64,000 nucleotides of DNA, taken from an uncultured Candidatus Binatia bacterium. GTDB lineage: Bacteria; Desulfobacterota; Binatia; Bin18. A program made the position numbers and the translations under genes. The stretch is taken from NCBI GenBank assembly GCA_958296235.1, contig OY282457.1:885769-949768 (forward strand). Reading direction: 5' to 3'. Positions within the stretch are counted from its first letter, which is position 1. The number at the start of each line of letters is the position of its first letter. A model generated the notes under the pieces. It was not told the origin of the DNA. It saw nothing but the letters and a program-made list of their open reading frames with translations, and searched no databases. Shown piece by piece: positions 1-64,000 of the stretch.

Positions 1-1
1 T

Positions 2-1291
2 GAGTGGGTTTATATAAAGGATATTGCCCAATACGAAGGGCAAGAGGTCGAACTGCGAGGCTGGTTGTATAATAAGCGCTCCAGCGGGAAGCTGCACTTT
101 CTTCAGGTGCGCGACGGCACCGGCACGCTCCAGTGTGTGGTGTTCAAGGGCGACGTCTCAGCCGAAACCTTTGCCTTGGGCCAGGACCTCACCCAGGAAT
201 CGTCCGTTGTGGTCCAGGGTACGGTCCGGGCGGATACGCGCTCGCCGATTGGATTTGAACTTGGCGTGAGCGCCTTACACCTCACCCAGCAGGCCCACGC
301 CTACCCGATTAGCCCCAAAGAACACGGGGTTGCCTTTCTGCTCGACCACCGCCACCTGTGGCTGCGCTCCTCACGCCAGCAGGCTCTCCTGCGTGTTCGC
401 AGTGAAGTCATCAAAGCGTGTCGAGACTACTTCGATACGCGGGGCTTTACCCTGCTCGATGCCCCGATCTTCACCCCTGCCGCCTGTGAAGGCACAACCA
501 CCCTCTTTCCAGTCGACTATTTCGATGACACCGTCTATCTCACCCAGAGTGGGCAGCTCTATATGGAAGCCGGCGCTATGGCGTTCGGCAAAGTCTACTG
601 CTGCGGTCCGACTTTTCGTGCCGAGAAGTCCAAGACGCGACGCCATCTGACTGAATTTTGGATGATTGAGCCCGAAGTGGCCTACTGCGACTTGGATGGC
701 GATATGGACCTGGCCGAAGATTTTCTGGAGACCGTTGTCCAGCGCGTCCTGACCAACCGGCAGGCAGAACTCCAGACGCTTGAGCGTGATATCACCAAAC
801 TCGCTCAGGTCAGGAAGCCGTTTCCGCGTATCAGCTACGGCGAAGCTATCGAACGCCTGCAATCCACGGGCGTTGACATTCAGTGGGGAGACGACTTTGG
901 CGGTGATGACGAGACCATTTTATCCGAACAATTTGACCGGCCGGTTATAGTGCATCGCTATCCGATAGCGAACAAAGCCTTTTATATGAAGACCGACCCG
1001 CAGCATACGACAGTTGCCTTATGTATGGACGTCTTAGCGCCAGAAGGCTATGGCGAGATCATCGGAGGCGGCCAGCGTGAGGACGACCTGCCCGTCTTAC
1101 AAGGAAAACTGGAGGCGCACGACCTGTCCGAAGAAGCCTTCTCTTGGTATCTGGACCTGAGGCGCTACGGCTCCGTTCCCCATGCCGGTTTCGGCATGGG
1201 TATTGAGCGCATGGTCACCTGGCTGTGCGGCCTGCATCACGTTCGAGAATCAATTCCATTTCCCAGAATGCTGGAGCGGGTGACACCCTAA
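2..1291 (+). CDS. asnS: Asparagine--tRNA ligase, 5' end cut by window
   Basis: Class II aminoacyl-tRNA synthetase that charges tRNA-Asn in the cytoplasm. The frame is open from base 2, and the residues before the first possible internal start ([19 protein letters not shown]) are the usual beginning of the AsnS OB-fold anticodon-binding domain, so the true start lies before the window. The class II catalytic core follows: motif 2 around [20 protein letters not shown] and motif 3 near the C-terminus ([16 protein letters not shown]). The [11 protein letters not shown]-type motif 2 and the overall AsnS pattern favour asparaginyl over aspartyl specificity. It converges on the lpxC fusion gene, with 4 bp between the two stop codons. 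The identification is firm; only the N-terminus is missing. Confidence 0.95.
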
Positions 1292-1295
1292 CGGG

Positions 1296-2597
1296 TTACT
1301 GGAGAGCCGAGGCGGTTTTTGGCGCCGGCGCGTGTGGAGCCTGCTCTTCGCGGATTGCCCGCAGCAGCGCGATATTGTCGCCATGTCCCGTCCGGTAGGC
1401 AGTCACCTTGCCGCGGATAGGTTGGCCTAACAGGTAGAGATCGCCAAGCAGATCAAGAATCTTGTGGCGGACAAGCTCATCCTCAAAGCGGAGGGGCGGA
1501 TTGAGGATCCCGTGCTCACCAATCACGAGGCAATTATTCAGCCGACCGCCGTTGGCAAGACCCATCTCTTCAAGTGCCTCAATCTCCTTGAGAAAGCCGA
1601 AGGTCCGCGCCGGCGCAATAGTCTCACGATAACTGTCAGCATCGCGCTGGACGTAGTGGAACTCCTGTCTCCCAACTGGCTCTGGATATTCCAGGCAGTA
1701 GTCGATCTCAAGCTGCTCCGAGGGTTCAATGCGGAGGAATTTCCCCGCGCTGTGGTCGCCGACCTGATAGGTCCGGTCTACGCTCAGGGCCTCCACCTCT
1801 TCGTCTTGTTCAACACTGCCGGCACTGTCGAGCAATTGACAGAATTCCAGCGCCGACCCGTCGAGAATAGGGACCTCCCCCTGCATTTTAATCAGCAGGT
1901 TGGTGATGCCATATCCGTGCAGAGCCGAGAGCAGATGTTCAACCGTTTTCACCCCCGCCCCCTCCCGATACAGGCTGGTTGCATAACCGGTCGATTGGAC
2001 ATACTCGACGGTTGCCGGAATCATCATGTCCGAGGACAAGGGACCGAACACAATACCGCTCCCCGGCGATAAGGGATGTAAAATAATCCCAGTACGCACC
2101 CCCGAGTGGAGCCCCCGGCCATGCACGACAACACTCTGGCGAATGGTCCGAGCCGGGATTTTTCGCGGCGCGTGCCCAGCCGGGATGTCCGCGTCAGCCG
2201 CGGCGGCGATCTGGGCGGCAGTGGCGTGGCGTGGCTCTTTTCCCAGGGCGCGCTGGACCGAACGGAGTAAGGTGTCCAGCGAGAAGGGCTTTTCGAGGAA
2301 ATCCACCGCGCCGAGTTGTGTGGCGCGAACGGCCGTTTCGATCGTGCCATGACCGGAAATCACAATAACCGGCAATTCGGGGTCCCGGGCCTGGAGCTGT
2401 TCGAGGAGAGCAATCCCATCCACATGTGGCATCCAGATGTCGAGAAGCACTAGGCGCGGATGCCACTTGGCGACTAAGTCGAGAACCTCTTCACCTGAGT
2501 CCGCCTCAAGCGTACGGAATCCTTCATCTTGAAAAATGCCGCGCAACATCGTCCGGATTTTCTCTTCGTCGTCCACAATTAAGATAGGCTCTTCCAT
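1296..2597 (-). CDS. lpxC: Receiver domain-LpxC fusion (UDP-3-O-acyl-N-acetylglucosamine deacetylase)
   Basis: A 433-residue single reading frame. Residues 1-121 are a CheY-like receiver domain with all key residues: acidic pair D9/D10, phospho-acceptor D53 (LLDIWMP), S81 and K103 (LEKPF). A linker of about 28 residues, rich in Ala, leads into a complete LpxC domain (about 150-420). That domain keeps E220/H221 (KTVEHLLSALHG), H378 and D382 (RHKILDLLGD) and H405 (TGHGDN), which match the zinc ligands and catalytic residues known for LpxC. LpxC does the first committed step of lipid A synthesis at the inner face of the inner membrane. LpxC normally stands alone at about 300 residues. The gene lies 18 bp downstream of an NtrY-like kinase and is probably cotranscribed. 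The receiver is of NtrX type, but LpxC replaces the AAA+ and DNA-binding output domains. That the kinase controls deacetylase activity is inference. Confidence 0.93.
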   Translation of the reverse strand: MEEPILIVDDEEKIRTMLRGIFQDEGFRTLEADSGEEVLDLVAKWHPRLVLLDIWMPHVDGIALLEQLQARDPELPVIVISGHGTIETAVRATQLGAVDFLEKPFSLDTLLRSVQRALGKEPRHATAAQIAAAADADIPAGHAPRKIPARTIRQSVVVHGRGLHSGVRTGIILHPLSPGSGIVFGPLSSDMMIPATVEYVQSTGYATSLYREGAGVKTVEHLLSALHGYGITNLLIKMQGEVPILDGSALEFCQLLDSAGSVEQDEEVEALSVDRTYQVGDHSAGKFLRIEPSEQLEIDYCLEYPEPVGRQEFHYVQRDADSYRETIAPARTFGFLKEIEALEEMGLANGGRLNNCLVIGEHGILNPPLRFEDELVRHKILDLLGDLYLLGQPIRGKVTAYRTGHGDNIALLRAIREEQAPHAPAPKTASALQ

Positions 2598-2615
2598 TGA
2601 CGTCCCTCCCCTGCC

Positions 2616-4901
2616 TCAGGCTGCGTTTTCAATTGACGCAGCCGAGGGCTTCCCACGCCGCATATCTGTCTGACGCGCACTTCCGCGCACAGGCATCTCA
2701 ATAATGAACCGGCTGCCCCGTGGCGTATTGTCCCGCACGCGGATAAATGCCTGGTGATCAGCCACCACAGTGGCAACAATGGCCAGCCCGAGTCCGGTTC
2801 CATCCTTTTTGGTTGAAAAATACGGCTCAAACAAGCGCTCCTTGATGTCAGACGGAATCCCACAGCCATTATCAGCGACTTCGATGCAGGCAATGCTAAG
2901 CCGGCGCAAATAGCGAATCGTAACTTCGATACGTCCCTGAGTCCCATCCGTCCCTGCTCGGCAGGCGACAACGGCATTGTCTAACAGATTGCGCAGAACA
3001 CGGCGCATCCCCTCACGGTCCAGCTCGAACAACGGCAGTGAGCGATCCGGCGCGAAGGCAATATCCAGATCGCGGTAGGCTTCGGCGATCAGGACAAGCG
3101 TCTCCTGTGCCAACGCATTCAGGTCATGCAGGTTATGCTTTCCCGTCGGCAGACGCGCAAACGTAGAAAATTCGTTGACGAGTTTTTTAATCGCATCGAC
3201 TTCATGCGCGATGCTCTGCACACACTCGTCAAACACCTCGCTCCCGTCCGTAATCTGGGGACCAAACCGGCGCTGGAGGCGCTGGGCCGCAAGCTGAATC
3301 GGTGTCAGCGGATTTTTAATTTCATGCGCAATCCGACGGGCGACCTCACGCCACGCTTCCATCCGTTCAACTTGGACGATCTGCGTCACATCCTCAAAAA
3401 AGCATAACACCCCGAGGGCATGATCGCGGTCGTCAGGCAGAGAGGTGCCGGTTATCAGGAGGGAGTGGACATGCCCATCGCGGTCCAAACGGAGCTGGCC
3501 CTGCTGTTCCTGACTGGCGGCGTCGCCGTTGTCGTGTTGCACCAGAAGGAGGTCATGAACGATGCGCTGCACGGCTTGGAACTCGCTTGCGGAGAAAACA
3601 TCCCGATAGTCCTGCCCAATGACGCTGGCGGCGTGCAGACGCAGCAGCTGCTCCGCCGCCCGGTTCAGGGTAGAGAGCCGACCGGCCCGATTAAACGAGA
3701 CGACGCCGGCGTTGATATTCCCGAGCAGAATCTCCATATAGCGACGCCGGGCCTCAAGTTCCTGGTGACTCTGCTGGAGGTCGACGGTCATCCGATTGAA
3801 GGCGGAAACGAGCGTTCCGATTTCATCCTCCCCTTCTCCCTCAATCCGGTGCGCCCAGTGGCCCTGAGCAACCTCCCGCGTCGCGGCCGATAATTGCTGG
3901 AGGGGAACAGTAATTTTTTTCGCCAGATAGACACCGACCCAGATCGCCGAGAAGATGACGACGAGGGTGACCAGGAACATCGTGATCACATAATTGTTTT
4001 TGATTGGCTGCTTCAAGATTCTGAGCTGGCGATATTCACCCAACGCCTCGACCACCTGCAATCCTTGTCTGCCGATATCCACAGGAACCTGAGCGCCGGC
4101 CACCACAACACCAGCGAGGTGTTCTCCTATGATGACGGGAACCCCTCCGTACACCAACTCGGCCTGCTCCAGCGTCACGATTTGCTGGACCTCTTCGAGC
4201 TCAGACCGGACTTGTTCCAAGAGAGCCTCGCTGAGTTGGGGAGCCGTCAACGCCCCGCTCGTCTCCGGCGCATGGGCCACAAGGGTGAGCGCAGCGGAGT
4301 ACACGACGAGCTGGGTCAGCCCACGTTCGCGCCGCTCGTTGTTCATGCGGGCCTGCAAGCGCTCGTAGTGCGTCGGCTCAAGGAGTTCCTGGGAGATAAT
4401 CGTCCGGGCGATTGCCCGCGCGTGGGTGAGGGTCTCATCCGTAAGACGGGCATAGACCCCATCAACGACCTCAAGCGCGCTGCTCAACGAGCGCTCAACA
4501 CGTAAGGCGAACCAATTCTCGATCGACTGCGTCATAAAGCCGACCCCGATAAAGAACAGGAGTACTGCCGGGAAAAGGGAAATGCCTAAAAAAGCGAGGA
4601 CGAGTCGAGAGCGGAGGTGCGCGCCGGGCAGCTTTCGACGGCGCTCGTAAAACAGCTTCAGCAGGTTCCGCCCAACCAGGAAAACGAGCAAAACAAGCAG
4701 AATGATATTGAGATTGATCAGCAGAATAAAAGTAAGGTTGCCGATCAGGCTGTCGCTGTCGCTGAGCTGTGGCGAGCGGCTCTGGAGAAAGGCGAATAAA
4801 AAGACACCTAGCCCCGCGGCGAGGATGACCAACCCCTCCCAGAACAGGCGGCGTTTGTGCTCCTCCGAGCGATTGTCGTGGACCGAGGCTTCCATACTCA
4901 C
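2616..4901 (-). CDS. NtrY-like membrane sensor histidine kinase
   Basis: A 761-residue inner-membrane kinase. Hydrophobic segments lie near residues 20-40, 58-78 and 98-124, followed by an extracytoplasmic sensor region to about 303, then a fourth membrane segment at about 304-326. A HAMP domain (about 327-380), a PAS-like domain (about 385-505), HisKA with the phospho-acceptor H526 (ARRIAHEIKNPLTPIQLAAQ), and HATPase_c with N638/N642, DNGCG (677-681) and GTGLG (701-705) complete it. This is the NtrY/NtrY-like architecture. The start is a GTG with GGAG 8 bases upstream; an ATG two codons later is also possible. Its normal partner would be an NtrX-type sigma-54 activator, but here the adjacent gene is a receiver fused to LpxC. 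It is the natural phosphodonor candidate for that fusion; the signal sensed is unknown. Confidence 0.9.
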   Translation of the reverse strand: MSMEASVHDNRSEEHKRRLFWEGLVILAAGLGVFLFAFLQSRSPQLSDSDSLIGNLTFILLINLNIILLVLLVFLVGRNLLKLFYERRRKLPGAHLRSRLVLAFLGISLFPAVLLFFIGVGFMTQSIENWFALRVERSLSSALEVVDGVYARLTDETLTHARAIARTIISQELLEPTHYERLQARMNNERRERGLTQLVVYSAALTLVAHAPETSGALTAPQLSEALLEQVRSELEEVQQIVTLEQAELVYGGVPVIIGEHLAGVVVAGAQVPVDIGRQGLQVVEALGEYRQLRILKQPIKNNYVITMFLVTLVVIFSAIWVGVYLAKKITVPLQQLSAATREVAQGHWAHRIEGEGEDEIGTLVSAFNRMTVDLQQSHQELEARRRYMEILLGNINAGVVSFNRAGRLSTLNRAAEQLLRLHAASVIGQDYRDVFSASEFQAVQRIVHDLLLVQHDNGDAASQEQQGQLRLDRDGHVHSLLITGTSLPDDRDHALGVLCFFEDVTQIVQVERMEAWREVARRIAHEIKNPLTPIQLAAQRLQRRFGPQITDGSEVFDECVQSIAHEVDAIKKLVNEFSTFARLPTGKHNLHDLNALAQETLVLIAEAYRDLDIAFAPDRSLPLFELDREGMRRVLRNLLDNAVVACRAGTDGTQGRIEVTIRYLRRLSIACIEVADNGCGIPSDIKERLFEPYFSTKKDGTGLGLAIVATVVADHQAFIRVRDNTPRGSRFIIEMPVRGSARQTDMRRGKPSAASIENAA

Positions 4902-4985
4902 TCGTCCGCTCCTATCAGCAGCAAAGACACCGGGGATATACCACCATCATCAACGTTCCACCATCATCCATTTTGGCCGTTCTCG

Positions 4986-6098
4986 TCAGAACAAATCGCC
5001 CTGCTCTTTTTTCCGAGGCTGGTCAATCTGCAAATGCTGGTACGCCTTGAGGGTGGCCACCCGTCCCCGCGGCGTGCGCTGCAAAAACCCTTCTTGCAAG
5101 AGATACGGCTCATATACGTCTTCAATGGTGTTCTTCTCTTCGCCAAGGGCTGCCGCTATGGTCTCGACACCGACCGGCCCACCGTTGAATTTCTCGATAA
5201 TCGTGCGCAGAATCGCCAGGTCCATTTTATCAAATCCGGCCGCATCCACTTCAACCAGCGTCAGGGCGACATGCGCCACTTCTTGCGTCACCACCGGCTC
5301 TTTCTTCACTTGGGCATAGTCCCGTACCCGTCGGAGTAAACGATTGGCAATCCGCGGCGTTCCCCGTGAGCGACGCGCGATTTCCGCGGTTCCACCCGCA
5401 TCGGTCTCAACCTCCAGAATTGAGGCCGACCGACGAATGATCTGTTCCAACTCGGACACCTGGTAAAAATCCAGTCGAAACGTTGACCCAAAACGATCGC
5501 GCAGCGGTGAGGTTAACAGCCCGGCGCGGGTAGTGGCACCGACTAAAGTGAAGTGCTTGAGTGGCAACTTTACCGTGCGCGCTGAAGGGCCCTGGCCGAC
5601 GACGAGGTCAAGTTCAAAGTCCTCCATTGCCGGATACAGAAATTCCTCAACCACGTGATTGAGTCGATGGATCTCGTCAATGAAGAGCACATCCCCTTCT
5701 TCCAGGTTGGTCAGAATAGCGGCCAGGTCGCCGGGCCGTTCAACCACCGGGCCGGTGGTGGCCCGAATCGTTCCATCCATTTCCCGCGCAATAATATGCG
5801 CCAGGGATGTTTTTCCCAATCCGGGCGGCCCACAGAAGAGCAGATGGTCAAGAACATCAGCCCGCTGTTTGGCGGCTTCAATCGCGATCGCCAGATTCTG
5901 TTTTGTCCCTTCCTGTCCAATGTATTCTTCAAGGCTGCGCGGGCGGAGCGAACCCTCGACACGTGGCTCGTCAGGCCAGGCAGCGTCACCGTCCGACAGA
6001 GCATCCAACGACGACGCTTGGGGATTCAGCACGTCGCGCCCCGGACTAGCCGGATTGTCGGGCGTCTCTTTTGGCCCGTCTCTCGCGGCGCGGCTCAT
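4986..6098 (-). CDS. ruvB: Holliday junction branch migration ATPase RuvB
   Basis: AAA+ motor that drives branch migration of Holliday junctions together with RuvA. Walker A is GPPGLGKT (residues 90-97), Walker [10 protein letters not shown] (136-144), and the sensor region GATTRAG and the C-terminal winged helix are present. At 370 residues it is slightly longer than usual because of an N-terminal extension of about 45 residues, rich in Pro, Asp and Ser, before the conserved [12 protein letters not shown]. The ATG overlaps the ruvA stop by 4 bases, which supports this start and translational coupling in a yebC-ruvC-ruvA-ruvB operon. Confidence 0.96.
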
Positions 6099-6682
6099 GT
6101 GCTGAGCCTCCGTAACGATTCTCGGATCACGTCGGCAATAGCCGTGTGCCCATCCCGGACAACCGCGCGCACCGTCTTCTCGGCTTGCGCCTGCCGATAG
6201 CCCAGATTCACCAGAGCAGAGGTCGCTTCAGTCGAGAGTGGACTGGGCATTGCCGCTGGCAGGCCATTCTCCTGTTCACTCGCGCCGACTTTCTCCTGGA
6301 GTTCGACAACCAGACGTTCAGCCGTCTTTTTTCCAACACCCGGAGTCGCAACCAGGCGAGTCACGTCGCGCGCATGAAGCGCGCTCTCAAGCTCATTCAC
6401 TGGAATGCCCGACAGGATATTCAGGGCCAGGCGCGGGCCAATGCCACTCACGCTACGCAGCAGCAGAAAATAGGTTTTTTCCTTTTCTTCCAGAAAGCCG
6501 AACAACTGGAGAGCGTCTTCTCGCGCATGCGTATGGATGAGCAAACTGACCCGTTCCCCTACTCCCGGTAGATGATAGAAGGTTTGCAACGACACCAACA
6601 CCTGATAGCCGACTCCGCCAACGTCGACAATGAGCTGCTCAGGGGTCTTTTCGTGAAGCACTCCGTGGAGGCGCGCAATCAT
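6095..6682 (-). CDS. ruvA: Holliday junction-binding protein RuvA
   Basis: A 195-residue Holliday-junction-binding subunit. An N-terminal OB-fold ([17 protein letters not shown]) is followed by two helix-hairpin-helix motifs ([16 protein letters not shown] and [17 protein letters not shown]) and a C-terminal three-helix domain that contacts RuvB ([20 protein letters not shown]). Length and domain order are normal for the family. It lies 21 bp downstream of ruvC and overlaps ruvB by 4 bases, so the three are almost certainly cotranscribed. Confidence 0.96.
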
Positions 6683-6703
6683 AATCTGTTGCCGTGCGAG
6701 CTG

Positions 6704-7321
6704 TTACCGATGCTTTTTCTGATCTGCTGCAAGCATCTGAGCGACCGTCTGTTCAGTAAAGACGTCGCGCAAAGAGCGAGCCTTCCTGCCCCCAGACCGC
6801 CGCGGCGGAGCGCCGACCTGGCGGAGCATATCGGGCATACGGGCGGCGCTGCAGTAACAAATGGCTGCCGCGAGCGCATCCGTTGCATCCTGGCTTGACG
6901 GAAAGACCCCGGCTTCTCCGTCTGGATGGCGCAGTTGGGAAAAAACCGCTTTTTGGACCTGCATTTTTCCTGCCCGGCCATACCCGGCCACCGCCGTTTT
7001 GATTTCCGTCGGATTATACTCGGCAATCCGCAGACCGGCTTGGGCGGCGGCCAGAAGCACCACACCCCGCGCCTCGCCGAGGCGCAGAGCGCTCTGGACG
7101 TTATGCGCCACAAAGGCTTTTTCAAGACTCAAGACGTGGGGAGTCCAGCGGTCAATCACCACAACAAGTTCTGCGTAGATGAGACGCAGGCGTTCAGGCA
7201 GGGAGCGGAAGCCTTTGACGGAGACGACATCGCCGGCACAAAAGGTCAACGTCCGGCGCGTCTTCTCAATGACACCCCAGCCGGTCCGCAGGGTGCCAGG
7301 GTCTATCCCCAACACACGCAA
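6704..7321 (-). CDS. ruvC: Crossover junction endodeoxyribonuclease RuvC
   Basis: Resolves Holliday junctions by paired nicking, acting after RuvAB. The RNase H-like fold carries the expected acidic residues: D7 (MRVLGIDPGT), E67 (LSLEKAF) and D145/D148 (SQDATDAL). At 205 residues it is slightly longer than typical, with a basic C-terminal tail (RRSGGRKARSLRDVF). It lies 41 bp downstream of the yebC gene and just upstream of ruvA, the common yebC-ruvCAB order. Confidence 0.95.
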   Translation of the reverse strand: MRVLGIDPGTLRTGWGVIEKTRRTLTFCAGDVVSVKGFRSLPERLRLIYAELVVVIDRWTPHVLSLEKAFVAHNVQSALRLGEARGVVLLAAAQAGLRIAEYNPTEIKTAVAGYGRAGKMQVQKAVFSQLRHPDGEAGVFPSSQDATDALAAAICYCSAARMPDMLRQVGAPPRRSGGRKARSLRDVFTEQTVAQMLAADQKKHR

Positions 7322-7362
7322 TGGAGCCTGGGCGTTGCGAGAGTCGATGCTTTCCCCCTTCC

Positions 7363-8115
7363 TCAGGCCGCACTGAGCCGTTCCATCTCCTCTTCAGCAA
7401 TTTCTACATTAGCGGAAACGGTTTGCACATCGTCGAGTTCCTGGAGTGCGTCGAGCAGACGTAAGGTTTGTTCGGCCTCCTTGCCGGAGAGACTGACCGT
7501 GTTTTGGGGCACCATTGTCGCCTCAACCGATACCGTCCCGATATCGGCGTTTTCGAGCGCCTGCCGCACGTCTTCGAGACCGGCAGGCGCTGTCACAATC
7601 TCAAACATATCATCGCCCGTTGTGACATCTTCCGCTCCGGCGTCAAGGGCGATTTCCATAATTTGATCTTCCTCAGCCTGATCTTTTTCTATGGTAATAA
7701 TACCCTTGTGGGTGAACATCCACGCAACGGAATTGGGCTGGCCTAAACTCCCACCATTTTTGGTGAACAGATGGCGCACTTCAGAAACCGTTCGCTTTTT
7801 ATTGTCCGTCAGCGTCTGGAGCAGAATGGCCGCCCCGCCTGGCGCATGCCCCTCGTAGGTCACCTCTTCATAGCTGACGCCCTCAAGCTCTCCGGCGCCT
7901 TTTTTCACCGCCCGGTCTATCGTATCTCCCGGCATACTGGCCGCTTTTGCCGTGGCGATGGCCGTGCGTAAGCGGGGGTTTGCGGCCGGGTCGCTCCCAC
8001 CCATCCGGGCCGCAATCGAGAGGTCTTTAATCAATTTTGTGAACATCTTGCCCCGACGGGCATCCTTGACCGCCTTCTTATGCTTAATTGTGCTCCATTT
8101 GGAATGGCCGGACAT
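7363..8115 (-). CDS. yebC: YebC/PmpR family regulator or translation factor
   Basis: A 250-residue YebC/PmpR protein. The family signature at the N-terminus (MSGHSKWSTIKHKKAVKDAR) is intact and the three-domain length is normal. Members have been described as DNA-binding transcription regulators and, for some, as factors that help ribosomes through difficult sequences; which role applies cannot be read from the sequence. The start follows a purine-rich stretch (GGAGG) and heads the yebC-ruvC-ruvA-ruvB cluster. Confidence 0.94.
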   Translation of the reverse strand: MSGHSKWSTIKHKKAVKDARRGKMFTKLIKDLSIAARMGGSDPAANPRLRTAIATAKAASMPGDTIDRAVKKGAGELEGVSYEEVTYEGHAPGGAAILLQTLTDNKKRTVSEVRHLFTKNGGSLGQPNSVAWMFTHKGIITIEKDQAEEDQIMEIALDAGAEDVTTGDDMFEIVTAPAGLEDVRQALENADIGTVSVEATMVPQNTVSLSGKEAEQTLRLLDALQELDDVQTVSANVEIAEEEMERLSAA

Positions 8116-8351
8116 GACCGCCTCCTCCCGGCGTAAGACTTATGGGTAGGGGTAACATATTTCCGGGGGCGAGTAAACGCGCGAACACCCTGTTAGCGTA
8201 TCCGCCCTGATACAGTAAGGCCCCGCAATAATTGGACTTTCAGCTTTTCTCATTACAGCCGGATGCCATGCGGGGAGTGGCCGGGGACAAAAAAACACGC
8301 TACACCCGAACCTCGCCGATACGCGCTTCCCGTGGGGAAAGGACATTCCGA

Positions 8352-8837
8352 GTGCGACTCATTACCATTCTTGCTCATACCGGTGTGGTCACCGGACTCG
8401 CCGGCTTATTTTTCGGTGGCCTCGCCTGGCTGTATCATTCTCCGTTTGGGGCAGTCATGGTTCTCGGCAGCCTCGCGCTTCTGTTCGTCAGTGGCCTGCT
8501 GGGCTGGTATTACGGTTTTAGTCCCATGTGGCGGCCGGCTGGGTGGGAAGAGCAGGTCGCCCACGACGCTCAGCATTATGTGGTGTCAACGCAGCGCTAC
8601 CCCCCCTATCTCGTTCGCCAGGCAAAGAAGCAGGGAGGCATGCAGTTTGGAACCGCGGTGTATGCCGTGCACGCAGCAGACCAGGAAGTTGCCGAGGAAG
8701 CCCAGGCCGTATACGGGCTGCAATGGCGGGAGCGCCAAGAGGCGCAGGAGGGGCATCAGTGGGTCGTACACGTTTTGCGACAGGGTCGCCTATCCGAACT
8801 GGAGGGTTTTCGGCCGGTGTCAGAGGACATGATATAA
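8352..8837 (+). CDS. Small two-helix membrane protein of unknown function
   Basis: About 161 residues from the GTG at 8352, preceded by GGGGAAAGGA. Two adjacent hydrophobic helices lie near the N-terminus (VVTGLAGLFFGGLAWLY and VMVLGSLALLFVSGLLGWYY), then a soluble tail of about 100 residues rich in Gln, Glu and Ala that includes a Tyr/Val-rich stretch. The frame extends upstream to 8232, but that extension is basic and lacks a ribosome binding site, so the shorter form is preferred. It stands alone, divergent from yebC and convergent with the D-aminoacylase gene. No family is recognised. Confidence 0.6.
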   Translation: MRLITILAHTGVVTGLAGLFFGGLAWLYHSPFGAVMVLGSLALLFVSGLLGWYYGFSPMWRPAGWEEQVAHDAQHYVVSTQRYPPYLVRQAKKQGGMQFGTAVYAVHAADQEVAEEAQAVYGLQWRERQEAQEGHQWVVHVLRQGRLSELEGFRPVSEDMI

Positions 8838-8864
8838 AGACACTCCGGTTCTCCACTTTCGTTT

Positions 8865-10355
8865 TCACACTCCGGCAGCATAATGCCGGAGGAGGCGTCC
8901 GTTGCAGACCCCGCGGTGGCGTCCCTGCTCTATGGTGACTGTCCCGTTCACAATAACCGAGTGAATGCCGGAAGGATGACGGCGCGGTTCTTGATAGGTC
9001 CCAACATCGGCAACCGTCTGGGGATCAAAGATAACAAGGTCAGCATAGGAACCGTCACAAATGAGGCCACGGTCTCGAAGACGGAATTTTTGTGCGGGGA
9101 AGCCAGTCATCCGATGAACCGCTTCTTCTAGCGTCAGCAGCCGTGCGTCCCGGACGTATTTCCCCAGGACACAGGCAAACGTGCCGTACAGACGAGGATG
9201 CGGCTTACCCGCAACAGACGGAATGCCATCAGAGCCGATCATGGTTGTGGGGTGGGCTAATACGCGACGGACATCTGTCTCATCCATCCCAAAAATAACA
9301 GCGACCGTACTTTCTCCTTCTCCGGCAATAAGCTCAGCCACAGTCTGCTGGAGGGACTTTCCCGTCAGTTGGCAAATGTCTTCCAAGGTCTTGCCTTCAT
9401 ATTCATGCTGGACGGGCGTTGAGGCAATCAAGACATCGCGCGGAGCGGCGCGTTCAATCACCCCCCCCTGGACGAGCGCCGCCAGCGTCGTACTGCCCGC
9501 TGTATACGGATAGGCGTCAGAGGAAATATCGAGACCGCGCGCCCGCGCCTGCTCAATCAGAACCAAAGAGTCTTGCACTTTGCCCCAATTCTTTCGGCCC
9601 ATCGCTTTGTGATGGGAGATTTGGACCCGCGCGCCTGACTCTTCACCAATGCGGATCGTTTCCTGAATGGAGTCGAGCAGATGATCGGCTTCATCGCGCA
9701 TATGCGTCGCATAGACACCATTGTATTCGGCCACGACTTTTGCCAGGGCAATCACTTCTGCTGTCTGAGCATAACGGCCAGGCGCGTAGAACAGGCCGGT
9801 TGACATGCCAGCCGCCCCGGCCTCCAGCCCTTCTTGGACAAGGGCCTGCATGCGCCCAATATCCCGAGCGGCCGGCTCCCGCTCCTCATCAGATAGCGCT
9901 CCGTACCGAACGGCTGCGTGAGGAATGAGACAGGCCACATTGACGGCGGCTGGTCGGGATTCGAGCGCATGATAAAACTCAGCCGTTGTCTCCCACGAAA
10001 AGTCGCCCAGCGGACCGAACAAGAGCGGCCCAAAGCTCCGTAAGAAGTGGCGATAGGCATCATTTGCCGGGGCGGCCCCAAAGCCGCAGTTGCCTATGAC
10101 CTCAGTCGTGACACCCTGCAGAATCTTGAAGTCGCACAGCGGACGATCAAGCAGAGCAAAGTCATCGTGGGAGTGGACATCGATAAAACCAGGGGCAACC
10201 ACATGGCCCGTTGCGTCAATCGCCTGGCCGGCATCACCACTCAGGCTGCCAACAGCGACGATCCGATCGCCCTGGACTCCTATGTCTGCCTGCGCGCCGG
10301 GTTGACCAGTGCCATCGATAATCGTTCCGTTCCGAATAATGATGTCGTAGTGCAT
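8865..10355 (-). CDS. D-aminoacylase / N-acyl-D-amino-acid deacylase family amidohydrolase
   Basis: About 496 residues of the amidohydrolase superfamily, closest in pattern to D-aminoacylases and dihydroorotase-like deacylases. The N-terminal strand (IIIRNGTIIDGTG) precedes the metal-binding motif APGFIDVHSHDD, then GVTTEVIGNCGFGAAP, a later His pair region (ATHMRDEADHLL, VQISHHKAMG) and the C-terminal GSYADLVIFDP typical of the composite beta-sandwich. It would hydrolyse an N-acyl-amino-acid-like amide in the cytoplasm; the exact substrate is not evident. The ATG at 10355 is preferred over a TTG two codons earlier. It is 15 bp downstream of the DUF35 gene, so it may share a transcript with the thiolase pair. 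Confidence 0.85.
   Translation of the reverse strand: MHYDIIIRNGTIIDGTGQPGAQADIGVQGDRIVAVGSLSGDAGQAIDATGHVVAPGFIDVHSHDDFALLDRPLCDFKILQGVTTEVIGNCGFGAAPANDAYRHFLRSFGPLLFGPLGDFSWETTAEFYHALESRPAAVNVACLIPHAAVRYGALSDEEREPAARDIGRMQALVQEGLEAGAAGMSTGLFYAPGRYAQTAEVIALAKVVAEYNGVYATHMRDEADHLLDSIQETIRIGEESGARVQISHHKAMGRKNWGKVQDSLVLIEQARARGLDISSDAYPYTAGSTTLAALVQGGVIERAAPRDVLIASTPVQHEYEGKTLEDICQLTGKSLQQTVAELIAGEGESTVAVIFGMDETDVRRVLAHPTTMIGSDGIPSVAGKPHPRLYGTFACVLGKYVRDARLLTLEEAVHRMTGFPAQKFRLRDRGLICDGSYADLVIFDPQTVADVGTYQEPRRHPSGIHSVIVNGTVTIEQGRHRGVCNGRLLRHYAAGV
8870..8891. terminator. Hairpin between convergent genes
   Basis: A perfect 8-bp stem (8870-8877 with 8884-8891) with a 6-base loop lies at the overlap of the 3' end of the D-aminoacylase gene and the end of the plus-strand membrane-protein gene. 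It is a plausible bidirectional terminator or mRNA 3' stabiliser. On the plus-strand transcript no long U tract follows, so intrinsic termination is uncertain. Confidence 0.4.
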
Positions 10356-10370
10356 GTACAATCTCTGCCC

Positions 10371-10799
10371 TTATGCCAGGACCGGTCGGAACTTGAGCAC
10401 CGCTATGTCCTCGGACCAGTCCTCAAAAACGCTCTCGACCGGCATGCCAATCGCCACTTGCTCAGGGTCACACTCGATAATATTGCTCATCAGTTGTGGA
10501 CCTTCCTCCAGGGTGACAAGCGCCACGACATAGGGTACCTCCTCGGCAAACGCTTTGGTCACCGGACGGTAGACAACGGTAAACGATAATACTGTTCCGC
10601 GGCCGGACGCCCGCACCCATTCGACTTGCTCGCTCATGCAGGCCGTACAATACAGGCGCGGATAAAATTGGTAGTGGCCACAGGCGCTACACTGCTGTAT
10701 GCGCAACTCATGATTCCGACAGCCGTCCCAGAACGGTTGCGTTTCGCCGGTTGGAACAGGCAGGGCCTTTGCTGGGGCCTTTGCTATTGACGTTGTCAT
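10371..10799 (-). CDS. DUF35 zinc-ribbon / OB-fold acyl-CoA-associated protein
   Basis: A 142-residue DUF35 protein. The rubredoxin-like zinc ribbon has two CxxC pairs (CSACGHYQFYPRLYCTAC, residues about 37-54), followed by an OB-fold (GRGTVLSFTVVYRPV to VFEDWSEDIAVLKFRPV). DUF35 partners bind acyl-CoA and stabilise thiolase-fold enzymes such as the Ltp2-type retro-aldolases of steroid side-chain degradation. The start at 10799 forms a TGATG overlap with the thiolase stop, showing tight coupling. An upstream in-frame extension overlaps the thiolase gene and is rejected. A functional pair with the next gene is strongly suggested. Confidence 0.88.
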   Translation of the reverse strand: MTTSIAKAPAKALPVPTGETQPFWDGCRNHELRIQQCSACGHYQFYPRLYCTACMSEQVEWVRASGRGTVLSFTVVYRPVTKAFAEEVPYVVALVTLEEGPQLMSNIIECDPEQVAIGMPVESVFEDWSEDIAVLKFRPVLA

Positions 10800-11968
10800 C
10801 AGCCCACCTCCTTCCCAAGAATCATGGAGCAGTGAGTGGACATAATGCCCCCCTGCGCATGGACAAAAGCGATGTTGGCATCTTTGACCTGACGCGGGCC
10901 GCATATGCCGCGCAGCTGGAAGACCGCTTCCGTTACCGAAAACATTGAGCCGGGATGCCCAGGGTGACAGTGCGACATCAGCCCACCATGCGTATTCACC
11001 GGGAGCTCACCCCCCAACTCAATCCGGCCATCCTCAACAAAACGCCCGCCTTCTCCCTTGGGACAAAAACCCAAGTCTTCCAGCTCAATGACCACGACCG
11101 GGGTAAAGCAGTCGTACAGCTCAGCCACGTCAATGTCTTTTGGCCCCAGCCCGGCCATGGCATAGGCCCGCTCGCCAGCCTCTTTTGCCGCGGATGTGGT
11201 CAGGTCGCGGGCTTGGCTGATGTGTTCGTGCGAATGCCCCTCCCCGACCCCCAGCATATAGACGGGAGGATGTGGGAAATCCCTGGCGCGTTCGGCTGAG
11301 GTGAGAATAAGAGCCGCTCCACCGTCGGACACCAGCGAGCAGTCCAGCAGGTGCAGGGGCGAGGCAATCATCCTTGAGTTGACAACATCGTCAACCGTAA
11401 TCGGGTCGCGCATCTGCGCGGCCGGATTCATTGAGGCATGTCTCCGACAGGCCACCGCCACCGCGGCCAATTGCTCGCCAGTGGTTCCATAGGCGTGCAT
11501 ATGCGCCTGTGCAATCAGAGCGTAAAACGCCGGGATGGGGGGACCGTAGGGGCGTTCAAACTGGGCGTGTCCGGCCGTTGACATGGCTTCAATCGCCCGG
11601 TCCCGGGAGAGGCCGGACAGCATATTGTCCGCCATAGTGATGAGCACTGTGTGGCACATGCCACTGGCAATAGCCGCGGCGGCGTGATGCAGAATTGCCA
11701 GGGTCGTCCCGCCGCCCGTGGCCACGTTGAGACAGTAGCGCGGGAAGATTTGCATATACTCGGCGATCATCTCGGCATGATACATATAGGGCTCGACAAA
11801 CGAATTGCAGGTAATCAACCCATCGACCTCATCCTTGGTGATGCCGGCGTCTTCCAGCGCTCGTTTGGCCGCGTTGACGTAGAGTTGGGTGGCGCTCAGT
11901 TGGGGCACGACACCAACCTCGGTATCGGCTGCCCCTACAATGGCGACTTTTCCTCGGAGCGATTCCAT
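10799..11968 (-). CDS. SCP-x/thiolase-fold protein lacking the nucleophilic Cys (Ltp2-like)
   Basis: A 389-residue thiolase-superfamily protein. At the position where thiolases have C-A-S/T-G, this protein reads NVATGGGTTLA, so the acyl-accepting Cys seems to be replaced. The HPG region is present (HCHPGHPGSM), as is the tyrosine-containing AELYDCFTPVV. Together with the coupled DUF35 gene this matches the Ltp2/ChsH-type retro-aldolase arrangement more than a Claisen thiolase. A role in cleaving a beta-hydroxyacyl-CoA is inferred from family knowledge; the substrate is unknown. The ATG is preceded by GGAGAG. Confidence 0.85.
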   Translation of the reverse strand: MESLRGKVAIVGAADTEVGVVPQLSATQLYVNAAKRALEDAGITKDEVDGLITCNSFVEPYMYHAEMIAEYMQIFPRYCLNVATGGGTTLAILHHAAAAIASGMCHTVLITMADNMLSGLSRDRAIEAMSTAGHAQFERPYGPPIPAFYALIAQAHMHAYGTTGEQLAAVAVACRRHASMNPAAQMRDPITVDDVVNSRMIASPLHLLDCSLVSDGGAALILTSAERARDFPHPPVYMLGVGEGHSHEHISQARDLTTSAAKEAGERAYAMAGLGPKDIDVAELYDCFTPVVVIELEDLGFCPKGEGGRFVEDGRIELGGELPVNTHGGLMSHCHPGHPGSMFSVTEAVFQLRGICGPRQVKDANIAFVHAQGGIMSTHCSMILGKEVG

Positions 11969-12062
11969 AGCTCTCCTCCGTATGCCTGTGTTTTAGCGAT
12001 TCTCTGTTCTTGGCATCATCTCAGCCCACACGCAAGGCGCCGGGCAGGCCGTGGCGCGGCGT

Positions 12063-12773
12063 TCACCGACCCGGCAATGGTTCAACCAGATCAATCCCCG
12101 GTGGCAACTCGAACCTGAAGAGATCGTCGCCCAGCGCCGTTTCACGGTCGATATTCGTAAAGGATACCCGCGTGGTATTGCCCAGCGGGTCAGTAATCAG
12201 GGCCTGGAGGATATCGAACGTCTCTTTACTCACCTCGATATCCAACAGACCCACGGCCTCAGCCGCTTGCTTGGGCGTGAGCCGCAGCCGGTGCACGCTG
12301 CGGCTCTCCCCTTGAGGCATGATGGAGAAATCTTCTTCCAGGCGCCCGACTCCGGTGAGAAACGAGATCGGCGTCTGCGAGCTGAAGGCGTACTGAAAAG
12401 GCGTCTTTATCACTTGCCGCTCCGAGGGTTGATACAGCCAGAGCGCGCTGCCATCGGCAATCAGAAGTTGCCGCGGGTCCGTAAATTCCCAACGCATCCG
12501 GCCCGGTTTCTTGAAGAACACCTGGCCGCGAGATGTGAGTGTCTGGCCCAGTGTGGCCGAGGAGACCTCCTGGACAAAGTCGGCCCGGAAGCCGGCGGTT
12601 TCGTCGTAACGCGCCTGGAGACGGGCCACAAGCGTTGCGCTCGCGGTTGTCTCGCTCGGCGCTCTCCTGTCGGCAGCTTGTCCCTGGGGCTCCTCGGCCG
12701 CGGGAGCGGCAAAAAAATAGCCCACAGGCAAGACCATCAGGAAGAAGAGCAGACTGGTCCTGAAAAAGCGCAT
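12063..12773 (-). CDS. lolA: Outer-membrane lipoprotein carrier protein LolA
   Basis: A 236-residue periplasmic chaperone that ferries lipoproteins from the LolCDE complex to the outer membrane. An N-terminal signal peptide (MRFFRTSLLFFLMVLPVGYF) is followed by an acidic/Ala linker and the LolA fold with the typical GQVFFKKPGRMRWEF and ITDPLGNTTRVSF strands. The start at 12773 is chosen because the longer frame adds 25 residues without a signal sequence. It follows ftsK by 86 bp on the same strand; ftsK-lolA adjacency is common in proteobacteria. Confidence 0.92.
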   Translation of the reverse strand: MRFFRTSLLFFLMVLPVGYFFAAPAAEEPQGQAADRRAPSETTASATLVARLQARYDETAGFRADFVQEVSSATLGQTLTSRGQVFFKKPGRMRWEFTDPRQLLIADGSALWLYQPSERQVIKTPFQYAFSSQTPISFLTGVGRLEEDFSIMPQGESRSVHRLRLTPKQAAEAVGLLDIEVSKETFDILQALITDPLGNTTRVSFTNIDRETALGDDLFRFELPPGIDLVEPLPGR

Positions 12774-12859
12774 GGACGGTCTTCGCACAGAATGAGAGCC
12801 AACGCAAAGCCTGGTACTGGTTGGCGGAAAGAAGGAGAGTCCAGCCAACTGTCTCCAGT

Positions 12860-15349
12860 CTACTCGGCCTCGGCCTGGGCCGGCACAAGAACCTCACGCG
12901 GCTTCCCGGCTTCGCCGGCAGGCGCGATGAGACCTTCGCGCTCCATCCGTTCAATCATGCGCGCAGCCCGGTTATAGCCGACGCGCAAGCGGCGTTGCAG
13001 CCAGGAGATGGAGGCCTGGCGACTTTCCATCACCAGGTCGCGGGCCTGTTCATACATTTCGTCATAATCCTCTTCTTCGTGCGGACCGGCCCCCTTCTGC
13101 GTCCGCGCCGATTCGAGCGCCGTAACCAGTTCCTCGTCGAAAACCGGCTTGCCCTGCTTCTTAATCGCCACGGCGAACTTTCTGATCTCGGGTTCTGATA
13201 CAAAGGCACCGTGGATACGCTGGGATTTGGCGCTGCCCGGCGGGAGGAACAGCATATCGCCATCGCCCAGCAGACGCTCGGCGCCGACGGCGTCCAGGAT
13301 TGTCCGGGAGTCAATACGAGAGGAGACTTGAAAGGAAACGCGGGCGGGAAAGTTCGCTTTAATCAATCCCGTGATCACATCAACGGACGGTCGCTGGGTT
13401 GCCAGAATCAGATGAATGCCAGCCGCGCGCCCCATCTGGGCCAGCCGGGTAATCGGCTCCTCGATTTCCCGACCGACCGTCAACATCAGATCGGCCAGTT
13501 CATCCACCAGGACAATCAGATAGGGCAGGCGTTGATGGTTGAGCTCAAGCTGAGCCTTGGACTGCGGTCGCGGGTGCGCGGCGGTCAGTTCGTCTTCGTC
13601 GTCGTGGACAACCTCGGTCAGCTTGATAATCCCGTCGGTGTCCGTTTCCCCGGTTTCAAGGGCGCGGTTATAGGCCGCAATATTCCGCACGCCTTTGTCC
13701 TTGAGCAGCTTGTAGCGGTATTCCATGCGCCGCACGATTTCCTGGAGAGCGACCCCAGCCTCCTTGGGATTGGTAATGACATGCGACAGTTGGTGCGGCA
13801 GGCCCTCGTATAAGGAGAGTTCCAGCATTTTCGGGTCAATCATAACAAAACGCACATCGCGCGGCGTCGCTCGGGCCAGAATACTCATAATCATCACGTT
13901 GAGCGAGACGGACTTCCCGGTTCCGGTTGCCCCGGCTACCAGCAGATGGGGCATCCGCGCCAGGTCCGTCACCACAGGGTTGCCAACCGTGTCTTTGCCT
14001 AAGGCCAGCGCCAGAGGCGACTCGGTCTGGCGGCAGACGCCACTATCGAGAATCTCGCGGAGACACACCTTCTCGCGCTTGGGGTTAGAGACCTCGATGC
14101 CCACGACGGCTTTGCCCGGAATGGGGGCCAGGATGCGGACGGACACGGCGCGTAAGGCCATTTGCAGATCATCGGCTAATGACACGACACGATTGACCTT
14201 GACCCCCGGCGCCGGTTCAAACTCATAGGTCGTAATGACCGGGCCGGGCCGCACGGCGACCACGCTGCCGGAAACGCCAAAATCACCGAGCTTGTTTTCC
14301 AATATCTGCGAGCTGGCGTGTAGTGCGTCTTCATCGACCTTCACCGCTAAACGGACGGGCGGATCAAGCAGGGCCAGGGTGGGCAAGGCGTACGGTCTAT
14401 TGTCCGCGCCGCCGGTCGGGCTTGGAGGCGACGCCGACGGGGCCGGCTCGTCCTCCGTCGCTGTGGGTGGGCGACTAAGAATAATAGGCGGCTTACTCTC
14501 TTCCGGCTCATCAAGAGCGTCTGGCGGTATCGTTTCAGATTGTTGCGCCGGCTGACGCGTTTTTTTCTCTGGCAGCGGACGAGACGGCGACGACGCTTTT
14601 TTGAGCGTCTGGACTTCGGCCTCTTCTCCTCCACAGAATACCGGTTCGGACGGCAGTGTCTGTCGCTCCGTTCGTCGGGCGGCCCAGCGTGTCGCCACCT
14701 GTTCCAGCCGGCTTGAGAGCTGGCCCGCGACCTGCCCTGAGAGAGTCCGCAGTCGAGACCAGCCAAACTGCCCGAGAGCGCCTCCGCCCGCAACCAGCCC
14801 ACTCCCCACTTTCGCCAGGGAGAGCTGGGTCATGCCCATAAACGAGACCAGCAAAACGGGAGACAAGAGTAAGTAGGCCCCGACAAGATTCCCAGCTTGA
14901 CGCAGATGCAGAGCCAGGAAACTCCCCACCCATCCTCCGGCCTGGAAGACCGGCTGTCCATCGAACCAGAGGGCCAGAAAGGCTGAAGCCGCCAGAGTAA
15001 AGACAACAAGCGAGATACCCTGGACAAATGGGGCGGCACACCGCAGCCAGTGAAAACGGAGGGCCAGAGCGTAGAGCAAGAGCGCCGGAAATAGATACGC
15101 TGTCAGGCCGAATGCCCGGCACAAAACGTGGGCAACCAGGTGCCCGGCCCGGCCGACCTGGTTGCTGTCCGCAGCGTCAGGTTGATACGAAAAAAAAGCG
15201 AGCCCCAAAAAAACAGTGAGCGTCACACACAGCACACCCATCCCCTCGCCCAGAACGGAGCGTTCCTGAGAAACGGGGCGCTCTTGAACAGTGCCGCGCT
15301 TCTGCTCGGCGTCTTTGTCTTGCCGGCGCGAATTTTTCCTGACTGCCAT
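12860..15349 (-). CDS. ftsK: DNA translocase FtsK
   Basis: An 829-residue septal DNA pump that clears and aligns chromosome termini at division. Four hydrophobic helices near the N-terminus (for example VLCVTLTVFLGLAFFSYQ and LTAYLFPALLLYALALRF) anchor it. A Pro/Ser/Glu-rich linker (about 240-320) precedes the alpha/beta motor with Walker A VAGATGTGKSVSLN and Walker B YLIVLVDELADLM. A winged-helix gamma domain (ISWLQRRLRVGYNRAARMIE) recognises orienting sites. The ATG at 15349 has GGGAGGG just upstream and leaves 16 bp after the RNase J stop; an upstream start would overlap RNase J. Confidence 0.95.
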   Translation of the reverse strand: MAVRKNSRRQDKDAEQKRGTVQERPVSQERSVLGEGMGVLCVTLTVFLGLAFFSYQPDAADSNQVGRAGHLVAHVLCRAFGLTAYLFPALLLYALALRFHWLRCAAPFVQGISLVVFTLAASAFLALWFDGQPVFQAGGWVGSFLALHLRQAGNLVGAYLLLSPVLLVSFMGMTQLSLAKVGSGLVAGGGALGQFGWSRLRTLSGQVAGQLSSRLEQVATRWAARRTERQTLPSEPVFCGGEEAEVQTLKKASSPSRPLPEKKTRQPAQQSETIPPDALDEPEESKPPIILSRPPTATEDEPAPSASPPSPTGGADNRPYALPTLALLDPPVRLAVKVDEDALHASSQILENKLGDFGVSGSVVAVRPGPVITTYEFEPAPGVKVNRVVSLADDLQMALRAVSVRILAPIPGKAVVGIEVSNPKREKVCLREILDSGVCRQTESPLALALGKDTVGNPVVTDLARMPHLLVAGATGTGKSVSLNVMIMSILARATPRDVRFVMIDPKMLELSLYEGLPHQLSHVITNPKEAGVALQEIVRRMEYRYKLLKDKGVRNIAAYNRALETGETDTDGIIKLTEVVHDDEDELTAAHPRPQSKAQLELNHQRLPYLIVLVDELADLMLTVGREIEEPITRLAQMGRAAGIHLILATQRPSVDVITGLIKANFPARVSFQVSSRIDSRTILDAVGAERLLGDGDMLFLPPGSAKSQRIHGAFVSEPEIRKFAVAIKKQGKPVFDEELVTALESARTQKGAGPHEEEDYDEMYEQARDLVMESRQASISWLQRRLRVGYNRAARMIERMEREGLIAPAGEAGKPREVLVPAQAEAE

Positions 15350-15365
15350 TCCACCCTCCCCACAT

Positions 15366-17033
15366 CTACATCTCCATGACAAACGGCAAGACGACAGGCC
15401 GACGCCCCAGTGTCTTGCGAAAATATCGCCGCAAGGCCAGCCGAACCTGTTCCTTTACCACGCCACTATCAGTCCGGGACTCGGCCGGCAGCTCATCAAG
15501 CATCGCGCGAACCGCCTCTTTGGCGGCAGCATATCCGTCTCCGTTTGTTGACGGCAGAAAGCCCCGCGAGAGCAAATCGGGGCCGCTCAAGAGATCCCCG
15601 GTCTGTTGCTCCAGCCCGACGATGGCGACAACCAGGCCGTCCTCTGCCACGTGTCGGCGGTCACGCAGGACTTCCGCTTCGATTCCGGCCAGCCCATCAA
15701 CAAACACCCGGCCGGCGGGAACCGACCCGGTCAGGCGCGCGTCCCCGGCCTGTATCTCTAAGACCTGTCCATCTTCGAGCAGAAAGACATTATTGGGATC
15801 CACTCCAACCTCTCGGGCCAACCCACAGTGCCGCGCCAGGAAACGATACTCCCCGTGTATGGGCACGAAGTACTGTGGGCGCACCAGGTTGAGCATCAAA
15901 CGCAATTCGTCCTGGGCCGCATGGCCGGACACATGCACACAGGCAATGGCCTCATAATAGACCTCGGCTCCCCGGCGGGAGAGATGATCAATCAGCCGCG
16001 CAATGGTCCGCTCGTTGCCTGGAATAACCCGTGATGAGAGGATAACGGTATCCTCAGCCTCTAGCTGTATCCGCTTGTGATCTCCGACCGCGATCCGGGA
16101 TAAGGCCGACAGAGGCTCGCCTTGTGATCCGGTTGTGAGCAAGGTCACGGTATGCGGAGCGAGGTCCGGTACGCGCGCAATATCGACCAGCGCCTCTTGG
16201 GGCAGCGGCAAGTGCCCGGTCTCCTCGGCAATGTCAATATTGCTCACCAGCCGTCTGCCCACAACGCCAACCTGGCGTCCCTGTTTGACCGACACATCAA
16301 CAACCTGGCGTATGCGGTGAATATGCGAGGCAAAAGTTGCCACCAGGACTTTACCCTGGGCGTGGGCAATAATATCCTCAAGCGGTCGGGTGATGGTTCG
16401 TTCGGACGGGGTAGCGCCGGCGCGCTCAACATTGGTCGAGTCGGACATCAAGAGCAGCACCCCTTGCTCTCCCCATTCGGCAAAACGACTCAGGTCGGAC
16501 CGCTGCCCGTCTATCGGCGTCTGATCGAACCGGAAATCTCCAGTGTGAATGATGGTCCCGAGCGGCGTGGTAATGGCCAGAGCCGAGGCATCGACAATAC
16601 TGTGCGTGACATGAATCCCTTCAAGACGAAAAGGACCGATCTCCCAGGATTCCCGAGGCCGGAATTCGTTCAGTTGAACCGCCTCGGCAAGATGATGTTC
16701 ACGCAGCTTGTCACGCACCAGGCCGAGGGTGAACGGCGTCCCATAGACCGGCACCTGAAACTCTTTGAGCAGATGCGGCAGAGCGCCAATATGATCCTCG
16801 TGTCCATGTGTCAACACCACCGCGCGCAGATGATGCTGAGTGCGTAGATAGCTCAAGTCGGGAATGACGATATCTATCCCCAACATCTCCTGTTCCGGAA
16901 ACATCAGCCCGCAGTCTATGGCGATCGCAACGGTTTCCGCAGAGCCAGCCGGATAGTACTCAATCAACATCAGATTGAGCCCAATCTCGCCCAGGCCGCC
17001 TAATGGCACAATACGCAGGCGACCGTCACTCAT
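15366..17033 (-). CDS. rnj: Ribonuclease J
   Basis: A 555-residue metallo-beta-lactamase/beta-CASP ribonuclease of the RNase J family, which matures and decays RNA with 5'-exo and endonuclease activity. The zinc site HGHEDHIG (H76, H78, D80, H81), LGTIIHTGDFRFDQ and SDSTNVERAGATPSE are characteristic, and the C-terminal domain is present. The ATG overlaps the plsC stop by 4 bases. RNase J is widespread outside the gamma-proteobacteria, consistent with a delta-like or deeper lineage. Confidence 0.95.
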   Translation of the reverse strand: MSDGRLRIVPLGGLGEIGLNLMLIEYYPAGSAETVAIAIDCGLMFPEQEMLGIDIVIPDLSYLRTQHHLRAVVLTHGHEDHIGALPHLLKEFQVPVYGTPFTLGLVRDKLREHHLAEAVQLNEFRPRESWEIGPFRLEGIHVTHSIVDASALAITTPLGTIIHTGDFRFDQTPIDGQRSDLSRFAEWGEQGVLLLMSDSTNVERAGATPSERTITRPLEDIIAHAQGKVLVATFASHIHRIRQVVDVSVKQGRQVGVVGRRLVSNIDIAEETGHLPLPQEALVDIARVPDLAPHTVTLLTTGSQGEPLSALSRIAVGDHKRIQLEAEDTVILSSRVIPGNERTIARLIDHLSRRGAEVYYEAIACVHVSGHAAQDELRLMLNLVRPQYFVPIHGEYRFLARHCGLAREVGVDPNNVFLLEDGQVLEIQAGDARLTGSVPAGRVFVDGLAGIEAEVLRDRRHVAEDGLVVAIVGLEQQTGDLLSGPDLLSRGFLPSTNGDGYAAAKEAVRAMLDELPAESRTDSGVVKEQVRLALRRYFRKTLGRRPVVLPFVMEM

Positions 17034-17854
17034 GGCGCGGCCCTGTATGCGGTCTCACGGCCGTCTGGTTCATACCGACCTTCCGGTTGTCCGGCTTGTG
17101 GCGGGGGTGACGGATTCCCGGCGGCCGTCGGCGGGGACGCGGCGATTTTCAGCCGGGCGGCAATCGCCGTCTCAACCTGCGTCAGCAGGGCGCTGCGGGC
17201 CGCTTTTCTGGTCCCGTCTCGATGAATCGGAATAGGCGTGCCAAAAATAATCTCAATTTCTCCAGAACGGACCTTCCAGTCTCCAGGGGGGAGGACCGAC
17301 CGGCTGCCGTTAATCGTGACGGGGACGACCGGCACCCCCGCCTCCACTGCGGCCATAAAACCTCCGGGCTTAAACGGCAAGAGACGACCGTCTTCCCCAC
17401 GCGTCCCTTCAGGGAAAAACAGGACGGAGATCTGCGCGCCAAGGAGTTCCTTGACTTTACGCAAGGTGGCAACGGCCTGGGTCCGGCTTCCCCGGTCGAC
17501 TAATATCTGATGGGTTCGCTGCATACACGCGCCCAGGATGGGGACTTTGCGCAGTTCCTGCTTCGCCACCCAACGCAGGGGGAAATCTTCCAGCGCCGCT
17601 ATGAGAGCCAGGATATCAAACTGACTTTGATGATTAGACATAAAAAGATAGGCCGAGCGAGAATTCAGACGATCCAGACCCTGTGTACGGACAGACACAC
17701 CGCACGCCCACAGATTGCCTTTTGCCCAGAAGCGGATGAGGCGGTCCGCGCGCTCGGCATATGGATCAAGAAAAGAGAAGAGATAAACGGGACCACCCCA
17801 GAACACAGTATGCAGGATGATGAAAGCCATGCGCAGTGTAGCACGAATGATCAA
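17030..17854 (-). CDS. plsC: 1-acyl-sn-glycerol-3-phosphate acyltransferase
   Basis: A 274-residue membrane-associated acyltransferase that converts lysophosphatidate to phosphatidate. The HX4D catalytic motif is H75-D80 (MSNHQSQFD), and the acceptor-binding motif is FFPEGTRGEDG. An N-terminal hydrophobic helix (MAFIILHTVFWGGPVYLF) precedes the domain. The C-terminal tail of about 40 residues is Pro/Gly/Arg-rich and probably disordered. It heads a plsC-rnj-ftsK-lolA run of genes on the minus strand with overlaps or short gaps. Confidence 0.92.
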   Translation of the reverse strand: MIIRATLRMAFIILHTVFWGGPVYLFSFLDPYAERADRLIRFWAKGNLWACGVSVRTQGLDRLNSRSAYLFMSNHQSQFDILALIAALEDFPLRWVAKQELRKVPILGACMQRTHQILVDRGSRTQAVATLRKVKELLGAQISVLFFPEGTRGEDGRLLPFKPGGFMAAVEAGVPVVPVTINGSRSVLPPGDWKVRSGEIEIIFGTPIPIHRDGTRKAARSALLTQVETAIAARLKIAASPPTAAGNPSPPPQAGQPEGRYEPDGRETAYRAAP

Positions 17855-17980
17855 AGACCGCTCCTCTTTGCCCTCTCCCTGATCGCATCCCCATTATAGT
17901 TTCTTCTCCAGCCGGCCGTCAACGCAGTTGATTTTTCTCCACTTGGGCCTACACTTGGGGTGGATCACAGGAGGTGGGAT

Positions 17981-19060
17981 GTGATTGTGGAATGCCCTTC
18001 CTGCCATACTCGTTATCGGACCGACGCGGCAGGGGCGGTTGATGAGACAACGTTTTTTGAATGTTCGCAACCAGACTGCGGACATGTTTTTCAATTTACC
18101 CCGCCTCTTGTCCAAATAGACCACCTTCCAGAACACGGTGTTGATCCAGAAGGCGCGCCACCCGAGGCTGCTGCCCACGACCCGGCCTTTACGTCTTCCG
18201 GCTCCTTGTCCCCTTCCGACACGCTTTCGACACAGATATCTGCTGCTGATTTGTCCGCCGATCAAGACTGGTCGGATAGCCCAGCGCCCGCTCTTGCCCC
18301 GGATGAAGAATCAGAAGCCGCAGAGGCAACCGGTTCCGCAAGACCGGCACAATCTGCAAGGCCGAGGACGAGCCACACCACACCAACGCAGTTCACCCCA
18401 GCCACACGGCGAGCGCCTGATACGCTTCCGTCAGCCGCGGCCCCTTTCTCCGATAAAGACCATACTGACGGAGGCAGGCTTGAGCAGCCGTCCCACCCAG
18501 CTCCAGCCTCACCCAGGACAATTTTTTCCTCTCAGTTGCCCATCCTGCTCCTCGGCCTGATCGTCGCCGGATACGCCGGCGTTACCTTTGTCGCGTCCTC
18601 ATATATAGAGCAGACTGCGGTGGTGTTCTCTCACCTCCCTGTACTTGGCCCCCTCCTCGACGCTGAACGCCCTTCCGCGCGGCACATTGCCCTCACAAAG
18701 ATGCGGGGAGGTTTTTGGCGCACAAAAGACGGAAACCGGGTCTTTGCCATTGCCGGCAGGGCGGTGAATCAAGCCGATACACCGGTACAGCGTATTCAAA
18801 TCGAAGGCACCCTGCTCAGCGACAGCGGTACGGTGTTAGGCCAGCGGCTCATTTTCTGCGGAACTGAGACCGCGCCAGAAGTGCTCGAAAGTCTCACCCG
18901 CCGGCAGGTATATATCTTACAGGGGCTGATGCCGCCCAAGCAGTTCTGGGTCGCGGCAGGAGAAGGTGTTGATTTTCTGATTGCTTTTACCGACCCGCCC
19001 GACCGGATCGTCGAATTCAGCAGCCGTGTTGTCGCGGCCCAATTCGGACGGTCTTCTTAA
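17981..19060 (+). CDS. MJ0042-type zinc-ribbon membrane protein with DUF3426 domain
   Basis: About 359 residues. The N-terminus is an MJ0042/zinc-ribbon motif ([15 protein letters not shown] then [12 protein letters not shown]), the GTG start having GGAGG 6 bases upstream. A long acidic, Pro/Ser/Thr-rich disordered region follows to about residue 195. A single membrane helix ([20 protein letters not shown]) leads to a C-terminal extracytoplasmic DUF3426-like beta domain ([20 protein letters not shown]). Such proteins are widespread in delta-proteobacteria and their function is unknown. The stop overlaps the convergent tatA stop by 4 bases. Confidence 0.8.
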
Positions 19061-19254
19061 GATTGTTCGTCAGTTCCTTTGCCTGCTCCCTGCTCTGGCG
19101 TGACATCTATCTCGTCGGAGGTTTTCACGGCTTTGCGAAAGCTGCGTATGCCCTTGCCGAGGCCCTCGCCGATCTCCGGCAATTTCCCCGCCCCAAATAT
19201 GATAAGGACGATAATGAGAATAATAGCGAGTTCGCCAACACCGAGACCAAACAT
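19057..19254 (-). CDS. tatA: Sec-independent translocase subunit TatA/E
   Basis: A 65-residue pore-forming subunit of the twin-arginine translocase. A hydrophobic helix ([20 protein letters not shown]) contains the conserved FGxxKLPE hinge, followed by an amphipathic helix ([16 protein letters not shown]) and a short acidic tail. Length and pattern are normal for TatA/TatE. No tatB or tatC lies nearby. The gene starts just upstream of the divergent TonB-like gene. Confidence 0.93.
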
Positions 19255-19334
19255 GGTGTCCCCACTATAAGCCGGCCCGCGCCGCCGGGCAAGGCATATG
19301 CGTTTCCTTGCGGCCCGTGTTCGAGACAGCTAGA

Positions 19335-20540
19335 ATGCCTCAAATGTCGGCTGCGGTTTTAACACCTTCCCCTCCCGCACAGCGCGACCCGCTCGCGCGC
19401 TTCCTCCTGTTCTCTCTCCTTCTCCATCTGCTCCTGCTCCTGTTGTGGCCCCACTTCAAACGCGCCGAAGCACCGCCGCAGGAACAATTGACCGCGGTTG
19501 AACTGTTGCCTCCCGAGGCGTTCACCCCGCCCCAAGTCGCGCAGGTGCCGCCTCAGGTCCAGGAGCCGGAACCAGCCGAAGAACAACCCCAAGAGGAACA
19601 ACCGCCACCTCCGGCTGTCCCGGAGCAACAGATCGTCAGCGTTCCAGATGAGGTCAACGATCAAGTACCGGACAAGACCCGTTTTCTCAGCGACCGGAAT
19701 ACTGCGGTCAAAGAGCAGACCGTCGCCGTCGGGACACCGCTGACCAAGCCGCCTGAAGAAAAAAAGCAACAGACACCGGACAAGGCCGACACAGTTGCGC
19801 AGAAAGAGCCGACCCAGCTTGCCCTCAACACACCGGGCCGCAGTCGTAAACCGCCGGTTGACAATCCTTTGGAAAAAGCGCTGAAGGATGCCAAGCAGAA
19901 GCGTTCGCCACTGCAAGGCGACCCCAAGGCGCGGAAAGCCAAGCCCCAACTCTTTGCGCGACCGGATGACGTATTGGCAAAAGGCTGGCTGTCAACAGAC
20001 GGGGAGACAGAAGATGAAGAAGAAGTCCAGCGCACCCCGCCCTCGGGCAATGAACTCCTGGCTATGGCCCCACCCCCGGCCCGCGAAAATTTCCTCACTA
20101 TGCCAGGACCGCGCGGCACCCTTGACTATCTGCCCGACGTGCGGAAAGGCAACCTCACCTTTCTCAATACCAAAGCGAGCCGCTTTGCGCCGTTTGTCCG
20201 CCGGGTGGCCCAGCGCGTGTTTCAGCATCTCCTGATTCGGCAGCGCAATCTTCAGGTTGACGACGTGGTGGCCGCCCGCAGCTATGTTAGGGTCCGGGCT
20301 AAGCTAGACGACAAGGGTGTGCTGCGCGGTGTGACCCTGCATACGCGCTCTGGAAGTTATGCGGTTGACGAGAGCCTGTGGAATGCCTGCGAGCAGGGCG
20401 CGTGGGACGAAAACCCGCCGCCGGAGGCCAAGTCCGAAGACGGGTTTTACCACTTTGATTTTCACTCCCGCATCGACGCCCGTTTCGATGCCACCGGCCT
20501 GCGTAGCATCCTCACCTACCTGGCAGTCGGCCTGGGCTGA
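19335..20540 (+). CDS. TonB/TolA-like energy-transducer protein
   Basis: About 401 residues. A single N-terminal membrane helix (ARFLLFSLLLHLLLLLLWPHF) is followed by a long Pro/Glu/Gln-rich periplasm-spanning segment (about 45-190), and a C-terminal domain (about 285-395) with a beta-strand pattern like TonB or TolA (RVRAKLDDKGVLRGVTLH...SLWNACEQGAWDENPPPE). It probably couples inner-membrane proton force to an outer-membrane partner. No exbB/exbD or tolQ/tolR lies beside it. The ATG at 19335 is preferred over the TTG at 19308; neither has a strong ribosome binding site. TolA-like versus TonB-like cannot be settled by eye. Confidence 0.75.
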   Translation: MPQMSAAVLTPSPPAQRDPLARFLLFSLLLHLLLLLLWPHFKRAEAPPQEQLTAVELLPPEAFTPPQVAQVPPQVQEPEPAEEQPQEEQPPPPAVPEQQIVSVPDEVNDQVPDKTRFLSDRNTAVKEQTVAVGTPLTKPPEEKKQQTPDKADTVAQKEPTQLALNTPGRSRKPPVDNPLEKALKDAKQKRSPLQGDPKARKAKPQLFARPDDVLAKGWLSTDGETEDEEEVQRTPPSGNELLAMAPPPARENFLTMPGPRGTLDYLPDVRKGNLTFLNTKASRFAPFVRRVAQRVFQHLLIRQRNLQVDDVVAARSYVRVRAKLDDKGVLRGVTLHTRSGSYAVDESLWNACEQGAWDENPPPEAKSEDGFYHFDFHSRIDARFDATGLRSILTYLAVGLG

Positions 20541-20628
20541 CTTTCGGACGATGATGAGCCTGCTTGCAAAAGCCGGTGGGACTGCTAGCGTTGGGAGGCG
20601 CGCCGCCGTGCGCCAGATGTCATCCCGT

Positions 20629-20682
<54 letters not shown>

Positions 20683-20701
<19 letters not shown>

Positions 20702-21177
20702 CTTTTTTCCTTCAGATAAGAACGCAGCCAACCGTCCCGGATTCCCTGGGAGACAAAGCTGGGCACTGACTGGCCCGCCATACGGTCAAATTCAACCACA
20801 TGGCCCTGCCGGGAATGCCGCAGACAGGCCTGTTCCTGATCTTCCTCAAACCCCAATCGCATGAGCAAGTCCTGGATTGAGGCAAAGCGCAGCATCTCAG
20901 CCTGGGACAGGCGCACCACCGCCCCTTGAGGCGGGTCAACGCGGACCAGGCGCGACAGCGTTTCAATATCATACCAGCCACGGAACTGGGCCCGCTCCCA
21001 TTGAATGGCGACCACGTCCATACCGACCGAGATGTCAATCACCTCGCCCGCGTCCGGCCCTTCAACCCGAAACCCTCCGCCTAAATCCAGAATGGACCCT
21101 TCACGAAGAGCCACGTGGTCTCCAATATCAAGAATAAAGGCTGCCATACGCTGTAGAGCGGCAGAGTGTTCAGGCAA
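20683..21177 (-). CDS. Protein of unknown function overlapping tRNA-Ala
   Basis: A 164-residue cytoplasmic protein; the ATG 10 codons in (21147, MAAFILDIGD) is an equally good start. It is acidic, with no membrane segment or clear motif (GSILDLGGGFRVEG, GWYDIETLSRLVRVDPP). Its last codons and stop run 19 bases into the 3' half of the tRNA-Ala gene on the other strand, so the final residues (SGADGI) are set by tRNA sequence. No family is recognised. Confidence 0.55.
20703..20708 (+). terminator. T run after tRNA-Ala
   Basis: Six consecutive T directly follow the tRNA 3' end. The tRNA acceptor and T stems could act as the preceding hairpin. It lies inside the C-terminal codons of the convergent minus-strand gene. 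Confidence 0.4.
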
Positions 21178-21310
21178 TCCTCTCTGCTCCGTATAGTCCT
21201 ACATAGCACGCTGCGCCGGAACGAGAACACCGCTCCATCTTCTCCAGACCGTCGGCCCTATGCTATGGAGAGAGAGATCGAAACCGAGCAGAGAGAAGGA
21301 GACCCGGACT

Positions 21311-22843
21311 ATGGCAGTCAAACGCCCGACCATTGATGACCTCGCCGATATTGCAGCCGGCTACGGTTTGGAACTGACCGATGACGACCTGGAATCGTTT
21401 CAGGGACTCATGGGGGGGGTCCTGGAGTCCTACGCCCGCCTGGATGAACTCACCGAGCCGAGTCTGCCGGTCTCCTATCCGCGGACACCCGGCTATCGGC
21501 CCCAGCCGGAAGATAATCCGCTCGGGGCCTGGTACTGGCGGACGGACATCACAGGCGCAGCCTCAGGGCCGCTGGCGGGGAAAACCCTGGCCATTAAGGA
21601 CAACGTCTGTGTCGCCGGCGTCCCCATGATGAACGGCAGCAATATCCTCGAAGGCTACACCCCGGAAATCGACGCCACCATTGTGACCCGCATTCTTGAT
21701 GCCGGCGGCCATATTGTGGGCAAGGCGGTGTGTGAGAATCTGTGTTTCTCCGGTGGCAGCCATACCAATGCCACCGGTCCGGTACTCAACCCGCACAACC
21801 ACAGCCGCACAACGGGCGGCTCTTCGTGCGGCAGCGGGGCGCTGGTCGCGGCTGGCGTGGTTGATATGGCGATTGGCGGCGACCAGGGCGGTTCGATTCG
21901 CATGCCGGCCTCGTGGTGCGGCATCTACGGGCATAAACCAACCTACGGCCTGGTTCCGTATACCGGCATCATGCCCATTGAAATTACGCTCGATCATACC
22001 GGGCCGATGACGCGCAGCGTACAGGATGCGGCTCTGCTGCTTGAGGTCTTGGCCGGTCCGGATGGACTGGACCCGCGTCAGCAGGCAGGGCTTCAGGGCC
22101 GGGCCTACACCCAGGCCCTCAGCGGAGATGTCAACGGGCTACGGATTGGCGTTGTGGAAGAGGGTTTTGGCTGGGACGTGTCAGAACCGGACGTGGACGC
22201 CAGTGTCCGGGAAGCGGCCCAGGCATTCGAGAAACTCGGGGCTGCGGTCACAACCGTGTCCCTGCCCTGGCACCGCGACGGCCGGCATGTCTGGAACAGC
22301 ATTGCCACCGAAGGCCCGACCCTGCTGATGGTCGAAGGCGGGGGCATGGGAACGAACTGGAAGGGGCATTACACCACCAGCCTGCTCAATGCCGCGGCGC
22401 GCGGACGGCTCACCCGCCCGAACGACCTGTCGGAAACCGTCAAAATGGTCATCCTGCTCGGTCGCTATATGCAGGAACACTATCACGGCCATTATTATGC
22501 CAAGGCCCAGAACCTGGCCCGCTCTCTGAGGGTGGCCTACGATACGGCCCTGCAAGCCCACGACCTGCTGCTCATGCCCACCCTACCAATGAAAGCGACT
22601 GAAATTCCCGGACCTGACGCCAGTCGCGAAGAGTATGTACAGCGTGCGCTCGAAATGCTGCACAATACCTGTCCGTTCGACGTGACCGGCCATCCCGCGC
22701 TGACAGCTCCCTGCGCGGTCTCGGCCGGCTTGCCGGTGGGCATGATGCTGATTGGCCGGCACGGGGATGACGCCACCGTTTTACGCGCCGCGGACGCCTT
22801 TGAGAAAAACGTGTTTGCCGCACCCACCCCGCCGCAGGCATAG
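21311..22843 (+). CDS. Amidase (amidase signature family)
   Basis: A 510-residue amidase-signature hydrolase. The Ser-cisSer-Lys triad is visible: the Lys in KTLAIKDNVCVAG, and the two Ser in the Gly/Ser-rich TTGGSSCGSGALVAAGVVD and GDQGGSIRMPAS. It would cleave a small amide to the acid plus ammonia or an amine. The N-terminal 70 residues (VKRPTIDDLADIAAGYG) resemble those of bacterial enantioselective amidases. The ATG has GAAGGAGA upstream. The MOSC gene follows 7 bp later and is probably cotranscribed. Confidence 0.9.
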   Translation: MAVKRPTIDDLADIAAGYGLELTDDDLESFQGLMGGVLESYARLDELTEPSLPVSYPRTPGYRPQPEDNPLGAWYWRTDITGAASGPLAGKTLAIKDNVCVAGVPMMNGSNILEGYTPEIDATIVTRILDAGGHIVGKAVCENLCFSGGSHTNATGPVLNPHNHSRTTGGSSCGSGALVAAGVVDMAIGGDQGGSIRMPASWCGIYGHKPTYGLVPYTGIMPIEITLDHTGPMTRSVQDAALLLEVLAGPDGLDPRQQAGLQGRAYTQALSGDVNGLRIGVVEEGFGWDVSEPDVDASVREAAQAFEKLGAAVTTVSLPWHRDGRHVWNSIATEGPTLLMVEGGGMGTNWKGHYTTSLLNAAARGRLTRPNDLSETVKMVILLGRYMQEHYHGHYYAKAQNLARSLRVAYDTALQAHDLLLMPTLPMKATEIPGPDASREEYVQRALEMLHNTCPFDVTGHPALTAPCAVSAGLPVGMMLIGRHGDDATVLRAADAFEKNVFAAPTPPQA

Positions 22844-22850
22844 AAGCGAC

Positions 22851-23651
22851 ATGATTACGGTGGCCGCGCTTTATATCTATCCCGTGAAATCGTGCGCGGG
22901 TATCCGCCGCGCACGGGCCATCCTCGACGCGCGCGGCCTCCAGTACGACCGCGGCTGGATGATCGTTGATGGGCACGACGAGTTCGTAACCCAACGTGAG
23001 CATCCCCGCCTGGCCCTGATCACTCCCCAGCTTGAGGTTGACACGCTACGCCTCACAACCCCCGAGGGGCAGGCCGTCTCGGTGCCAACGACGGGCCTTG
23101 TCGGACCAATACGCCGCGTGCGGGTGTGGCGTGATTGGTGTGAAGCGGTCGATCAAGGCGGCACAGCCGCCCAGTTCTTTTCCGACTGGTTGGGGGAATC
23201 CGTCCGGTTGGTCAAAATGGCCGATTCCTTTGAGCGTCGGGTAAACTCCCGCTCTGCAAAGACGCCGGCACTCACCGGCTTCTCCGATGGCTATCCACTG
23301 TTGCTTGTTTCAGAGGCGTCCCTAGACGACCTCAACGCGCGACTCGACACCCCCCTGCCCATAAACCGTTTCCGTCCCAATCTGGTAGTCACCGGCTGCG
23401 ACCGATATGCCGAGGACGGCTGGCAACAGGTGCAGCTTAACACCATCACCTTTGATGTCGCCAAACTGTGTGAGCGCTGTACCGTGACCACCATCGACCA
23501 GGCGACGGGCGAACGTAGCGTCGAACCGCTGCGCACCCTGGCGACCTACCGGCGGGTCGGCACAAAAGTCTATTTTGGACAGAACATTATTCATCGGACA
23601 GCGGGCACTCTTACGGTGGGGGAGCCGGTCGAGGTTGTGGCAAGAGAGTAG
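22851..23651 (+). CDS. MOSC domain protein (YcbX/mARC type)
   Basis: A 266-residue MOSC protein with the MOSC N-terminal beta-barrel (LYIYPVKSCAGIRRARAILD) and the MOSC core (RFRPNLVVTGCDRYAEDGW, KLCERCTVTTIDQATG). The Cys in the latter segment matches the molybdenum-cofactor ligand Cys of YcbX/mARC proteins, which reduce N-hydroxylated compounds. It lacks the C-terminal 2Fe-2S domain of some YcbX proteins, so it needs separate electron donors. It is coupled to the amidase gene (7 bp gap); together they could process N-hydroxy or amide compounds, which is inference. Confidence 0.85.
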   Translation: MITVAALYIYPVKSCAGIRRARAILDARGLQYDRGWMIVDGHDEFVTQREHPRLALITPQLEVDTLRLTTPEGQAVSVPTTGLVGPIRRVRVWRDWCEAVDQGGTAAQFFSDWLGESVRLVKMADSFERRVNSRSAKTPALTGFSDGYPLLLVSEASLDDLNARLDTPLPINRFRPNLVVTGCDRYAEDGWQQVQLNTITFDVAKLCERCTVTTIDQATGERSVEPLRTLATYRRVGTKVYFGQNIIHRTAGTLTVGEPVEVVARE

Positions 23652-23744
<93 letters not shown>

Positions 23745-23765
23745 CAAACAGCAAAGGAGGACTCC

Positions 23766-24719
23766 ATGCTCGTAGACGGGAAATGGGAAGACGACTGGCA
23801 GATGAAAAAGCGGACGGACGCCCAGGGCCGCTTTGTCCGGCAGGAATCGACGTTTCGGCACTGGATCACCCCGGACGGCTCAGCCGGTCCAAATGGAGAC
23901 CGCGGCTTTCAGGCGGAGCCGGGCCGCTATCACCTGTATATTGCCTACAATTGTCCGTGGGCCTGCCGTGCCCTGCTCTACCGCAAGCTGAAAAAACTGG
24001 AGGATGCCATCTCGCTTTCGATCGCCATCCCCGAATTCACCGACCAGGGCTATAGCTTTGGTGAATACCCAGGCTCCATTCCCGACCCGCTGTTCAATAT
24101 CCGCTACGTCCACGAACTTTACACCCGCGCCGACCCCCACTTTACCGGCCGTCCGACCGTTCCGGTGCTGTGGGACAAGCAGCGGAACACGATAGTCAAC
24201 AATGAATCGGCTGACATCATCCGTATGTTCAACACCGCCTTTGACGCCTATGGGGACGCCTCAGTCGATTTTTATCCCGTGGACTTGCGGACTGAGATTG
24301 ACGCCCTGAACGAGCGGCTGTACGAGGGCCTCAACAACGGCGTTTACCGGACTGGATTTGCCGTGAGCCAAGAGGCGTATGAGGCAGCCGTGACCGATGT
24401 ATTCACCTGCCTGGACGAGTTGGAGCGCCGGCTGGAGGGACAGCCCTATCTCCTTGGCGAGCGGCTCACCGAGACGGATTGGCGGGCGTTTGTGACCCTG
24501 ATTCGTTTTGACATCGCCTATTACGGCCTCTTCAAGTGCAATCTTCGCCGCATTATCGACTATCCCAATCTGTCGCCCTATCTCAAACGGCTGTACGACC
24601 TGCCCGGCGTGGCCGAGACGGTCAACTTCGAGCACATCAAACGGACGTATTATACCATTCGGAAAGTGAACCCGAGCGGCATTATCCCCAAGGGGCCGGA
24701 GCAGGTATTTGCCGTCTGA
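23766..24719 (+). CDS. Glutathionyl-hydroquinone reductase-like GST (YqjG/ECM4 type)
   Basis: A 317-residue glutathione S-transferase of the YqjG/ECM4 (Xi) class. The catalytic Cys is C63 in YNCPWACRALLYRK, with the thioredoxin-like N-terminal domain and an all-helical C-terminal domain. Family members reduce glutathionyl-hydroquinones in quinone or chloroaromatic metabolism. A strong AAAGGAGG precedes the ATG. Use of glutathione or a similar thiol by the host is implied but no synthesis genes are in the window. Confidence 0.88.
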   Translation: MLVDGKWEDDWQMKKRTDAQGRFVRQESTFRHWITPDGSAGPNGDRGFQAEPGRYHLYIAYNCPWACRALLYRKLKKLEDAISLSIAIPEFTDQGYSFGEYPGSIPDPLFNIRYVHELYTRADPHFTGRPTVPVLWDKQRNTIVNNESADIIRMFNTAFDAYGDASVDFYPVDLRTEIDALNERLYEGLNNGVYRTGFAVSQEAYEAAVTDVFTCLDELERRLEGQPYLLGERLTETDWRAFVTLIRFDIAYYGLFKCNLRRIIDYPNLSPYLKRLYDLPGVAETVNFEHIKRTYYTIRKVNPSGIIPKGPEQVFAV

Positions 24720-24735
24720 AGACCCTGAGGCGAGT

Positions 24736-25773
24736 TTACAAGCGGTCCAATGACGGCGCGGCGATTTTCAACAATTGCTTGCCCTGATTCTTGCCCTCAA
24801 ACAGCCGCAGGAACGTGCGCGGCGCGTTCTCAAAGCCCTCTTGAATGTCCTCTTGAAAGGTCAACTGGCCGCTGGCAATCCACTCCGTCAGCTCCTGGGC
24901 CGCCGGCCCAAACCGGGCGGCATAGTCGATGACAATAAAACCCTCCATCCGCGCCCGCTGGATCACCAGATTCATATAGTTTTTCGGTCCGGGCGGCGGT
25001 GTCGCTTCGTTGTAGCGCGAAATCCCGCCACACAGCACCACACGCGCGTTGAGCGCAATATGCGCCAGCGCCGCATCCAGGATGTCCCCCCCAATATTAT
25101 CAAAATACAGATGAATACCGTCCGGGCATAACGCGCTGAGCCGCTCTTCCACGTCTTCGGCCTTGTAATCGATGGCCGCGTCATAGTGGGCCTCTTCGGT
25201 CAGCCAGCGGCATTTTTCCGGTCCGCCGGCAATCCCGATGACCCGGCAGCCCTTGAGCTTGGCAATCTGTCCGGCAACCGAACCGGTCGCTCCAGCCGCG
25301 CCCGATACCACACAGGTCTCGCCAGCTTTGGGCTGCCCGACATCCAGGATACCGAAATATGCGGTCAGACCCGTCACCCCGAGGACGCCCAACGGCCAGG
25401 TCAACGAAGCGTCAGCCGGAATCTTTGTCGGCGGCATCAGACCGCCTCGTTCACTGGCGGCCGCATACTCCTGCCAGCCAAAGCCGCCCTGCACACACTC
25501 ACCCGGCCGAAAATTCGGATGGCGTGACTCAACAACTTGGCCCACGCTCAGGGCCCGCATGACCTCACCAATCTGGACCGGCGGGATATAGCTCTTGCGG
25601 TCCTCAATCCAGCCACGCATGGCCGGCTCGAAGGCGAGGTACAGATTACGGACCAGAAACTGACCGTCCTCAAGCTGCGGCCTCTCAGCTTCGTGATAGG
25701 CAAAGTCCGATTCCTTGACCATGCCCTGTGGGCGGCAGGCCAAACGCCACTGTCGATTGATATGCTGGCTCAC
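24736..25773 (-). CDS. NADP-dependent MDR oxidoreductase (curcumin reductase / leukotriene B4 dehydrogenase type)
   Basis: A 345-residue zinc-independent medium-chain dehydrogenase/reductase. The Rossmann motif is VVSGAAGATGSVAGQIAKL and the family signature LYFDNIGGDILDAAL follows. It would reduce the double bond of an enone with NADPH. The GTG at 25773 is chosen for its GGAAGGAG upstream. It is convergent with the GST gene with 16 bp between the stops. No structural zinc ligands are seen. Confidence 0.88.
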   Translation of the reverse strand: MSQHINRQWRLACRPQGMVKESDFAYHEAERPQLEDGQFLVRNLYLAFEPAMRGWIEDRKSYIPPVQIGEVMRALSVGQVVESRHPNFRPGECVQGGFGWQEYAAASERGGLMPPTKIPADASLTWPLGVLGVTGLTAYFGILDVGQPKAGETCVVSGAAGATGSVAGQIAKLKGCRVIGIAGGPEKCRWLTEEAHYDAAIDYKAEDVEERLSALCPDGIHLYFDNIGGDILDAALAHIALNARVVLCGGISRYNEATPPPGPKNYMNLVIQRARMEGFIVIDYAARFGPAAQELTEWIASGQLTFQEDIQEGFENAPRTFLRLFEGKNQGKQLLKIAAPSLDRL

Positions 25774-26014
25774 GACGCGTCTCCTTCCAGTCTCATCGTT
25801 CTGCCGCACCATAGCATTACGGTCATGGGCGCGGCTATGGCGGGATGGCAGAGCCCCGGGCGTGTCCGCTGGCCACTTTGCCGACAGACCGAGTTGTCCC
25901 CCCGCTCGACTTGGCTTACAATCGGGACTACGCTTTCACCACCCCACAAGACAGATGGAGTGGAAACATGGAGCGAAAACCGACTGCAAATAAAAACGAG
26001 AAAGGATGATGTGC

Positions 26015-26908
26015 ATGGCTGTGCTTTATGTGTGTCTCTCGCTACTCCTCCTGAGTCTGCCGGCATGCAGCAAGAGTCTTATTCCAAAACTCTCCGGTCC
26101 CGACAAATCGGCTTCAACCGCCCCACTCGCAGAAGAGGGGAAAGTCGATGCGGACTCGCAAACCGCCCATTTTTCAGTACCGCCGCAACAACTGGCCGCC
26201 CTGCTCATCAAGACGGCCAAGGACGAGGGCTGGGTGCCCAAGCAACGGGCGGTTGAAAATGACGATCGCTGGGTCGTGACTATCCGTGACCCGGACAAAC
26301 CGCTCGGCAAGTCAGAGCAGAACGTCTTTATCGAAAGCAATGCCGATAGGGGCAGCATCGTGCGGGTTGGCTCCGGCGTTGCTACGCTACCCGAGCCGTT
26401 ACTGGCGCCGCTCAAGGCCAACGTGACGACCTATTATGCGCCACCCACGCAGGTAGCACAGACACCAGCGGTGAGGGGGGAGCGTGACTATTCCGATAAA
26501 AAGTCTGCGGCCGATGTGGTGGTCACGGCCGGGACGCCAATGCGGCCCTACCGGAAACTGGGGAAAGTCCGGTCAAGTGTGCAGCGTAACGAAAAAACGC
26601 TCTCCCAGAAAATCTGGGACGCGCCGCTGTCCCTTATTCGAGACGCCGACGAGGAGAGCACCAGCAAGACCCGTCTGTTCAACAAGCTCAGCGCCAATGC
26701 GATACGCAAATACGGCAGTCAGGTCGATGCGATTATCAAAGCCCGCTACAAAGCGCGCCCGGACGGCCACGCGTCTGCGTCAGGGCTGGCGGTGCAGTAT
26801 GTCGCGACCGAAGAACGCCTGCAGGAGATTGAACGCCTGCACGAGCGCGGCTATTTGACCGATGCCGAGTACGCGGACAAACGCGCCAAAATTCTGCAAG
26901 GGCTCTAA
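26015..26908 (+). CDS. Lipoprotein with C-terminal SHOCT-like motif
   Basis: About 297 residues. A lipoprotein signal (LYVCLSLLLLSLPACS, lipobox LPAC) precedes a domain of about 100 residues that could bind a partner (FSVPPQQLAALLIKTAKDEG), then a basic, mixed region. The last 35 residues (EERLQEIERLHERGYLTDAE) form a SHOCT-type short helix pair, a motif often found at the end of membrane-linked proteins that interact with one another. The ATG at 26015 fits GAAAGGA upstream better than the ATGs at 26006/26009. Function unknown. Confidence 0.75.
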   Translation: MAVLYVCLSLLLLSLPACSKSLIPKLSGPDKSASTAPLAEEGKVDADSQTAHFSVPPQQLAALLIKTAKDEGWVPKQRAVENDDRWVVTIRDPDKPLGKSEQNVFIESNADRGSIVRVGSGVATLPEPLLAPLKANVTTYYAPPTQVAQTPAVRGERDYSDKKSAADVVVTAGTPMRPYRKLGKVRSSVQRNEKTLSQKIWDAPLSLIRDADEESTSKTRLFNKLSANAIRKYGSQVDAIIKARYKARPDGHASASGLAVQYVATEERLQEIERLHERGYLTDAEYADKRAKILQGL

Positions 26909-26922
26909 GTCCTGCTCCGGGA

Positions 26923-26943
26923 GCGCGGGCATCTCGCCCGCGC
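26923..26943. terminator. GC-rich hairpin between convergent genes
   Basis: A perfect 8-bp stem (26923-26930 with 26936-26943) with a 5-base loop sits in the 41-bp gap between the SHOCT lipoprotein and cyclase genes. There is no U tract on either strand, so it may be a 3' stabiliser or a Rho-dependent pause site rather than a classic terminator. Confidence 0.45.
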
Positions 26944-26949
26944 CCGGCC

Positions 26950-27942
26950 TCACTTCACCACAATCGGGTTAATCGGCGAGCCGGCAGCGCCGACAATCTT
27001 GAGCGGCGTACAGGCGTACAGAAACGCATACTGTCCGTCTTCCGCACAATCGGCGGCCAGGTCTTCGAGCCAGTTGATCTCGCTGAACAGGACGCCGAGA
27101 TTGCGCATCAGCGCGGCGTGGAGCGGCACAAAACAGCCGGACTCGGGGTGGGACGTTTGTTCGCTGGCCAGGGTATCGCTGCCCAGGCTGGGAATCTCCA
27201 TTGCGTGGAACCAGTTCACCAACTCGGGACTGTACGCAATCCCCGGCTCACTCATGGCCTGGACAGCCGTATCGGGCGAATCATCCGTTGCGTTTTCACC
27301 ATAATAGGCCGCCGGCCCTTCAGTAAAAAAGCGATTCAGCCAGCCGGTCCGAATCAGGAGGATATCGTGCTTTTCAATGGCCAATTTTTGCTGCTCGGCC
27401 GTCCGCTGCAACTCGTCCAGACTGATGCCATATCCGGCCGGCAGGTAGGGCAGGTTTTTGTAGCGGGCCACATCAAGCAACACGCCGCGACCGACCACGC
27501 CACGTTCCGCTACGGGCAGAATGCTGTCTTTGCTGAGTCCGCCCCCCATAGTCGTGCTGGCGTCATAGCCGTTATAGAGTTTGTCGTCGAACCAGACGTG
27601 GCCCAAGGCGTCATACTGCGTCGTGGCCTGAAGATTGGTCAGCATGACGTCATCGGCATACTCAATCCCGCCCGGAAACGGCTGGGCTTTCCCGCTCAGA
27701 TAGTGGCCCTTGTCCATGACCATCATCCGGCTCGGTTGGCTGCGCCCCTTATAGCCGGGGTCGCCGTCGGGATGACACATGCGTACCTGGAGCGTAAAGA
27801 CCTTGCCGTTCTGGACCGCCCGCACCCCACGCAAGACTTCCGCCTGGGTCAGAAAATTCAGAGAACCGAGTTCATCGTCCGCACCCCAGCGGCCCCAGTT
27901 TTTGGGCGCATCTTGTAAGAGTTCTGTAAGCGTTTGAGCCAT
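26950..27942 (-). CDS. Cyclase family protein (kynurenine formamidase-like fold)
   Basis: A 330-residue member of the cyclase family (PF04199 type). Recognised by the region around ALGHVWFDDKLYNGYDAST, the strand LAIEKHDILLIRTGW, and the late EIPSLGSDTLASEQ. Enzymes of the family are metal hydrolases acting on amides or cyclic ketones. The usual HxGTHxD motif is not clear here; the sequence at that place is LGHVWFDDKLYNG, a known variant in such proteins. Substrate unknown. Confidence 0.8.
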   Translation of the reverse strand: MAQTLTELLQDAPKNWGRWGADDELGSLNFLTQAEVLRGVRAVQNGKVFTLQVRMCHPDGDPGYKGRSQPSRMMVMDKGHYLSGKAQPFPGGIEYADDVMLTNLQATTQYDALGHVWFDDKLYNGYDASTTMGGGLSKDSILPVAERGVVGRGVLLDVARYKNLPYLPAGYGISLDELQRTAEQQKLAIEKHDILLIRTGWLNRFFTEGPAAYYGENATDDSPDTAVQAMSEPGIAYSPELVNWFHAMEIPSLGSDTLASEQTSHPESGCFVPLHAALMRNLGVLFSEINWLEDLAADCAEDGQYAFLYACTPLKIVGAAGSPINPIVVK

Positions 27943-28030
27943 GTCTGCCTCCGGCTGAAAGAGTTGAAGGGACGGATAACAAATCTCAGATACTCAGACA
28001 AGCAGATGCCCGACGCTGCCCCGGACAAGC

Positions 28031-28169
28031 CCTTCGACTTCGCTCCGCTCAGGGGGAACGGGGCCCCCCGGTCGTCCTGAGCGTAGATGTCCAGGGTTGC
28101 GCCATCAATACGGACCGGCGGCCCCCCCCGGTCGTCCTGAGCGTAGCCCCGGAGGGGCGAAGTCGAAGG
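28031..28169. repeat. Dispersed palindromic repeat with direct copies
   Basis: A 13-bp perfect inverted repeat (28031-28043 with 28157-28169, CCTTCGACTTCGC) encloses two direct copies of a stretch beginning CCCCCCGGTCGTCCTGAGCG (about 28064 and 28124). This type of CTGAGCGAAGTCGAAGG element is common as an interspersed repeat in uncultured bacterial genomes. The gap 27943-28289 contains no gene I can support. Confidence 0.75.
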
Positions 28170-28289
28170 ACGCTCTGGGGGGGAGCCGGGTAAGGGAACT
28201 GGAACACCTGGCCCGTTCCTGGCAATAAAGATAGAGAAGAATACCAGGGCGGTTTCAGACACGTGGACCGAGGACCGGGCATACTTTTC

Positions 28290-28907
28290 GTGCGGACGCT
28301 GTTTTTCATTCTGTGTGTTGGAATAGCGCTCTGTGCCGGCGGCAGCGCTGGCGCTGAGTCAGACGGGCTGCCAACACACGGCCAGGAGAGCTTTCGCCTC
28401 GTAGACGAGGGCGGCAATTCCACGACCGATCTTGGCATAGACCCGCATATCGACCCGCTCCAAGTCGGCCTCGACCCGACGGCTATCGTTACCGCCCACA
28501 ATATCCTCGGATTCGTGTTTCAGCAGTCGGCAGCCGCCCGACAACTCTGGTTCATCTTTGCCGGAGTTGGCCTGGGGCTGCTGATTTTTTCTGCGGTTCT
28601 CGTCCGGCTCATTGACCGGCCCCGAACCGCCGCCGCTCTCCTGGCGCTCTGGGCGCTGGCCTTCAGCCTGTTCGCCTGTCTGCACTGGGCCGCCCTGGAC
28701 ACGGTTCAACAGCAGCGCCGACTCCTGACACGGCTGGTGCAACATGCGGCAGACCAGGCTGCTGCGCCAGATTTCCTCGGTCCTCTGGCGGCCACTCTCC
28801 AGCCCCTTTCCCGAGAGGCGCTGGCTGCCGCGCATCTCTGTCTGGACCTGCTGGTCTTGGGCACGCTGCTGCTCCTGTGGCGGCTCGGGAGGCGGAACAG
28901 AGTCTGA
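28290..28907 (+). CDS. Membrane protein of unknown function
   Basis: About 205 residues from the GTG at 28290; a GTG at 28263 is also possible. A signal-like segment (MRTLFFILCVGIALCAG) is followed by an exported loop of about 60 residues (DGLPTHGQESFRLVDEGG), then at least three hydrophobic helices (LWFIFAGVGLGLLIFSAVLV, TAAALLALWALAFSLFACL, AHLCLDLLVLGTLLLLWRL). No family is recognised. It is convergent with the flavin monooxygenase gene. Confidence 0.55.
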   Translation: MRTLFFILCVGIALCAGGSAGAESDGLPTHGQESFRLVDEGGNSTTDLGIDPHIDPLQVGLDPTAIVTAHNILGFVFQQSAAARQLWFIFAGVGLGLLIFSAVLVRLIDRPRTAAALLALWALAFSLFACLHWAALDTVQQQRRLLTRLVQHAADQAAAPDFLGPLAATLQPLSREALAAAHLCLDLLVLGTLLLLWRLGRRNRV

Positions 28908-28922
28908 TCGGTTCGTTGGCGC

Positions 28923-30155
28923 TCACAAGGCTGGGTTATCCAGCGGCAGGCCCACCCTGACCCGTCCGTGGGTCGCGCCGTTTACGTCCCACATATGGGT
29001 AAAATGACGGGTTGCCGTACAGATATCGCGATAGGCGCGCGCAATGGGGTTGTGCATATACACCCCGCGACCGCCGCCGGCATCCCAGATCAGGTTCGCG
29101 GCCTGGAAGGCCAGTTTGCCGGCGTAGGCACCCGCGGCGCGGTATTTTGCGCGCTGCTCGGGCGACGGCAGGTCGCCCGCTTCGATGATCTGCATGATCT
29201 CGTCACAGTTTCTGTGCAACAAGGCTTTGGCGGCTTCGACCGCCAGCGTCGCCTCTGAGATTTTCGTGTGTTGCAACACCTGCCCGTGCAGGCCCTGGCC
29301 GGACATGAGCCCGACCCGGCTTTTGACCTGCTCAATATAGTCGCGCACAATGCCCTCGGCGATCCCAACCGACGCGCTGGAGATGAGAATGCCAAACGTC
29401 ATATAGCTGGGCGAGCGGTAGAGCGGCGCACGATTGACCTTACGCCCCGGACTCGTCTCGCCGCCTTTCAGGTGGCGCAGCGGCAGCGTCATATGGGTCG
29501 GGATAAACACGCGGTCGGCGCGGACATCGTGACTGGCTGAGCCCCGCAGTCCAAGGGCGTCCCAGGTATCGAGAATCTCGAAGGCGCCCTGGGGCAAGAT
29601 AAAATAACGCTCTTCGGGCTTGCCGCCCGGTCCGTTTTCCACCAGAGCCGCAAACAGGCACCAGTCACAGCTCGTGACCCCACTCACGAACGGAAACTGC
29701 CCGGACAGCTCATACCCACCCCGGACCTTTCGGGCCTTGCCCAAAAGGGGAATGAGAATGCCGCTCAACAGATTTTGCGGACTCGTCCCCCAGACCGTTT
29801 CCTGGGCGCGCTCCGGCCACTGCGCAACCATGAAGTTATGTCCGATGTATTGGGCCAGACACCAGGCGGTTGAACCACAGCCGCTACCGACCGTCGTCAG
29901 AATATCGACCATACCGGACAGATGGGCCTCACACCCCCCATAGCGCGCGGGTTGGAGAATCCGGGCGAGACCGGCCGCCCGCAGCTCTTGGCGGGTTTCA
30001 TCCGGCAAGTGTCGGATGTCATCGGTATGCGGCGCGCGTTGGCGGAGAACGGGCACCAGCGCCTGAGCCCGGCGGACGAGTTCCTGGCGGGAGCCGGCCC
30101 GGGGAGAGCGCCTGCGACGCGGTTCCATTTTCGCCGTGGATATACGCTTGCTCAT
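28923..30155 (-). CDS. Acyl-CoA-dehydrogenase-fold flavin monooxygenase
   Basis: A 410-residue member of the acyl-CoA dehydrogenase fold most like the group D flavin monooxygenase oxygenase components (HsaA, p-hydroxyphenylacetate hydroxylase C2, DszC). The GCGSTAWCLAQYIGHNFMVA and GLRGSASHDVRADRVFIP segments are typical of that group. It would hydroxylate a substrate with reduced flavin from a separate reductase, none of which lies nearby. The ATG at 30155 has GAGGAGGACAGC upstream; the first 15 residues are very basic. Confidence 0.85.
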   Translation of the reverse strand: MSKRISTAKMEPRRRRSPRAGSRQELVRRAQALVPVLRQRAPHTDDIRHLPDETRQELRAAGLARILQPARYGGCEAHLSGMVDILTTVGSGCGSTAWCLAQYIGHNFMVAQWPERAQETVWGTSPQNLLSGILIPLLGKARKVRGGYELSGQFPFVSGVTSCDWCLFAALVENGPGGKPEERYFILPQGAFEILDTWDALGLRGSASHDVRADRVFIPTHMTLPLRHLKGGETSPGRKVNRAPLYRSPSYMTFGILISSASVGIAEGIVRDYIEQVKSRVGLMSGQGLHGQVLQHTKISEATLAVEAAKALLHRNCDEIMQIIEAGDLPSPEQRAKYRAAGAYAGKLAFQAANLIWDAGGGRGVYMHNPIARAYRDICTATRHFTHMWDVNGATHGRVRVGLPLDNPAL

Positions 30156-30226
30156 GCTGTCCTCCTCGTGTTGTGTATTGCATTGGAGCGGGGGGCGGGC
30201 AAGGGCGCGGGGGGCAATTACGGGCA

Positions 30227-30249
30227 GGGCAACCACAGGGGGTTGCCCC
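30227..30249. repeat. GGGCAACC palindrome, copy 1
   Basis: Imperfect palindrome GGGCAACC-ACAG-GGGGTTGCCC. Two further copies lie at about 33835 and 33898, all in intergenic positions. It is REP-like. The rest of the 200-bp gap 30156-30355 shows no gene. Confidence 0.75.
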
Positions 30250-30355
30250 TACACCAGCCACTATCCACTATTCTCCGGGTTGCCCCTCCTCCCTTGCAGG
30301 GGGACCGGCGGATAGGCTAGATTCGAGCCGCGACCACAAAAACAGGAGTACCCGC

Positions 30356-30973
30356 ATGACGACCACCACCATCACCCACTATTTTGATTATAAAAGCCCG
30401 TACGCCTACCTTGCCCAGGAGGAAACGTTCCAGCTCGAAAATGAGTTTGCTGTGACAGTAGACTTTCTGCCGCTGACGCTGGACATTCCCAAATTTCTGG
30501 GCTCTGCCGAGGTCGATGACGCTGGCAAAGTCATGACTGCGGAGCGGAACGCCCATCAGTGGCGGCGGGTGAAATACAGCTATATGGACTGTCGGCGGGA
30601 GGCCACGCGCCGCGGTCTGACGATTCGGGGACCCCGCCATATTTTCGACTCCGCGCTGAGCCATATCGGCATGTTGTACGCCAAACAACAGGGAGATTTT
30701 CGGCCCTACCACCAACTCGTGTATGAACGCTTTTGGAAACGCGAGCTGGCTATTGAGGACCCCCAAGTACTGAAGCGCGCGCTGGAAGAAGTCGGTATCG
30801 ATACCCAGGGGTTTCTCGATTACCTGAACGGCGACGGTCGCCGCGAGTTGGAGCGCATACAAGCCGAAGCCGAAAAGGCAGGCGTGTTCGGCGTCCCCAG
30901 CTATGTGGTCAACGGCGAACTGTTCTGGGGCGCTGAGCGCCTGGTTCGCGTACGCGAGCGACTGGCAGCCTAG
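30356..30973 (+). CDS. DsbA-fold 2-hydroxychromene-2-carboxylate isomerase-like protein
   Basis: A 205-residue kappa-class-GST/DsbA-fold protein. The active-site position is FDYKSPYAYLA, with a Ser and no CxxC, which fits HCCA isomerases (glutathione-dependent isomerisation in naphthalene-type degradation) rather than a disulfide oxidoreductase. The C-terminal cis-Pro motif is GVFGVPSYVVNGELFWG. The ATG has ACAGGAG upstream. It may work with thiol-linked aromatic breakdown alongside the GST gene, which is inference. Confidence 0.85.
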   Translation: MTTTTITHYFDYKSPYAYLAQEETFQLENEFAVTVDFLPLTLDIPKFLGSAEVDDAGKVMTAERNAHQWRRVKYSYMDCRREATRRGLTIRGPRHIFDSALSHIGMLYAKQQGDFRPYHQLVYERFWKRELAIEDPQVLKRALEEVGIDTQGFLDYLNGDGRRELERIQAEAEKAGVFGVPSYVVNGELFWGAERLVRVRERLAA

Positions 30974-31013
30974 CGCCCTGGGGCGAAGGCCGAGAAAGGA
31001 TTCCAGCGCCATT

Positions 31014-31520
31014 ATGGTCGTCCTTCTCGTCACACTATTGGCCCTCCTGTTCCTCTTCTATATCTGGTCCCGAGGACGCGAACAGACGCATAGCGTCCCG
31101 TCCTATTTCTTCAATGCGGTCAAAGTTTACGCCTTGCTTGGGGAGGAGGACGCCAAAGTCGCGGCCCGGGCCGCCGGCAAAATTGCCAGCCCTCGTCAGC
31201 GGAGCATGATGCTGGATTATCTGAACAGACGGACGTCCGAGCTGCTACTGGAAACAGCGGAACAGAACGCCGGCCAGAACCCCCTGGTGATCGTCGAGCG
31301 CCTCTTACAGCTCAAACAGGAGATGAGCCTCCAGGCCACGTCCACTGACGAGCGCGCGCCTGACCTCATCCCTGAAAAACAGTGGTTGCACGACCATAAT
31401 CAAGCCTATCTGCGAGCGCTGGGGCGGGGCGACCCAAGCGTCTTTGTTGCCCAGCATCCAGACCTGTTCTCCTCCCAGACCACCAAGCCGGTCACGGCCA
31501 GAAACGATGAAGCAGTCTGA
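31014..31520 (+). CDS. Single-span membrane protein of unknown function
   Basis: A 168-residue protein with an N-terminal membrane helix (VVLLVTLLALLFLFYIW) and a helical, charged cytoplasmic domain (ALLGEEDAKVAARAAGKIAS). No family is recognised. Its stop overlaps the MFS gene start by 14 bases, and the HCCA isomerase-like gene ends 40 bp upstream, so it is probably part of the same transcript. Confidence 0.6.
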   Translation: MVVLLVTLLALLFLFYIWSRGREQTHSVPSYFFNAVKVYALLGEEDAKVAARAAGKIASPRQRSMMLDYLNRRTSELLLETAEQNAGQNPLVIVERLLQLKQEMSLQATSTDERAPDLIPEKQWLHDHNQAYLRALGRGDPSVFVAQHPDLFSSQTTKPVTARNDEAV

Positions 31521-32778
31521 CCCCTCCCAGGCGCGCCCTGCCCTTGCCGCTCTTGCTCAACCTGCGGTGACGGTAGCCGCGGCACCCGCAGCGGCAGCCC
31601 CCACTCTGGCTCGGGCGACGCGGCCGCGCTGGCTGTTACTCGGTCTGGCGATGGCCATTATTTTCACCGATGCCGTGGGCTATACGGTTATCATCCCGGC
31701 GCTGCCGAGCTTTGTGGCAGAATTGGGCCTGGGAGAAACCCGCGCGGGTACGCTGTACGCCTCATACGGTTTGATTTCTCTGCTGCTCTACCTTCCCTTT
31801 GGTCTGCTGGTGGACCGCTGGGGCGAACGGCGGTGGCTGACAGTGGGGATGCTGACCCTGGGACTCGCCTCGCTCGGATTCTGGCAGGCCAGCGGATTCT
31901 GGGCCCTGCTCGGCTGCCGCGTCACGCAAGGCGTCGCCGCGTCCGCAACCTGGGCCGCGGCCCTCCCCCTCGCCGCCCGGCTGGCGACCACAGAGCGGCG
32001 TGGAGTGGAAATGAGCGTCCTGATGATGGCCTTCAGCATTGGCGTGGTGGCCGGGCCGGCCATCGGCAGTCTGGGTCAGGTCCGTGACCCCTTCCTGTAT
32101 TTTGCCGGGGCGCCGTTCGGCCTGGCCCTGTGCGTCTTTGCCCTGCTGCCGCGCGATGCTCCCCCCACCACTCCAGTCGTTGCCGGCTCTGTCGCTCCAG
32201 CCCTTTTCCGAGACGGCCTGCGGCGTGAACTCGTGTGCGCCTGCCTGGTGATTCTCGTCACCTGCGCCACGCTGGGAGCCATTGAGATACTGCTTCCGCT
32301 CCAATTCTCCCGGCTGGGCTGGACGCGCCATCATATCGGGCTGTTTTTTTCGGGCTGGGGTCTGGCCATGCTGATTATCCAGCCACTCATCGGCTGGTGG
32401 TCGGACCGGCGCGGGCGACGGGAACCTATCCAATTCGGCCTGCTTGCCGCGGCGGTCCTGACGCCCAGCCTGTTTGCCGCCCTTGATTCGGTCTGGCTGT
32501 TCCCCCTCGCCCTGGCGACAATTCTGGCCCTGTCAGCCGCCCTTGTCCCCACCCTGCCCCTGATGGGTGACTATCTCACCGAAGGGCAGTCCGGGAAAGC
32601 CTTTGGGTTTTACAATATGGCCTTCAGTCTGGGCATGGTGTTGGGACCGTGGTCAGGGGGCTATATCACCGAGCGCTTCGATGTACTCCGGGCCGCGGTC
32701 CTGATCAGCATTCCCCTGCTTGTCATGGTGCCGCTTGTGCCCTATTTGTTACGCCAGACACAGCCACGAAAGGGATAG
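31507..32778 (+). CDS. MFS transporter
   Basis: A 423-residue major facilitator superfamily permease with about 12 membrane helices after an Ala/Pro-rich cytoplasmic N-terminus of about 40 residues. The MFS signature loop between helices 2 and 3 reads GLLVDRWGERRWLT, and a second copy between helices 8 and 9 reads GWWSDRRGRRE. The pattern fits drug/metabolite efflux (DHA-type). It is followed after 3 bp by the 346-residue unknown gene, suggesting a shared role. Confidence 0.88.
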   Translation: MKQSDPSQARPALAALAQPAVTVAAAPAAAAPTLARATRPRWLLLGLAMAIIFTDAVGYTVIIPALPSFVAELGLGETRAGTLYASYGLISLLLYLPFGLLVDRWGERRWLTVGMLTLGLASLGFWQASGFWALLGCRVTQGVAASATWAAALPLAARLATTERRGVEMSVLMMAFSIGVVAGPAIGSLGQVRDPFLYFAGAPFGLALCVFALLPRDAPPTTPVVAGSVAPALFRDGLRRELVCACLVILVTCATLGAIEILLPLQFSRLGWTRHHIGLFFSGWGLAMLIIQPLIGWWSDRRGRREPIQFGLLAAAVLTPSLFAALDSVWLFPLALATILALSAALVPTLPLMGDYLTEGQSGKAFGFYNMAFSLGMVLGPWSGGYITERFDVLRAAVLISIPLLVMVPLVPYLLRQTQPRKG

Positions 32779-32781
32779 CCG

Positions 32782-33822
32782 GTGGCCCAGTTACAGTCTT
32801 CAACCTACGACCTGGCCGATATCGTCGCCGTCAATGACCTGTATCACCAACGCGGCTGGACGGACGGCCTGCCCATTCTTCCCCCCACGCAAGAACTCGT
32901 TCAGGCCTGTCTCGATGCGGCTGGCCTGGCGCCGAGCGCCGTTATTGGCGTTGAGTCCGTCCGACAACGCCCGATCAGCGCGGAGAAGGTCGCCATCAAT
33001 GCGGTGATGGCGGGCTGTCTGCCGGCCTATATGCCCGTCGTCGTCGCAGCGCTCAAAGCCATGTGCCAACCGGAGTTCAATCTGCATGGCAGCACGGCGA
33101 GCACCGGCGGCAGCGCCCAGTTTATTGTGGTCAACGGGCCTGTTCGACAGCGTATCGGGCTGAACGCCACCCATAATGTCCTGGGTAACAGCAGTCGGGC
33201 CAATGCCAGTATTGGCCGCGCCATCCGCCTCCTGCTCATTAACGTGCTGGGCTGTGTCCCCGGACAGCTCGACCGCTCAACCCTGGGCCATCCGGGCAAA
33301 TTCACCTTCTGTATTGCCGAAGACGAAGAAGACAGCCCGTGGACGCCCTTGGCGCAGCAGCGTGGCATTCCCGCCGGTACGTCGGCAGTTACCGTTATGG
33401 CGGGAGAGTCTCCGCGCCAAACCATGAACGAGTGGACCCGCGACCCGGCAGACATCGTTGAGACCTTTGCCGCGGAGATACGCCACAATATGTTGACCTA
33501 TTCGATCTGGGCCGGGAATTACGCCCTGATTATTCCCAAACAACTGCGCGACCTCATCGCGGCTGCCGGCTGGCAAAAGCGCGACATTCAGGAGTATGTC
33601 TCCCGTTCAGCCCGGGTTGTGCGCCGCGACTGGGCCACAGTGGGGAAACAGCAGATCGTCAACCTGGGCAAGGGAGCCGACCAGCGCTTCAGCGCCTTAC
33701 GCGCGCCGGACGATTTACTGGTAGTTGCCGCGGGTGGCCCGGCAGGTGGGTTTGGAGCTATTGTGCCGCCCTGGTTGGGCTCCCGGTCGCAGGCTGTGAC
33801 GCAGATCATCGAAACCCCATGA
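32782..33822 (+). CDS. Conserved-looking protein of unknown function upstream of the UGSC selenoprotein
   Basis: A 346-residue cytoplasmic protein starting at a GTG. Near the N-terminus RGWTDGLPILPPT is striking; then GSTASTGGSAQFIVVNGPVR and LNATHNVLGNSSRANASIGR, and near the C-terminus VAAGGPAGGFGAIVPPWLG. These Gly/Asn-rich loops look like a substrate or nucleotide pocket, but I do not recognise the family. It lies 3 bp after the MFS gene and 146 bp before the UGSC selenoprotein, the gap being filled by two palindromic repeats. Functional linkage to the selenoprotein is a guess from position. Confidence 0.65.
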   Translation: MAQLQSSTYDLADIVAVNDLYHQRGWTDGLPILPPTQELVQACLDAAGLAPSAVIGVESVRQRPISAEKVAINAVMAGCLPAYMPVVVAALKAMCQPEFNLHGSTASTGGSAQFIVVNGPVRQRIGLNATHNVLGNSSRANASIGRAIRLLLINVLGCVPGQLDRSTLGHPGKFTFCIAEDEEDSPWTPLAQQRGIPAGTSAVTVMAGESPRQTMNEWTRDPADIVETFAAEIRHNMLTYSIWAGNYALIIPKQLRDLIAAAGWQKRDIQEYVSRSARVVRRDWATVGKQQIVNLGKGADQRFSALRAPDDLLVVAAGGPAGGFGAIVPPWLGSRSQAVTQIIETP

Positions 33823-33834
33823 GCCCACGGAGCT

Positions 33835-33920
33835 GGGCAACCACAGGGGGTTGCCGGAACCAAAGAAGGCTGTAGCGTGGGCGTATGCCACGAAGCTGGG
33901 CAACCACAGGGGGTTGCCCC
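33835..33920. repeat. GGGCAACC palindrome, copies 2 and 3
   Basis: Two copies of the same GGGCAACC-ACAG-GGGGTTGCC palindrome as at 30227 lie at 33835-33855 and 33898-33920, in the gap between the 346-residue gene and the UGSC gene. Both are preceded by CGNAGCTG-like bases. They lie on the plus-strand transcript and could form hairpins. Confidence 0.75.
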
Positions 33921-33968
33921 TACGGGTGAGGGGGTTGCTGGAAGCCGCTATAGATAAGGAGGAAGGCT

Positions 33969-34511
33969 ATGACACTTCGTGTGCTTGATCCAACTTTTGA
34001 CGGCGACCAGGCGACCCAGGCGACCGTCTCTCGCCTGTCCACTCTGGCCGGCCGGACGGTCGGCCTGCTCGACAACGGCAAGCTCAATGTGGACACCTTG
34101 CTCGATCACCTCGAAGCCCTCCTGCGCTCACAGCACGGCGTCAGTACCGTCATCCGCCTGCATAAACCGGACGCCAGCCGGCCGGCTCCTGATGACGTGG
34201 CGCAAGGGTTCGCCGCGTGTGACGCAATCATTTCCGCGGTCGGTGATTGAGGCAGCTGTTCATCGTGCAGTTTGCACGATGCCCTGACCGCGGAAAAGGC
34301 GGGCGTCGCGGCCACCGCTATTATTACGGATCGTTTTGTCCCAACGGCCAAAGCCATGGCCACAGTCCAGGGCAGGTCCGATTATCCCTTTGCCGTTATC
34401 CCCCATCCCATTGCCAGCAATAGCGAGCAGACCCTGCGCGAGAAGGCCGCGGATGCCGTGCGGCAATGCGTCGAGATTCTGTTGCAAGGCGAGCCACAGG
34501 CCAATGCCTAG
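33969..34511 (+). CDS. UGSC family selenoprotein, in-frame UGA at 34248-34250 read as Sec
   Basis: A 180-residue protein if the UGA at codon 94 is read as selenocysteine. Both halves share one frame, and the join reads VGD-U-GSC-SSC-SLHD, the UGSC motif that names this seleno/cysteine protein family; U94, C97 and C100 form a redox-type cluster. The upstream half (TLRVLDPTFDG, GRTVGLLDNGKLNVD) and downstream half (VAATAIITDRFVPTAKAMAT) are both coding-like. A strong AAGGAGGAAGG precedes the ATG. A perfect hairpin (34261-34281) follows the UGA at the distance expected for a bacterial SECIS. A plain gene caller would split it into 33969-34250 and 34272-34511. Its stop overlaps the PLP decarboxylase start by 8 bases. 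The family's reaction is unknown to me; no selA, selB, selC or selD is in the window. Confidence 0.9.
34261..34281 (+). promoter_or_regulatory. Putative bacterial SECIS hairpin
   Basis: A perfect 9-bp stem (CATCGTGCA with TGCACGATG) capped by the 3-base loop GTT. The loop begins 19 bases after the UGA, and its first base is G; bacterial SECIS elements usually have a G within the first two loop positions and a loop roughly 16-37 bases from the UGA. The hairpin is in-frame coding sequence of the selenoprotein. Confidence 0.85.
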
Positions 34512-35937
34512 CCACCGCGGAGCGGGGTCTTTCCCGCTTGAGCCCTCAACTGACGAGATGCGTCACCTGGTTGACCAGGCGATGCAGTATATTACGGCCC
34601 ACATTGAGTCGTTGCCAGACCAGCCGGCGGCCAACACCGAAGGCGGAGCCGAACTCGCCCGCAGCCTGCGAGAACCCTTGCCCGAGCAGGGGCAGGCATA
34701 CTCCGAGCTTTTGCAGACGCTGTTCCAGACCGCCATCCCGCGCAGTTTCAACTGTGCCGGACCGGGCTATCTGGCCTACGTGCCCGGTGGCGGCATCTTT
34801 CATGCCGCGGTGGCTGACCTGATTAGTGACGCGGTGAATCGGTACGTCGGCGTCTGGGCCGCGGCCCCCGGCCTGGCCCAGCTTGAAGCCAATGTGGTGC
34901 GCTGGTTCTGCGCTATTATCGGCTATCCGGCCTCTGCCGGTGGGTTTCTGACCACTGGGGGCTCGCTGGCGAATTTCTCGGCTATTTTTACCGCCCGCCG
35001 TGAGCGCCTGCCCGATAATTTTCTGGACGGTATTCTCTACACCTCAAGCCAGACCCACCATTCAGTGCAAAAGGCGGCTCTGCTGGCCGGATTTCCCGCT
35101 CACAACGTGCGGGAGATTCCAACGGACGAGGACTTCCGCATCCGGCTCGACGCCTTGCAGCGCCACATTGCCGCAGACCGGCAGGCGGGTCTCACACCAT
35201 TTCTCATTCTCGGAAACGCCGGGACGACGAATACGGGCGCAGTAGACGACCTCACCGCCCTGGCCGATATTGCCCGTCAACACGGGCTCTGGCTGCATGT
35301 TGATGCGGCCTACGGCGGCTTCTTTATGCTGACCCAGCGTGGTCGGGCTCGCCTAGGCGGGATTGAGCGGGCGGATTCGATTACCCTTGACCCGCATAAG
35401 GGACTTTTTCTGCCCTTTGGCACCGGGTCTCTTCTCGTGCGGGAGCGCGCGGCACTCAAACGGGCGCATCAGGGTGAGGCAGCCGCCTATCTACCGACCA
35501 TGCAGGATGATCCCGACTGCGTGGACTTTTGCCAGATTTCGCCTGAGCTCTCCCGCGACTTTCGCGGGCTGCGCGTCTGGCTGCCCCTCAAGCTGCACGG
35601 CGTTCAGCCCTTTCGTCAGGCCCTGGACGAAAAACTCGATCTGGCCGTCTGGGCCACCGCCGAGCTCAAAAAAATCCCAGAGGTTGAAATCGTTGCCGAG
35701 CCGCAATTATCCATTGTCGCCTTTCGGCTGAACCGACCCGGCTTGGATACACCCGCTCTCAACGCACTGAATCACACCTGGCTGCAAGCCATTAATGCCC
35801 GCAAGCGGGTCCTGCTGACCGGCACGATGCTGGGCGATCTGTTTGCCATCCGTATCTGTGCCTTATGTTTTCGGACTCACCAGGACCGCATGGCAATGTG
35901 CCTGGAAGATATTCGGGCGGCCTGCCGAGCGCTGTGA
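34504..35937 (+). CDS. PLP-dependent aromatic-L-amino-acid decarboxylase family protein
   Basis: A 477-residue group II pyridoxal-phosphate decarboxylase (DDC/GAD/tyrosine decarboxylase type). The PLP lysine is K299 in ITLDPHKGLFLPFGTG, the PLP-stacking His is in SSQTHHSVQKAALL, and D267 lies in LWLHVDAAYGGFF. It would decarboxylate an aromatic or related amino acid; some homologues are amine-forming aldehyde synthases, so the product is not certain. The ATG at 34504 overlaps the selenoprotein stop, indicating translational coupling; a longer upstream frame lies in the selenoprotein gene and is rejected. Confidence 0.88.
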   Translation: MPSHRGAGSFPLEPSTDEMRHLVDQAMQYITAHIESLPDQPAANTEGGAELARSLREPLPEQGQAYSELLQTLFQTAIPRSFNCAGPGYLAYVPGGGIFHAAVADLISDAVNRYVGVWAAAPGLAQLEANVVRWFCAIIGYPASAGGFLTTGGSLANFSAIFTARRERLPDNFLDGILYTSSQTHHSVQKAALLAGFPAHNVREIPTDEDFRIRLDALQRHIAADRQAGLTPFLILGNAGTTNTGAVDDLTALADIARQHGLWLHVDAAYGGFFMLTQRGRARLGGIERADSITLDPHKGLFLPFGTGSLLVRERAALKRAHQGEAAAYLPTMQDDPDCVDFCQISPELSRDFRGLRVWLPLKLHGVQPFRQALDEKLDLAVWATAELKKIPEVEIVAEPQLSIVAFRLNRPGLDTPALNALNHTWLQAINARKRVLLTGTMLGDLFAIRICALCFRTHQDRMAMCLEDIRAACRAL

Positions 35938-35991
35938 GGGGGAACGAACCAAAGCGGAGTGGGAGCCTCGTTTAGGTCGTAGTTCAGTTTG

Positions 35992-36110
35992 CGTCGGCCC
36001 CCTCACCCCAGCCCCCTCTCCCAGCGGGAGAGGGATTCTTGTCTTCCCCTCTCCCCTGGAGGGAGAGGGTGGCCCTGAGCCTGTCGAAGGGCCGGGTGAG
36101 GGGGCCGACG
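35992..36110. repeat. Nested inverted-repeat (MITE/REP-like) element
   Basis: A perfect 17-bp inverted repeat (35992-36008 with 36094-36110) encloses two internal hairpins built from CCCTCTCCC/GGGAGAGGG and a copy of CTGAGCCTGTCGAAGG. The whole could form a cruciform. A 12-base direct repeat (AGCCTCGTTTAG) flanks it at 35964-35975 and 36203-36214. The 319-bp gap 35938-36256 contains no gene I can support. Confidence 0.75.
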
Positions 36111-36256
36111 GACCGCCTGGGGGCCGGCGACACAATGCACATCACACGTCGAGAGGGGTACTCCTCCGGCAGAGGGCAAGCACGATGGGAAACTAAACCC
36201 GTAGCCTCGTTTAGAGGAGCTTGACGAACCCCCAGGGTATAGGAGAGAGTAGACCC

Positions 36257-36571
36257 ATGAGTGAGCTTGAGGCCGCGACGATTGCTTTCCAGAATGCAAC
36301 AATTGCTTTCCAGAACGCTTCTCTGGAAATCAGCCGGGCCGGCCTGTGGGCGACCTATGTCCAGGCCGGTGTAGCTGGGCTGGTGGGCCTGGCACAATGC
36401 GCCTTGATTGCCTATGGCCTCAAGCTGATGCAGCGGGGCAATGCCGACCGGGTCGAACAGAACCAGTTGCTTTCCGACAGAATGGAAAAGCAGAACGAGC
36501 AGGCACAAAAACGGCATGAAGAGAACATGCTGGCCTTACGGACGCTCATCGAACGGACCGCCCCGCGGTAA
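36257..36571 (+). CDS. Small membrane protein with coiled-coil tail
   Basis: A 104-residue protein. The N-terminus has a 7-residue direct duplication (ATIAFQN twice), encoded by a 21-base tandem repeat, then one membrane helix (VQAGVAGLVGLAQCALIAYG) and a charged Glu/Gln/Arg-rich coiled coil (RVEQNQLLSDRMEKQNEQAQ). No family is recognised. The ATG lacks a strong binding site but is preceded by AGGAGAGAGTAG. Confidence 0.6.
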   Translation: MSELEAATIAFQNATIAFQNASLEISRAGLWATYVQAGVAGLVGLAQCALIAYGLKLMQRGNADRVEQNQLLSDRMEKQNEQAQKRHEENMLALRTLIERTAPR

Positions 36572-36689
36572 CGCGCGCCCTCCCAAAACTGCCCTCTCAC
36601 CCCGCTTCAACAGGTCGCGCCCTTGACCTGGACTTGACGGCGGCTCCTCTCGTATGAGAGGACACCTACAGGCTGGAAGGAGGGACGCC

Positions 36690-36863
36690 ATGAAGGGGAC
36701 AGCTATCGGACTCGTGGTCGGCAGTTTTCTGTGCTTTTTACAGAGCGTTGACTATCTGCAGCAGAGCGACCTCAAGGGCCTGGTCTTGCTCGGCATTGGC
36801 GGGGTGTTTCTGTATCTGGCCAAAATGGCCTGGGAAAAGCCGCTCGGCGACCCCGATGACTAG
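36690..36863 (+). CDS. Small two-helix membrane protein
   Basis: A 57-residue protein with two hydrophobic stretches (IGLVVGSFLCFLQSV and GLVLLGIGGVFLYLA) and an acidic end (PLGDPDD). GGAAGGAGG lies 7 bases upstream of the ATG, which supports it as real. Function unknown. Confidence 0.65.
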   Translation: MKGTAIGLVVGSFLCFLQSVDYLQQSDLKGLVLLGIGGVFLYLAKMAWEKPLGDPDD

Positions 36864-36900
36864 CCGGCTTTGACGGCGCTCTTGTCGGCTTACATTTTGC

Positions 36901-37026
36901 TCAGCCGCCCTGCGAGGCTTCCTGCTCCAGGCGTTCAGCAATCCACAGCTTAATGACGGATTGTCGGGTCACACCCAAGCGGCTCGCTTGGCGGTCCAGT
37001 GAGTCAATCATCCAGTTTCTGACCAT
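36901..37026 (-). pseudogene. CopG/ribbon-helix-helix antitoxin remnant
   Basis: A 41-residue frame whose sequence, NWMIDSLDRQASRLGVTRQS followed by VIKLWIAERLE, matches the C-terminal ribbon-helix-helix core of CopG-type antitoxins. The N-terminal strand that normally binds DNA is missing, and a stop lies just upstream in frame, so this is a decayed fragment. No toxin gene is beside it. It sits next to the 14-base tandem repeat at 37061. Confidence 0.65.
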
Positions 37027-37060
37027 GCTTTGTCATTTACGCCAACGTGGAACGCGCTCA

Positions 37061-37116
37061 CCACTCTTCACTCGCCACTCTTCACTCGCCACTCTTCACT
37101 CGCCACTCTTCACTCG
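37061..37116. repeat. 14-base tandem repeat, four copies
   Basis: Four head-to-tail copies of CCACTCTTCACTCG. The repeat runs into the 3' end of the nuclease-helicase gene, so the last residues of that protein (GRVKSGE) are encoded by it. The unit is not a multiple of three and quickly yields a stop. Confidence 0.85.
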
Positions 37117-40100
37117 CCCCTCTTCTCCCTCCTCCATCACCCGACACAACAGATTCACCTGTTCCATATGGGCCAGGGACTGACAGCGGGTCCGGGCCAG
37201 GGCCGGGCTGGCCACCACAATGGCCAGACTCTGGGCGCGTGAGAGGGCGACGTTGAGTCGATTCTTGTGAAACAGAAAGTCGATCCCGCGCGGAGACGTA
37301 TCGCCCTGACTGGCGCACATGGACAGAATGACGACCGGCGCTTCCTGGCCCTGAAATTTATCGACCGTCCCGACCCTGGCATCCGGCCCCAAAGCGGCCT
37401 GGAGTTTGCGGACCTGCATATTGTACGGGGCAACACACAGGATGTCGGACAGTTGTAACGGCCGCAGCCGTTGTCCGGTCGTATCCGTGATGTCCCGGCC
37501 AAGCATCTCGCCAACGACCTCGCGCACCGCCTGTACTTCCTCGTCACTCGCCTGCGTATTGCCGGCGTGTGGCACGGGGACGAAAACCAGACCGGCTTCC
37601 TGAGTAATGATGCCGCTCCCTGTTTGGGGGAGGCATACGCGCCGTTGGGCCGTTTGGGGCGCGGCGTGGAGGCGACCTTCGTATACCGCGTCAGATAAAA
37701 AATGACAGATCTCAGGATGCAGCCGCCATGTCGTTGCTAAGAATACGCCCATATCGGGCGGGATGGTCGCCTTCCCCTGGAGCAGGTATTCGAGAATGGA
37801 CAGCCCGCTCTCTCCGGGATGAGCGCCCTGAATCGGCTGGCCCAACTGCATCTGGTCGCCAAATAAAACGATATTGTCCGTGGCCGCGGCCATACCGATG
37901 AGATTGGCCACCGACACCTGCCCGGCCTCGTCCACAAAAAGATAGTCCAGGCTGCCTCGCAGCCCAGGGTCGCTGAACGCCCAGGCCGTGCCGCCAAGCA
38001 GCCGAAACTGCTCCAGACACGGCGCCGCATCGCGCACGCGCGGGACATGGGTCGCCTCGGGGCACATCTTAAAAAACCGCTCCTCGACCGGACCGCCTAT
38101 TTTGAGGCATTCCAGTTGCCCCTGCCGCAGTTCCTTGCACTTACGCATCAGGTTGAGAATGGCGGCATGGCTGTTGGCGGTAATACCCACGCGCTTGCCT
38201 CGGTCCAGCAGGGCCAGAATCATCCGCGCGGCAAGAGTTGTTTTCCCGCTGCCCGGCGGGCCTTGGACACATAAGGTTGAGTGGTCGAGCGACTCGACCA
38301 GCCGGAGAACGGCGTGTGGGTCTACTGGGTCCTTTGGGTTCGACTCAACTGACTCAACTGACTCAACTGACTCAACTGGCCCCACCCGCGGCGGCCGACG
38401 CAGGAGAAAATCACTCAGGGCCGGCGAGATTTCCCCCTTTTCCCGCCAGGTCCGGGCAACAGCCGAGACCGCGTTTTCAATTATATCGGCGGAGACGTAC
38501 TCATCGGGAATCAGAGAAAGCGAAGCTGGCGGCAGCCGGTCCGGGAGCTGCTTCAGCCGACCCGGCCCGAATTTAAGACACACCCGCCCCCGTTCCTGGT
38601 CCAGGGCATGAATGGGGACTTTTACCTCAAGATCATGGGCAAAATAGCACGTGTCTCCAACATTCAGCCTGGTCTCCTGGTTGGGGTCGAAACGATACCA
38701 GAAGCCGGAAGAGCGTTTGATGGGTTCCGGTGGCAGTGAGAGACGCCTTAAACCGCCTAAGCAGTGCATATCCTGCACCAGCTCTTCTTCGGTCATGGCG
38801 TGACGGTCAAACATCGCCCACCACACCGGTTTCGCCTCTCGACGATGAAATTCAACCATGTGTCCCAGCGTCTCTTGCGTCTGCCACCGCGCGGCCTGGG
38901 TGTGGCGCTGGGGGGCGGGTGGTATCTCTGCTATCAGGGTCTGGGCCAGGGCTTGGGGGGAGGCGGGGTCGGCGAGCGGGTCTGGCTCTTGCGGCACTTC
39001 CGGGGGCGTGTCCTGTTTCGGTATCCAGGCAATCCCGGCTTCTTGCTGGCGCTCGCGCAGCCAGCGGGTCAGTTGCCAGGTAGACTCACAGTCGTCTTGA
39101 TTGTACGCGCGAATCGCCTGGAGGAGCGGAGAAGCGGTCCAGTCCTGGGTCTCGCCACTCGCCAGCCAGCGCTCGTAGACCGCAATGGAGTCAACCGCGC
39201 TGGTGACTGCTCCGGCCCGTGCGGGTCGGTATAAACGCTCAAGGTTTTTGATCGAATAGTGCGGCTCGCCAACCCGCACGCCGTGCCGGACAACGGCATA
39301 CAGGTCAACAAAGACCTCGTGGCGCAGGAGTGTGTCAACTTCGGCTTCCCGGCTGCCGTGCCGCCCCATCAGTCGTCGTAACGCGGCCACCTCGTAATTG
39401 GCGTAGTGATAAATATGCAGCGTGGGGTCGGCCTGCCAGCCGGCGTAGACCCAATCGATGAACGCACAAAATGCCTGCCGTTCCTGATCGCTGTCATGCG
39501 CCCACCAGTCGTGGAACACGCTCTGGCCGTCATCGAGCGTCAGCGCGCCAAAGAGATATTCCAGTCCGCCTTTCACCAGCGGATAGCCCTCCATGTCAAA
39601 AAACACGTCGCCTGGAGAGGCCGGCGGCAGCATGGCTAAGCCACGCCGCTGTGCCGGTGGGTCAGCCGGTGGGTCAGCCGGCGGGTCAGAGAGAAGAATC
39701 CGATAGGCGGGCTGGTCGGCCCCGACTGAGGCGGCTTGCAGTTGCGCCTGCTCCTTGAGCCGGGCAAATACGGCCTCATCGATTCTTGGGACTTGCGTCA
39801 GCGTGGATTCTGCCAGGGACGTGAGCGTGGTGATGCCAGCGGCGTTGAGTTTCTGAATCTGGCTCACGCTGATATTGGCCACCCGGCTCAGATGGTCGGC
39901 GCGCTCAAGTATCTGAGCCGCCTGCGCAGTCCAGCGCCCGTAGTCTCCGCCCAGCTCCGGGCTGGGTTGAGCATTCGGATCAAAATGCTGCATGGAGGCC
40001 ACAAAGGCCCGTTTCAGGGCGAGGTAGTAATACAGGAAGTCCGCGGTCCGAAAGCGGCGGCGTTCACCGGAGCCGAGCCACAGCAGCATCGCATCCGGCC

Positions 40101-40602
40101 GCTGCCCTTGAGCGCTCTGGAGCAGGTCGGCGGAGCAGCAGAGCGGAATCATCTGCGCCGGACTCGGCTGCGTGGCCAGCGTGGCGTCCCACGCCTCGTA
40201 GCGATAGTTGCCCAGAGCGGACGTCCCCACCGTCCGCACCAGAAAGTCAGGCCGACTGAGAAAATACTCGGGCCGGATGTCGTGGACTGTACAGTCTTGC
40301 AGCCGGCCTTGATAAATCACTTCGTAGCCGGCCTGCATGGCCGTGACGGTCGCCTCAACGCGGTCTGCGTCCGCAGGCAATGTATGGACCTCCCGGCCCT
40401 CTTGGCGGAGTTGGGTCAGACACGCGCGTTGATGTTGACGGCCCCGTTCGGCGAGCGTGGTCAGGCTGAGCGGTTCGGGGTCAGGCTGAACCAGACCGGG
40501 CGAGTCCAGGGCGTACCGCGACATCCACGTCGCAAACGGCGAGGCAATAAATTCGTTCAGGTCGTTTGGGCTGTAGCAATAGCGTCCGTTGTCCTTGTGC
40601 AT
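37096..40602 (-). CDS. TM0106-type RecB-like nuclease fused to SF1 helicase
   Basis: A 1168-residue protein. Residues about 1-480 resemble the TM0106 family of RecB-like nucleases (YSPNDLNEFIASPFATWMSR, RPDFLVRTVG, LLWLGSG, YEVAALRRLMG). The C-terminal half is a UPF1/Dna2-like SF1 helicase with Walker A VQGPPGSGKTTLAARMI (near residue 780), Walker B DYLFVDEAGQVS, GTVDKFQGQEAPVVILS and RLNVALSRAQ. In the nuclease, the segment YEAWDATLAT has Thr where this family usually has the catalytic Lys (D-x-K-L-A), so nuclease activity may be lost. Two short in-frame repeats (VES four times; DPPA three times) are slippage-prone linkers. It forms a likely operon with the 196-residue gene just upstream. 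DNA or RNA processing, repair or defence are all possible. Confidence 0.85.
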   Translation of the reverse strand: MHKDNGRYCYSPNDLNEFIASPFATWMSRYALDSPGLVQPDPEPLSLTTLAERGRQHQRACLTQLRQEGREVHTLPADADRVEATVTAMQAGYEVIYQGRLQDCTVHDIRPEYFLSRPDFLVRTVGTSALGNYRYEAWDATLATQPSPAQMIPLCCSADLLQSAQGQRPDAMLLWLGSGERRRFRTADFLYYYLALKRAFVASMQHFDPNAQPSPELGGDYGRWTAQAAQILERADHLSRVANISVSQIQKLNAAGITTLTSLAESTLTQVPRIDEAVFARLKEQAQLQAASVGADQPAYRILLSDPPADPPADPPAQRRGLAMLPPASPGDVFFDMEGYPLVKGGLEYLFGALTLDDGQSVFHDWWAHDSDQERQAFCAFIDWVYAGWQADPTLHIYHYANYEVAALRRLMGRHGSREAEVDTLLRHEVFVDLYAVVRHGVRVGEPHYSIKNLERLYRPARAGAVTSAVDSIAVYERWLASGETQDWTASPLLQAIRAYNQDDCESTWQLTRWLRERQQEAGIAWIPKQDTPPEVPQEPDPLADPASPQALAQTLIAEIPPAPQRHTQAARWQTQETLGHMVEFHRREAKPVWWAMFDRHAMTEEELVQDMHCLGGLRRLSLPPEPIKRSSGFWYRFDPNQETRLNVGDTCYFAHDLEVKVPIHALDQERGRVCLKFGPGRLKQLPDRLPPASLSLIPDEYVSADIIENAVSAVARTWREKGEISPALSDFLLRRPPRVGPVESVESVESVESNPKDPVDPHAVLRLVESLDHSTLCVQGPPGSGKTTLAARMILALLDRGKRVGITANSHAAILNLMRKCKELRQGQLECLKIGGPVEERFFKMCPEATHVPRVRDAAPCLEQFRLLGGTAWAFSDPGLRGSLDYLFVDEAGQVSVANLIGMAAATDNIVLFGDQMQLGQPIQGAHPGESGLSILEYLLQGKATIPPDMGVFLATTWRLHPEICHFLSDAVYEGRLHAAPQTAQRRVCLPQTGSGIITQEAGLVFVPVPHAGNTQASDEEVQAVREVVGEMLGRDITDTTGQRLRPLQLSDILCVAPYNMQVRKLQAALGPDARVGTVDKFQGQEAPVVILSMCASQGDTSPRGIDFLFHKNRLNVALSRAQSLAIVVASPALARTRCQSLAHMEQVNLLCRVMEEGEEGRVKSGE
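38342..38377. repeat. In-frame 9-base tandem repeat in helicase gene
   Basis: Four copies of GACTCAACT, coding for Val-Glu-Ser repeated four times in a linker before the helicase Walker A segment. Frame is kept, so copy number can change without breaking the protein. Confidence 0.85.
39659..39688. repeat. In-frame 12-base tandem repeat in helicase gene
   Basis: Nearly three copies of a 12-base unit (GGGTCAGCCGGT) coding Asp-Pro-Pro-Ala in a flexible linker between the two parts of the nuclease-like region. Confidence 0.75.
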
Positions 40603-40622
40603 ACGGCAACCCTGCCCGACCG

Positions 40623-41213
40623 CTATTCCAGAACGACTCCGGGGAGAGCGCCGAGAAAGACGGGCACCGCGGTCTCGCCTATTGGCGTCCGTGTGGCCAG
40701 CAGCTCAGGTAAGGAAAAGCGCGCGTCCAACTCGGCCTTGGCCCGTTCAAACTCCAGCGTATTTGCCGGCTGCTGAGAGACCGCCCGCTCCGTCTGGCTC
40801 AGCAGCCGACGGACACCATACCGCTCTTCCATCGCCCACACTCGCTCCTGACTCACCCCCCCACTCAGCGACGGGTTCAGAAAAACAAAAACAAAACGCT
40901 CCTGGAGAGCGAGATGGCACAGGAAAACAGCATCCTCATTGCGGAGGGGGTTAAGGTATACTCGGCCGGCAACGCGCCGCTCAGATTCCGCGCCGAGCTG
41001 AAAGGCCAAGGCCACGACCCAGACCCCGCCCGTCGCCTGATAGCCGAGACAATTCAATAAAAACGGCTGGAGGGGCCGGCGATACGAGAAGACTTCCTCC
41101 ACACGCATAGCCAGGGCGGTCTCGCGCTCACCCTTCAGTGCAACCACGGCAGGCGCGTCCGGGGCGGTTGTTTGGAGGCGTTGGTGAGACCTTGGAGCGA
41201 GCTCGACTTTCAT
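40623..41213 (-). CDS. Unknown protein paired with nuclease-helicase
   Basis: A 196-residue soluble protein with a central beta-rich block (VWVVALAFQLGAESERRVAG, FVFVFLNPSLSGGV) and a helical, charged C-terminus (FERAKAELDARFSLPELLAT). No family is recognised. It begins the transcript that continues 20 bp later into the nuclease-helicase, so a partner or regulator role is suggested by position only. Confidence 0.55.
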   Translation of the reverse strand: MKVELAPRSHQRLQTTAPDAPAVVALKGERETALAMRVEEVFSYRRPLQPFLLNCLGYQATGGVWVVALAFQLGAESERRVAGRVYLNPLRNEDAVFLCHLALQERFVFVFLNPSLSGGVSQERVWAMEERYGVRRLLSQTERAVSQQPANTLEFERAKAELDARFSLPELLATRTPIGETAVPVFLGALPGVVLE

Positions 41214-41333
41214 GGCCCCTGTGTCTTAGCGCGTGTGAGGCTGGGCGGCTAGGGCAAATCACGCTGCTGTGTAGCCGCCCGTCAGCTCGTCCGGGCTATG
41301 CGTTCGATCACTGCCGCGATACAGAAAGAAGCC

Positions 41334-41708
41334 ATGCAACGCGCTCGCTTCTTTCTTGTCTTCTTCTTTTTTGTCGTCCTGCCTGCGTACCCCGTTCAAG
41401 CGACACGCATTCCGGCCTGGGATGATTCGATGAGCGAAGGCTGCTCGCTGGCTCCCGATATCTCCTTAGCCTGCTGTATTCAGCATGACAGGGCCTATTA
41501 TTACGGCGGCAGTGCCGAGGAGCGCGTGCAGGCAGATGCGGTTTTTCGAGACTGTCTGAGGGCGGAAGGCTGGGCCGTTTTAGGCTGGGTCTATTACGCG
41601 GCAGTCCGTGTCGGCGGACATCCTCTTATCCCCCTCTGGTTTCGCTGGGGCTTTGGACTGCCGTACGCCTGGGGTCGCTACGCCAAGCAACCGGCGGGCC
41701 ACCTCTAG
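41334..41708 (+). CDS. Secreted protein with phospholipase A2-like active-site motif
   Basis: A 124-residue protein. A signal peptide (RARFFLVFFFFVVLPAYPVQA) is followed by a short mature chain. The segment CSLAPDISLACCIQHDRAYY matches the phospholipase A2 pattern CCxxHDxxY with the catalytic His-Asp pair, followed by YGGSAEERVQADAVFRDCL. Cys are placed for disulfides. A PLA2-like lipid-ester hydrolase in the periplasm or outside the cell is plausible, but the motif match is by eye and the calcium loop is not clear. The ATG at 41334 is preferred. Confidence 0.65.
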   Translation: MQRARFFLVFFFFVVLPAYPVQATRIPAWDDSMSEGCSLAPDISLACCIQHDRAYYYGGSAEERVQADAVFRDCLRAEGWAVLGWVYYAAVRVGGHPLIPLWFRWGFGLPYAWGRYAKQPAGHL

Positions 41709-41806
41709 CCGCCCGCCCGTCTTCCTCTGCTTCCACCCTCTCCCACTTCTCATAACCGGTCTCACCCAGGGACCATAGCAGGCAGACCGGCGCGTGCAGA
41801 CCATAC

Positions 41807-42820
41807 TCACGAGCGGAGCGCATCGAGTCGTCCGGCCAGGACCTGGGCCACCGGGGCCATAGGTTCGAGCCGCTCGAACAGAATTTTCAGAATGGCGGTC
41901 ATGGGGGTGGCCAGCAGCATGCCGACAACGCCCCACAGCATACCCCACACGATCAAGGTCATGAGGATGACGATCGGGTGCAGGTCGAGCGCTTCGCCCA
42001 TGACCTTGGGTTCAATGATATTGCCGATAATGATCTGAATCAGGCCCGGTAGCAGGATAGCCAGGGTTGCGGTCGTAGTCGAGATATCCGGGCTGACGAC
42101 AACAACCGGCAGGGGAAGCAGGGTGGCGATGATTGACCCTACGCTGGGAATGAAATTGAGCAGGAAGGCGAGCAGGCCAAAGACCAGTGCCAGGTCGACG
42201 CCGAGGACGGCCAGGGTGAGGCCAACCAGGACCCCGGTGGCCAGTGAGATCAGGGCCTTGGTCACGATATAGTGTTCGACCTGCTTCTCAACCTCCGCCC
42301 AGACACCCCCGGATTGCCCGTTGTGCCGCGCGCCGCCAAGCAGCAGATACAGGACAAAAATCAACACCAGCAAGCCTTGCGAGAGCAGGCCGACGATGGC
42401 GTTCGTCGTATGCAGCAGCATACCGCTGATGTTGCCCAGGGGCAGTTGGGCGAACGGGTTTCCTTCAGCGCGGAACGTACCGGCTGGGAGGAGAGCCAAC
42501 ATTTTTGCGCCGAGCAGCTCAATCTGCTGCTGATAGGCGGCGGCATTCGCCTGTAATTGACTCACCGAGGTGGAGATGAGCAGGCCCAGGCTGCCGAGAA
42601 TCAGCACGCCGACAACCAGGGTCGAAGTCACGGCGACGAACTGCGGCAGGCGGAGGTGGCGGGCCTGGAATTCAACCAGCGGCAGCAGCCCATAGGCAAT
42701 AAACACGGCCAGGACAAAAGGAACCAGAACGGGGCGCAGCCAGTACAGAGCGGCCGCTACTGTTACGGTACTGACAATCAGCAGGCAGATGGTTTGAATT
42801 CGTTGTGCGTGCGGGTCCAT
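41807..42820 (-). CDS. AI-2E family (PerM-type) permease
   Basis: A 337-residue inner-membrane protein of the AI-2E/PerM family. Multiple hydrophobic helices, the amphipathic region around LISTSVSQLQANAAAYQQQI, and GLLAFLLNFIPSVGSIIATL near the centre are characteristic. Members export small molecules or act as sodium-proton exchangers; the substrate here is unknown. The ATG at 42820 is preferred because the longer frame adds a Pro/Ser-rich stretch. Confidence 0.88.
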   Translation of the reverse strand: MDPHAQRIQTICLLIVSTVTVAAALYWLRPVLVPFVLAVFIAYGLLPLVEFQARHLRLPQFVAVTSTLVVGVLILGSLGLLISTSVSQLQANAAAYQQQIELLGAKMLALLPAGTFRAEGNPFAQLPLGNISGMLLHTTNAIVGLLSQGLLVLIFVLYLLLGGARHNGQSGGVWAEVEKQVEHYIVTKALISLATGVLVGLTLAVLGVDLALVFGLLAFLLNFIPSVGSIIATLLPLPVVVVSPDISTTTATLAILLPGLIQIIIGNIIEPKVMGEALDLHPIVILMTLIVWGMLWGVVGMLLATPMTAILKILFERLEPMAPVAQVLAGRLDALRS

Positions 42821-42903
42821 ACGGGAAACTCTTTCCCGCAAGAGAGCAGGAGGGGGGGAGCGAGGCGAAACACCGGACGAGGGCACGCCCCACTGGCCAG
42901 GGA

Positions 42904-43410
42904 TTACCCTTGCGGCTGCGCCTCTCTGAGGAGCCGGACGATTTCGGGATAACCTCTGCCCATTGCAACGGCCTCAGGCGTCCAGCCATCTCCACTTCCG
43001 CCCTGGACATTGGCCCCTTTGGCTAAGAGGGCCTCAACTACGTCTCTATGGCCGTTGTATGCCGCATAGCGAAGCGGCGTGAAGCCGTCCTTATCTTCGA
43101 TATTGACCTCCGCGCCGGCTTCGAGCAGCGCGTTGACAATGGCGATCTTGCCGTTAGCCGCTGCATAGCGGAGAGCGGTTTCTCCGTGCGCGCCCGCAAC
43201 ATTCGGGTCCATACCGGCTTCGAGCATAAGCTGGACCGATTTCAGATCGCCCACCTGCGCCCGGCTCCGAAACGACTTTTCATTATATTTCACGTTCTGG
43301 GCCTTCAGTTGAGCCCGAGGGTCTTCCGCCGGCGCGGGCGCGCAGCCGGCGGCATACACGAGCAGAACAAGAACACTGTAAACGACATACGTGAAACGGC
43401 GCTGTGACAT
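42904..43410 (-). CDS. Ankyrin-repeat lipoprotein
   Basis: A 168-residue lipoprotein with signal and lipobox (VLVLLVYAAGC). After a short linker, three to four ankyrin repeats (for example GAHGETALRYAAANGKIAIV and KDGFTPLRYAAYNGHRDVVE) form a solenoid for protein binding. It would sit on the periplasmic face of a membrane. GGGGAAGGA lies just upstream of the ATG. Partner unknown. Confidence 0.85.
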   Translation of the reverse strand: MSQRRFTYVVYSVLVLLVYAAGCAPAPAEDPRAQLKAQNVKYNEKSFRSRAQVGDLKSVQLMLEAGMDPNVAGAHGETALRYAAANGKIAIVNALLEAGAEVNIEDKDGFTPLRYAAYNGHRDVVEALLAKGANVQGGSGDGWTPEAVAMGRGYPEIVRLLREAQPQG

Positions 43411-43503
43411 TCCTTCCCCTTTTCGACAGATACTCCAGACTCTACTCCCTACCCTCTGGACAAAGGCTGAAAGAGTCGTCTCATTTCCTCCTATCAATTA
43501 CCA

Positions 43504-43525
43504 GTCTTGCCAGGACGGGCAAGAC
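43504..43525. other. Perfect 8-bp hairpin in the gap before the IS element
   Basis: GTCTTGCC (43504-43511) pairs with GGCAAGAC (43518-43525) around a 6-base loop. The gap between the ankyrin gene and the IS left end (43411-43607) holds no gene I can support. Confidence 0.6.
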
Positions 43526-43699
43526 CCCTGAGGCCCCACAGCAGGCCCTCGGGACTGAACGGAATTTTACGACAGACTCCCATTTTTCCGTCGTCCGGCG
43601 TACGCTAGGGTCTGTCATCAGTTAGGAAGAATCCTTGGGGGTTTCCTCCCCTGATGCGCTATACTTTTGGTGGGAGCCATAGCGAGGAGGATGCTCAGA

Positions 43700-44466
43700 A
43701 TGACGAAACGGTATGCCCTACGGGATGACCAGTGGGAGCGGATTCAGGGGCTCTTGCCGGGGCGAGAGGGCCATGTGGGGGGAACGGCGAAGGATAACCG
43801 CCGGTTTGTGGAAGCGGTGCTGTACCGCTATCGCGCGGGCATTCCCTGGCGCGACCTGCCCGGGCGGTTTGGAGATTTTCGGGTGATTCATACCCGGCAT
43901 ATGCGCTGGAGTAGGAGCGGGGCGTGGGAGCAGGTGTTCAAGCACCTCGCAGCCGACGCCGACAACGAATACGCCATGATTGACGCCACGATTATCCGCG
44001 CCCATCAACATGCCGCCGGGGCAAAAGGGGGGATCAAGAGACGGAATGCCTCGGTCGCTCTCGAGGGGGCTTGAGTACCAAACTCCATGCGACCTGTGAT
44101 GCCTTGGGTAATCCGACGAGCTTTCATCTCACGCCGGGCCAAGCCTCGGACCTCGCCGGGGCGGATGCGCTGCTCCCGGATTTGGTGAACCACGTCCAGG
44201 CCTTGCTCGCGGATACCGCGTATGATGCCCAAGAGCGCGTCCTTGCCGTGTTGGAGAAGGCAGAGGTGACGATTGTTATTCCCCCCAAAGCGAATCGGTG
44301 CCAGCCGCGGCCCTATGATAAGCACCTCTATCAGGCGCGCCATTTGATTGAAAACTTCTTCGCTAAACTGAAACAATATCGTGCGCTCGCCACTCGCTAT
44401 GACAAACGCGCTGGCAGCTTCCTGGGAGCTGTCTATCTAGCGGCCTCGGTGATCCTCCTTAACTGA
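43700..44466 (+). CDS. IS5-family transposase expressed by -1 frameshift
   Basis: Two overlapping frames. The first starts at 43700 (AGGAGG 9 bases upstream) and ends in a TGA at 44072; it carries the N-terminal helix domain (YALRDDQWERIQGLLP) and the first catalytic Asp (MIDATIIRAHQH). The second, one base back, reads GRSRGGLSTKLHA, then LADTAYDAQ with the second Asp and LIENFFAKLKQYRALATRYD with the Glu. A -1 slip at AAAAGGGGGG (44023-44032) joins them into the canonical IS427-type sequence KGGDQETECLGRSRGG. About 255 residues in total. The transposase catalyses cut-and-paste movement of the element. Confidence 0.88.
44023..44032 (+). promoter_or_regulatory. Programmed -1 frameshift slippery site
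   Basis: AAAAGGGGGG within the IS5-family transposase. A one-base backward slip here carries translation from the upstream frame to the frame of the downstream part, restoring the conserved protein sequence across the join. Confidence 0.75.
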
Positions 44467-44488
44467 TGACACCCCCTAGGCTCATTAC

Positions 44489-44725
44489 ATGAAAAGGGCC
44501 ACCTTCGCTGAATCGGCATTTCGTCACGGATATGTCGAGGCTGACTTTTACGAGGTCCTTTTAGGGCGGCCACTAAAAATTCGGAGTCAACGTGGTCTCA
44601 ATAATATATACGAACTTTTAGGACAAAACTCAGCGGGGGATTATTTACACATCATCTACCGTACGCTTCCAGATGGCCAGTTTCGAGTATTTCATATCAA
44701 TCGTATGACAACTCCTCAAAGATGA
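44489..44725 (+). CDS. BrnT/DUF4258-like toxin candidate
   Basis: A 78-residue protein, SAFRHGYVEADFYEVLLGRP to GDYLHIIYRTLPDGQFRVFH, with the compact beta pattern of BrnT/DUF4258-type RNase toxins. It precedes the CopG-type antitoxin gene. It ends ...MTTPQR at a TGA, but the same frame beyond reads RYQRIRS, close to the RRYQR-type tail of such toxins, and the next stop overlaps the likely antitoxin ATG. The TGA may therefore be a recent truncation. It starts 13 bp outside the IS element. Confidence 0.6.
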   Translation: MKRATFAESAFRHGYVEADFYEVLLGRPLKIRSQRGLNNIYELLGQNSAGDYLHIIYRTLPDGQFRVFHINRMTTPQR

Positions 44726-44745
44726 CGTTACCAAAGGATACGCTC

Positions 44746-45072
44746 ATGAATAAGAAAAAGAATGGGCAAGCCATCCCCCCACTTTCCCGGCGCGCAAAAG
44801 AAGAAGACATCATCAAATGGACCGCCGCTCATGACGTCTTTGACCGACTCGACGCCGGCGTAGCAGAAATTGTTGACGAGCGGCAGGATTTGGATGCACT
44901 GCTGGAGGTTGCGCTGAAACAGCGGAATACCGCACAGCTTACGATGCGCATTCCTCCCGCAATGAAGGCTGCTTTAGGCCATTTAGCCCGAGAACGGACA
45001 ACTGACGTGACCACACTTGCTCGTATGTGGTTAGCGGAACGATTACAGCAAGAATTAAAAACGCGGGACTGA
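44746..45072 (+). CDS. CopG/BrnA-like antitoxin
   Basis: A 108-residue protein. The C-terminal part (LTMRIPPAMKAALGHLARER and TTLARMWLAERLQQEL) is a ribbon-helix-helix DNA-binding domain; the N-terminal acidic half (AHDVFDRLDAGVAEIVDERQ) would bind the toxin. The ATG at 44746, with AAAGGA upstream, is chosen over one at 44722 that lies across the toxin stop. It would bind both toxin and operator DNA in a toxin-antitoxin operon. Confidence 0.72.
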   Translation: MNKKKNGQAIPPLSRRAKEEDIIKWTAAHDVFDRLDAGVAEIVDERQDLDALLEVALKQRNTAQLTMRIPPAMKAALGHLARERTTDVTTLARMWLAERLQQELKTRD

Positions 45073-45078
45073 ACCGGA

Positions 45079-45591
45079 CTAGCCCTTTCTCTGCATCATA
45101 ACGAGCGAATACGGCTCAAACGTACCCGTTCCAAAATCGACCTCAAGCCGCTCGGCAAAGCCGCTTTCGCGCGGGCTCAGAATCTTCCGCGCGCGTTGCG
45201 CATTGGGCTGATGTCCGGGTGGGCGGTCGGGAAAAGAGAGCCTTGGCCCATCCCAGGTCAGTTCGTAGTCAATCAACCCTCCCCCATCGGTATAGGCGCG
45301 GGCTTCGAGTTGATGGCGAGTGGCATGACAGCCGAGTATCACACAGGCTTCATGCACATCTAAGAGCCCGTTTTTCAGAGGGTAGACCACCCGCATGCGC
45401 AGGGACAGAAATTGACCGCCGGCCTCCCACGCGCCAACCATCTGCTTGTGAAATCGTTGCCCACCTTTCGAGTAGCTCCCGTCGCCTTGAAAGGCTCCGA
45501 CGAGAAATGCGGCCTTCTGGAGCAGTTGCGGGTGCGGTCTGGGCGGGTGGGCGAGTTTATCAGACAGCAATGGGTCCATCAGAGTCGGCAT
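45079..45591 (-). CDS. Predicted beta-barrel protein (DUF1579/nitrobindin-like)
   Basis: A 170-residue soluble protein. The opening AAFLVGAFQGDGSYSKGGQR and successive strands (FLSLRMRVVYPLKNGLLDVH, GLIDYELTWDG, DFGTGTFEPYSLVM) resemble calycin-like beta-barrels such as DUF1579 or nitrobindin-like proteins, which often bind heme or a small ligand. The assignment is by shape only. GGAGG lies 6 bases upstream of the ATG. It ends near the antitoxin gene. Confidence 0.55.
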   Translation of the reverse strand: MPTLMDPLLSDKLAHPPRPHPQLLQKAAFLVGAFQGDGSYSKGGQRFHKQMVGAWEAGGQFLSLRMRVVYPLKNGLLDVHEACVILGCHATRHQLEARAYTDGGGLIDYELTWDGPRLSFPDRPPGHQPNAQRARKILSPRESGFAERLEVDFGTGTFEPYSLVMMQRKG

Positions 45592-45611
45592 GCGTCCTCC
45601 TTACTGACACC

Positions 45612-45628
45612 GGCGGGGCGGCCCCGCC
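45612..45628 (-). terminator. GC-rich hairpin after the B12 import operon
   Basis: A 7-bp GGCGGGG/CCCCGCC stem with a 3-base loop lies between the btuD stop and the next minus-strand gene. There is no U tract, so its terminator role is uncertain. Confidence 0.35.
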
Positions 45629-45642
45629 AGGTGCGGAACGGC

Positions 45643-46464
45643 TCACATCCGGGAGGGCGGCCCTGATGCGCCAGACGACCGGGCGGCGCGAAGGGGGATG
45701 ATATGGAGTGCCCCCGTCTCTGGGTTCTCCCCTAGCGCGACATCGACCCCATAGACAGCGCGAATGGCGTCAACAGTCAAGACGGCCCGGGGCGTTCCGG
45801 CTGCGTAGACCCGCCCGGTATGGAGCAGCGCGACCGAGGCACAGACCGCCGCGGCCAAATTGAGGTCGTGGAGAACGCTGACGACCGTCACGCCCTGTTG
45901 GACCAATGCCGTCAGGACATCAGCCAGGCCAAATTGATGCCGCATATCCAGGTTCGTTGTGGGTTCGTCAAGCAGCAGAAAGGTCGGATTCTGGGCCAGG
46001 GCGCGGGCAAGCATCACCCGCTGGAACTCACCACCGGACAGCGTGGTAACCTGCCGGTCGGCGAACTGCGAGACTTCGGTCAGCTGCATGGCCCGCTGAA
46101 TGATCTCTTCGTCTTCGCGCCCCTCACTTTGCCAACGCTCAAGATGGGGAGCGCGGCCCAGGGCGACGACTTCTCGCACCTGAAACGGAAAAGACAAGTC
46201 CGTGCGCTGCGGGAGGAAAGCAAGCTGCTTGGCGCGCGCCCGGCTGGACCACTGCCCGAACGCCTTCCCGGCGAATAGCACAACCCCCGTCGAGGCCGGC
46301 AACACCCCGGCCATAATGCGCAGGAGGGTTGATTTTCCGGCGCCGTTGGGACCCAGGATGCCGATCCATTGTCCGGGGGACAGATCAATCGAAATATCAT
46401 CCAGAATCAGCGTACGGTCGGGAGTGTAGCGGATGTGCTGGAGGGCAAAAGCCGGAGTTTGCAT
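45643..46464 (-). CDS. btuD: Cobalamin/iron-siderophore-type ABC transporter ATP-binding protein
   Basis: A 273-residue ATPase of the FecE/BtuD/HmuV family. Walker A GPNGAGKST (38-46), ABC signature TLSGGEFQRVMLARAL, Walker B FLLLDEPTTNLD and the switch His (VLHDLNLAA) are all present. It powers the permease encoded 14 bp upstream. With the B12 riboswitch and cobQ next door, a corrinoid substrate is the best inference; the ATPase alone could also serve heme or siderophore. Confidence 0.88.
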   Translation of the reverse strand: MQTPAFALQHIRYTPDRTLILDDISIDLSPGQWIGILGPNGAGKSTLLRIMAGVLPASTGVVLFAGKAFGQWSSRARAKQLAFLPQRTDLSFPFQVREVVALGRAPHLERWQSEGREDEEIIQRAMQLTEVSQFADRQVTTLSGGEFQRVMLARALAQNPTFLLLDEPTTNLDMRHQFGLADVLTALVQQGVTVVSVLHDLNLAAAVCASVALLHTGRVYAAGTPRAVLTVDAIRAVYGVDVALGENPETGALHIIPLRAARSSGASGPPSRM

Positions 46465-46478
46465 GGTCGGCCTACTCG

Positions 46479-47537
46479 CTATCCGGGGTTTCGCTGGGCT
46501 CTATCCTGTCTGAGCAGCAGGTGCAAGAAGAGCGGCGCTCCGACGCAGGCGGTGATAATGCCCAGACGCAATTCTTCGCTGACCACGAGCGTACGCGCCA
46601 GCAGGTCGCACCACACCAGGAAAACGGCCCCGCCCAGCGCCGCGTTCGGCAACAGCGTCCGATGGTTGGGGCCGACCAGCAGCCGCATGGCATGCGGCAC
46701 AACCAGGCCAACGAATCCAATAGTCCCGCTCACCGCCACCGCGGCACCCGCCAGCAACGCCGAGAACACCAGCAGGCAGCGCTTGACCGTCTCTACCCGC
46801 AGGCCGAGCGTTGTCGCGGTCTCTTCGCCGAGCGTCAGGACATTCAGGTCACGCGCCAAGCACAGCACGGGGAGGAAGCCGGCGAGCGCGAACGGCAGTA
46901 TCATCTGCAAATGGGGCCAACTCCGTCCATCCAGCCCGCCCATGAGCCAGAACAGGAGTTGGCGCGAGACCTCGTAGTGCGCCAGGCTCAGCACCAGCGT
47001 GGTCAGCGCCCCAAACAGCGTGTTGGCCGCAACCCCGACGAGCAGGAGCTGCGCGAGCGCGGCGCGGCCCTGCCGCGTAGCGAACAGATACACCCCAAAG
47101 GCGGAGGTCAGCGCGCCGGCGAACGTGGCGAGCGGCAGGGCGAACGTGGTCCCCGTGGCCAGCCCGCAACTGATAGCCAGCGCGCCGGCCAGCGCACCGC
47201 CGCTCGACACACCGATCAGGCCGGCGTCCGCCAGCGGGTTGCGGAACAGGCCCTGCATAGCCGCGCCGGCCACGGCCAGACTGGCCCCGACCACGGCCGC
47301 GGCCAAAACACGGGGCAGGCGAATCAGGTAGACGATCGTGGCCGGCGCACGCTCATGGGCGTCGATTGGCAGCTCGAACAGCGCACGCCATAACAGACGG
47401 GCGGTGGTCTCCAGGGGGATCGAGACTTGTCCCCAGGCAACCGCGACCGTCATCGACACGGCCAGCAGGCCGACCCACACCGGCAGCGACCAGATGGCCC
47501 CCCGGCGATGCCTTGGGCTGTCAGTGCGTCTGTCCAT
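46479..47537 (-). CDS. btuC: FecCD-family permease, likely cobalamin (BtuC)
   Basis: A 352-residue inner-membrane permease of the FecCD/BtuC type with about ten helices. Family marks include IRLPRVLAAAVVGASLAVAG, QGLFRNPLADAGLIGVSSGG and IGFVGLVVPHAMRLLVGP. The ATG at 47537 is preferred; it overlaps the end of the btuF gene by 17 bases, supporting one transcript. It forms the channel with BtuD and receives substrate from BtuF. Confidence 0.88.
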   Translation of the reverse strand: MDRRTDSPRHRRGAIWSLPVWVGLLAVSMTVAVAWGQVSIPLETTARLLWRALFELPIDAHERAPATIVYLIRLPRVLAAAVVGASLAVAGAAMQGLFRNPLADAGLIGVSSGGALAGALAISCGLATGTTFALPLATFAGALTSAFGVYLFATRQGRAALAQLLLVGVAANTLFGALTTLVLSLAHYEVSRQLLFWLMGGLDGRSWPHLQMILPFALAGFLPVLCLARDLNVLTLGEETATTLGLRVETVKRCLLVFSALLAGAAVAVSGTIGFVGLVVPHAMRLLVGPNHRTLLPNAALGGAVFLVWCDLLARTLVVSEELRLGIITACVGAPLFLHLLLRQDRAQRNPG

Positions 47538-48504
47538 GCTGCTGAAACGCCGCCGGGTTCCCCTTGGCAAACGCCTGCGGATGGAGGACGCGGGCCATAC
47601 GCTCGACCCCCTTCACAATATGGTGCGACAACGAACTGACCGACGGACCGGGGAGGACGTACACCCGGCGCTGTTGGATCGCGTCTATCGTCGCCAGGCT
47701 CGCCTCGGCCAGCAGCGCGGGACGCAGGCTGGCGGGGCCGTCTTGGTCAGTCGCGCCACCGACCAGGATCACCGCCGGGTTGAGTTGGATGAGCATTTCG
47801 CGGGAGAGCTGCTTGACGCCGTGGATACCAGCCTCGGCGGCGACGTTCAGGCCGCCGGCCCAGCCAATCATCTCGTTCAGCGTCGTGCCGTGTCCGGCCG
47901 TAAAACCGCCGGGAAAATAGTACAGGGTGCGGGGGCGCGGGGCACGGGCCACGCGCTCCCGCACGGCGCGCAGGCGGCGGTCCATAGTGGCGATCAGCCG
48001 ACGGGCCTGCGGCAGCGCGCCAACCGCCCGCCCAACGGCCAGAACGTTGCGCTGGACCCCGGCAAAGGACTCGTAGCGGGCGATCTCGCACACCGGGATG
48101 CCGCTCGCGCGCAGGAGCCGGCGGGCCGTCACCCCGGTGTAGGCCGAAGCGCTGACGATGACGAGGTCAGGCTGTAAGGCGATCACCTGTTCGGCGTTGG
48201 CGTGGACCTTGTGCCGGACCGGGCGGGCGGTCTCCACGCTATGGGAGTAGCGCGGATCGTCGACCAGCCAGCTCAGACCCAGAATCCGTCCGGTCGGGAT
48301 GAGCGCCAGCAGGATCTCGTCGCCGGCCAGCGTCATCGACACGATCCGGCGCGGCAAAGATACGGCAGGCGAGACCTGGCCGCGCACGAGGTGCTCGCGG
48401 TAGACGAACGCGGCCAGCAGCGCCACGCCCGTCAGCCACACAGCGAGGCGCGTGGCCAGCCGGAGTGGCCCGTTCAGCCTGAGTCGAACGGATGAGCGCA
48501 GCAC
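47521..48504 (-). CDS. btuF: Periplasmic cobalamin-type substrate-binding protein (BtuF-like)
   Basis: A 327-residue class III (BtuF/FepB type) binding protein. An N-terminal membrane anchor or signal (LATRLAVWLTGVALLAAFVY) is followed by the two-lobe fold: PRRIVSMTLAGDEILLALIP, VIALQPDLVIVSASAYTGVT, LNEMIGWAGGLNVAAEAGIH. It hands ligand to BtuC. The ligand is inferred from the riboswitch and gene order; heme or iron-siderophore binders look alike. Confidence 0.83.
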   Translation of the reverse strand: MLRSSVRLRLNGPLRLATRLAVWLTGVALLAAFVYREHLVRGQVSPAVSLPRRIVSMTLAGDEILLALIPTGRILGLSWLVDDPRYSHSVETARPVRHKVHANAEQVIALQPDLVIVSASAYTGVTARRLLRASGIPVCEIARYESFAGVQRNVLAVGRAVGALPQARRLIATMDRRLRAVRERVARAPRPRTLYYFPGGFTAGHGTTLNEMIGWAGGLNVAAEAGIHGVKQLSREMLIQLNPAVILVGGATDQDGPASLRPALLAEASLATIDAIQQRRVYVLPGPSVSSLSHHIVKGVERMARVLHPQAFAKGNPAAFQQHGQTH

Positions 48505-48537
48505 GTCTCCCCTCTTGGCCTTCGTCGACTTTCGATA

Positions 48538-50556
48538 TCAGAACTCTGCCCGGAAGCCGGTCATAAAAGTCGTTTCTGCGGACGAGAAGTTCACAATCTC
48601 CTGATAGTCGGCGTCAAACAGATTCTTCACCTTTCCTTCCAGGGTCAAGGCGCGCATACCCCAGCGCTCTTCAAACAGCAGCCAGGATAGGGCGATGTCC
48701 GCCCGCTCATAGCCGTCGTGCAGTACGCTGCCGCCCGAGGCGAAACTGTACTCGGACACATTCCCTTTGAGATACAGATGGAAGTTCGCGTTCAGGCGCG
48801 CGCCGGCGTAGTTCAGCGTCAACGACCCGACATGCTTGGGCCGCCGAATCAGCGGCCCGCCCTTTGCGTACGCGCCACTTGCCGGGCCGTCGAGGACTGT
48901 GGTCTCCAGATACGTGTACGAGCCGCGCGCCGAGAAGCCGTAGGGCAGCGAGGCGCGCGCGCCGGCTTCGAGCCCTCGGCTGCGGGTGCGCTCGACGTTG
49001 AGAAAGGTCGGCGCCGGCGCTTCCGTAAAGGTGTACGCAATCAGGTTTTTATGCGTGGAGGAAAACCAGGTCAGGCTCAACGTGGCATCCAAGCCAGCCA
49101 GATTGAGCGGCTGGTCCACGCCGAGTTCCCAGCTCTTGGATTCTTCCGGTTTCAGGTTGGGGTCGCCGCGGGAAAATGCGGAGTCGCTGAAATTTTCGTA
49201 AAAACTGGCAGCTTTGAGACCCCGGCTATAGCCGCCCCGCAGCTTGGTGTTGAGGCCGGGCAGCACGAAGGCGGCCGAGGCGCGTGGGTTGACGTGCGTC
49301 CCGTACGTAAACGCGTCGTCCACGCGGAACCCGGACGTGACGAATAGCGTGTCGCGCCACGCCAGACGGAGTTGGGAGTAGAACGACTGCGCATTGCGGC
49401 TGGCAACGAGTCCGCCAAAGGTCGTCTTCTGGTCGTAGTGCTCACTTTCGACCGAGCCACCGAGCGTGAAGACCGGCGATATATCATGCAGAACCGGCAG
49501 GAAAAAATCTGAGGAATAATCGGCAGACACGCGATATTGGCGATCCCTGCTGACGTAGGCCTCGAAGTCTATGCCTTCATCCTGCGGGTCACGATAGGTT
49601 TGCCAGTCGTATAACAATCCGAGTTGCAGGGAGTGGCGCCACCAGGCCGCGGGCTGATAGACCGCGCGCGGGCCAAGGATCAGGCGGCGACTGTCGGTGT
49701 ACGCCCGCGGGTCCAGCATGTTGTCACGCCGGTCGATACGATCGCCGGAACTCGTTGGAAAATGAAATCGGCTGTCGATGTAGCGGACGGTCGTCATGAG
49801 GTGCAAGGTGTCGTGCGGGTCAAGGTCAAACCGGGCCGCAAGGGTGGTATTGCTGAAATCATTGTTGATCGACAGGAGACCCTCGCTGTCAACCCGTCCG
49901 ATGGCAAGGTTGTAGCCGTACAGGCTCGTCCCGCCCGAGACGCCAGCGCGTTCCTCGAAGGTGTCGGGGTTGCCCATACGGAAGCCCAGCGCCACGCGCG
50001 CCGGACCCTGCCCGCGTGGCGTGAGGAGTTGGATGACCGAACTCATGGCGTCGGACCCGTACAGGGCGCTCTGTGGGCCGCGCACCACTTCAATGCGCCC
50101 CACTCCCAGGGTTGTCAGATCGTTGAAGTTGAACGCGCCGCCAGCCTGATTGACCTTCACCCCGTCTATCAAAATCAAGTTGTGGTCGGACTCGCCGCCG
50201 CGCGTAAAGAGTGACGTGACGCCGCCGCGTCCGCCTGACGAGACAAAGGTCATCCCCGGCACCTCACGCAACTGTTCGAACACGTCGGTGGTCTGGCGTT
50301 GCACGATTTCTTCCTGGCTTAGCACCGTCACCGCATTCGCAGTCTGCGAGACCGACTCTTCCAGCTTGGACGCTGTGACGATGATGGTGTCCAGCTCGGC
50401 GGGAGCCAGCCGCTCTTCGGGTTGCCCGGCGCTGGGCGGTGTGGCGGCCTGCGCCGCCGACGGTGGGGCGGGTGGCGTTTGCGCGGTCGCGCTGCTCACC
50501 ATCCAGACGAGCAACACGACGGTCAGGCCGCAGATATGATGCAAGAGATTATTCAT
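48538..50556 (-). CDS. btuB: TonB-dependent outer-membrane receptor (BtuB-like)
   Basis: A 672-residue outer-membrane beta-barrel with N-terminal plug. A signal peptide (HHICGLTVVLLVWMVSSATA) and Pro/Ala-rich spacer lead to the TonB box region (ELDTIIVTASKLEESV), the plug (LREVPGMTFVSSGGRGG, NLILIDGVKVNQ, IEVVRGPQSALYGSDAMSSV), and the barrel ending in Phe (FMTGFRAEF). It probably takes up corrinoid in exchange for TonB energy; it heads the operon controlled by the riboswitch upstream. The ATG at 50556 has CGAGGAGGGA before it. Confidence 0.92.
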   Translation of the reverse strand: MNNLLHHICGLTVVLLVWMVSSATAQTPPAPPSAAQAATPPSAGQPEERLAPAELDTIIVTASKLEESVSQTANAVTVLSQEEIVQRQTTDVFEQLREVPGMTFVSSGGRGGVTSLFTRGGESDHNLILIDGVKVNQAGGAFNFNDLTTLGVGRIEVVRGPQSALYGSDAMSSVIQLLTPRGQGPARVALGFRMGNPDTFEERAGVSGGTSLYGYNLAIGRVDSEGLLSINNDFSNTTLAARFDLDPHDTLHLMTTVRYIDSRFHFPTSSGDRIDRRDNMLDPRAYTDSRRLILGPRAVYQPAAWWRHSLQLGLLYDWQTYRDPQDEGIDFEAYVSRDRQYRVSADYSSDFFLPVLHDISPVFTLGGSVESEHYDQKTTFGGLVASRNAQSFYSQLRLAWRDTLFVTSGFRVDDAFTYGTHVNPRASAAFVLPGLNTKLRGGYSRGLKAASFYENFSDSAFSRGDPNLKPEESKSWELGVDQPLNLAGLDATLSLTWFSSTHKNLIAYTFTEAPAPTFLNVERTRSRGLEAGARASLPYGFSARGSYTYLETTVLDGPASGAYAKGGPLIRRPKHVGSLTLNYAGARLNANFHLYLKGNVSEYSFASGGSVLHDGYERADIALSWLLFEERWGMRALTLEGKVKNLFDADYQEIVNFSSAETTFMTGFRAEF

Positions 50557-50715
50557 CTTCCCTCCTCGGGGGAGCCGTCCGCGTGGAGAGAAAAGAAACA
50601 GGGCAGCGTGTGTTGGGGACTGCTGAAAACCGCCCAGAGTGGGTCGGCAATAACCCGCGTATCCAAAGAGACAAAACGCTGTAACCCTTCTCCCTCCGCG
50701 GAGAGGCCGGTTCAT

Positions 50716-50900
50716 GGCTTCAGGCAGGTTTCCTGGCTTAGGGGTTCAGGGGTTCACACCCCAACGCCTGTCAGCGGCCTTCCCACCAGCTTGCGCCGGC
50801 AGTGGCATCATCGAGACAGGCTCCCCCATCACAGTGGCGGGACCGCGCCGGCTTTGCACCGACTTCCCTTTTTCACCCTGGATTGGGTACCTCAAGCACG
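50716..50900 (-). promoter_or_regulatory. Cobalamin riboswitch
   Basis: On the minus strand, in order: a 5' helix strand GTGCTTGAGGTACCC, GTGAAAAAGGGAAG, a core matching CGGTGCAAAGCCGGCGCGGT and CCCGCCACTGTGATG, a variable arm, then the B12 box GCCAGGAAACCTGCCTG (at 50719-50738). These are the conserved parts of class I cobalamin riboswitches. It would repress btuB-btuF-btuC-btuD when adenosylcobalamin is bound. It lies about 160 bases before the btuB ATG. Confidence 0.95.
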
Positions 50901-51055
50901 GTTCGGGCCAGTTGGTATCGGAGGCCGGCTGTATTGTCAAGCACAACACCGCTCTGCGGGCCGGCAATAACGAATCCGTGCACTGCTCCTCCTTATCCGT
51001 TCATCACAGGCCATTGCCTTGCAATCTGCGAATGTCCTCGGCATCATGGCTCCCC

Positions 51056-51484
51056 ATGACTGTGCAAGACCTTCCTTCTCCAGGCTCGGTTGAAGGGCAA
51101 AGGGCCGGTGTTGTGGCGTATCGGCAAGAGCCGGACGGTGCCTATGAAATACTGATTATTACCGCCCGGCGGCAGCCTGACGCCTGGATATTCCCGGTCG
51201 GCAAGGTTGATCCGGGCGAGACGCTGGAGCAAGCCGCGGCCCGCGAATGTATGGAAGAGAGCGGCTATACGGTGCGGTGCGGACCGCTACTGAAGGCGCT
51301 TGACCTCGCGCACAAAAACGGCGCCCGCCGTTTTTCTTTTTTTGCCGCCCAGGTAACGGGCGAGGTGGACGAGTACGAAACCGACCGGAGCCGACGCTGG
51401 GTGCCGCTGGCACAGCTCGTCGAGACCGTCAGTGAGGTTTTTGCCCCGGTCGCGCGGGCCGCTCTGGCCCATCTATCCGCCTAG
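51056..51484 (+). CDS. NUDIX hydrolase
   Basis: A 142-residue NUDIX hydrolase. The catalytic box matches GX5EX7REUXEEXGU: GKVDPGETLEQAAARECMEE then SGYT. It hydrolyses a nucleoside-diphosphate-linked compound. Its small size and the VITARRQPDAWIFPVG-type start recall the diphosphoinositol/diadenosine group, but the substrate is open. The ATG at 51056 is chosen; a start at 51032 is also possible. Longer frames run through the riboswitch antisense region and are rejected. cobQ follows 19 bp downstream. Confidence 0.85.
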   Translation: MTVQDLPSPGSVEGQRAGVVAYRQEPDGAYEILIITARRQPDAWIFPVGKVDPGETLEQAAARECMEESGYTVRCGPLLKALDLAHKNGARRFSFFAAQVTGEVDEYETDRSRRWVPLAQLVETVSEVFAPVARAALAHLSA

Positions 51485-51503
51485 CTCGCCAGACGGGGCA
51501 GAC

Positions 51504-53000
51504 ATGAGCGCACGGGTTCTCATGATCCAGGGAACCGGCTCCGACGTCGGGAAGTCGGTTATCGTCGCCGGCTTGTGTCGGATAGCCAAGCGACAGGGCT
51601 GGCGGGTCGCGCCGTTCAAACCCCAGAACATGTCGAACAACGCGGCCGCGTGTGCGGACGGCGGGGAGATTGGCCGGGCGCAGGCCGTACAGGCCCGTGC
51701 CGCCGGGCTTGAGCCGCACCCGGATTTCAACCCCGTGTTGTTGAAGCCACAGACTGACCGGGGGGCACAAGTCGTTGTCCACGGCAAGCCGGTCGGTACG
51801 TTGAACGCTACGGACTATACCACCGGGCGCGCTCACCTGATGACCGCCGTCATGCAGAGTTTCCAGCGTCTCGTCGCAGCCCATGACCTGGTGATCGTCG
51901 AAGGGGCCGGTAGTCCGGCCGAGGTTAATCTGCGAGCCGGCGATATTGCCAATATGGGTTTCGCGCACGCCGCGAACGTGCCTGTCTGCCTGGTTGGCGA
52001 TATTGACCGCGGGGGCGTCATTGCCGCTCTGGTCGGCACCCAGAGTGTGCTGGAGGCCAAGGATCGTGCATTGATTGTCGGGTTTCTGGTCAACAAGTTT
52101 CGGGGCGACCCAGCCCTGTTTACAGAGGGGGTCACGGTGATTGAGCGGCGCACGGGCTGGCCGTGCTTTGGCGTCATCCCGTGGATGCCGGCCGCTACGC
52201 GCCTACCCGCGGAAGACGCGGTATCGCTCTCACTCGGTCATAGCGCGCGCGCCGACTGTATTCAGATCGCGGCCCCCCTGCTGTCTCGCTTGGCGAACTT
52301 CGACGATGCTGACCCGCTCCGGTTTGAACCGGACGTAGATTTTAATTTTGTGCCGCCCGGTCAACCCATCCCGCGTGATGTGGATGTGGTCATCCTTTTG
52401 GGTACCAAATCGACGCTGGGCGACTTGGCCTTCTTACGTGAGCAGGGCTGGGATCACGATGTGATTGCCCATGCGCGAAACGGTGGCCACGTCCTGGGGG
52501 TGTGCGGCGGCTTTCAGATGTTGGGCCACCGCCTCCACGACCTAGCGGGCGCAGACGGGCCGGTCGGATCGCTCAACGGGCTTGGGCTGCTCGATATCGA
52601 GACAACGATGGCGCGCGAGAAAATCGTTCGCCCGGCGCGCGGTCGCTGTTCCCTGAGCGGCGCGTCCGTCACGGGCTATGAAATTCATATGGGTCAGTCA
52701 GGCGGGCCGGCCCTGGCTCGGCCAATGTTTCAACTCGAGACCGGCCCGGATGGTGCGCGCAGCCAAGATGGGCTAATTGAGGGTACGTATCTGCACGGGC
52801 TGTTTGCAAACGATGCGTATCGACGGGGCTGGCTTAGCCGCCTCCGCGACACAACAGCGACGACACTGCAATATGAGGCCAGCGTCGAGGCTGCCCTGGA
52901 TGACGTAGCCGCTACGCTGACCGACAGTATGGATACGGATGCGCTGTTCTCAGCGGCGCGGCGTCCCCGTCAGGTAGCGCTGACAGCTCAGATGCCGTAG
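51504..53000 (+). CDS. cobQ: Cobyric acid synthase
   Basis: A 498-residue ATP- and glutamine-dependent amidotransferase that amidates four side chains of adenosyl-cobyrinic acid a,c-diamide in cobalamin synthesis. The N-terminal DTBS-like nucleotide domain begins VLMIQGTGSDVGKS, with KPQNMSNNA, EGAGSPAEVNL and GDIDRGGVIAA. The C-terminal glutaminase-like domain has the nucleophile in VLGVCGGFQMLG and the His in YEIHMGQSGG. No other cob genes lie nearby, so it may act in corrinoid salvage or with genes elsewhere. The 3' end overlaps the next gene's end by 13 bases. Confidence 0.95.
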   Translation: MSARVLMIQGTGSDVGKSVIVAGLCRIAKRQGWRVAPFKPQNMSNNAAACADGGEIGRAQAVQARAAGLEPHPDFNPVLLKPQTDRGAQVVVHGKPVGTLNATDYTTGRAHLMTAVMQSFQRLVAAHDLVIVEGAGSPAEVNLRAGDIANMGFAHAANVPVCLVGDIDRGGVIAALVGTQSVLEAKDRALIVGFLVNKFRGDPALFTEGVTVIERRTGWPCFGVIPWMPAATRLPAEDAVSLSLGHSARADCIQIAAPLLSRLANFDDADPLRFEPDVDFNFVPPGQPIPRDVDVVILLGTKSTLGDLAFLREQGWDHDVIAHARNGGHVLGVCGGFQMLGHRLHDLAGADGPVGSLNGLGLLDIETTMAREKIVRPARGRCSLSGASVTGYEIHMGQSGGPALARPMFQLETGPDGARSQDGLIEGTYLHGLFANDAYRRGWLSRLRDTTATTLQYEASVEAALDDVAATLTDSMDTDALFSAARRPRQVALTAQMP

Positions 53001-54121
53001 ACCTGGGCGACGCTATCCCCGAGCAGATTATTGCGCGCGGTCTCTGACAGCGGCGCGACCAGCTCTTCCAATTCTTCCATATAGTTGCCCGGATGATCGA
53101 AGTGGGGGTAATCGGTCGCCCAGAAGAAACGATCGTTGCCCACATACTCAATGATATGCGCGAGCGCCCGTTCGTCCGGGTCACCGGAAATCCAGCACTG
53201 GCGCTTAAAATAGACGCTCGGTTTTTCCTTGAGCGGCACGCTATCGCCCAGGCTGGTTTCATACGTCGTATCCATCCGGTCCAGCGCTGCGCCGATCCAT
53301 CCCGCACCAGACTCAAGCAGGATGATCTTGATCTGGGGAAACCGATCAAACAGCCCCCATTGGAACATGCCGTAGAGCGCCTGCTGGGGTCCCTGCATCC
53401 CGAGCGCGTTTTGCATCCAGCGCGCGCGCTTCATGCCTTCAAAACGCTGATAGGTCCGAATCTTGGGATGCTCGGCCATGGGATGGATGGCGACCGGCAC
53501 GGCAAGCTCTTGGGCTTTTGCCCAAAAGATATCGTGGTCGGGATGCGCATGCGGGATACGGGAGAGCGTATAGGGCGCGAGAAAAGCGCCGTGGGCGCCG
53601 GCGCGCACGGAGCGTTCCAGTTCGGCCGCGGCGGCTGCCGGGTCAGCCAGCGAAATATGGGCAATGGCAATCAAGCGCCCGTCCGAGTCGGAACAGAAAT
53701 CACAGATCCAGCGGTTGTACGCCTTGGCATACGCCAGGGACAGGTCTGCTTCATCGAGCTCGCACTCCCAGGTGAGACCCAAGCTGGGATAGAGAATGGC
53801 TTTGGCAATGCCTTCTTGATCCAGGAGCGCTACGCGCTCTTTGGGGTCCATGGACCCAAAGGGAGCGCTGCCGGGATAGGCTTGCTCCATCATCCGTTCA
53901 ATTTCCTTGGTCCCCTTGCCCATGCCGCCCAGACCGGTCAGGACGCGCACGTCAAAAAAACGGGACGGCTTACCGTTCATTTCCAGGACTTCCCGTCCCT
54001 CAAGCGTCCGAATACGGAGCGCCCGGTCCCGATAGGCGGGATCGATATACCGCTCCCAGGCGTCCGCCGGTTCAAGAATGTGGCCGTCCGCGTCAATAAT
54101 ATTGTCATAGTCGAGCGCCAT
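52988..54121 (-). CDS. Amidohydrolase 2 family (TIM-barrel) metal-dependent hydrolase
   Basis: A 377-residue protein of the amidohydrolase-2 family. The N-terminal metal motif is DADGHILEP (D-x-D-x-H form), followed by barrel strands AILYPSLGLTWE, AHGAFLAPYT, PVAIHPMAEHPKI (central His) and the late FFWATDYPHFDHPGNYM (Asp/His). Relatives include decarboxylases and hydrolases of aromatic acids. The substrate is open. GCAGGAGG lies 9 bases upstream of the ATG; a short upstream frame overlaps this start. Confidence 0.88.
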   Translation of the reverse strand: MALDYDNIIDADGHILEPADAWERYIDPAYRDRALRIRTLEGREVLEMNGKPSRFFDVRVLTGLGGMGKGTKEIERMMEQAYPGSAPFGSMDPKERVALLDQEGIAKAILYPSLGLTWECELDEADLSLAYAKAYNRWICDFCSDSDGRLIAIAHISLADPAAAAAELERSVRAGAHGAFLAPYTLSRIPHAHPDHDIFWAKAQELAVPVAIHPMAEHPKIRTYQRFEGMKRARWMQNALGMQGPQQALYGMFQWGLFDRFPQIKIILLESGAGWIGAALDRMDTTYETSLGDSVPLKEKPSVYFKRQCWISGDPDERALAHIIEYVGNDRFFWATDYPHFDHPGNYMEELEELVAPLSETARNNLLGDSVAQVYGI

Positions 54122-54245
54122 TGTGTTTTTTCCTCCTGCTTTGTTTCTCCTCCAACTCGTCTTCCGGGTTGGAGCGTTCCGCCTGCGGCATACAAAAGAC
54201 CATACCGTCTTGGACTTTTTTCATACCAATTTCCGACGGGTCCAT
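54105..54245 (-). CDS. Small unknown protein upstream of the amidohydrolase
   Basis: A 46-residue frame: MDPSEIGMKKVQDGMVFCMP then a charged tail (DELEEKQSRRKKHNG). GGGAGG lies 9-10 bases upstream of the ATG, and its stop overlaps the amidohydrolase start by 17 bases, which suggests translational coupling. In-frame upstream sequence is also coding-like but lacks a start. No family is recognised. Confidence 0.45.
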   Translation of the reverse strand: MDPSEIGMKKVQDGMVFCMPQAERSNPEDELEEKQSRRKKHNGARL

Positions 54246-54282
54246 CCACTCGGCCTCCCGCTTGAGGAGCGGCCTTCTCTTT

Positions 54283-55140
54283 TCAACCGTGATTATCCAT
54301 CCTTGCGCCCACTTTTATCTTGACACCCAGCGCATAGGCGTCCCGTTTGGGGAGCTGACATGCCTCGCTCACCGCGCGCGCAGCTTCTTTCAAGCTGACC
54401 CCGTCTGCCAAGAGCCGCTGCATCAGTTCTGCTGCGGATTGTTGAGGAGCGCCCTCCTCTTTCCCGTCCCAGCCCTCAACCACGAGCGCGACTTCACCTT
54501 TGACCGGCCGGTTGTGGAACGCGCTGAGCACGACGCTGACAGGTCCGCGCAGGATTTCCTCGAACTGTTTGGTCAGCTCCCGACCGACGACGACGCGCCG
54601 GTCTCCAAAAATCTGCTCAAGGTCAGCCAGGGTACGCAACAGACGGTGCGGAGATTCGTAAAAAATGAGGGGCCGCTCCTCATGGCAGAGCTCCCGTAAC
54701 GCCCTTTGGCGCTGCGCCGGCTTTGCCGGCAAAAATCCTTCAAAGGCAAAACGATCGGTTGGCAAACCGCCTACGCTCATCAACGCGGTCAGCATGGACG
54801 GGCCGGGGACCGGAACGATCGGGATGTCCACCTCAGCCGCACTCTTGACCAAACGATAGCCTGGGTCGGAGATACACGGGGTGCCGGCATCGCTGACCAG
54901 GGCCATATTTTTGCCCGCCAACAGGGTTTCGACGAGCGCTGGGGCTTTGGTTGATTCGCTATGATCGTGATAGCTCGTCAGCGGCGTCGCAATGTCGTAG
55001 TGCGTCAGGAGCTTCCGCGTGCGGCGCGTATCTTCTGCGGCAATCAGGTCAACGGTTTTGAGGATACGCAGCGCCCGGAGGGTGATGTCTTCCAGGTTGC
55101 CGATGGGCGTAGCGACTATGTACAAAGTGCCTGACGGCAT
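54283..55140 (-). CDS. rsmI: 16S rRNA 2'-O-methyltransferase RsmI
   Basis: A 285-residue SAM-dependent methyltransferase that modifies C1402 of 16S rRNA in the decoding site. Family marks: LYIVATPIGNLEDITLRALR, AAEDTRRTRKLLTHYDI, LVSDAGTPCISDPGYRLV and FEGFLPAKPAQRQRALREL. Length is normal. The C-terminus ends next to the gap with the small frame at 54105. Confidence 0.95.
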   Translation of the reverse strand: MPSGTLYIVATPIGNLEDITLRALRILKTVDLIAAEDTRRTRKLLTHYDIATPLTSYHDHSESTKAPALVETLLAGKNMALVSDAGTPCISDPGYRLVKSAAEVDIPIVPVPGPSMLTALMSVGGLPTDRFAFEGFLPAKPAQRQRALRELCHEERPLIFYESPHRLLRTLADLEQIFGDRRVVVGRELTKQFEEILRGPVSVVLSAFHNRPVKGEVALVVEGWDGKEEGAPQQSAAELMQRLLADGVSLKEAARAVSEACQLPKRDAYALGVKIKVGARMDNHG

Positions 55141-55200
55141 GGTGATAGAGAAGGGTGATAGAGATAGGTGATAGAGATAGGTGATAGAGATAGAGAGGGG
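55141..55200. repeat. Purine-rich GGTGATAGAGA tandem repeat
   Basis: Four to five diverged copies of a GATAGAGATAGGT-type unit. Its end (55186-55200) is an exact 15-base inverted match of 55557-55571 on the other side of the four-helix-bundle gene. Confidence 0.8.
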
Positions 55201-55226
55201 AATGGACTATTTGTTGAGAAGCCCGC

Positions 55227-55550
55227 TCAGCATTCTTGCGATCTCGTCACATTGGTTATACAACGCCGATGGTTAGCTTCGTTTATATAGCCTTGTGACC
55301 GCATAACAAACAGGAGGCTTACGACCTCATAAACGGAGCCCTTTGAGACGTTGTAAAAATATTTAGATTCTTTCTTTCCTTCTCGCCCCGTTCCTTCAGC
55401 AATATTTGTTGAGACAGAGAGAGAAGCTCTGCGTATCTGCTCTCCGAGAGAGTACTGATCGCTCTGGGCCAGGTTGCGCGAGAGAAGAGAGACTTTTTCG
55501 TATAAATCCACCGCCTTTTTCCATACCTCAAGCCTCTCAAACTTAAACAT
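55227..55550 (-). CDS. Four-helix-bundle (S23/IVP family) protein
   Basis: A 107-residue S23/four-helix-bundle protein. The family pattern is clear: FERLEVWKKAVDLYEKVSLL, EQIRRASLSVSTNIAEGTG and ESKYFYNVSKGSVYEVVSLL. Homologues are encoded in 23S rRNA intervening sequences and as accessory proteins of diversity-generating retroelements, and stand alone in many genomes. Function unknown, possibly nucleic-acid binding. GGGGAGGGTG lies just before the ATG at 55550. A 15-bp inverted repeat brackets the gene. Confidence 0.85.
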   Translation of the reverse strand: MFKFERLEVWKKAVDLYEKVSLLSRNLAQSDQYSLGEQIRRASLSVSTNIAEGTGREGKKESKYFYNVSKGSVYEVVSLLFVMRSQGYINEANHRRCITNVTRSQEC

Positions 55551-55556
55551 CACCCT

Positions 55557-55618
55557 CCCCTCTCTATCTCTCCTCCCTATCTCTCCTCTCTCCTCTCTAT
55601 CTCCCTTCTCCCCTCCCT
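55557..55618. repeat. Pyrimidine-rich repeat, inverted partner of 55141-55200
   Basis: Imperfect copies of CCTCTCTATCTCTC. The first 15 bases (55557-55571) are an exact inverted copy of 55186-55200, framing the S23/IVP gene like terminal repeats. Confidence 0.8.
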
Positions 55619-56439
55619 CACCGGCCCCAGTCGCGGGCGTACCGAAAATCACGATCAATCGTGCGCTGAGAGACCTTGGCAATGACCGGCAGGCGACGCT
55701 TGTACTGCGAGTGCATGATCCGGCGGGCAATCTGATCGATGAAGTCGGCCTGAAATCCCTCGACGAGCAATTCCTCACGGGAGTAGCGCTGGTCGACCAG
55801 CAGATACAACAGCTCATCAACCTCCTGATAGGAAAAGCCTAGCTCTTGCTCATCGGTCTGCCCCGCCCACAGGTCCGCGGAGGGCTGTTTGGTCACGACG
55901 GGCTCTGGGACCCCCACACAATCGGACAAGGCCCAGACCTGCGTCTTGTACAAATCGCCCAGAGGATTGATGGCTGAGGCCATATCGCCAAACAGCGTGC
56001 CATAGCCCAGCAGCAGTTCGGTTTTATTACTTGTGCCCAGCACGAGCGCATTCCAGCGGGCGGAGTGGTCATACAGAATAGTCATGCGCTCGCGGGCCAT
56101 TTTATTGCCGCGGCGCATATGATCGGCGTCGGGGAAGGCGGTGAAATACGCGTCCACCTGAGCTGAAATATCAACCGTGATCGACGCTATCCCGGTTGCG
56201 GCAATCACCAGGTCGGCGTGCTCTATGCTCTCTTTGCTCGATGTTGTATACGGCATTTTCACGGCGAGCACGTTGTCGGGTCCCAGGGCCGCAGCCGCCA
56301 AACACGCGCTGAGGGCAGAGTCCACCCCACCCGAGAGACCCACCACCACCCGTTTGAGGCCGACCTTATGGACTTCGTTGACGATGAAAGCAGACAAGAC
56401 CTGCCGGAGGAGGGCCGGATTGGTTGGAATACGACTCAT
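55618..56439 (-). CDS. nadE: NH3-dependent NAD+ synthetase
   Basis: A 273-residue NAD synthetase that amidates deamido-NAD. The ATP-pyrophosphatase loop is [37 protein letters not shown] and [18 protein letters not shown] are typical. It lacks an N-terminal glutaminase domain, so ammonia is the direct nitrogen source. The C-terminal [18 protein letters not shown] segment is also family-like. Confidence 0.95.
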
Positions 56440-56513
56440 GGGTCACTCGTTTTTTTGTCACTCGCCTCACGGCCGGAGACAAAAAGGGCAGCCACTCTCC
56501 CGGGGGTGCCCAC

Positions 56514-57296
56514 TTAACCCATCAGCCCAGGGTTGGCTCCGCCGTCTATGGTGACATTCGCGCCGTGGATAAAGGCCGCGCGCGCGGAGGACAGAAACAG
56601 GATCAGGTCCGCGACTTCCTCTGCCTCGCCGACTCGGCCCAACGGGGTCATTTTGCGGAGGGTTTCTTCAGGGCTGCCGCTTCCCTGACTGGAGACGGCG
56701 GCAAACTTCTGGAGCCGTTCGGTCAGAATCGGGCCGGGATTGATGCCGACGACGCGCACCCCGTGCTGCGCCCCTTCGGCAGCCAGGGCTTTTGTAAAAT
56801 GGTTGAGCGCCGCATTGGCCGCGCCGCCGACCATGTAGTTGGCTATGGGACGCAGGCCGCCGGTTCCAATAATGTTCACGATAACGCCGCTGCTTTGCCG
56901 CTGCATATGGGGCAATACCTCACGCGCCATACGCACATAGCCAAAAAACTTGAGCGTCCAGTCCTCCGTCCAGTCCGCATCCGAGATGTCAAGAAACGGA
57001 CCGGGCCGGGCACTGCCGGCATTGTTCACCAGAATGTCGATCCGTCCGAATTCTTCCCGGCAGCGCGCCACCACGCTTTTGATCGCCTCGGCCTGGGTGA
57101 GGTCGGCCTGCATAGCGATGAGACGGCCACTCTCCGCACCCTGGGCAAGAGCGCGGGTCTCGTCCAGGGCCTCCGCGCCCCGAGCGCAAATCAGGACAGC
57201 CGCGCCTTCGGCGAGAAAACCGAGCGCAGCGGCCCGACCTATCCCTTTGCTGCCACCGGTCACGAGAACAACTTTGTTTTCGAGTTCGAGTTGCAT
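56514..57296 (-). CDS. Short-chain dehydrogenase/reductase with atypical active site
   Basis: A 260-residue SDR. The cofactor loop is VVLVTGGSKGIGRAAALGFL and the NNAGSARPG motif is present. The catalytic region reads NIIGTGGLRPIANYMVGGAA followed by NAALNHFTKAL; the usual YxxxK is replaced by YMVGG, so the canonical Lys is absent, as in some divergent SDR groups. Its redox function is therefore not assured. It follows the DUF35 gene by 8 bp and is probably cotranscribed. Confidence 0.83.
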   Translation of the reverse strand: MQLELENKVVLVTGGSKGIGRAAALGFLAEGAAVLICARGAEALDETRALAQGAESGRLIAMQADLTQAEAIKSVVARCREEFGRIDILVNNAGSARPGPFLDISDADWTEDWTLKFFGYVRMAREVLPHMQRQSSGVIVNIIGTGGLRPIANYMVGGAANAALNHFTKALAAEGAQHGVRVVGINPGPILTERLQKFAAVSSQGSGSPEETLRKMTPLGRVGEAEEVADLILFLSSARAAFIHGANVTIDGGANPGLMG

Positions 57297-57304
57297 GCGA
57301 CTCC

Positions 57305-57721
57305 CTACACCGGACGAAATTTCGGGATTTTAACCCCAGGTTCATGTTCGACAAAGACGACTTCGACCGGCATATCCATCCTGATCGCGTCATTATCAAT
57401 ATCGACCAGACTGGTCACCATAATGAGGTCGGCGTCTTCGTCCAATTGCACTTGCGCCACGTTATACGGCACCTTTTCATTCGCGGCCGGATGGACCGGG
57501 TGGACAATGATGGTCCACGAAAACACCTTGCCTCTACCGCTCATTTTTACCCATTCGTGTTCCAGAGCGTTGCAATGCGGACACATGGGCTTGGGCAACC
57601 AGCGAAACCGCTGACAGGCGGTGCAACGCTGCATCAACAGCTCAGCGCGATTGCAGCCATTCCAGAATTCTTCGTCGTCGATATGAGGCACCGGGCGAGG
57701 AAAATTTATTGCGTCAGCCAC
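57305..57721 (-). CDS. DUF35 zinc-ribbon / OB-fold protein (second copy)
   Basis: A 138-residue DUF35 protein. The zinc ribbon has two CxxC pairs (CTACQRFRWLPKPMCPHC) and the OB-fold continues GRGKVFSWTIIVHPVHPAAN to VFVEHEPGVKIPKFRPV. A GTG start with GGGGAGA upstream is preferred. Unlike the first DUF35 gene (10371), no thiolase gene is adjacent; instead an SDR follows, so the thiolase partner must lie elsewhere or the pair is different. Confidence 0.87.
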   Translation of the reverse strand: MADAINFPRPVPHIDDEEFWNGCNRAELLMQRCTACQRFRWLPKPMCPHCNALEHEWVKMSGRGKVFSWTIIVHPVHPAANEKVPYNVAQVQLDEDADLIMVTSLVDIDNDAIRMDMPVEVVFVEHEPGVKIPKFRPV

Positions 57722-57791
57722 ACTCAGGTCTCCCCTGTACTTGTACTGGTGCCTTTCCTTATCCCAGAACAGCCCTATTGAATAGAGGCAA

Positions 57792-58574
57792 TCAGCTTTG
57801 CGTGCCGTTCGAGAACCGGCCACTGCGTGTCAGGCCGGTCCGGCTCAATAAGGAACCGGCAAATGCCTCTCCAGTAATAACGCTCAGGTCAAACTGATCC
57901 ATAGAGCGCCCATACTGCTCCATCTGTTCGCGGACCGCGGCAAGCCCACCGGCGAGGTCAGGTCGATCAAGGGGAATCCAGCCGTCGCAGTATTCGGCAA
58001 TCCGCTTTGGCGTCCACTTCGAGTCCGCGCCCATTAAGATCGGCGGGCCACCCGCCTGCACCGGCTTGGGCCAGCACCAGATGGGATCAAAGTCAACAAA
58101 CTGCCCGTGAAATTCGGCCTCATCCCTGGTCCAGATTTCGCGGATGGCCAGCACGCGTTCGCGGGTCTGTTTCCAGCGATCCTTGAACGCTATCCCATGA
58201 TCGCCCATCTCTTCGGCGTTCCAGCCGGCGCCAATACCAAACAGGAAGCGGCCGTTGGACACCCGGTCCAGACAGGCCGTGCTCTTGGCCAGGTTCATGG
58301 GGTTGTGCTCCGGCACCAGACAGACCGAGGTTCCAATCTTGAGTGTGTGGGTCACAGCCGCGGCCGCGGTCAGGCCGACAAACGGATCATAGAACTCGCT
58401 GTAATACATGGGGAGTTCCCCGCCCAGCGGGAACGGCGTCTTGCGACTGGTGGGAATATGCGAGTGCTCTCCAAAGAACAGGGACTCAAAACCGTTCTCT
58501 TCCGCCCAGCGCGCGAGGTCTGCGGGTTGGATGCTGTAATGCGTTGGAATCGTTACCAGGCCAAAGTCTGCCAT
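57792..58574 (-). CDS. LLM-class flavin/F420-dependent oxidoreductase, C-terminus frameshifted
   Basis: A 260-residue luciferase-like oxidoreductase. ADFGLVTIPTHYSIQPADLA, IGTSVCLVPEHNPMNLAKST, DRVSNGRFLFGIGAGWNAEE and PILMGADSKWTPKRIAEYCD are typical of the F420-dependent TIGR03619-like group. The last 20 residues (GSLLSRTGLTRSGRFSNGTQ) look unlike the family. The next frame reads RFLIEPDRPDTQWPVLERHA then KLIASIQ up to 57775, a natural C-terminus. A single base lost at the AAA at 57861-57863 would explain this. Confidence 0.82.
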   Translation of the reverse strand: MADFGLVTIPTHYSIQPADLARWAEENGFESLFFGEHSHIPTSRKTPFPLGGELPMYYSEFYDPFVGLTAAAAVTHTLKIGTSVCLVPEHNPMNLAKSTACLDRVSNGRFLFGIGAGWNAEEMGDHGIAFKDRWKQTRERVLAIREIWTRDEAEFHGQFVDFDPIWCWPKPVQAGGPPILMGADSKWTPKRIAEYCDGWIPLDRPDLAGGLAAVREQMEQYGRSMDQFDLSVITGEAFAGSLLSRTGLTRSGRFSNGTQS

Positions 58575-58622
58575 ATGTCTCTCCCTTCTATTGACTTCCC
58601 TGCGTGAACCACGGGGCCTGCC

Positions 58623-58657
58623 AAAAAAAGAAAGGGGCGGCCGCGCGGTCGCCCCTT
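58623..58657 (-). terminator. Intrinsic terminator after the FmdB-like gene
   Basis: On the minus strand, an 11-bp stem with one G-U pair (58632-58642 with 58647-58657) is followed by a long T tract. It separates the FmdB-like gene from the LLM gene. Confidence 0.8.
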
Positions 58658-58676
58658 CAGTACGGTTGCCATCAAC

Positions 58677-59219
58677 TTAGTGCGCATGCGCCGGCTGCTT
58701 CTTGCGTTGCTTCCCCTGCCCGTGGCGGTGGGAAGGGACAGGGTCGGGCGCCGGCCCTTTTGCCTGCGCCTGACCGTGAAGTCGGAAGTTGGTGTCATGG
58801 CTATGCGCGTGTCCGTGGTCGTGATCGTGCCCATGCGTCGCCGGCGCATAGGCCGGCTGTTTGAGCCCGCGCTGTTTGCGGACTTCCTTGGCCTGCGTAA
58901 CCGAGTCGTCAAACGCGTTGCCCTTGCCCGCGGCGTGCGCGGCAAACCGTTTGACCGAATACTCATCCATGTGGCAGGACAGCGGGATTTGCGAATGCTG
59001 CATACACAAAGGCCGTGGGTCATGCGCGTTCTTGCGCGAGGCCGTCACCGGATCATAGGGTTCCCCGCTCACACCATGTGAGATAGCAAAAGAGGAGACG
59101 ATCCGGGGAGCCTTTCTGCCACAGTCCGGACAGGGTTTTTTCGTCTGCGCCTCGCCCAGGGAGCAGAGTTCTTCAAAAACGATGTCACACGGTGGGCAGT
59201 GGTATTCGTAGAGTGGCAT
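58677..59219 (-). CDS. FmdB-family zinc-ribbon protein with His-rich tail
   Basis: A 180-residue protein. The N-terminus is an FmdB-type zinc ribbon (MPLYEYHCPPCDIVFEELCS then KPCPDCGRKAPRIVSSFAIS). A middle block has further Cys (PLCMQHSQIPLSCHMDEYSV), and the C-terminal 50 residues are loaded with His and Asp (ATHGHDHDHGHAHSHDTNF). The tail looks like a metal-binding arm, for example for nickel, zinc or copper. FmdB family members are regulators or small metal proteins; this one's length and tail are unusual. It lies 15 bp after the MBL gene. Confidence 0.78.
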   Translation of the reverse strand: MPLYEYHCPPCDIVFEELCSLGEAQTKKPCPDCGRKAPRIVSSFAISHGVSGEPYDPVTASRKNAHDPRPLCMQHSQIPLSCHMDEYSVKRFAAHAAGKGNAFDDSVTQAKEVRKQRGLKQPAYAPATHGHDHDHGHAHSHDTNFRLHGQAQAKGPAPDPVPSHRHGQGKQRKKQPAHAH

Positions 59220-59234
59220 AATCGCACATCCTCG

Positions 59235-60020
59235 CTACTCAATCGCGGTGGGGGCGTGGGGCAGCTCATCCCAGTCTTCCGGGTCATGCGAGATCCAGAC
59301 TGTACACTCGTGCAGGTCCCGAATGGCCCGCAGGCGTTGGATGGATAACGACGAGGCCGCGGGGTCGGTGTCCAGCGGCATCCCGGACAGGGTGTTGAAT
59401 TGTTCGCGCAGATGGAGGGTATCGCCGACCAGGAGGATGGAACGATTGGGCAGACGCACATGCAGTGAGCTTTCCCCAGGGGTATGCCCCGGCGTTTTCA
59501 GCATATGCAGGCTGCCGTCCCCAAAAATGTCGAAGTCGCCGTTGAGTTCAAGCCACTGAAAGCCGCGCGTGGGAACAATATCCTTGAACACAAACACGTC
59601 GCGCAGGTGGGGCTCTGGCCAGTAGGCGTAGCGCAGCTCGTCCTGCATGATGATGAAGGTCGCGTTGGGGAAGGCGTGCATATAGCCCGTATGGTCGAGA
59701 TGCAGATGGGAGATCAGGACATACTTAATGTCCGACATCTTATAGCCGAGCGCCTGAATCTGCCGGTCGAGCAGCATCTCCTTGGGATACGAAACCTGAA
59801 GATGCTCGGCAAACGGCCCCCAGTGCGCGACCGGGTCATCCGCCACCGCGGGGTGACAGCCGGTGTCGAACAAGACCAGGCCCTTCTCATGTTCAATCAG
59901 ATAGGCCGGACAGGGTATGGTGACTAAATCCGGCGCGCCGCCGTGCATCAGCAGCGCTTGCGGAACAGTCAGTTCCGCGTTTGGCAATGCCCACATACGC
60001 CGCGCTTTTCCATCCGCCAT
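59235..60020 (-). CDS. MBL-fold metallo-hydrolase (lactonase-like)
   Basis: A 261-residue metallo-beta-lactamase-fold hydrolase. The zinc motif is SHLHLDHTGYM (HxHxDH), with GHTPGESSLHV and LLVGDTLHLREQF. It resembles N-acyl-homoserine lactonases of the AttM/AiiA type. Substrate unproven: lactonase, phosphodiesterase or thioesterase are open. GGAGGGTTTT lies before the ATG at 60020. FmdB-like gene follows 15 bp downstream. Confidence 0.82.
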   Translation of the reverse strand: MADGKARRMWALPNAELTVPQALLMHGGAPDLVTIPCPAYLIEHEKGLVLFDTGCHPAVADDPVAHWGPFAEHLQVSYPKEMLLDRQIQALGYKMSDIKYVLISHLHLDHTGYMHAFPNATFIIMQDELRYAYWPEPHLRDVFVFKDIVPTRGFQWLELNGDFDIFGDGSLHMLKTPGHTPGESSLHVRLPNRSILLVGDTLHLREQFNTLSGMPLDTDPAASSLSIQRLRAIRDLHECTVWISHDPEDWDELPHAPTAIE

Positions 60021-60140
60021 AAAACCCTCCTGTTTTGTGTCAGTGTTTCGTGACAGGCCCACTGAAATCGTTGATGCCCGCATCCTAGTCCACGCCCGTT
60101 CACCGTGTCAAACACATCATCCTCGACCACCTGCCTTAAA

Positions 60141-60257
60141 TTATTCGGTTGTCCCGTACTGACGTAGGAGGCTGGCGATTGCCGCGTAGCCCGCCTCTTC
60201 CGCCCAATAGCGTGCGGTCGCTTCGTCCTCATCTTGCGTATACGCCTTTTCAGCCAT
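60141..60257 (-). CDS. Short acidic protein, uncertain
   Basis: A 38-residue frame (AEKAYTQDEDEATARYWAEE then AGYAAIASLLRQYGTTE) with GGAAGGGAGAG 5-6 bases upstream of the ATG, lying between the acyl-CoA dehydrogenase and MBL genes on the same strand. Composition is protein-like, but no family is recognised. Confidence 0.4.
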   Translation of the reverse strand: MAEKAYTQDEDEATARYWAEEAGYAAIASLLRQYGTTE

Positions 60258-60290
60258 GTCTCTCCCTTCCGCTCTTCTCACGCCACCGTC

Positions 60291-61478
60291 CTACCGACTT
60301 TTCGGTAACTTCAGGACGCGTTCGCCGATAACCCCACGCAGAATCTCATTTGTGCCGGCGGCAATCGTCCCGGCTCGGGCGCTGAGGGCGCGATATGACC
60401 AGCGCGCCTGGTCAATGGCAAAGGGTGAGTCTTTGGCCAGGGTCGAGTAGGGCCCCAAAAGTTCCATTGCAAAATTGGCGACGCGCAGATTCAGTTCCGT
60501 CGAGGTGATTTTCGCGAACGAGCCTTCCGGGCCGGGCGGTTGACCCTTTATCTGGCGCGTGAGCCGCCGCAGCTCATTATACTTTATCGCTGCCGCTTCT
60601 ATGGCAAACTGGGCGAGTTGCTGGCGCACGGCGGCGTTTTCGCTGGCCGGCCTTCCATCGCGTTCCAGCCGGCGCGCCAAATCATACAGTTGGGGCAAGA
60701 GCGTCTCCACCCGGAAATAACTGCTGGTGGCCACACGTTCAAACATCAGGGTGGTAATCGCTACCATCCAGCCCCGGTTTTTTTCGCCAACCAGATTTTC
60801 TTTGGGAACTCGTACATCTTCAAAAAAAACTTCGTTAAACTCGGCATCGCCGTTCATCTGGACAAGCGGTCGGACGGTAATGCCAGGACTGTGCATATCA
60901 ACCAGCAGATAGCTGATGCCGTTATGCTTAGGGGCGTCCGGGTCAGTCCGGGTCAGGAGAAAACACCAGTCCGAGTGCTGCGCCCAGCTTGTCCAGACCT
61001 TCTGACCGTTCACCACAAAATGATCGCCGTCTTCCACCGCGCGCGTCTGTAGGGAGGCCAGGTCCGAACCCGAGCCCGGCTCGGAGTAGCCCTGACACCA
61101 CAGATCTTCGGCCGGCAGGATTTTGGGCAGGAAGCGCTGCTTTTGCTCCTCCGTCCCCCAGTGCATCAGCGTTGGGCCCAGCATGGTGACCCCGCTCATA
61201 TTGATTCCGCCGGGCACCTGGGCGCGCGCCAGCTCTTCGTTGAAAATCGCCTGTTCGCTGACCGACGCTCCCCGTCCGCCGTATTCCTGCGGCCACCAGA
61301 GGCCAATCCAGCCTCCGGCGTGCAGTTTTTTATGCCAGTCCTTACGCCGCTCCCAGCGTTCGGCGACGCTAAGGTCCTCGTCTTTTCCCTGCCGTAAATC
61401 GGCCGGGACGTTTGCTTCCAGCCAGGAACGGACCCCGTGGCGAAAATGTTCTTCTTCGGGCGTATAGCTGAAGTCCAT
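60291..61478 (-). CDS. Acyl-CoA dehydrogenase
   Basis: A 395-residue flavoprotein. The three acyl-CoA dehydrogenase domains are complete: WCQGYSEPGSGSDLASLQTR for FAD and substrate binding, FNEVFFEDVRVPKENLVGEK, and the C-terminal IAAGTNEILRGVIGERVLKL. The typical catalytic Glu position is not marked by eye. It would oxidise an acyl-CoA with electron transfer flavoprotein as acceptor. GAAAAGGAGAGGG lies before the ATG at 61478. Confidence 0.92.
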   Translation of the reverse strand: MDFSYTPEEEHFRHGVRSWLEANVPADLRQGKDEDLSVAERWERRKDWHKKLHAGGWIGLWWPQEYGGRGASVSEQAIFNEELARAQVPGGINMSGVTMLGPTLMHWGTEEQKQRFLPKILPAEDLWCQGYSEPGSGSDLASLQTRAVEDGDHFVVNGQKVWTSWAQHSDWCFLLTRTDPDAPKHNGISYLLVDMHSPGITVRPLVQMNGDAEFNEVFFEDVRVPKENLVGEKNRGWMVAITTLMFERVATSSYFRVETLLPQLYDLARRLERDGRPASENAAVRQQLAQFAIEAAAIKYNELRRLTRQIKGQPPGPEGSFAKITSTELNLRVANFAMELLGPYSTLAKDSPFAIDQARWSYRALSARAGTIAAGTNEILRGVIGERVLKLPKSR

Positions 61479-61679
61479 ACCCTCTCCTTTTCTGTGCAGT
61501 ATCGGTATTACACCAAACGTCTTTCTGAGGCACAAGAGGACTGTCAATCAGCAGTCTGGCGCAGGGTTCGGAGCCGCACGCGGTGAGACGGATAATTTTT
61601 GTCGCAGGAGAAGACTTATACAATTACTGAAACCTGAGATAAGGTGGACCGAAATCGGTCCTAACTGGAATCAGCGCGG

Positions 61680-62969
61680 ATGATCACCACAGCTTGCATT
61701 TTTATTCCTGCGACAGGCCCCGATCCCTTATCCCGGCTGGGAGGAATGTCTCTTCTCAAACGCGCCATCCTCAGCGCTCAACGCGCCGGGGCAAAAACGT
61801 GCTATCTGGTCCCGGACGCGCGGTTGGCAGTCCAGCAGCCCGCCCGACAGGACGCGCTGCAACGCGACCTGTGTAGAGACAAACGTCTCACGACTCAAAT
61901 CGTCTGGACGCAGTCAACTGACGTTCAACCCGCGCCAGCCCGAACTGTTACCAACGGGCACTGTCTCTACTATTCGCTCTGCACGCTTTTTTCCCCAGCC
62001 TTGGCGTGTGACCTCGACCGGGCTGCTCAGCCGGGCGAGACGGTAAGCGTCGAAACGGGGAGCGGCACGTCCGCATTGGTACTCGGCCCGCAGCCGGACG
62101 CCGCCTTCGGTTTTCCTGTCCAGGAAACGTCCACAAGGACTGGGACGACGGCTCTGGCCACCCAACCCCAGACACCGCTCAGGACCGTTTCGGCTTCCCC
62201 CCACCTGCTCTATCAGCTGACTGATGCGACTTCCCTGCGGCGCGCGGAATCCGCCCTCCTCGCCTCGCTCGACAATCCAAAGGACGGTCTGGTCGATACC
62301 TATCTCAACCGCAAACTCTCTCGTCCTTTGACGCGACTTCTCTTACGGACGGCCCTGACCCCGAACCAGATTACAGTACTGTCCTGCCTGATTGGCCTGT
62401 TTGGCGCGGCCTGTTTCTTTCGGGCTGGCTATTGGGGCCCCGTCTTGGGCGCCCTCCTCTTACAGCTCTCCGCGGTGATTGACTGCTGTGATGGGGAAGT
62501 CGCCCGGATGAAGTTTCTCGAATCCCGGTTGGGCGCCTGGCTCGATATTACGCTTGACACCGTCGTTCATCTGGCCACCTTCGTCGGGCTGGGTTTCGCA
62601 GTCTGGACGCAGGGCGGAACGCAGTCACCATTTGTTCTTGGCGGCCTCCTGGTCGGCGGAATCGTGTTGTCTTTCGCCTGTGTCGTCGGGGCGGACAGAA
62701 CGGTCCTGCCAGATGCCTACCGGCAGACCTGGCAGGGTATGCTGCTACACAGACTGGTCTTCGGCTTAGCGAGTCGTGACTATTCGCTGTTGATCTTCCT
62801 GTGCGCGGTATTTCAACAATTATCGTGGTTTCTCTGGGCCGCGGCCATTGGAGTACAGGTGTTCTGGCTGACGCTGGCGGCCCTGCTGTATCACGTCCGG
62901 CGGTTCAAACGCGCGACCCATTCCCCGACCCGCGCGCCCGTGCAAGGCTCATCCTCTCGACTGCCCTAG
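61680..62969 (+). CDS. Nucleotidyltransferase-like / CDP-alcohol phosphatidyltransferase fusion
   Basis: A 429-residue protein. The C-terminal half (about 200-420) is a CDP-alcohol phosphatidyltransferase with the signature DCCDGEVARMKFLESRLGAW then LDITLD, and about five to six membrane helices. The N-terminal half resembles a sugar nucleotidyltransferase fold: FIPATGPDPLSRLGGMSLLK, RAILSAQRAGAKTCYLV; the usual GGxGTR loop is degenerate. The order matches bifunctional inositol-1-phosphate cytidylyltransferase/DIPP synthases. If the N-terminal domain is inactive, the enzyme needs CDP-substrate from elsewhere. Product (phospholipid head or compatible solute) unknown. Confidence 0.8.
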   Translation: MITTACIFIPATGPDPLSRLGGMSLLKRAILSAQRAGAKTCYLVPDARLAVQQPARQDALQRDLCRDKRLTTQIVWTQSTDVQPAPARTVTNGHCLYYSLCTLFSPALACDLDRAAQPGETVSVETGSGTSALVLGPQPDAAFGFPVQETSTRTGTTALATQPQTPLRTVSASPHLLYQLTDATSLRRAESALLASLDNPKDGLVDTYLNRKLSRPLTRLLLRTALTPNQITVLSCLIGLFGAACFFRAGYWGPVLGALLLQLSAVIDCCDGEVARMKFLESRLGAWLDITLDTVVHLATFVGLGFAVWTQGGTQSPFVLGGLLVGGIVLSFACVVGADRTVLPDAYRQTWQGMLLHRLVFGLASRDYSLLIFLCAVFQQLSWFLWAAAIGVQVFWLTLAALLYHVRRFKRATHSPTRAPVQGSSSRLP

Positions 62970-63053
62970 GCTCGTCTCCTCCGCCACGCCTTGCACGGTT
63001 TTGCTCTGGTCCGTACCATATGACACAACGCCGAAACGCCCAAGGATACTGCT

Positions 63054-64000
63054 ATGGATTTTGCCTTTTCAGAAGACCAGCTCTTGCTGCAACAGACCCT
63101 CCGCCAATACGCCAAAGACAAGCTGGCGCCCAATTATCACCGCTGGGACCGGGGCGAGGTCATTTCACGCGCCCTCATCAAAGAAGCCGCCGAGTTCGGC
63201 GTCTTTGGCCTGCGGGTCCCGGAACAGTTTGGTGGGATGATGGCCGACTATGTGACCTGCGGCCTGATGGCGGAAGAGCTGTCTCGGGGTGACTTCAACT
63301 ATAGTCTCTATATCCAGCTCGGACTGATTGCCTCCGAACTGTTGGCGGACTTTGCCCACCCGGAAATCCAGGCAGAATGGCTCACCAGGCACGCGGCCGG
63401 CGAAGCGGTGATCGCCTTTGGGCTGACAGAGCCGGGGGCGGGTTCAGACGCGGCCAATATCACCACCCGGGCAGAGAAAATGGGCGACGACTACATCATT
63501 ACCGGAGAAAAGGCCTCCATCACTTTTGCCGGGTATGCGGACGCGTGTATTGTCTTTGCCCGGACCGGAGACGCCGGCGCGCGCGGGATCTCGGCCTTTC
63601 TGGTTCCGCTCGACGCTCCCGGCGTCACCCGCCAGCCCTATTTTGCGGCTGGAGAGCGCTTGACCCAGCGCGGCTCTCTGTTTTTCGATGAAGTCCGGGT
63701 GCCTGCACGCAATATGGTGGGCGCGCCAGGCAAGGGCTTTTACCAGGCAATGATCGCCTTTGATTTCAACCGGGCGATCATTGCCCTGGCGTGTATTGGA
63801 GCGGCTCAGCAGTCTCTTGATGAGACGATTGAGTACACAAAGGGCCGGGAGGTATTCGGCAAACCGCTGGCAACATTTGAAGGGGTCGCCTTCCAGATTG
63901 CCGAACATCTGACGCTGTTAGAGTCCGCCCGGGTCTTGTCGTATAAATGCTTGTGGCTCAAAGACCAGGGACGCAAACACACCGCAGAAGCAGCCATGGT
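63054..64000 (+). CDS. Acyl-CoA dehydrogenase, 3' end cut by window
   Basis: A frame open to the window end, 315 residues visible. The N-terminus MDFAFSEDQLLLQQTLRQYA, AFGLTEPGAGSDAANITTRA (FAD and substrate loops), SLFFDEVRVPARNMVGAPGK and YTKGREVFGKPLATFEGVAF are acyl-CoA dehydrogenase marks. The opening resembles cyclohexanecarboxyl-CoA dehydrogenases, but substrate cannot be fixed. The preceding gene ends 84 bp upstream. The final domain lies outside the window. Confidence 0.92.
   Translation, partial: MDFAFSEDQLLLQQTLRQYAKDKLAPNYHRWDRGEVISRALIKEAAEFGVFGLRVPEQFGGMMADYVTCGLMAEELSRGDFNYSLYIQLGLIASELLADFAHPEIQAEWLTRHAAGEAVIAFGLTEPGAGSDAANITTRAEKMGDDYIITGEKASITFAGYADACIVFARTGDAGARGISAFLVPLDAPGVTRQPYFAAGERLTQRGSLFFDEVRVPARNMVGAPGKGFYQAMIAFDFNRAIIALACIGAAQQSLDETIEYTKGREVFGKPLATFEGVAFQIAEHLTLLESARVLSYKCLWLKDQGRKHTAEAAM

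Follow-up and report, generated by a model that had tools for sequence, protein, structure and literature searches.

An NtrX-type receiver fused to LpxC beside an NtrY-type sensor kinase: occurrence, origin and possible role in lipid A synthesis

LpxC catalyses the essential, rate-setting step of lipid A synthesis and is an antibiotic target. To our knowledge the matching of lipid A output to the state of the envelope is understood in detail only for a few proteobacteria. In the genome of an uncultured Candidatus Binatia bacterium LpxC is encoded in one chain with a receiver domain and next to a sensor kinase, which raises the question what a receiver does on this enzyme. The locus lies in a stretch of 64,000 nucleotides of contig OY282457.1, here called the window. 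No description of a receiver-LpxC fusion was found in the literature searched, which comprised open-access papers only.

The fusion gene and its neighbours

The initial annotation had described an intact receiver and an intact LpxC in one frame, and this is borne out. The open reading frame starts with ATG, has no internal stop and matches Response_reg (PF00072) over residues 5-114 (E 2.4e-32) and LpxC (PF03331) over residues 150-415 (E 1.1e-86; 291 bits against a cut-off of 27), with all named residues present (Table 1). TIGR00325 is matched with 268 bits against a cut-off of 187, and the PDB relatives of the LpxC domain include 5u86 and 1p42. In this single-contig genome of 4,624,001 bases, which also encodes LpxB and LpxK, the fusion is the sole LpxC. 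As the single such gene beside LpxB and LpxK it is, on this indirect evidence, a predicted deacetylase.

Table 1. Features of the fusion locus, with positions in the window.
Feature	Position	Strand	Description
REC-LpxC fusion gene	1296..2597	(-)	433 aa; NtrX-type single-domain receiver and UDP-3-O-acyl-GlcNAc deacetylase (predicted)
Receiver domain, residues 1-119	2241..2597	(-)	Pfam PF00072; D9, D10, D53, S81, K103
Ala-rich linker, residues 120-148	2154..2240	(-)	relaxed constraint; AF2 low-confidence stretch
LpxC deacetylase domain, residues 149-418	1344..2153	(-)	Pfam PF03331; E220, H221, H378, K379, D382, H405
18-bp spacer between kinase and fusion	2598..2615	(-)	ribosome-binding-site-like GGGGAGGGA immediately 5' of the fusion ATG
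NtrY-type sensor histidine kinase	2616..4901	(-)	761 aa; membrane region, HAMP, PAS, HisKA, HATPase_c (Pfam)
ruvB	4986-6098	(-)	upstream of kinase; Pfam-confirmed
ruvA	6095-6682	(-)	upstream of kinase; named from sequence
ruvC	6704-7321	(-)	upstream of kinase; named from sequence
yebC-like	7363-8115	(-)	upstream of kinase; named from sequence

The suspected relation of the receiver to NtrYX was confirmed, as the NtrX model NF051870 is its top receiver model (130.8 bits over residues 5-122). Fused receivers cluster with NtrX receivers in the tree of receiver domains, and their helix alpha1 is NtrX-like (I..SL.G.L.DEG), unlike that of the genome's other NtrC-type regulators. The protein of the window is not classed as NtrX itself, because Pfam finds in it neither a sigma-54 AAA+ domain with GAFTGA nor a Fis helix-turn-helix.

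The adjacent kinase had been called NtrY-like, in agreement with its domains, which include a weak NtrY_N match (PF19312, 23.8 bits against a cut-off of 23.2). Its HisKA motif reads HEIKNPLTPIQ, and the catalytic motifs are retained across 45 aligned NtrY. The short spacer and GGGGAGGGA are consistent with co-transcription of the kinase gene and the fusion. The ntrY-fusion loci of relatives are likewise flanked by yebC/ruv genes, and a yebC-like gene lies near one unfused locus (L159).

The AF2 model of the fusion has a mean pLDDT of 85.3 and a pTM of 0.82, with low confidence for linker residues 122-143. For a two-domain chain this pTM hints that the arrangement of receiver and LpxC may be defined, LpxC by itself explaining a TM of about 0.59 in the comparison.

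Occurrence, constraint and loss of free NtrX

A frameshift or an assembly join between the two domains had been named as a possible objection; it is excluded because two independent Binatia assemblies carry both genes, NtrY and the fusion, at about 90% identity. Nor is the architecture absent elsewhere, since it is present in all 15 other sampled Binatia genomes, in 91 of the 395 genomes of the phylum and in 34 spirochaete genomes. The phylum survey rules out a one-off fusion. An assembly or annotation artefact, for which no supporting point was found, is refuted by the in-frame fusion in independent assemblies and dozens of genomes.

The active-site residues of receiver and LpxC are invariant in 43 of 43 fused homologues, position 81 being S or T, as well as in all 12 homologues from spirochaetes (55/55 combined). 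The dN/dS ratio is about 0.09 for the receiver and 0.05-0.08 for LpxC, against 0.32-0.68 for the linker, the length of which differs between homologues in the short form (about 20-68 residues). By these ratios the receiver is under strong purifying selection. It is therefore very improbable that the receiver is a passive relic of a chance fusion with its signalling lost. Fusions may survive without a regulatory role, and decay of the AAA+ and helix-turn-helix parts did occur; however, all five active-site positions of the receiver are kept throughout, and its dN/dS is low while the intervening domains were lost.

An NtrX-level match was obtained in 2 of the 91 fused genomes versus 266 of the 304 unfused ones, these counts being drawn from related genomes, and the same contrast holds inside the families f17, f34 and f55. 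NtrX is retained beside NtrY in genome G285. NtrY adjoins the fusion in the window and in the Binatia relatives, and 23 of the 28 genomes searched, most of them fusion carriers, have a single NtrY. Where NtrY is unlinked to the fusion, it stands without an NtrX neighbour at 19 of 20 loci. No NtrY match was obtained at the search threshold in four fused genomes (G239, G374, G393, G397). The regions read near the spirochaete fusions likewise gave none; in both groups either another kinase must act or the receiver has a different use. From the adjacency and the absence of free NtrX the pairing of NtrY with the fusion is strongly supported, and the fusion is likely the only partner left for NtrY in the fused genomes.

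Descent from a complete NtrX

Sister lineages contain a form of ~730 aa, in which a complete NtrX (REC, AAA+ and a decayed Fis helix-turn-helix) is fused to LpxC. These long forms align to positions 4-452 of the 452 of the NtrX model, and the LpxC domain follows. Their AAA+ domain retains Walker A and lacks GAFTGA. By profile-profile alignment with hhalign a remnant of the NtrX C-terminal Fis-type region is found (probability 98.4%, E 6.6e-15); Pfam, even at E 1, detects no convincing helix-turn-helix in these proteins, the only match being HTH_28 at 0.18 (L137). The AF2 pTM of the long form, 0.46, is too weak for reading domain packing. In unfused relatives the operon order is lpxC-(DUF4390)-ntrY-ntrX, and DUF4390 occurs in many related loci. 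DUF4390 has no match in the fusion's own genome, but likewise none in any of 14 control genomes.

All fused LpxC fall on one side of a single branch (100/99) against 10 standalone LpxC, and therefore it is most likely that NtrX was captured by LpxC once and that the DNA-binding parts were lost afterwards. Long and short forms are interspersed in the LpxC tree, and the domains between receiver and LpxC were apparently lost more than once. A complete NtrX would thus have been joined to LpxC, with loss of the AAA+ sigma-54 contact loop and decay of the DNA-binding helix-turn-helix; in Binatia and several other lineages the whole stretch from receiver to LpxC would then have been deleted. Recruitment of a lone receiver to LpxC was dropped in favour of whole-NtrX capture, given the long forms. 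Genome G402, considered as a case of a reverted standalone LpxC, was set aside; its reading frame runs past the contig end and it is therefore uninformative on reversion. At the level of sequence the NtrX origin, the intermediates, the loss of free NtrX and the retention of NtrY are established. The ancestry in a whole-NtrX-LpxC fusion and the loss of free NtrX are new relative to the initial annotation.

A possible switch on LpxC in comparison with known systems

The initial annotation had interpreted the locus as a two-component system acting directly on an enzyme. That interpretation is partly supported: the intact fusion, the NtrX-type receiver, the pairing with NtrY and the wide occurrence stand. 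The direct action is carried forward as a reasonably likely proposal, in which NtrY acts on D53 and the state of the receiver, derived from the whole-NtrX-LpxC fusion, controls the attached LpxC. NtrY would perceive a membrane signal and autophosphorylate on the histidine of HEIKNPL. The phosphoryl group would pass to D53 of the receiver, or NtrY would take it off, and the receiver state would act on LpxC either through contact between the two domains or through dimerisation of the receiver, or else through a change in the stability of LpxC or in its recruitment to membrane-bound NtrY. Variable and disordered as it is, the linker makes transmission by a rigid lever less likely. We infer control without transcription, as initially claimed, because the short form has no DNA-binding domain.

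Alternatively, the receiver may govern only the amount or place of the enzyme and not its catalysis, phosphorylation exposing the fusion to a protease (FtsH, Lon, ClpXP) or hiding it from one, or docking LpxC on NtrY at the inner membrane. We regard this as rather unlikely. Known control of LpxC in other bacteria works mainly through proteolysis or recruitment to the membrane (PMC12444477), a flexible linker suits a tether, and the LpxC tail in the window and in its two closest relatives terminates in SALQ. However, most fused LpxC stop 3-8 residues past the catalytic domain and lack a degron of the E. coli kind, the genome carrying the fusion gives no LapB zinc-ribbon match, and control of amount or place alone does not need a receiver-LpxC order conserved between phyla. 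The contrast with FtsH proteolysis drawn initially is consistent with the short tails and the missing LapB match, although regulated proteolysis may still act on the fusion.

That the receiver serves NtrY, as a phosphate sink, a feedback target or a means of keeping LpxC and NtrY in step, with LpxC constitutively active, appears improbable. The fast evolution of the linker would suit such a role, and the evidence for coupling of the domains is indirect. Free NtrX is gone from 89 of the 91 fused genomes and NtrY would therefore be left without a known output, yet NtrY and the receiver both retain their catalytic residues; the domain placement in the AF2 model also argues against it.

Since the fusion and its evolutionary intermediates occur in many bacteria, a sensor kinase may directly switch the making of the outer membrane, without the detour of gene expression. 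Evenly poised, in our judgement, is the wider proposal that a complete NtrX, joined to LpxC and stripped of its sigma-54 and DNA-binding regions, spread through several phyla, spirochaetes among them, as a covalent switch. Phosphorylation of LpxC by the kinase would then directly determine how fast lipid A is made, in place of transcriptional and LapB/FtsH-type control. If true, a phospho-switch inside LpxC would add a new logic of control that large uncultured groups have conserved, the fusion being apparently present in cultured spirochaetes as well. It would also offer a rare readable series of steps from a transcription factor to a direct enzyme regulator.

The NtrY-NtrX systems of Rhodobacter sphaeroides and Caulobacter crescentus, and PlrSR in Bordetella, have the kinase family and the NtrX-type receiver in common with this locus, and the DUF4390 partner gene upstream of ntrY corresponds to PlrP (PMC13001219). 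Alphaproteobacterial NtrYX reduces lpxC transcript levels (PMC7240162, PMC12444477); at lpxC of R. sphaeroides a binding site for NtrX was not detected, and the effect of NtrX was considered indirect (PMC7240162). Whereas the known NtrX is a separate DNA-binding protein, the receiver is here built into LpxC and the DNA-binding domain is gone.

In E. coli LpxC is regulated through proteolysis by FtsH/LapB/YejM, and in P. aeruginosa it is activated by MurA binding (PMC12444477). The same committed-step enzyme is the post-translational control point in these systems, but they use proteolysis or a separate bound protein instead of a covalent phospho-receiver. A regulator of Desulfovibrio vulgaris, DVU2934, belongs to a two-component system with lpxC as its single mapped target (PMC3333781); unlike the fusion, it exerts transcriptional control as a separate DNA-binding protein. 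A natural LpxC fusion is known in LpxC-FabZ of Bacteroidetes, Chlorobi and Verrucomicrobia (PMC3087551). There the partner is a fatty-acid enzyme and a receiver is absent.

CheB, PleD and RpfG are response regulators with enzyme output domains, the activity of which is set by phosphorylation, and they combine receiver and enzyme in a single chain as the fusion does. The enzyme outputs of response regulators that we know of target signalling molecules or chemoreceptors; in contrast, the fusion has as its output an essential enzyme of envelope biosynthesis.

The receiver-LpxC gene, its distribution and its conservation

The gene for the fused protein follows an NtrY-type kinase gene at a distance of 18 bp, with GGGGAGGGA immediately 5' of its ATG. 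It encodes the sole LpxC of the source genome, a single contig of 4,624,001 bases in which LpxB and LpxK were both found. The nearest named relatives, two Candidatus Binatia assemblies, are about 90% identical and have neighbouring genes of the same kind.

Genes at the receiver-LpxC locus, in window positions
Feature	Position	Strand	Remark
yebC-like, ruvC, ruvA, ruvB		minus	precede the kinase gene in this order
NtrY-type kinase	2616-4901	minus	followed by the receiver-LpxC gene
receiver-LpxC gene	1296-2597	minus	433 aa
asnS-like gene	65-1291		converges on the receiver-LpxC gene from the opposite side

The initial annotation proposed two-component control of LpxC, a reading which depended on the fusion recurring in other genomes, and full-length receiver-LpxC proteins are indeed encoded by all 15 further genomes sampled within the class Binatia. 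Among 395 genomes of the phylum, mostly metagenome assemblies, 91 were counted as fused on the basis of matched coverage, open-frame length and loci read in detail, part of them being assigned by frame length and family membership alone. Receiver-LpxC proteins are also encoded by spirochaetes (L214-L225, phylum of G397), some of them with low-GC single chromosomes. A search at E 1e-50 in the phylum to which the spirochaete record L005 belongs matched 35 genomes, 34 of which carry the fusion; this is no census, since this threshold and the fused query favour fused forms. Two of the chromosomes with the fusion may be those of Brachyspira murdochii and B. pilosicoli, with which their G+C content of 24-30% agrees.

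All receiver and LpxC residues named in the initial annotation are present in the window protein. These active-site residues are invariant in 43/43 fused homologues (position 81 being S or T) and likewise in 12/12 spirochaete ones. An alignment of 45 NtrY sequences shows that the phospho-acceptor histidine and ATP-binding motifs are retained, apart from two G-to-S substitutions in the final box. When the window is compared with its two close relatives, the receiver shows a dN/dS of about 0.09, close to the 0.05-0.08 of LpxC and well below the 0.32-0.68 of the linker; it is thus constrained nearly as much as the enzyme.

Descent from NtrX

Several families encode a long form of about 730 aa, which comprises the receiver, a sigma-54-type AAA+ domain with lid, and LpxC. 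The portion preceding LpxC is covered by the NCBIfam NtrX model over 4-452 of its 452 positions. The stretch directly ahead of LpxC resembles the Fis-type C-terminal region of NtrX (profile comparison, 98.4% probability); Pfam does not recognise HTH_8 in it. The long form retains the motifs Walker A (GExGTGKE) and WPGN-KEL, lacks the GAFTGA loop that contacts sigma-54, and has an eroded Walker B acidic pair. Long forms with intact Walker A and without GAFTGA are found at L132-L134, L136-L137, L139-L146, L165 and L166 (ORFs of about 700-820 aa). Judged by these motifs, the AAA+ part is possibly a nucleotide-binding yet transcription-dead module between receiver and LpxC. At L135:6818-9061 a 117-aa receiver ORF lies upstream of a separate 630-aa AAA+-LpxC ORF, a frame break or sequencing error in the assembly. 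In family f61 (L143, L166) ORFs in which receiver and kinase domains are combined lie ahead of the long fusion and may form a hybrid-kinase phosphorelay.

Unfused relatives encode a genuine NtrX with GAFTGA and HTH_8 in the order lpxC-ntrY-ntrX or lpxC-DUF4390-ntrY-ntrX (L152, L156, L157, L159); as in the window, a yebC-like gene lies near L159. A branch with 100/99 support in the LpxC tree separates every fused form from the sampled standalone LpxC (10 sequences). The fused forms do not sort by length: their mixture of long and short takes five changes by parsimony, at least two of them forced by well-supported branches. The simplest reading is that NtrX was captured once and that its middle part was then lost repeatedly. 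The direction from long to short is deduced from the degenerate state of the AAA+ and helix-turn-helix regions and not from the tree. How lpxC-ntrY-ntrX became ntrY-[ntrX-lpxC] is a matter of speculation; tandem duplication and deletion could have done so.

The partner of NtrY

With free NtrX as query, an NtrX-level match (E below 1e-135, a cut picked after both groups were seen) was obtained in 266/304 unfused genomes of the phylum versus 2/91 fused ones (Fisher p 7e-55, a value inflated by relatedness and uncorrected for the species tree). The same contrast is seen within the mixed-state families f17 (fused G009, G047 and G083 compared with G113 and G142), f34 and f55. One exception is G285, where NtrX still adjoins NtrY. 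Another is family f40 (G208, G252; L131, L164 with L189, L190), which has two LpxC per genome, the fused one and a standalone one adjoining NtrY; G208 also has an NtrX-level match. Exactly one NtrY was detected at E 1e-45 in 23/28 genomes searched, mostly fused, and an NtrX neighbour is missing at 19/20 NtrY loci unlinked to the fusion. NtrY was not detected at this threshold in the fused genomes G374, G393, G239 and G397, nor was a match found near the spirochaete receiver-LpxC genes (L214-L225).

The source genome encodes further NtrC-type regulators, three of which adjoin kinases of their own. Helix alpha1 of the fused receivers follows the NtrX pattern, unlike that of these other NtrC-type receivers. 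Taken together, these data leave the receiver on LpxC as the one plausible partner of NtrY. A second large HisKA kinase ORF (760 aa) lies away from the fusion at G000:C1:15939-16193.

Proposed control of LpxC and known systems

In the likeliest mechanism NtrY would phosphorylate or dephosphorylate D53, and the state of the receiver would then act on LpxC in cis. A DUF4390 gene lies 5' of ntrY at several related loci (L157, L159, L183, L184, L191, L193, L196, L197, L201), and clustered homologues occur in L121, L132 and L165. In the Bordetella PlrSR system the DUF4390 protein is reported to be a periplasmic third component which restrains the phosphatase activity of the kinase (PMC13001219), which suggests an envelope signal. 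DUF4390 gave no match in the source genome, where the search controls were equally silent. The occurrence of PlrP-like (DUF4390) genes upstream of ntrY extends beyond the proteobacterial classes covered in PMC13001219. Since NtrYX reduces lpxC expression in R. sphaeroides and Caulobacter (PMC7240162, PMC12444477), a brake on LpxC is a reasonable first guess for the sign of the switch, nothing more. In the AF2 model of the fusion the domains are well folded and the linker (122-143) is disordered. The whole chain has a pTM of 0.82, and LpxC on its own explains a TM of about 0.59, so AF2 places the receiver with some confidence, a hint only at a defined placement relative to LpxC.

Receivers with enzyme outputs are an established class, and the receiver-LpxC architecture may be listed automatically in a domain database. 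The Brachyspira genome paper includes lpxC among the genes listed but says nothing further about it, the sole LpxC fusion described in the evolution paper is LpxC-FabZ (PMC3087551), and a 2025 review of lipid A regulation mentions neither a receiver nor a fusion (PMC12444477). Known control of LpxC is exerted by FtsH/LapB/YejM proteolysis and by MurA activation (PMC12444477), and lpxC transcription is under NtrYX, ChvGI (PMC12444477) or DVU2934 (PMC3333781).

Follow-up and report, generated by a model that had tools for sequence, protein, structure and literature searches.

A UGSC-family gene with an in-frame UGA in a Candidatus Binatia bacterium, its linked partner gene and a candidate two-component selenocysteine-dependent reductase

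Positions 33969-34511 of the window, the whole 64,000-nucleotide stretch of a Candidatus Binatia genome analysed here, hold a gene with a UGA inside its frame. The locus raises two questions: whether this codon is read as selenocysteine (Sec), and in what kind of enzyme the product might work. The 2008 paper that described UGSC-containing selenoproteins from metagenomes proposed a thioredoxin-like fold for UGSC and found it fused to a domain named Unknown_1 (PMC2398784); reviews of 2022 and 2026 list UGSC without a function of its own. The family is already known, and the additions made here are its systematic linkage to a partner protein and its relation to GrdB. A first-pass annotation of this DNA was silent on the adjoining partner gene, on five further UGSC paralogues in the genome and on the remote GrdB similarity.

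The in-frame UGA and its SECIS element

The gene and its decoding signals comprise the following features.

33956..33962, + strand: Shine-Dalgarno AAGGAGG, 6 nt 5' of the ATG at 33969 (from sequence)
33969..34511, + strand: UGSC family selenoprotein gene, 180 aa, Sec at codon 94 (from family scores, translation and dN/dS)
34248..34250, + strand: in-frame UGA read as selenocysteine (UGA in nearly all aligned homologues; TGC, Cys, in L152 and L089)
34261..34281, + strand: bacterial SECIS hairpin, stem 34261-34269 / 34273-34281, loop GUU 34270-34272 (from fixed distance and covariation)

With TGA read as Sec, the region forms a single 180-residue frame (33969-34508, stop TAG at 34509-34511) whose sole UGA sits in ...AVGD-U-GSCSSCSLHD.... 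This agrees with the first-pass annotation, which had joined two coding pieces of one frame through a TGA in D-U-GSC-SSC-SLHD and stated that standard gene calls split the gene; translation table 11 indeed gives two open reading frames (ORFs), 33969-34250 and 34272-34511. Assignment to the UGSC family was likewise upheld, the protein scoring 139.2 bits against NF041046 (curated cut-off 125) and 181 bits against PF24696 (curated cut-off 25). The motif [UC]GSC, with Sec or Cys, is present in the window protein and in aligned homologues. The window protein also keeps U-x-x-C-x-x-C, of which the first Cys after Sec is nearly invariant in the family and the second often is not. Compared with the family as described (NF041046, PF24696; PMC2398784), which has the same UxxC Sec motif, a downstream SECIS and fusion to another domain, the window member differs in nothing essential. 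Between the window gene and its homologue in L096, dN/dS was 0.14 before the UGA and 0.145 after it (SECIS codons excluded), and on this comparison the codons on either side are under equal purifying selection.

The hairpin CATCGTGCA-GUU-TGCACGATG is exact over 9 bp, and a G opens its loop. Both properties had been noted in the first-pass annotation, which placed the hairpin 19 bases past the UGA; that offset belongs to the loop, and the stem begins at 10 nt. Among 126 UGA sites in relatives, the best hairpin loop lay exactly 19 nt past the UGA in 103, with a G within the first two loop bases in 94%, and when the scan was displaced to six other positions the stem score fell to between roughly one half and two thirds of that at the true site. 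Across 59 diverse sequences, 85.9% of cells of the nine-pair stem were paired, and double changes occurred in 43 cells versus 13.6 in shuffles. The covariation score of the stem was 0.286 versus 0.120 shuffled, a value reached in 0 of 500 shuffles, and the signal was destroyed when the partner strand of the stem was slid. Among codon-preserving shuffles of the window gene, 1.1% produced 9 bp at the hairpin's register and 0.25% an equal stem at any position within range. Homologues with Cys or Thr have no such stem at the SECIS register (0, 1 and 3 bp). A single-sequence fold of the region was unremarkable (z -0.78). Like bacterial SECIS elements, the hairpin stands right after the UGA, inside the coding sequence, with a G at the loop start; it differs in having no match to Rfam SECIS_1 in a search of window and genome, a model that was also silent in all control genomes. 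Because of the fixed 19-nt distance, the compensatory changes and the absence from two Cys homologues, we regard the hairpin, as judged from sequence, as a real bacterial SECIS.

The genome is a single contig of 4.62 Mb. The first-pass annotation had proposed a search for selA, selB, selC and selD, and all are present: SelA (595 bits), SelB (386 bits), SelD (310 bits) and a tRNA-Sec with anticodon UCA that adjoins selA (68.6 bits). Six UGSC genes were found, each with one in-frame TGA. A true stop, a sequencing error or a pseudogene, leaving two ORFs side by side as table 11 yields them, is very improbable given the same UGA in the six paralogues and nearly all homologues, a SECIS that covaries, selection that is equal on either side and a complete Sec gene set. 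Even less credible is a genome-wide reassignment of UGA to another amino acid such as Trp, for which no support was found: the adjoining partner gene stops at TGA (33820-33822), homologues carry Cys at the site, and the Sec genes are present. We infer, with near certainty, that the UGA at 34248-34250 is decoded as Sec. The first-pass annotation had called this the most likely reading, and the genomic Sec genes, the Sec or Cys homologues and the covarying SECIS bear it out.

Two side observations concern the Sec genes. A second tRNA-Sec-like gene (UCA; genome positions 2957301-2957377, - strand; L001 2496-2576) lies about 0.9 kb from the first, inside a duplicated stretch; it is without some 15 nt around the variable arm, has a changed T arm and looks like a degenerate copy. 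SelD (256428-257342, + strand; L018) lies within a 775-residue open frame and is probably a fusion; an Ndh-SelD fusion is known (PMC2398784).

Homologues in other genomes

UGSC occurs in 30 of 297 genomes of the phylum, and nearly all of these copies have exactly one TGA in the domain. UGSC genes from 80 further loci of named genomes carried UGA at the aligned position in 79 cases and Cys in one, from Geodermatophilaceae; L089 (genome G092) too has TGC (Cys) at the Sec position. Alignment of homologues, a check suggested in the first-pass annotation, gave Sec or Cys throughout, save for one Thr in a degenerate extra copy.

That copy (L091 8079-8576, + strand) is a fused UGSC-partner gene with Thr for Sec/Cys and without the hairpin; it lies beside an intact Sec copy and is possibly non-catalytic. 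A further homologue (L062 7409-7900, - strand) has U-A-G-N in place of U-G-S-C and so combines Sec with the loss of the usual resolving Cys.

SelA scored above cut-off in 28 of the 30 UGSC genomes. In G092, where the only UGSC is the Cys form, a genome search gave no SelA match at all and no SelB over cut-off, and the best tRNA-Sec-like match was a tRNA-Ser. This is what a reading of UGA as Sec would lead one to expect. An exception is G198, which carries eleven UGA-containing UGSC genes with hairpins mostly intact (L061-L067), and selA, selB, selD and tRNA-Sec all went undetected in its 240-contig assembly, which is rated 100% complete. An assembly gap is the likely cause: with selA, selB and selD clustered together, as they are in two same-class relatives, one gap could explain most of the absent genes. 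Contamination was considered as a cause and set aside, the base composition of the UGSC contigs resembling that of the genome (lowest L062, 0.837).

A linked partner protein and a remote relation to GrdB

The UGSC gene is flanked by four genes on the same strand.

31014..31520, + strand: small hypothetical gene, 168 aa, overlapping the MFS start; L096 homologue at 2221-2724
31507..32778, + strand: MFS transporter gene (PF07690), 3 nt upstream of the partner gene; also upstream of the partner in L096
32782..33822, + strand: partner protein gene, 346 aa, without a Pfam/NCBIfam family; linked to UGSC
34504..35937, + strand: PLP-dependent decarboxylase gene (PF00282, 224 bits), its ATG (34504) overlapping the distal UGSC stop (ATGCCTAG)

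The small hypothetical protein, which has no Pfam match, is 168 residues long if it starts with the ATG at 31014, and the longest ORF begins at 30903. The PLP decarboxylase was rejected as a constant component of the system, since a search of the closest relative, L096, found no homologue of it.

The partner protein matched no Pfam or NCBIfam family, GrdE-type models included, and no similarity to GrdB was found. Its linkage to UGSC was assessed in both directions. The 80 further loci, found with partner peptides, tested how often the partner has UGSC: the two were adjacent or fused in 78, and the remaining two loci were cut by contig ends. For the converse, how often UGSC has the partner, 40 loci were fetched from the phylum, and a member of the partner family lay beside or was fused to UGSC in 38. 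The partner is likewise present at each of the five remaining UGSC loci in the window's own genome. A structure model of one natural fusion (L076) was confident over both domains (pLDDT 90.7, pTM 0.91); Foldseek/VIA rows matching this model covered mainly the UGSC half. UGSC and the partner are likely the two components of one enzyme, and the partner is likely identical with the Unknown_1 domain of the 2008 paper. De novo TIM barrels were dismissed as relatives of the partner, their weak matches of about 45 residues in a solved-structure sequence search being taken as chance.

In the model of UGSC itself (pLDDT 93.7), strands and helices alternate in five units, and Sec 94 lies after the strand and before the helix of the third; the Sec domain is predicted as Rossmann-like alpha/beta with Sec at a helix N-terminus. 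Foldseek/VIA returned generic Rossmann-like matches only (best 8s7v_H, Z 11.0, rmsd 3.9 Å, 137 aligned) and no clear fold neighbour, and the solved-structure sequence search gave nothing convincing for UGSC. These results bear on the proposal that UGSC is a thioredoxin-type selenoprotein for general thiol/peroxide redox chemistry whose redox substrate is the partner; the UxxC motif and the fold proposed in 2008 (PMC2398784) lend it support. We consider it unlikely: the predicted strand-helix order, with Sec after the third strand, seems not to be that of thioredoxin, no thioredoxin family is among the Pfam matches, and the remote similarity described below points to GrdB. Moreover, the paralogues, up to about eleven per genome and placed beside a variety of transport and catabolic genes, have the look of enzymes specific for their substrates. 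Partner linkage and GrdB similarity both argue against the thioredoxin-like fold suggested earlier.

Several UGSC-partner fusion proteins weakly match the NCBIfam models of GrdB, GrdF, GrdH and PrdB, the best members at E 4e-5 to 7.5e-5, far below the curated cut-off, and in one such member the match falls within the UGSC half; the window's own UGSC protein had no match to GrdB/PrdB models. With a GrdB profile built with GrdB sequences from the phylum, hhalign aligned UGSC (A1) across 92 columns (E 3.7e-9), with Sec opposite Sec and the alignment extending to a shared PHP motif. A shorter PrdB-like group aligned at E 1.9e-6. When both Sec motifs were masked, UGSC and GrdB still aligned at E 8.8e-5, against 0.028 for the best of 100 column-shuffled controls and 0.017 for a reversed profile, and since the masked value beats both controls, the likeness reaches beyond the motif. 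Residues 326-421 were the only part of GrdB that aligned, and the relation shown by the profiles is a distant one, confined to the C-terminal portion of GrdB. GrdB/PrdB proteins (TIGR01917, TIGR01918, NF040794, NF040795, TIGR04483) share with UGSC the aligned Sec, the UGTC/UGSC motif, the helix that follows it and, about 50 residues later, the PHP motif. UGSC differs in being without the N-terminal ~320 residues, at 180 aa in all, and in scoring below the curated cut-offs, and its partner is not recognised as GrdE.

The same data can be read as those of some other, non-redox or regulatory selenoprotein whose GrdB similarity reflects a shared selenocysteine loop only; the fold of the partner is unmatched, and UGSC matches only the Sec half of GrdB. 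This too seems improbable, as the similarity survives masking of the motif and extends to the PHP motif some 50 residues beyond.

A proposed reductase and its locus

Substrate binding and ammonia release in glycine reductase are the work of GrdB, whose UxxCxxC motif GrdA is believed to meet (PMC13188914). The farACEB system combines an MFS transporter with GrdB/GrdE-like proteins and is proposed to reduce fluoroacetate (PMC10838667). The window layout of MFS transporter, partner and UGSC is similar, being likewise a two-component unit beside a transporter, with substrate binding assigned by analogy. At homologous loci the neighbours include TctABC, solute-binding proteins, CoA-transferase III and enoyl-CoA hydratases; they vary widely, so that no substrate can be named. 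From the GrdB likeness, the farACEB-like layout and the organic-acid neighbours we infer, by analogy, a two-component Sec-dependent reductase that would cleave a C-X bond in small organic acids. Proteins with a common Sec domain may still differ in chemistry, and complex formation, reaction type, substrate class and reductant of the UGSC pair are all putative.

In the mechanism envisaged, SelB, guided by the SECIS hairpin (34261-34281), would bring Sec-tRNA to the UGA. The UGSC Sec domain, a remote homologue of the Sec region in GrdB/GrdF/GrdH/PrdB, would work with the partner encoded upstream, which may hold an organic-acid-type substrate in the manner of the B components of glycine, betaine and fluoroacetate reductase. 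The selenolate would attack an activated carbon, with expulsion of a substituent, after which a thiol reductant would regenerate it via the UxxC cysteine; uptake of the substrate would fall to the MFS transporter. Taken whole, from Sec decoding to a reductase made up of UGSC and partner, this mechanism is modestly favoured. More tentatively, and with some doubt on our part, UGSC and partner may represent a widespread, previously unrecognised class of Sec-dependent enzyme for reductive C-X cleavage, with a GrdB-type Sec domain, a new substrate-binding partner and paralogues specific for different substrates, in bacteria that are not among the classical amino-acid fermenters. Thanks to its near-obligate partner and its likeness to the GrdB Sec domain, a selenoprotein that had been an orphan becomes the subject of a concrete two-protein enzyme hypothesis, open to expression and assay.

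Two minor observations concern the surrounding DNA. A palindromic repeat, GGGCAACCACAGGGGGTTGCC, has three exact copies in the window (30227-30247, 33835-33855 and 33898-33918) where none is expected, and two of them fall between the partner and UGSC genes. A likely further selenoprotein lies about 22 kb outside the window, where a short match to GrdB/PrdB (genome positions 972305-972670, - strand; 57.6 bits, below the family cut-off) contains an in-frame TGA.
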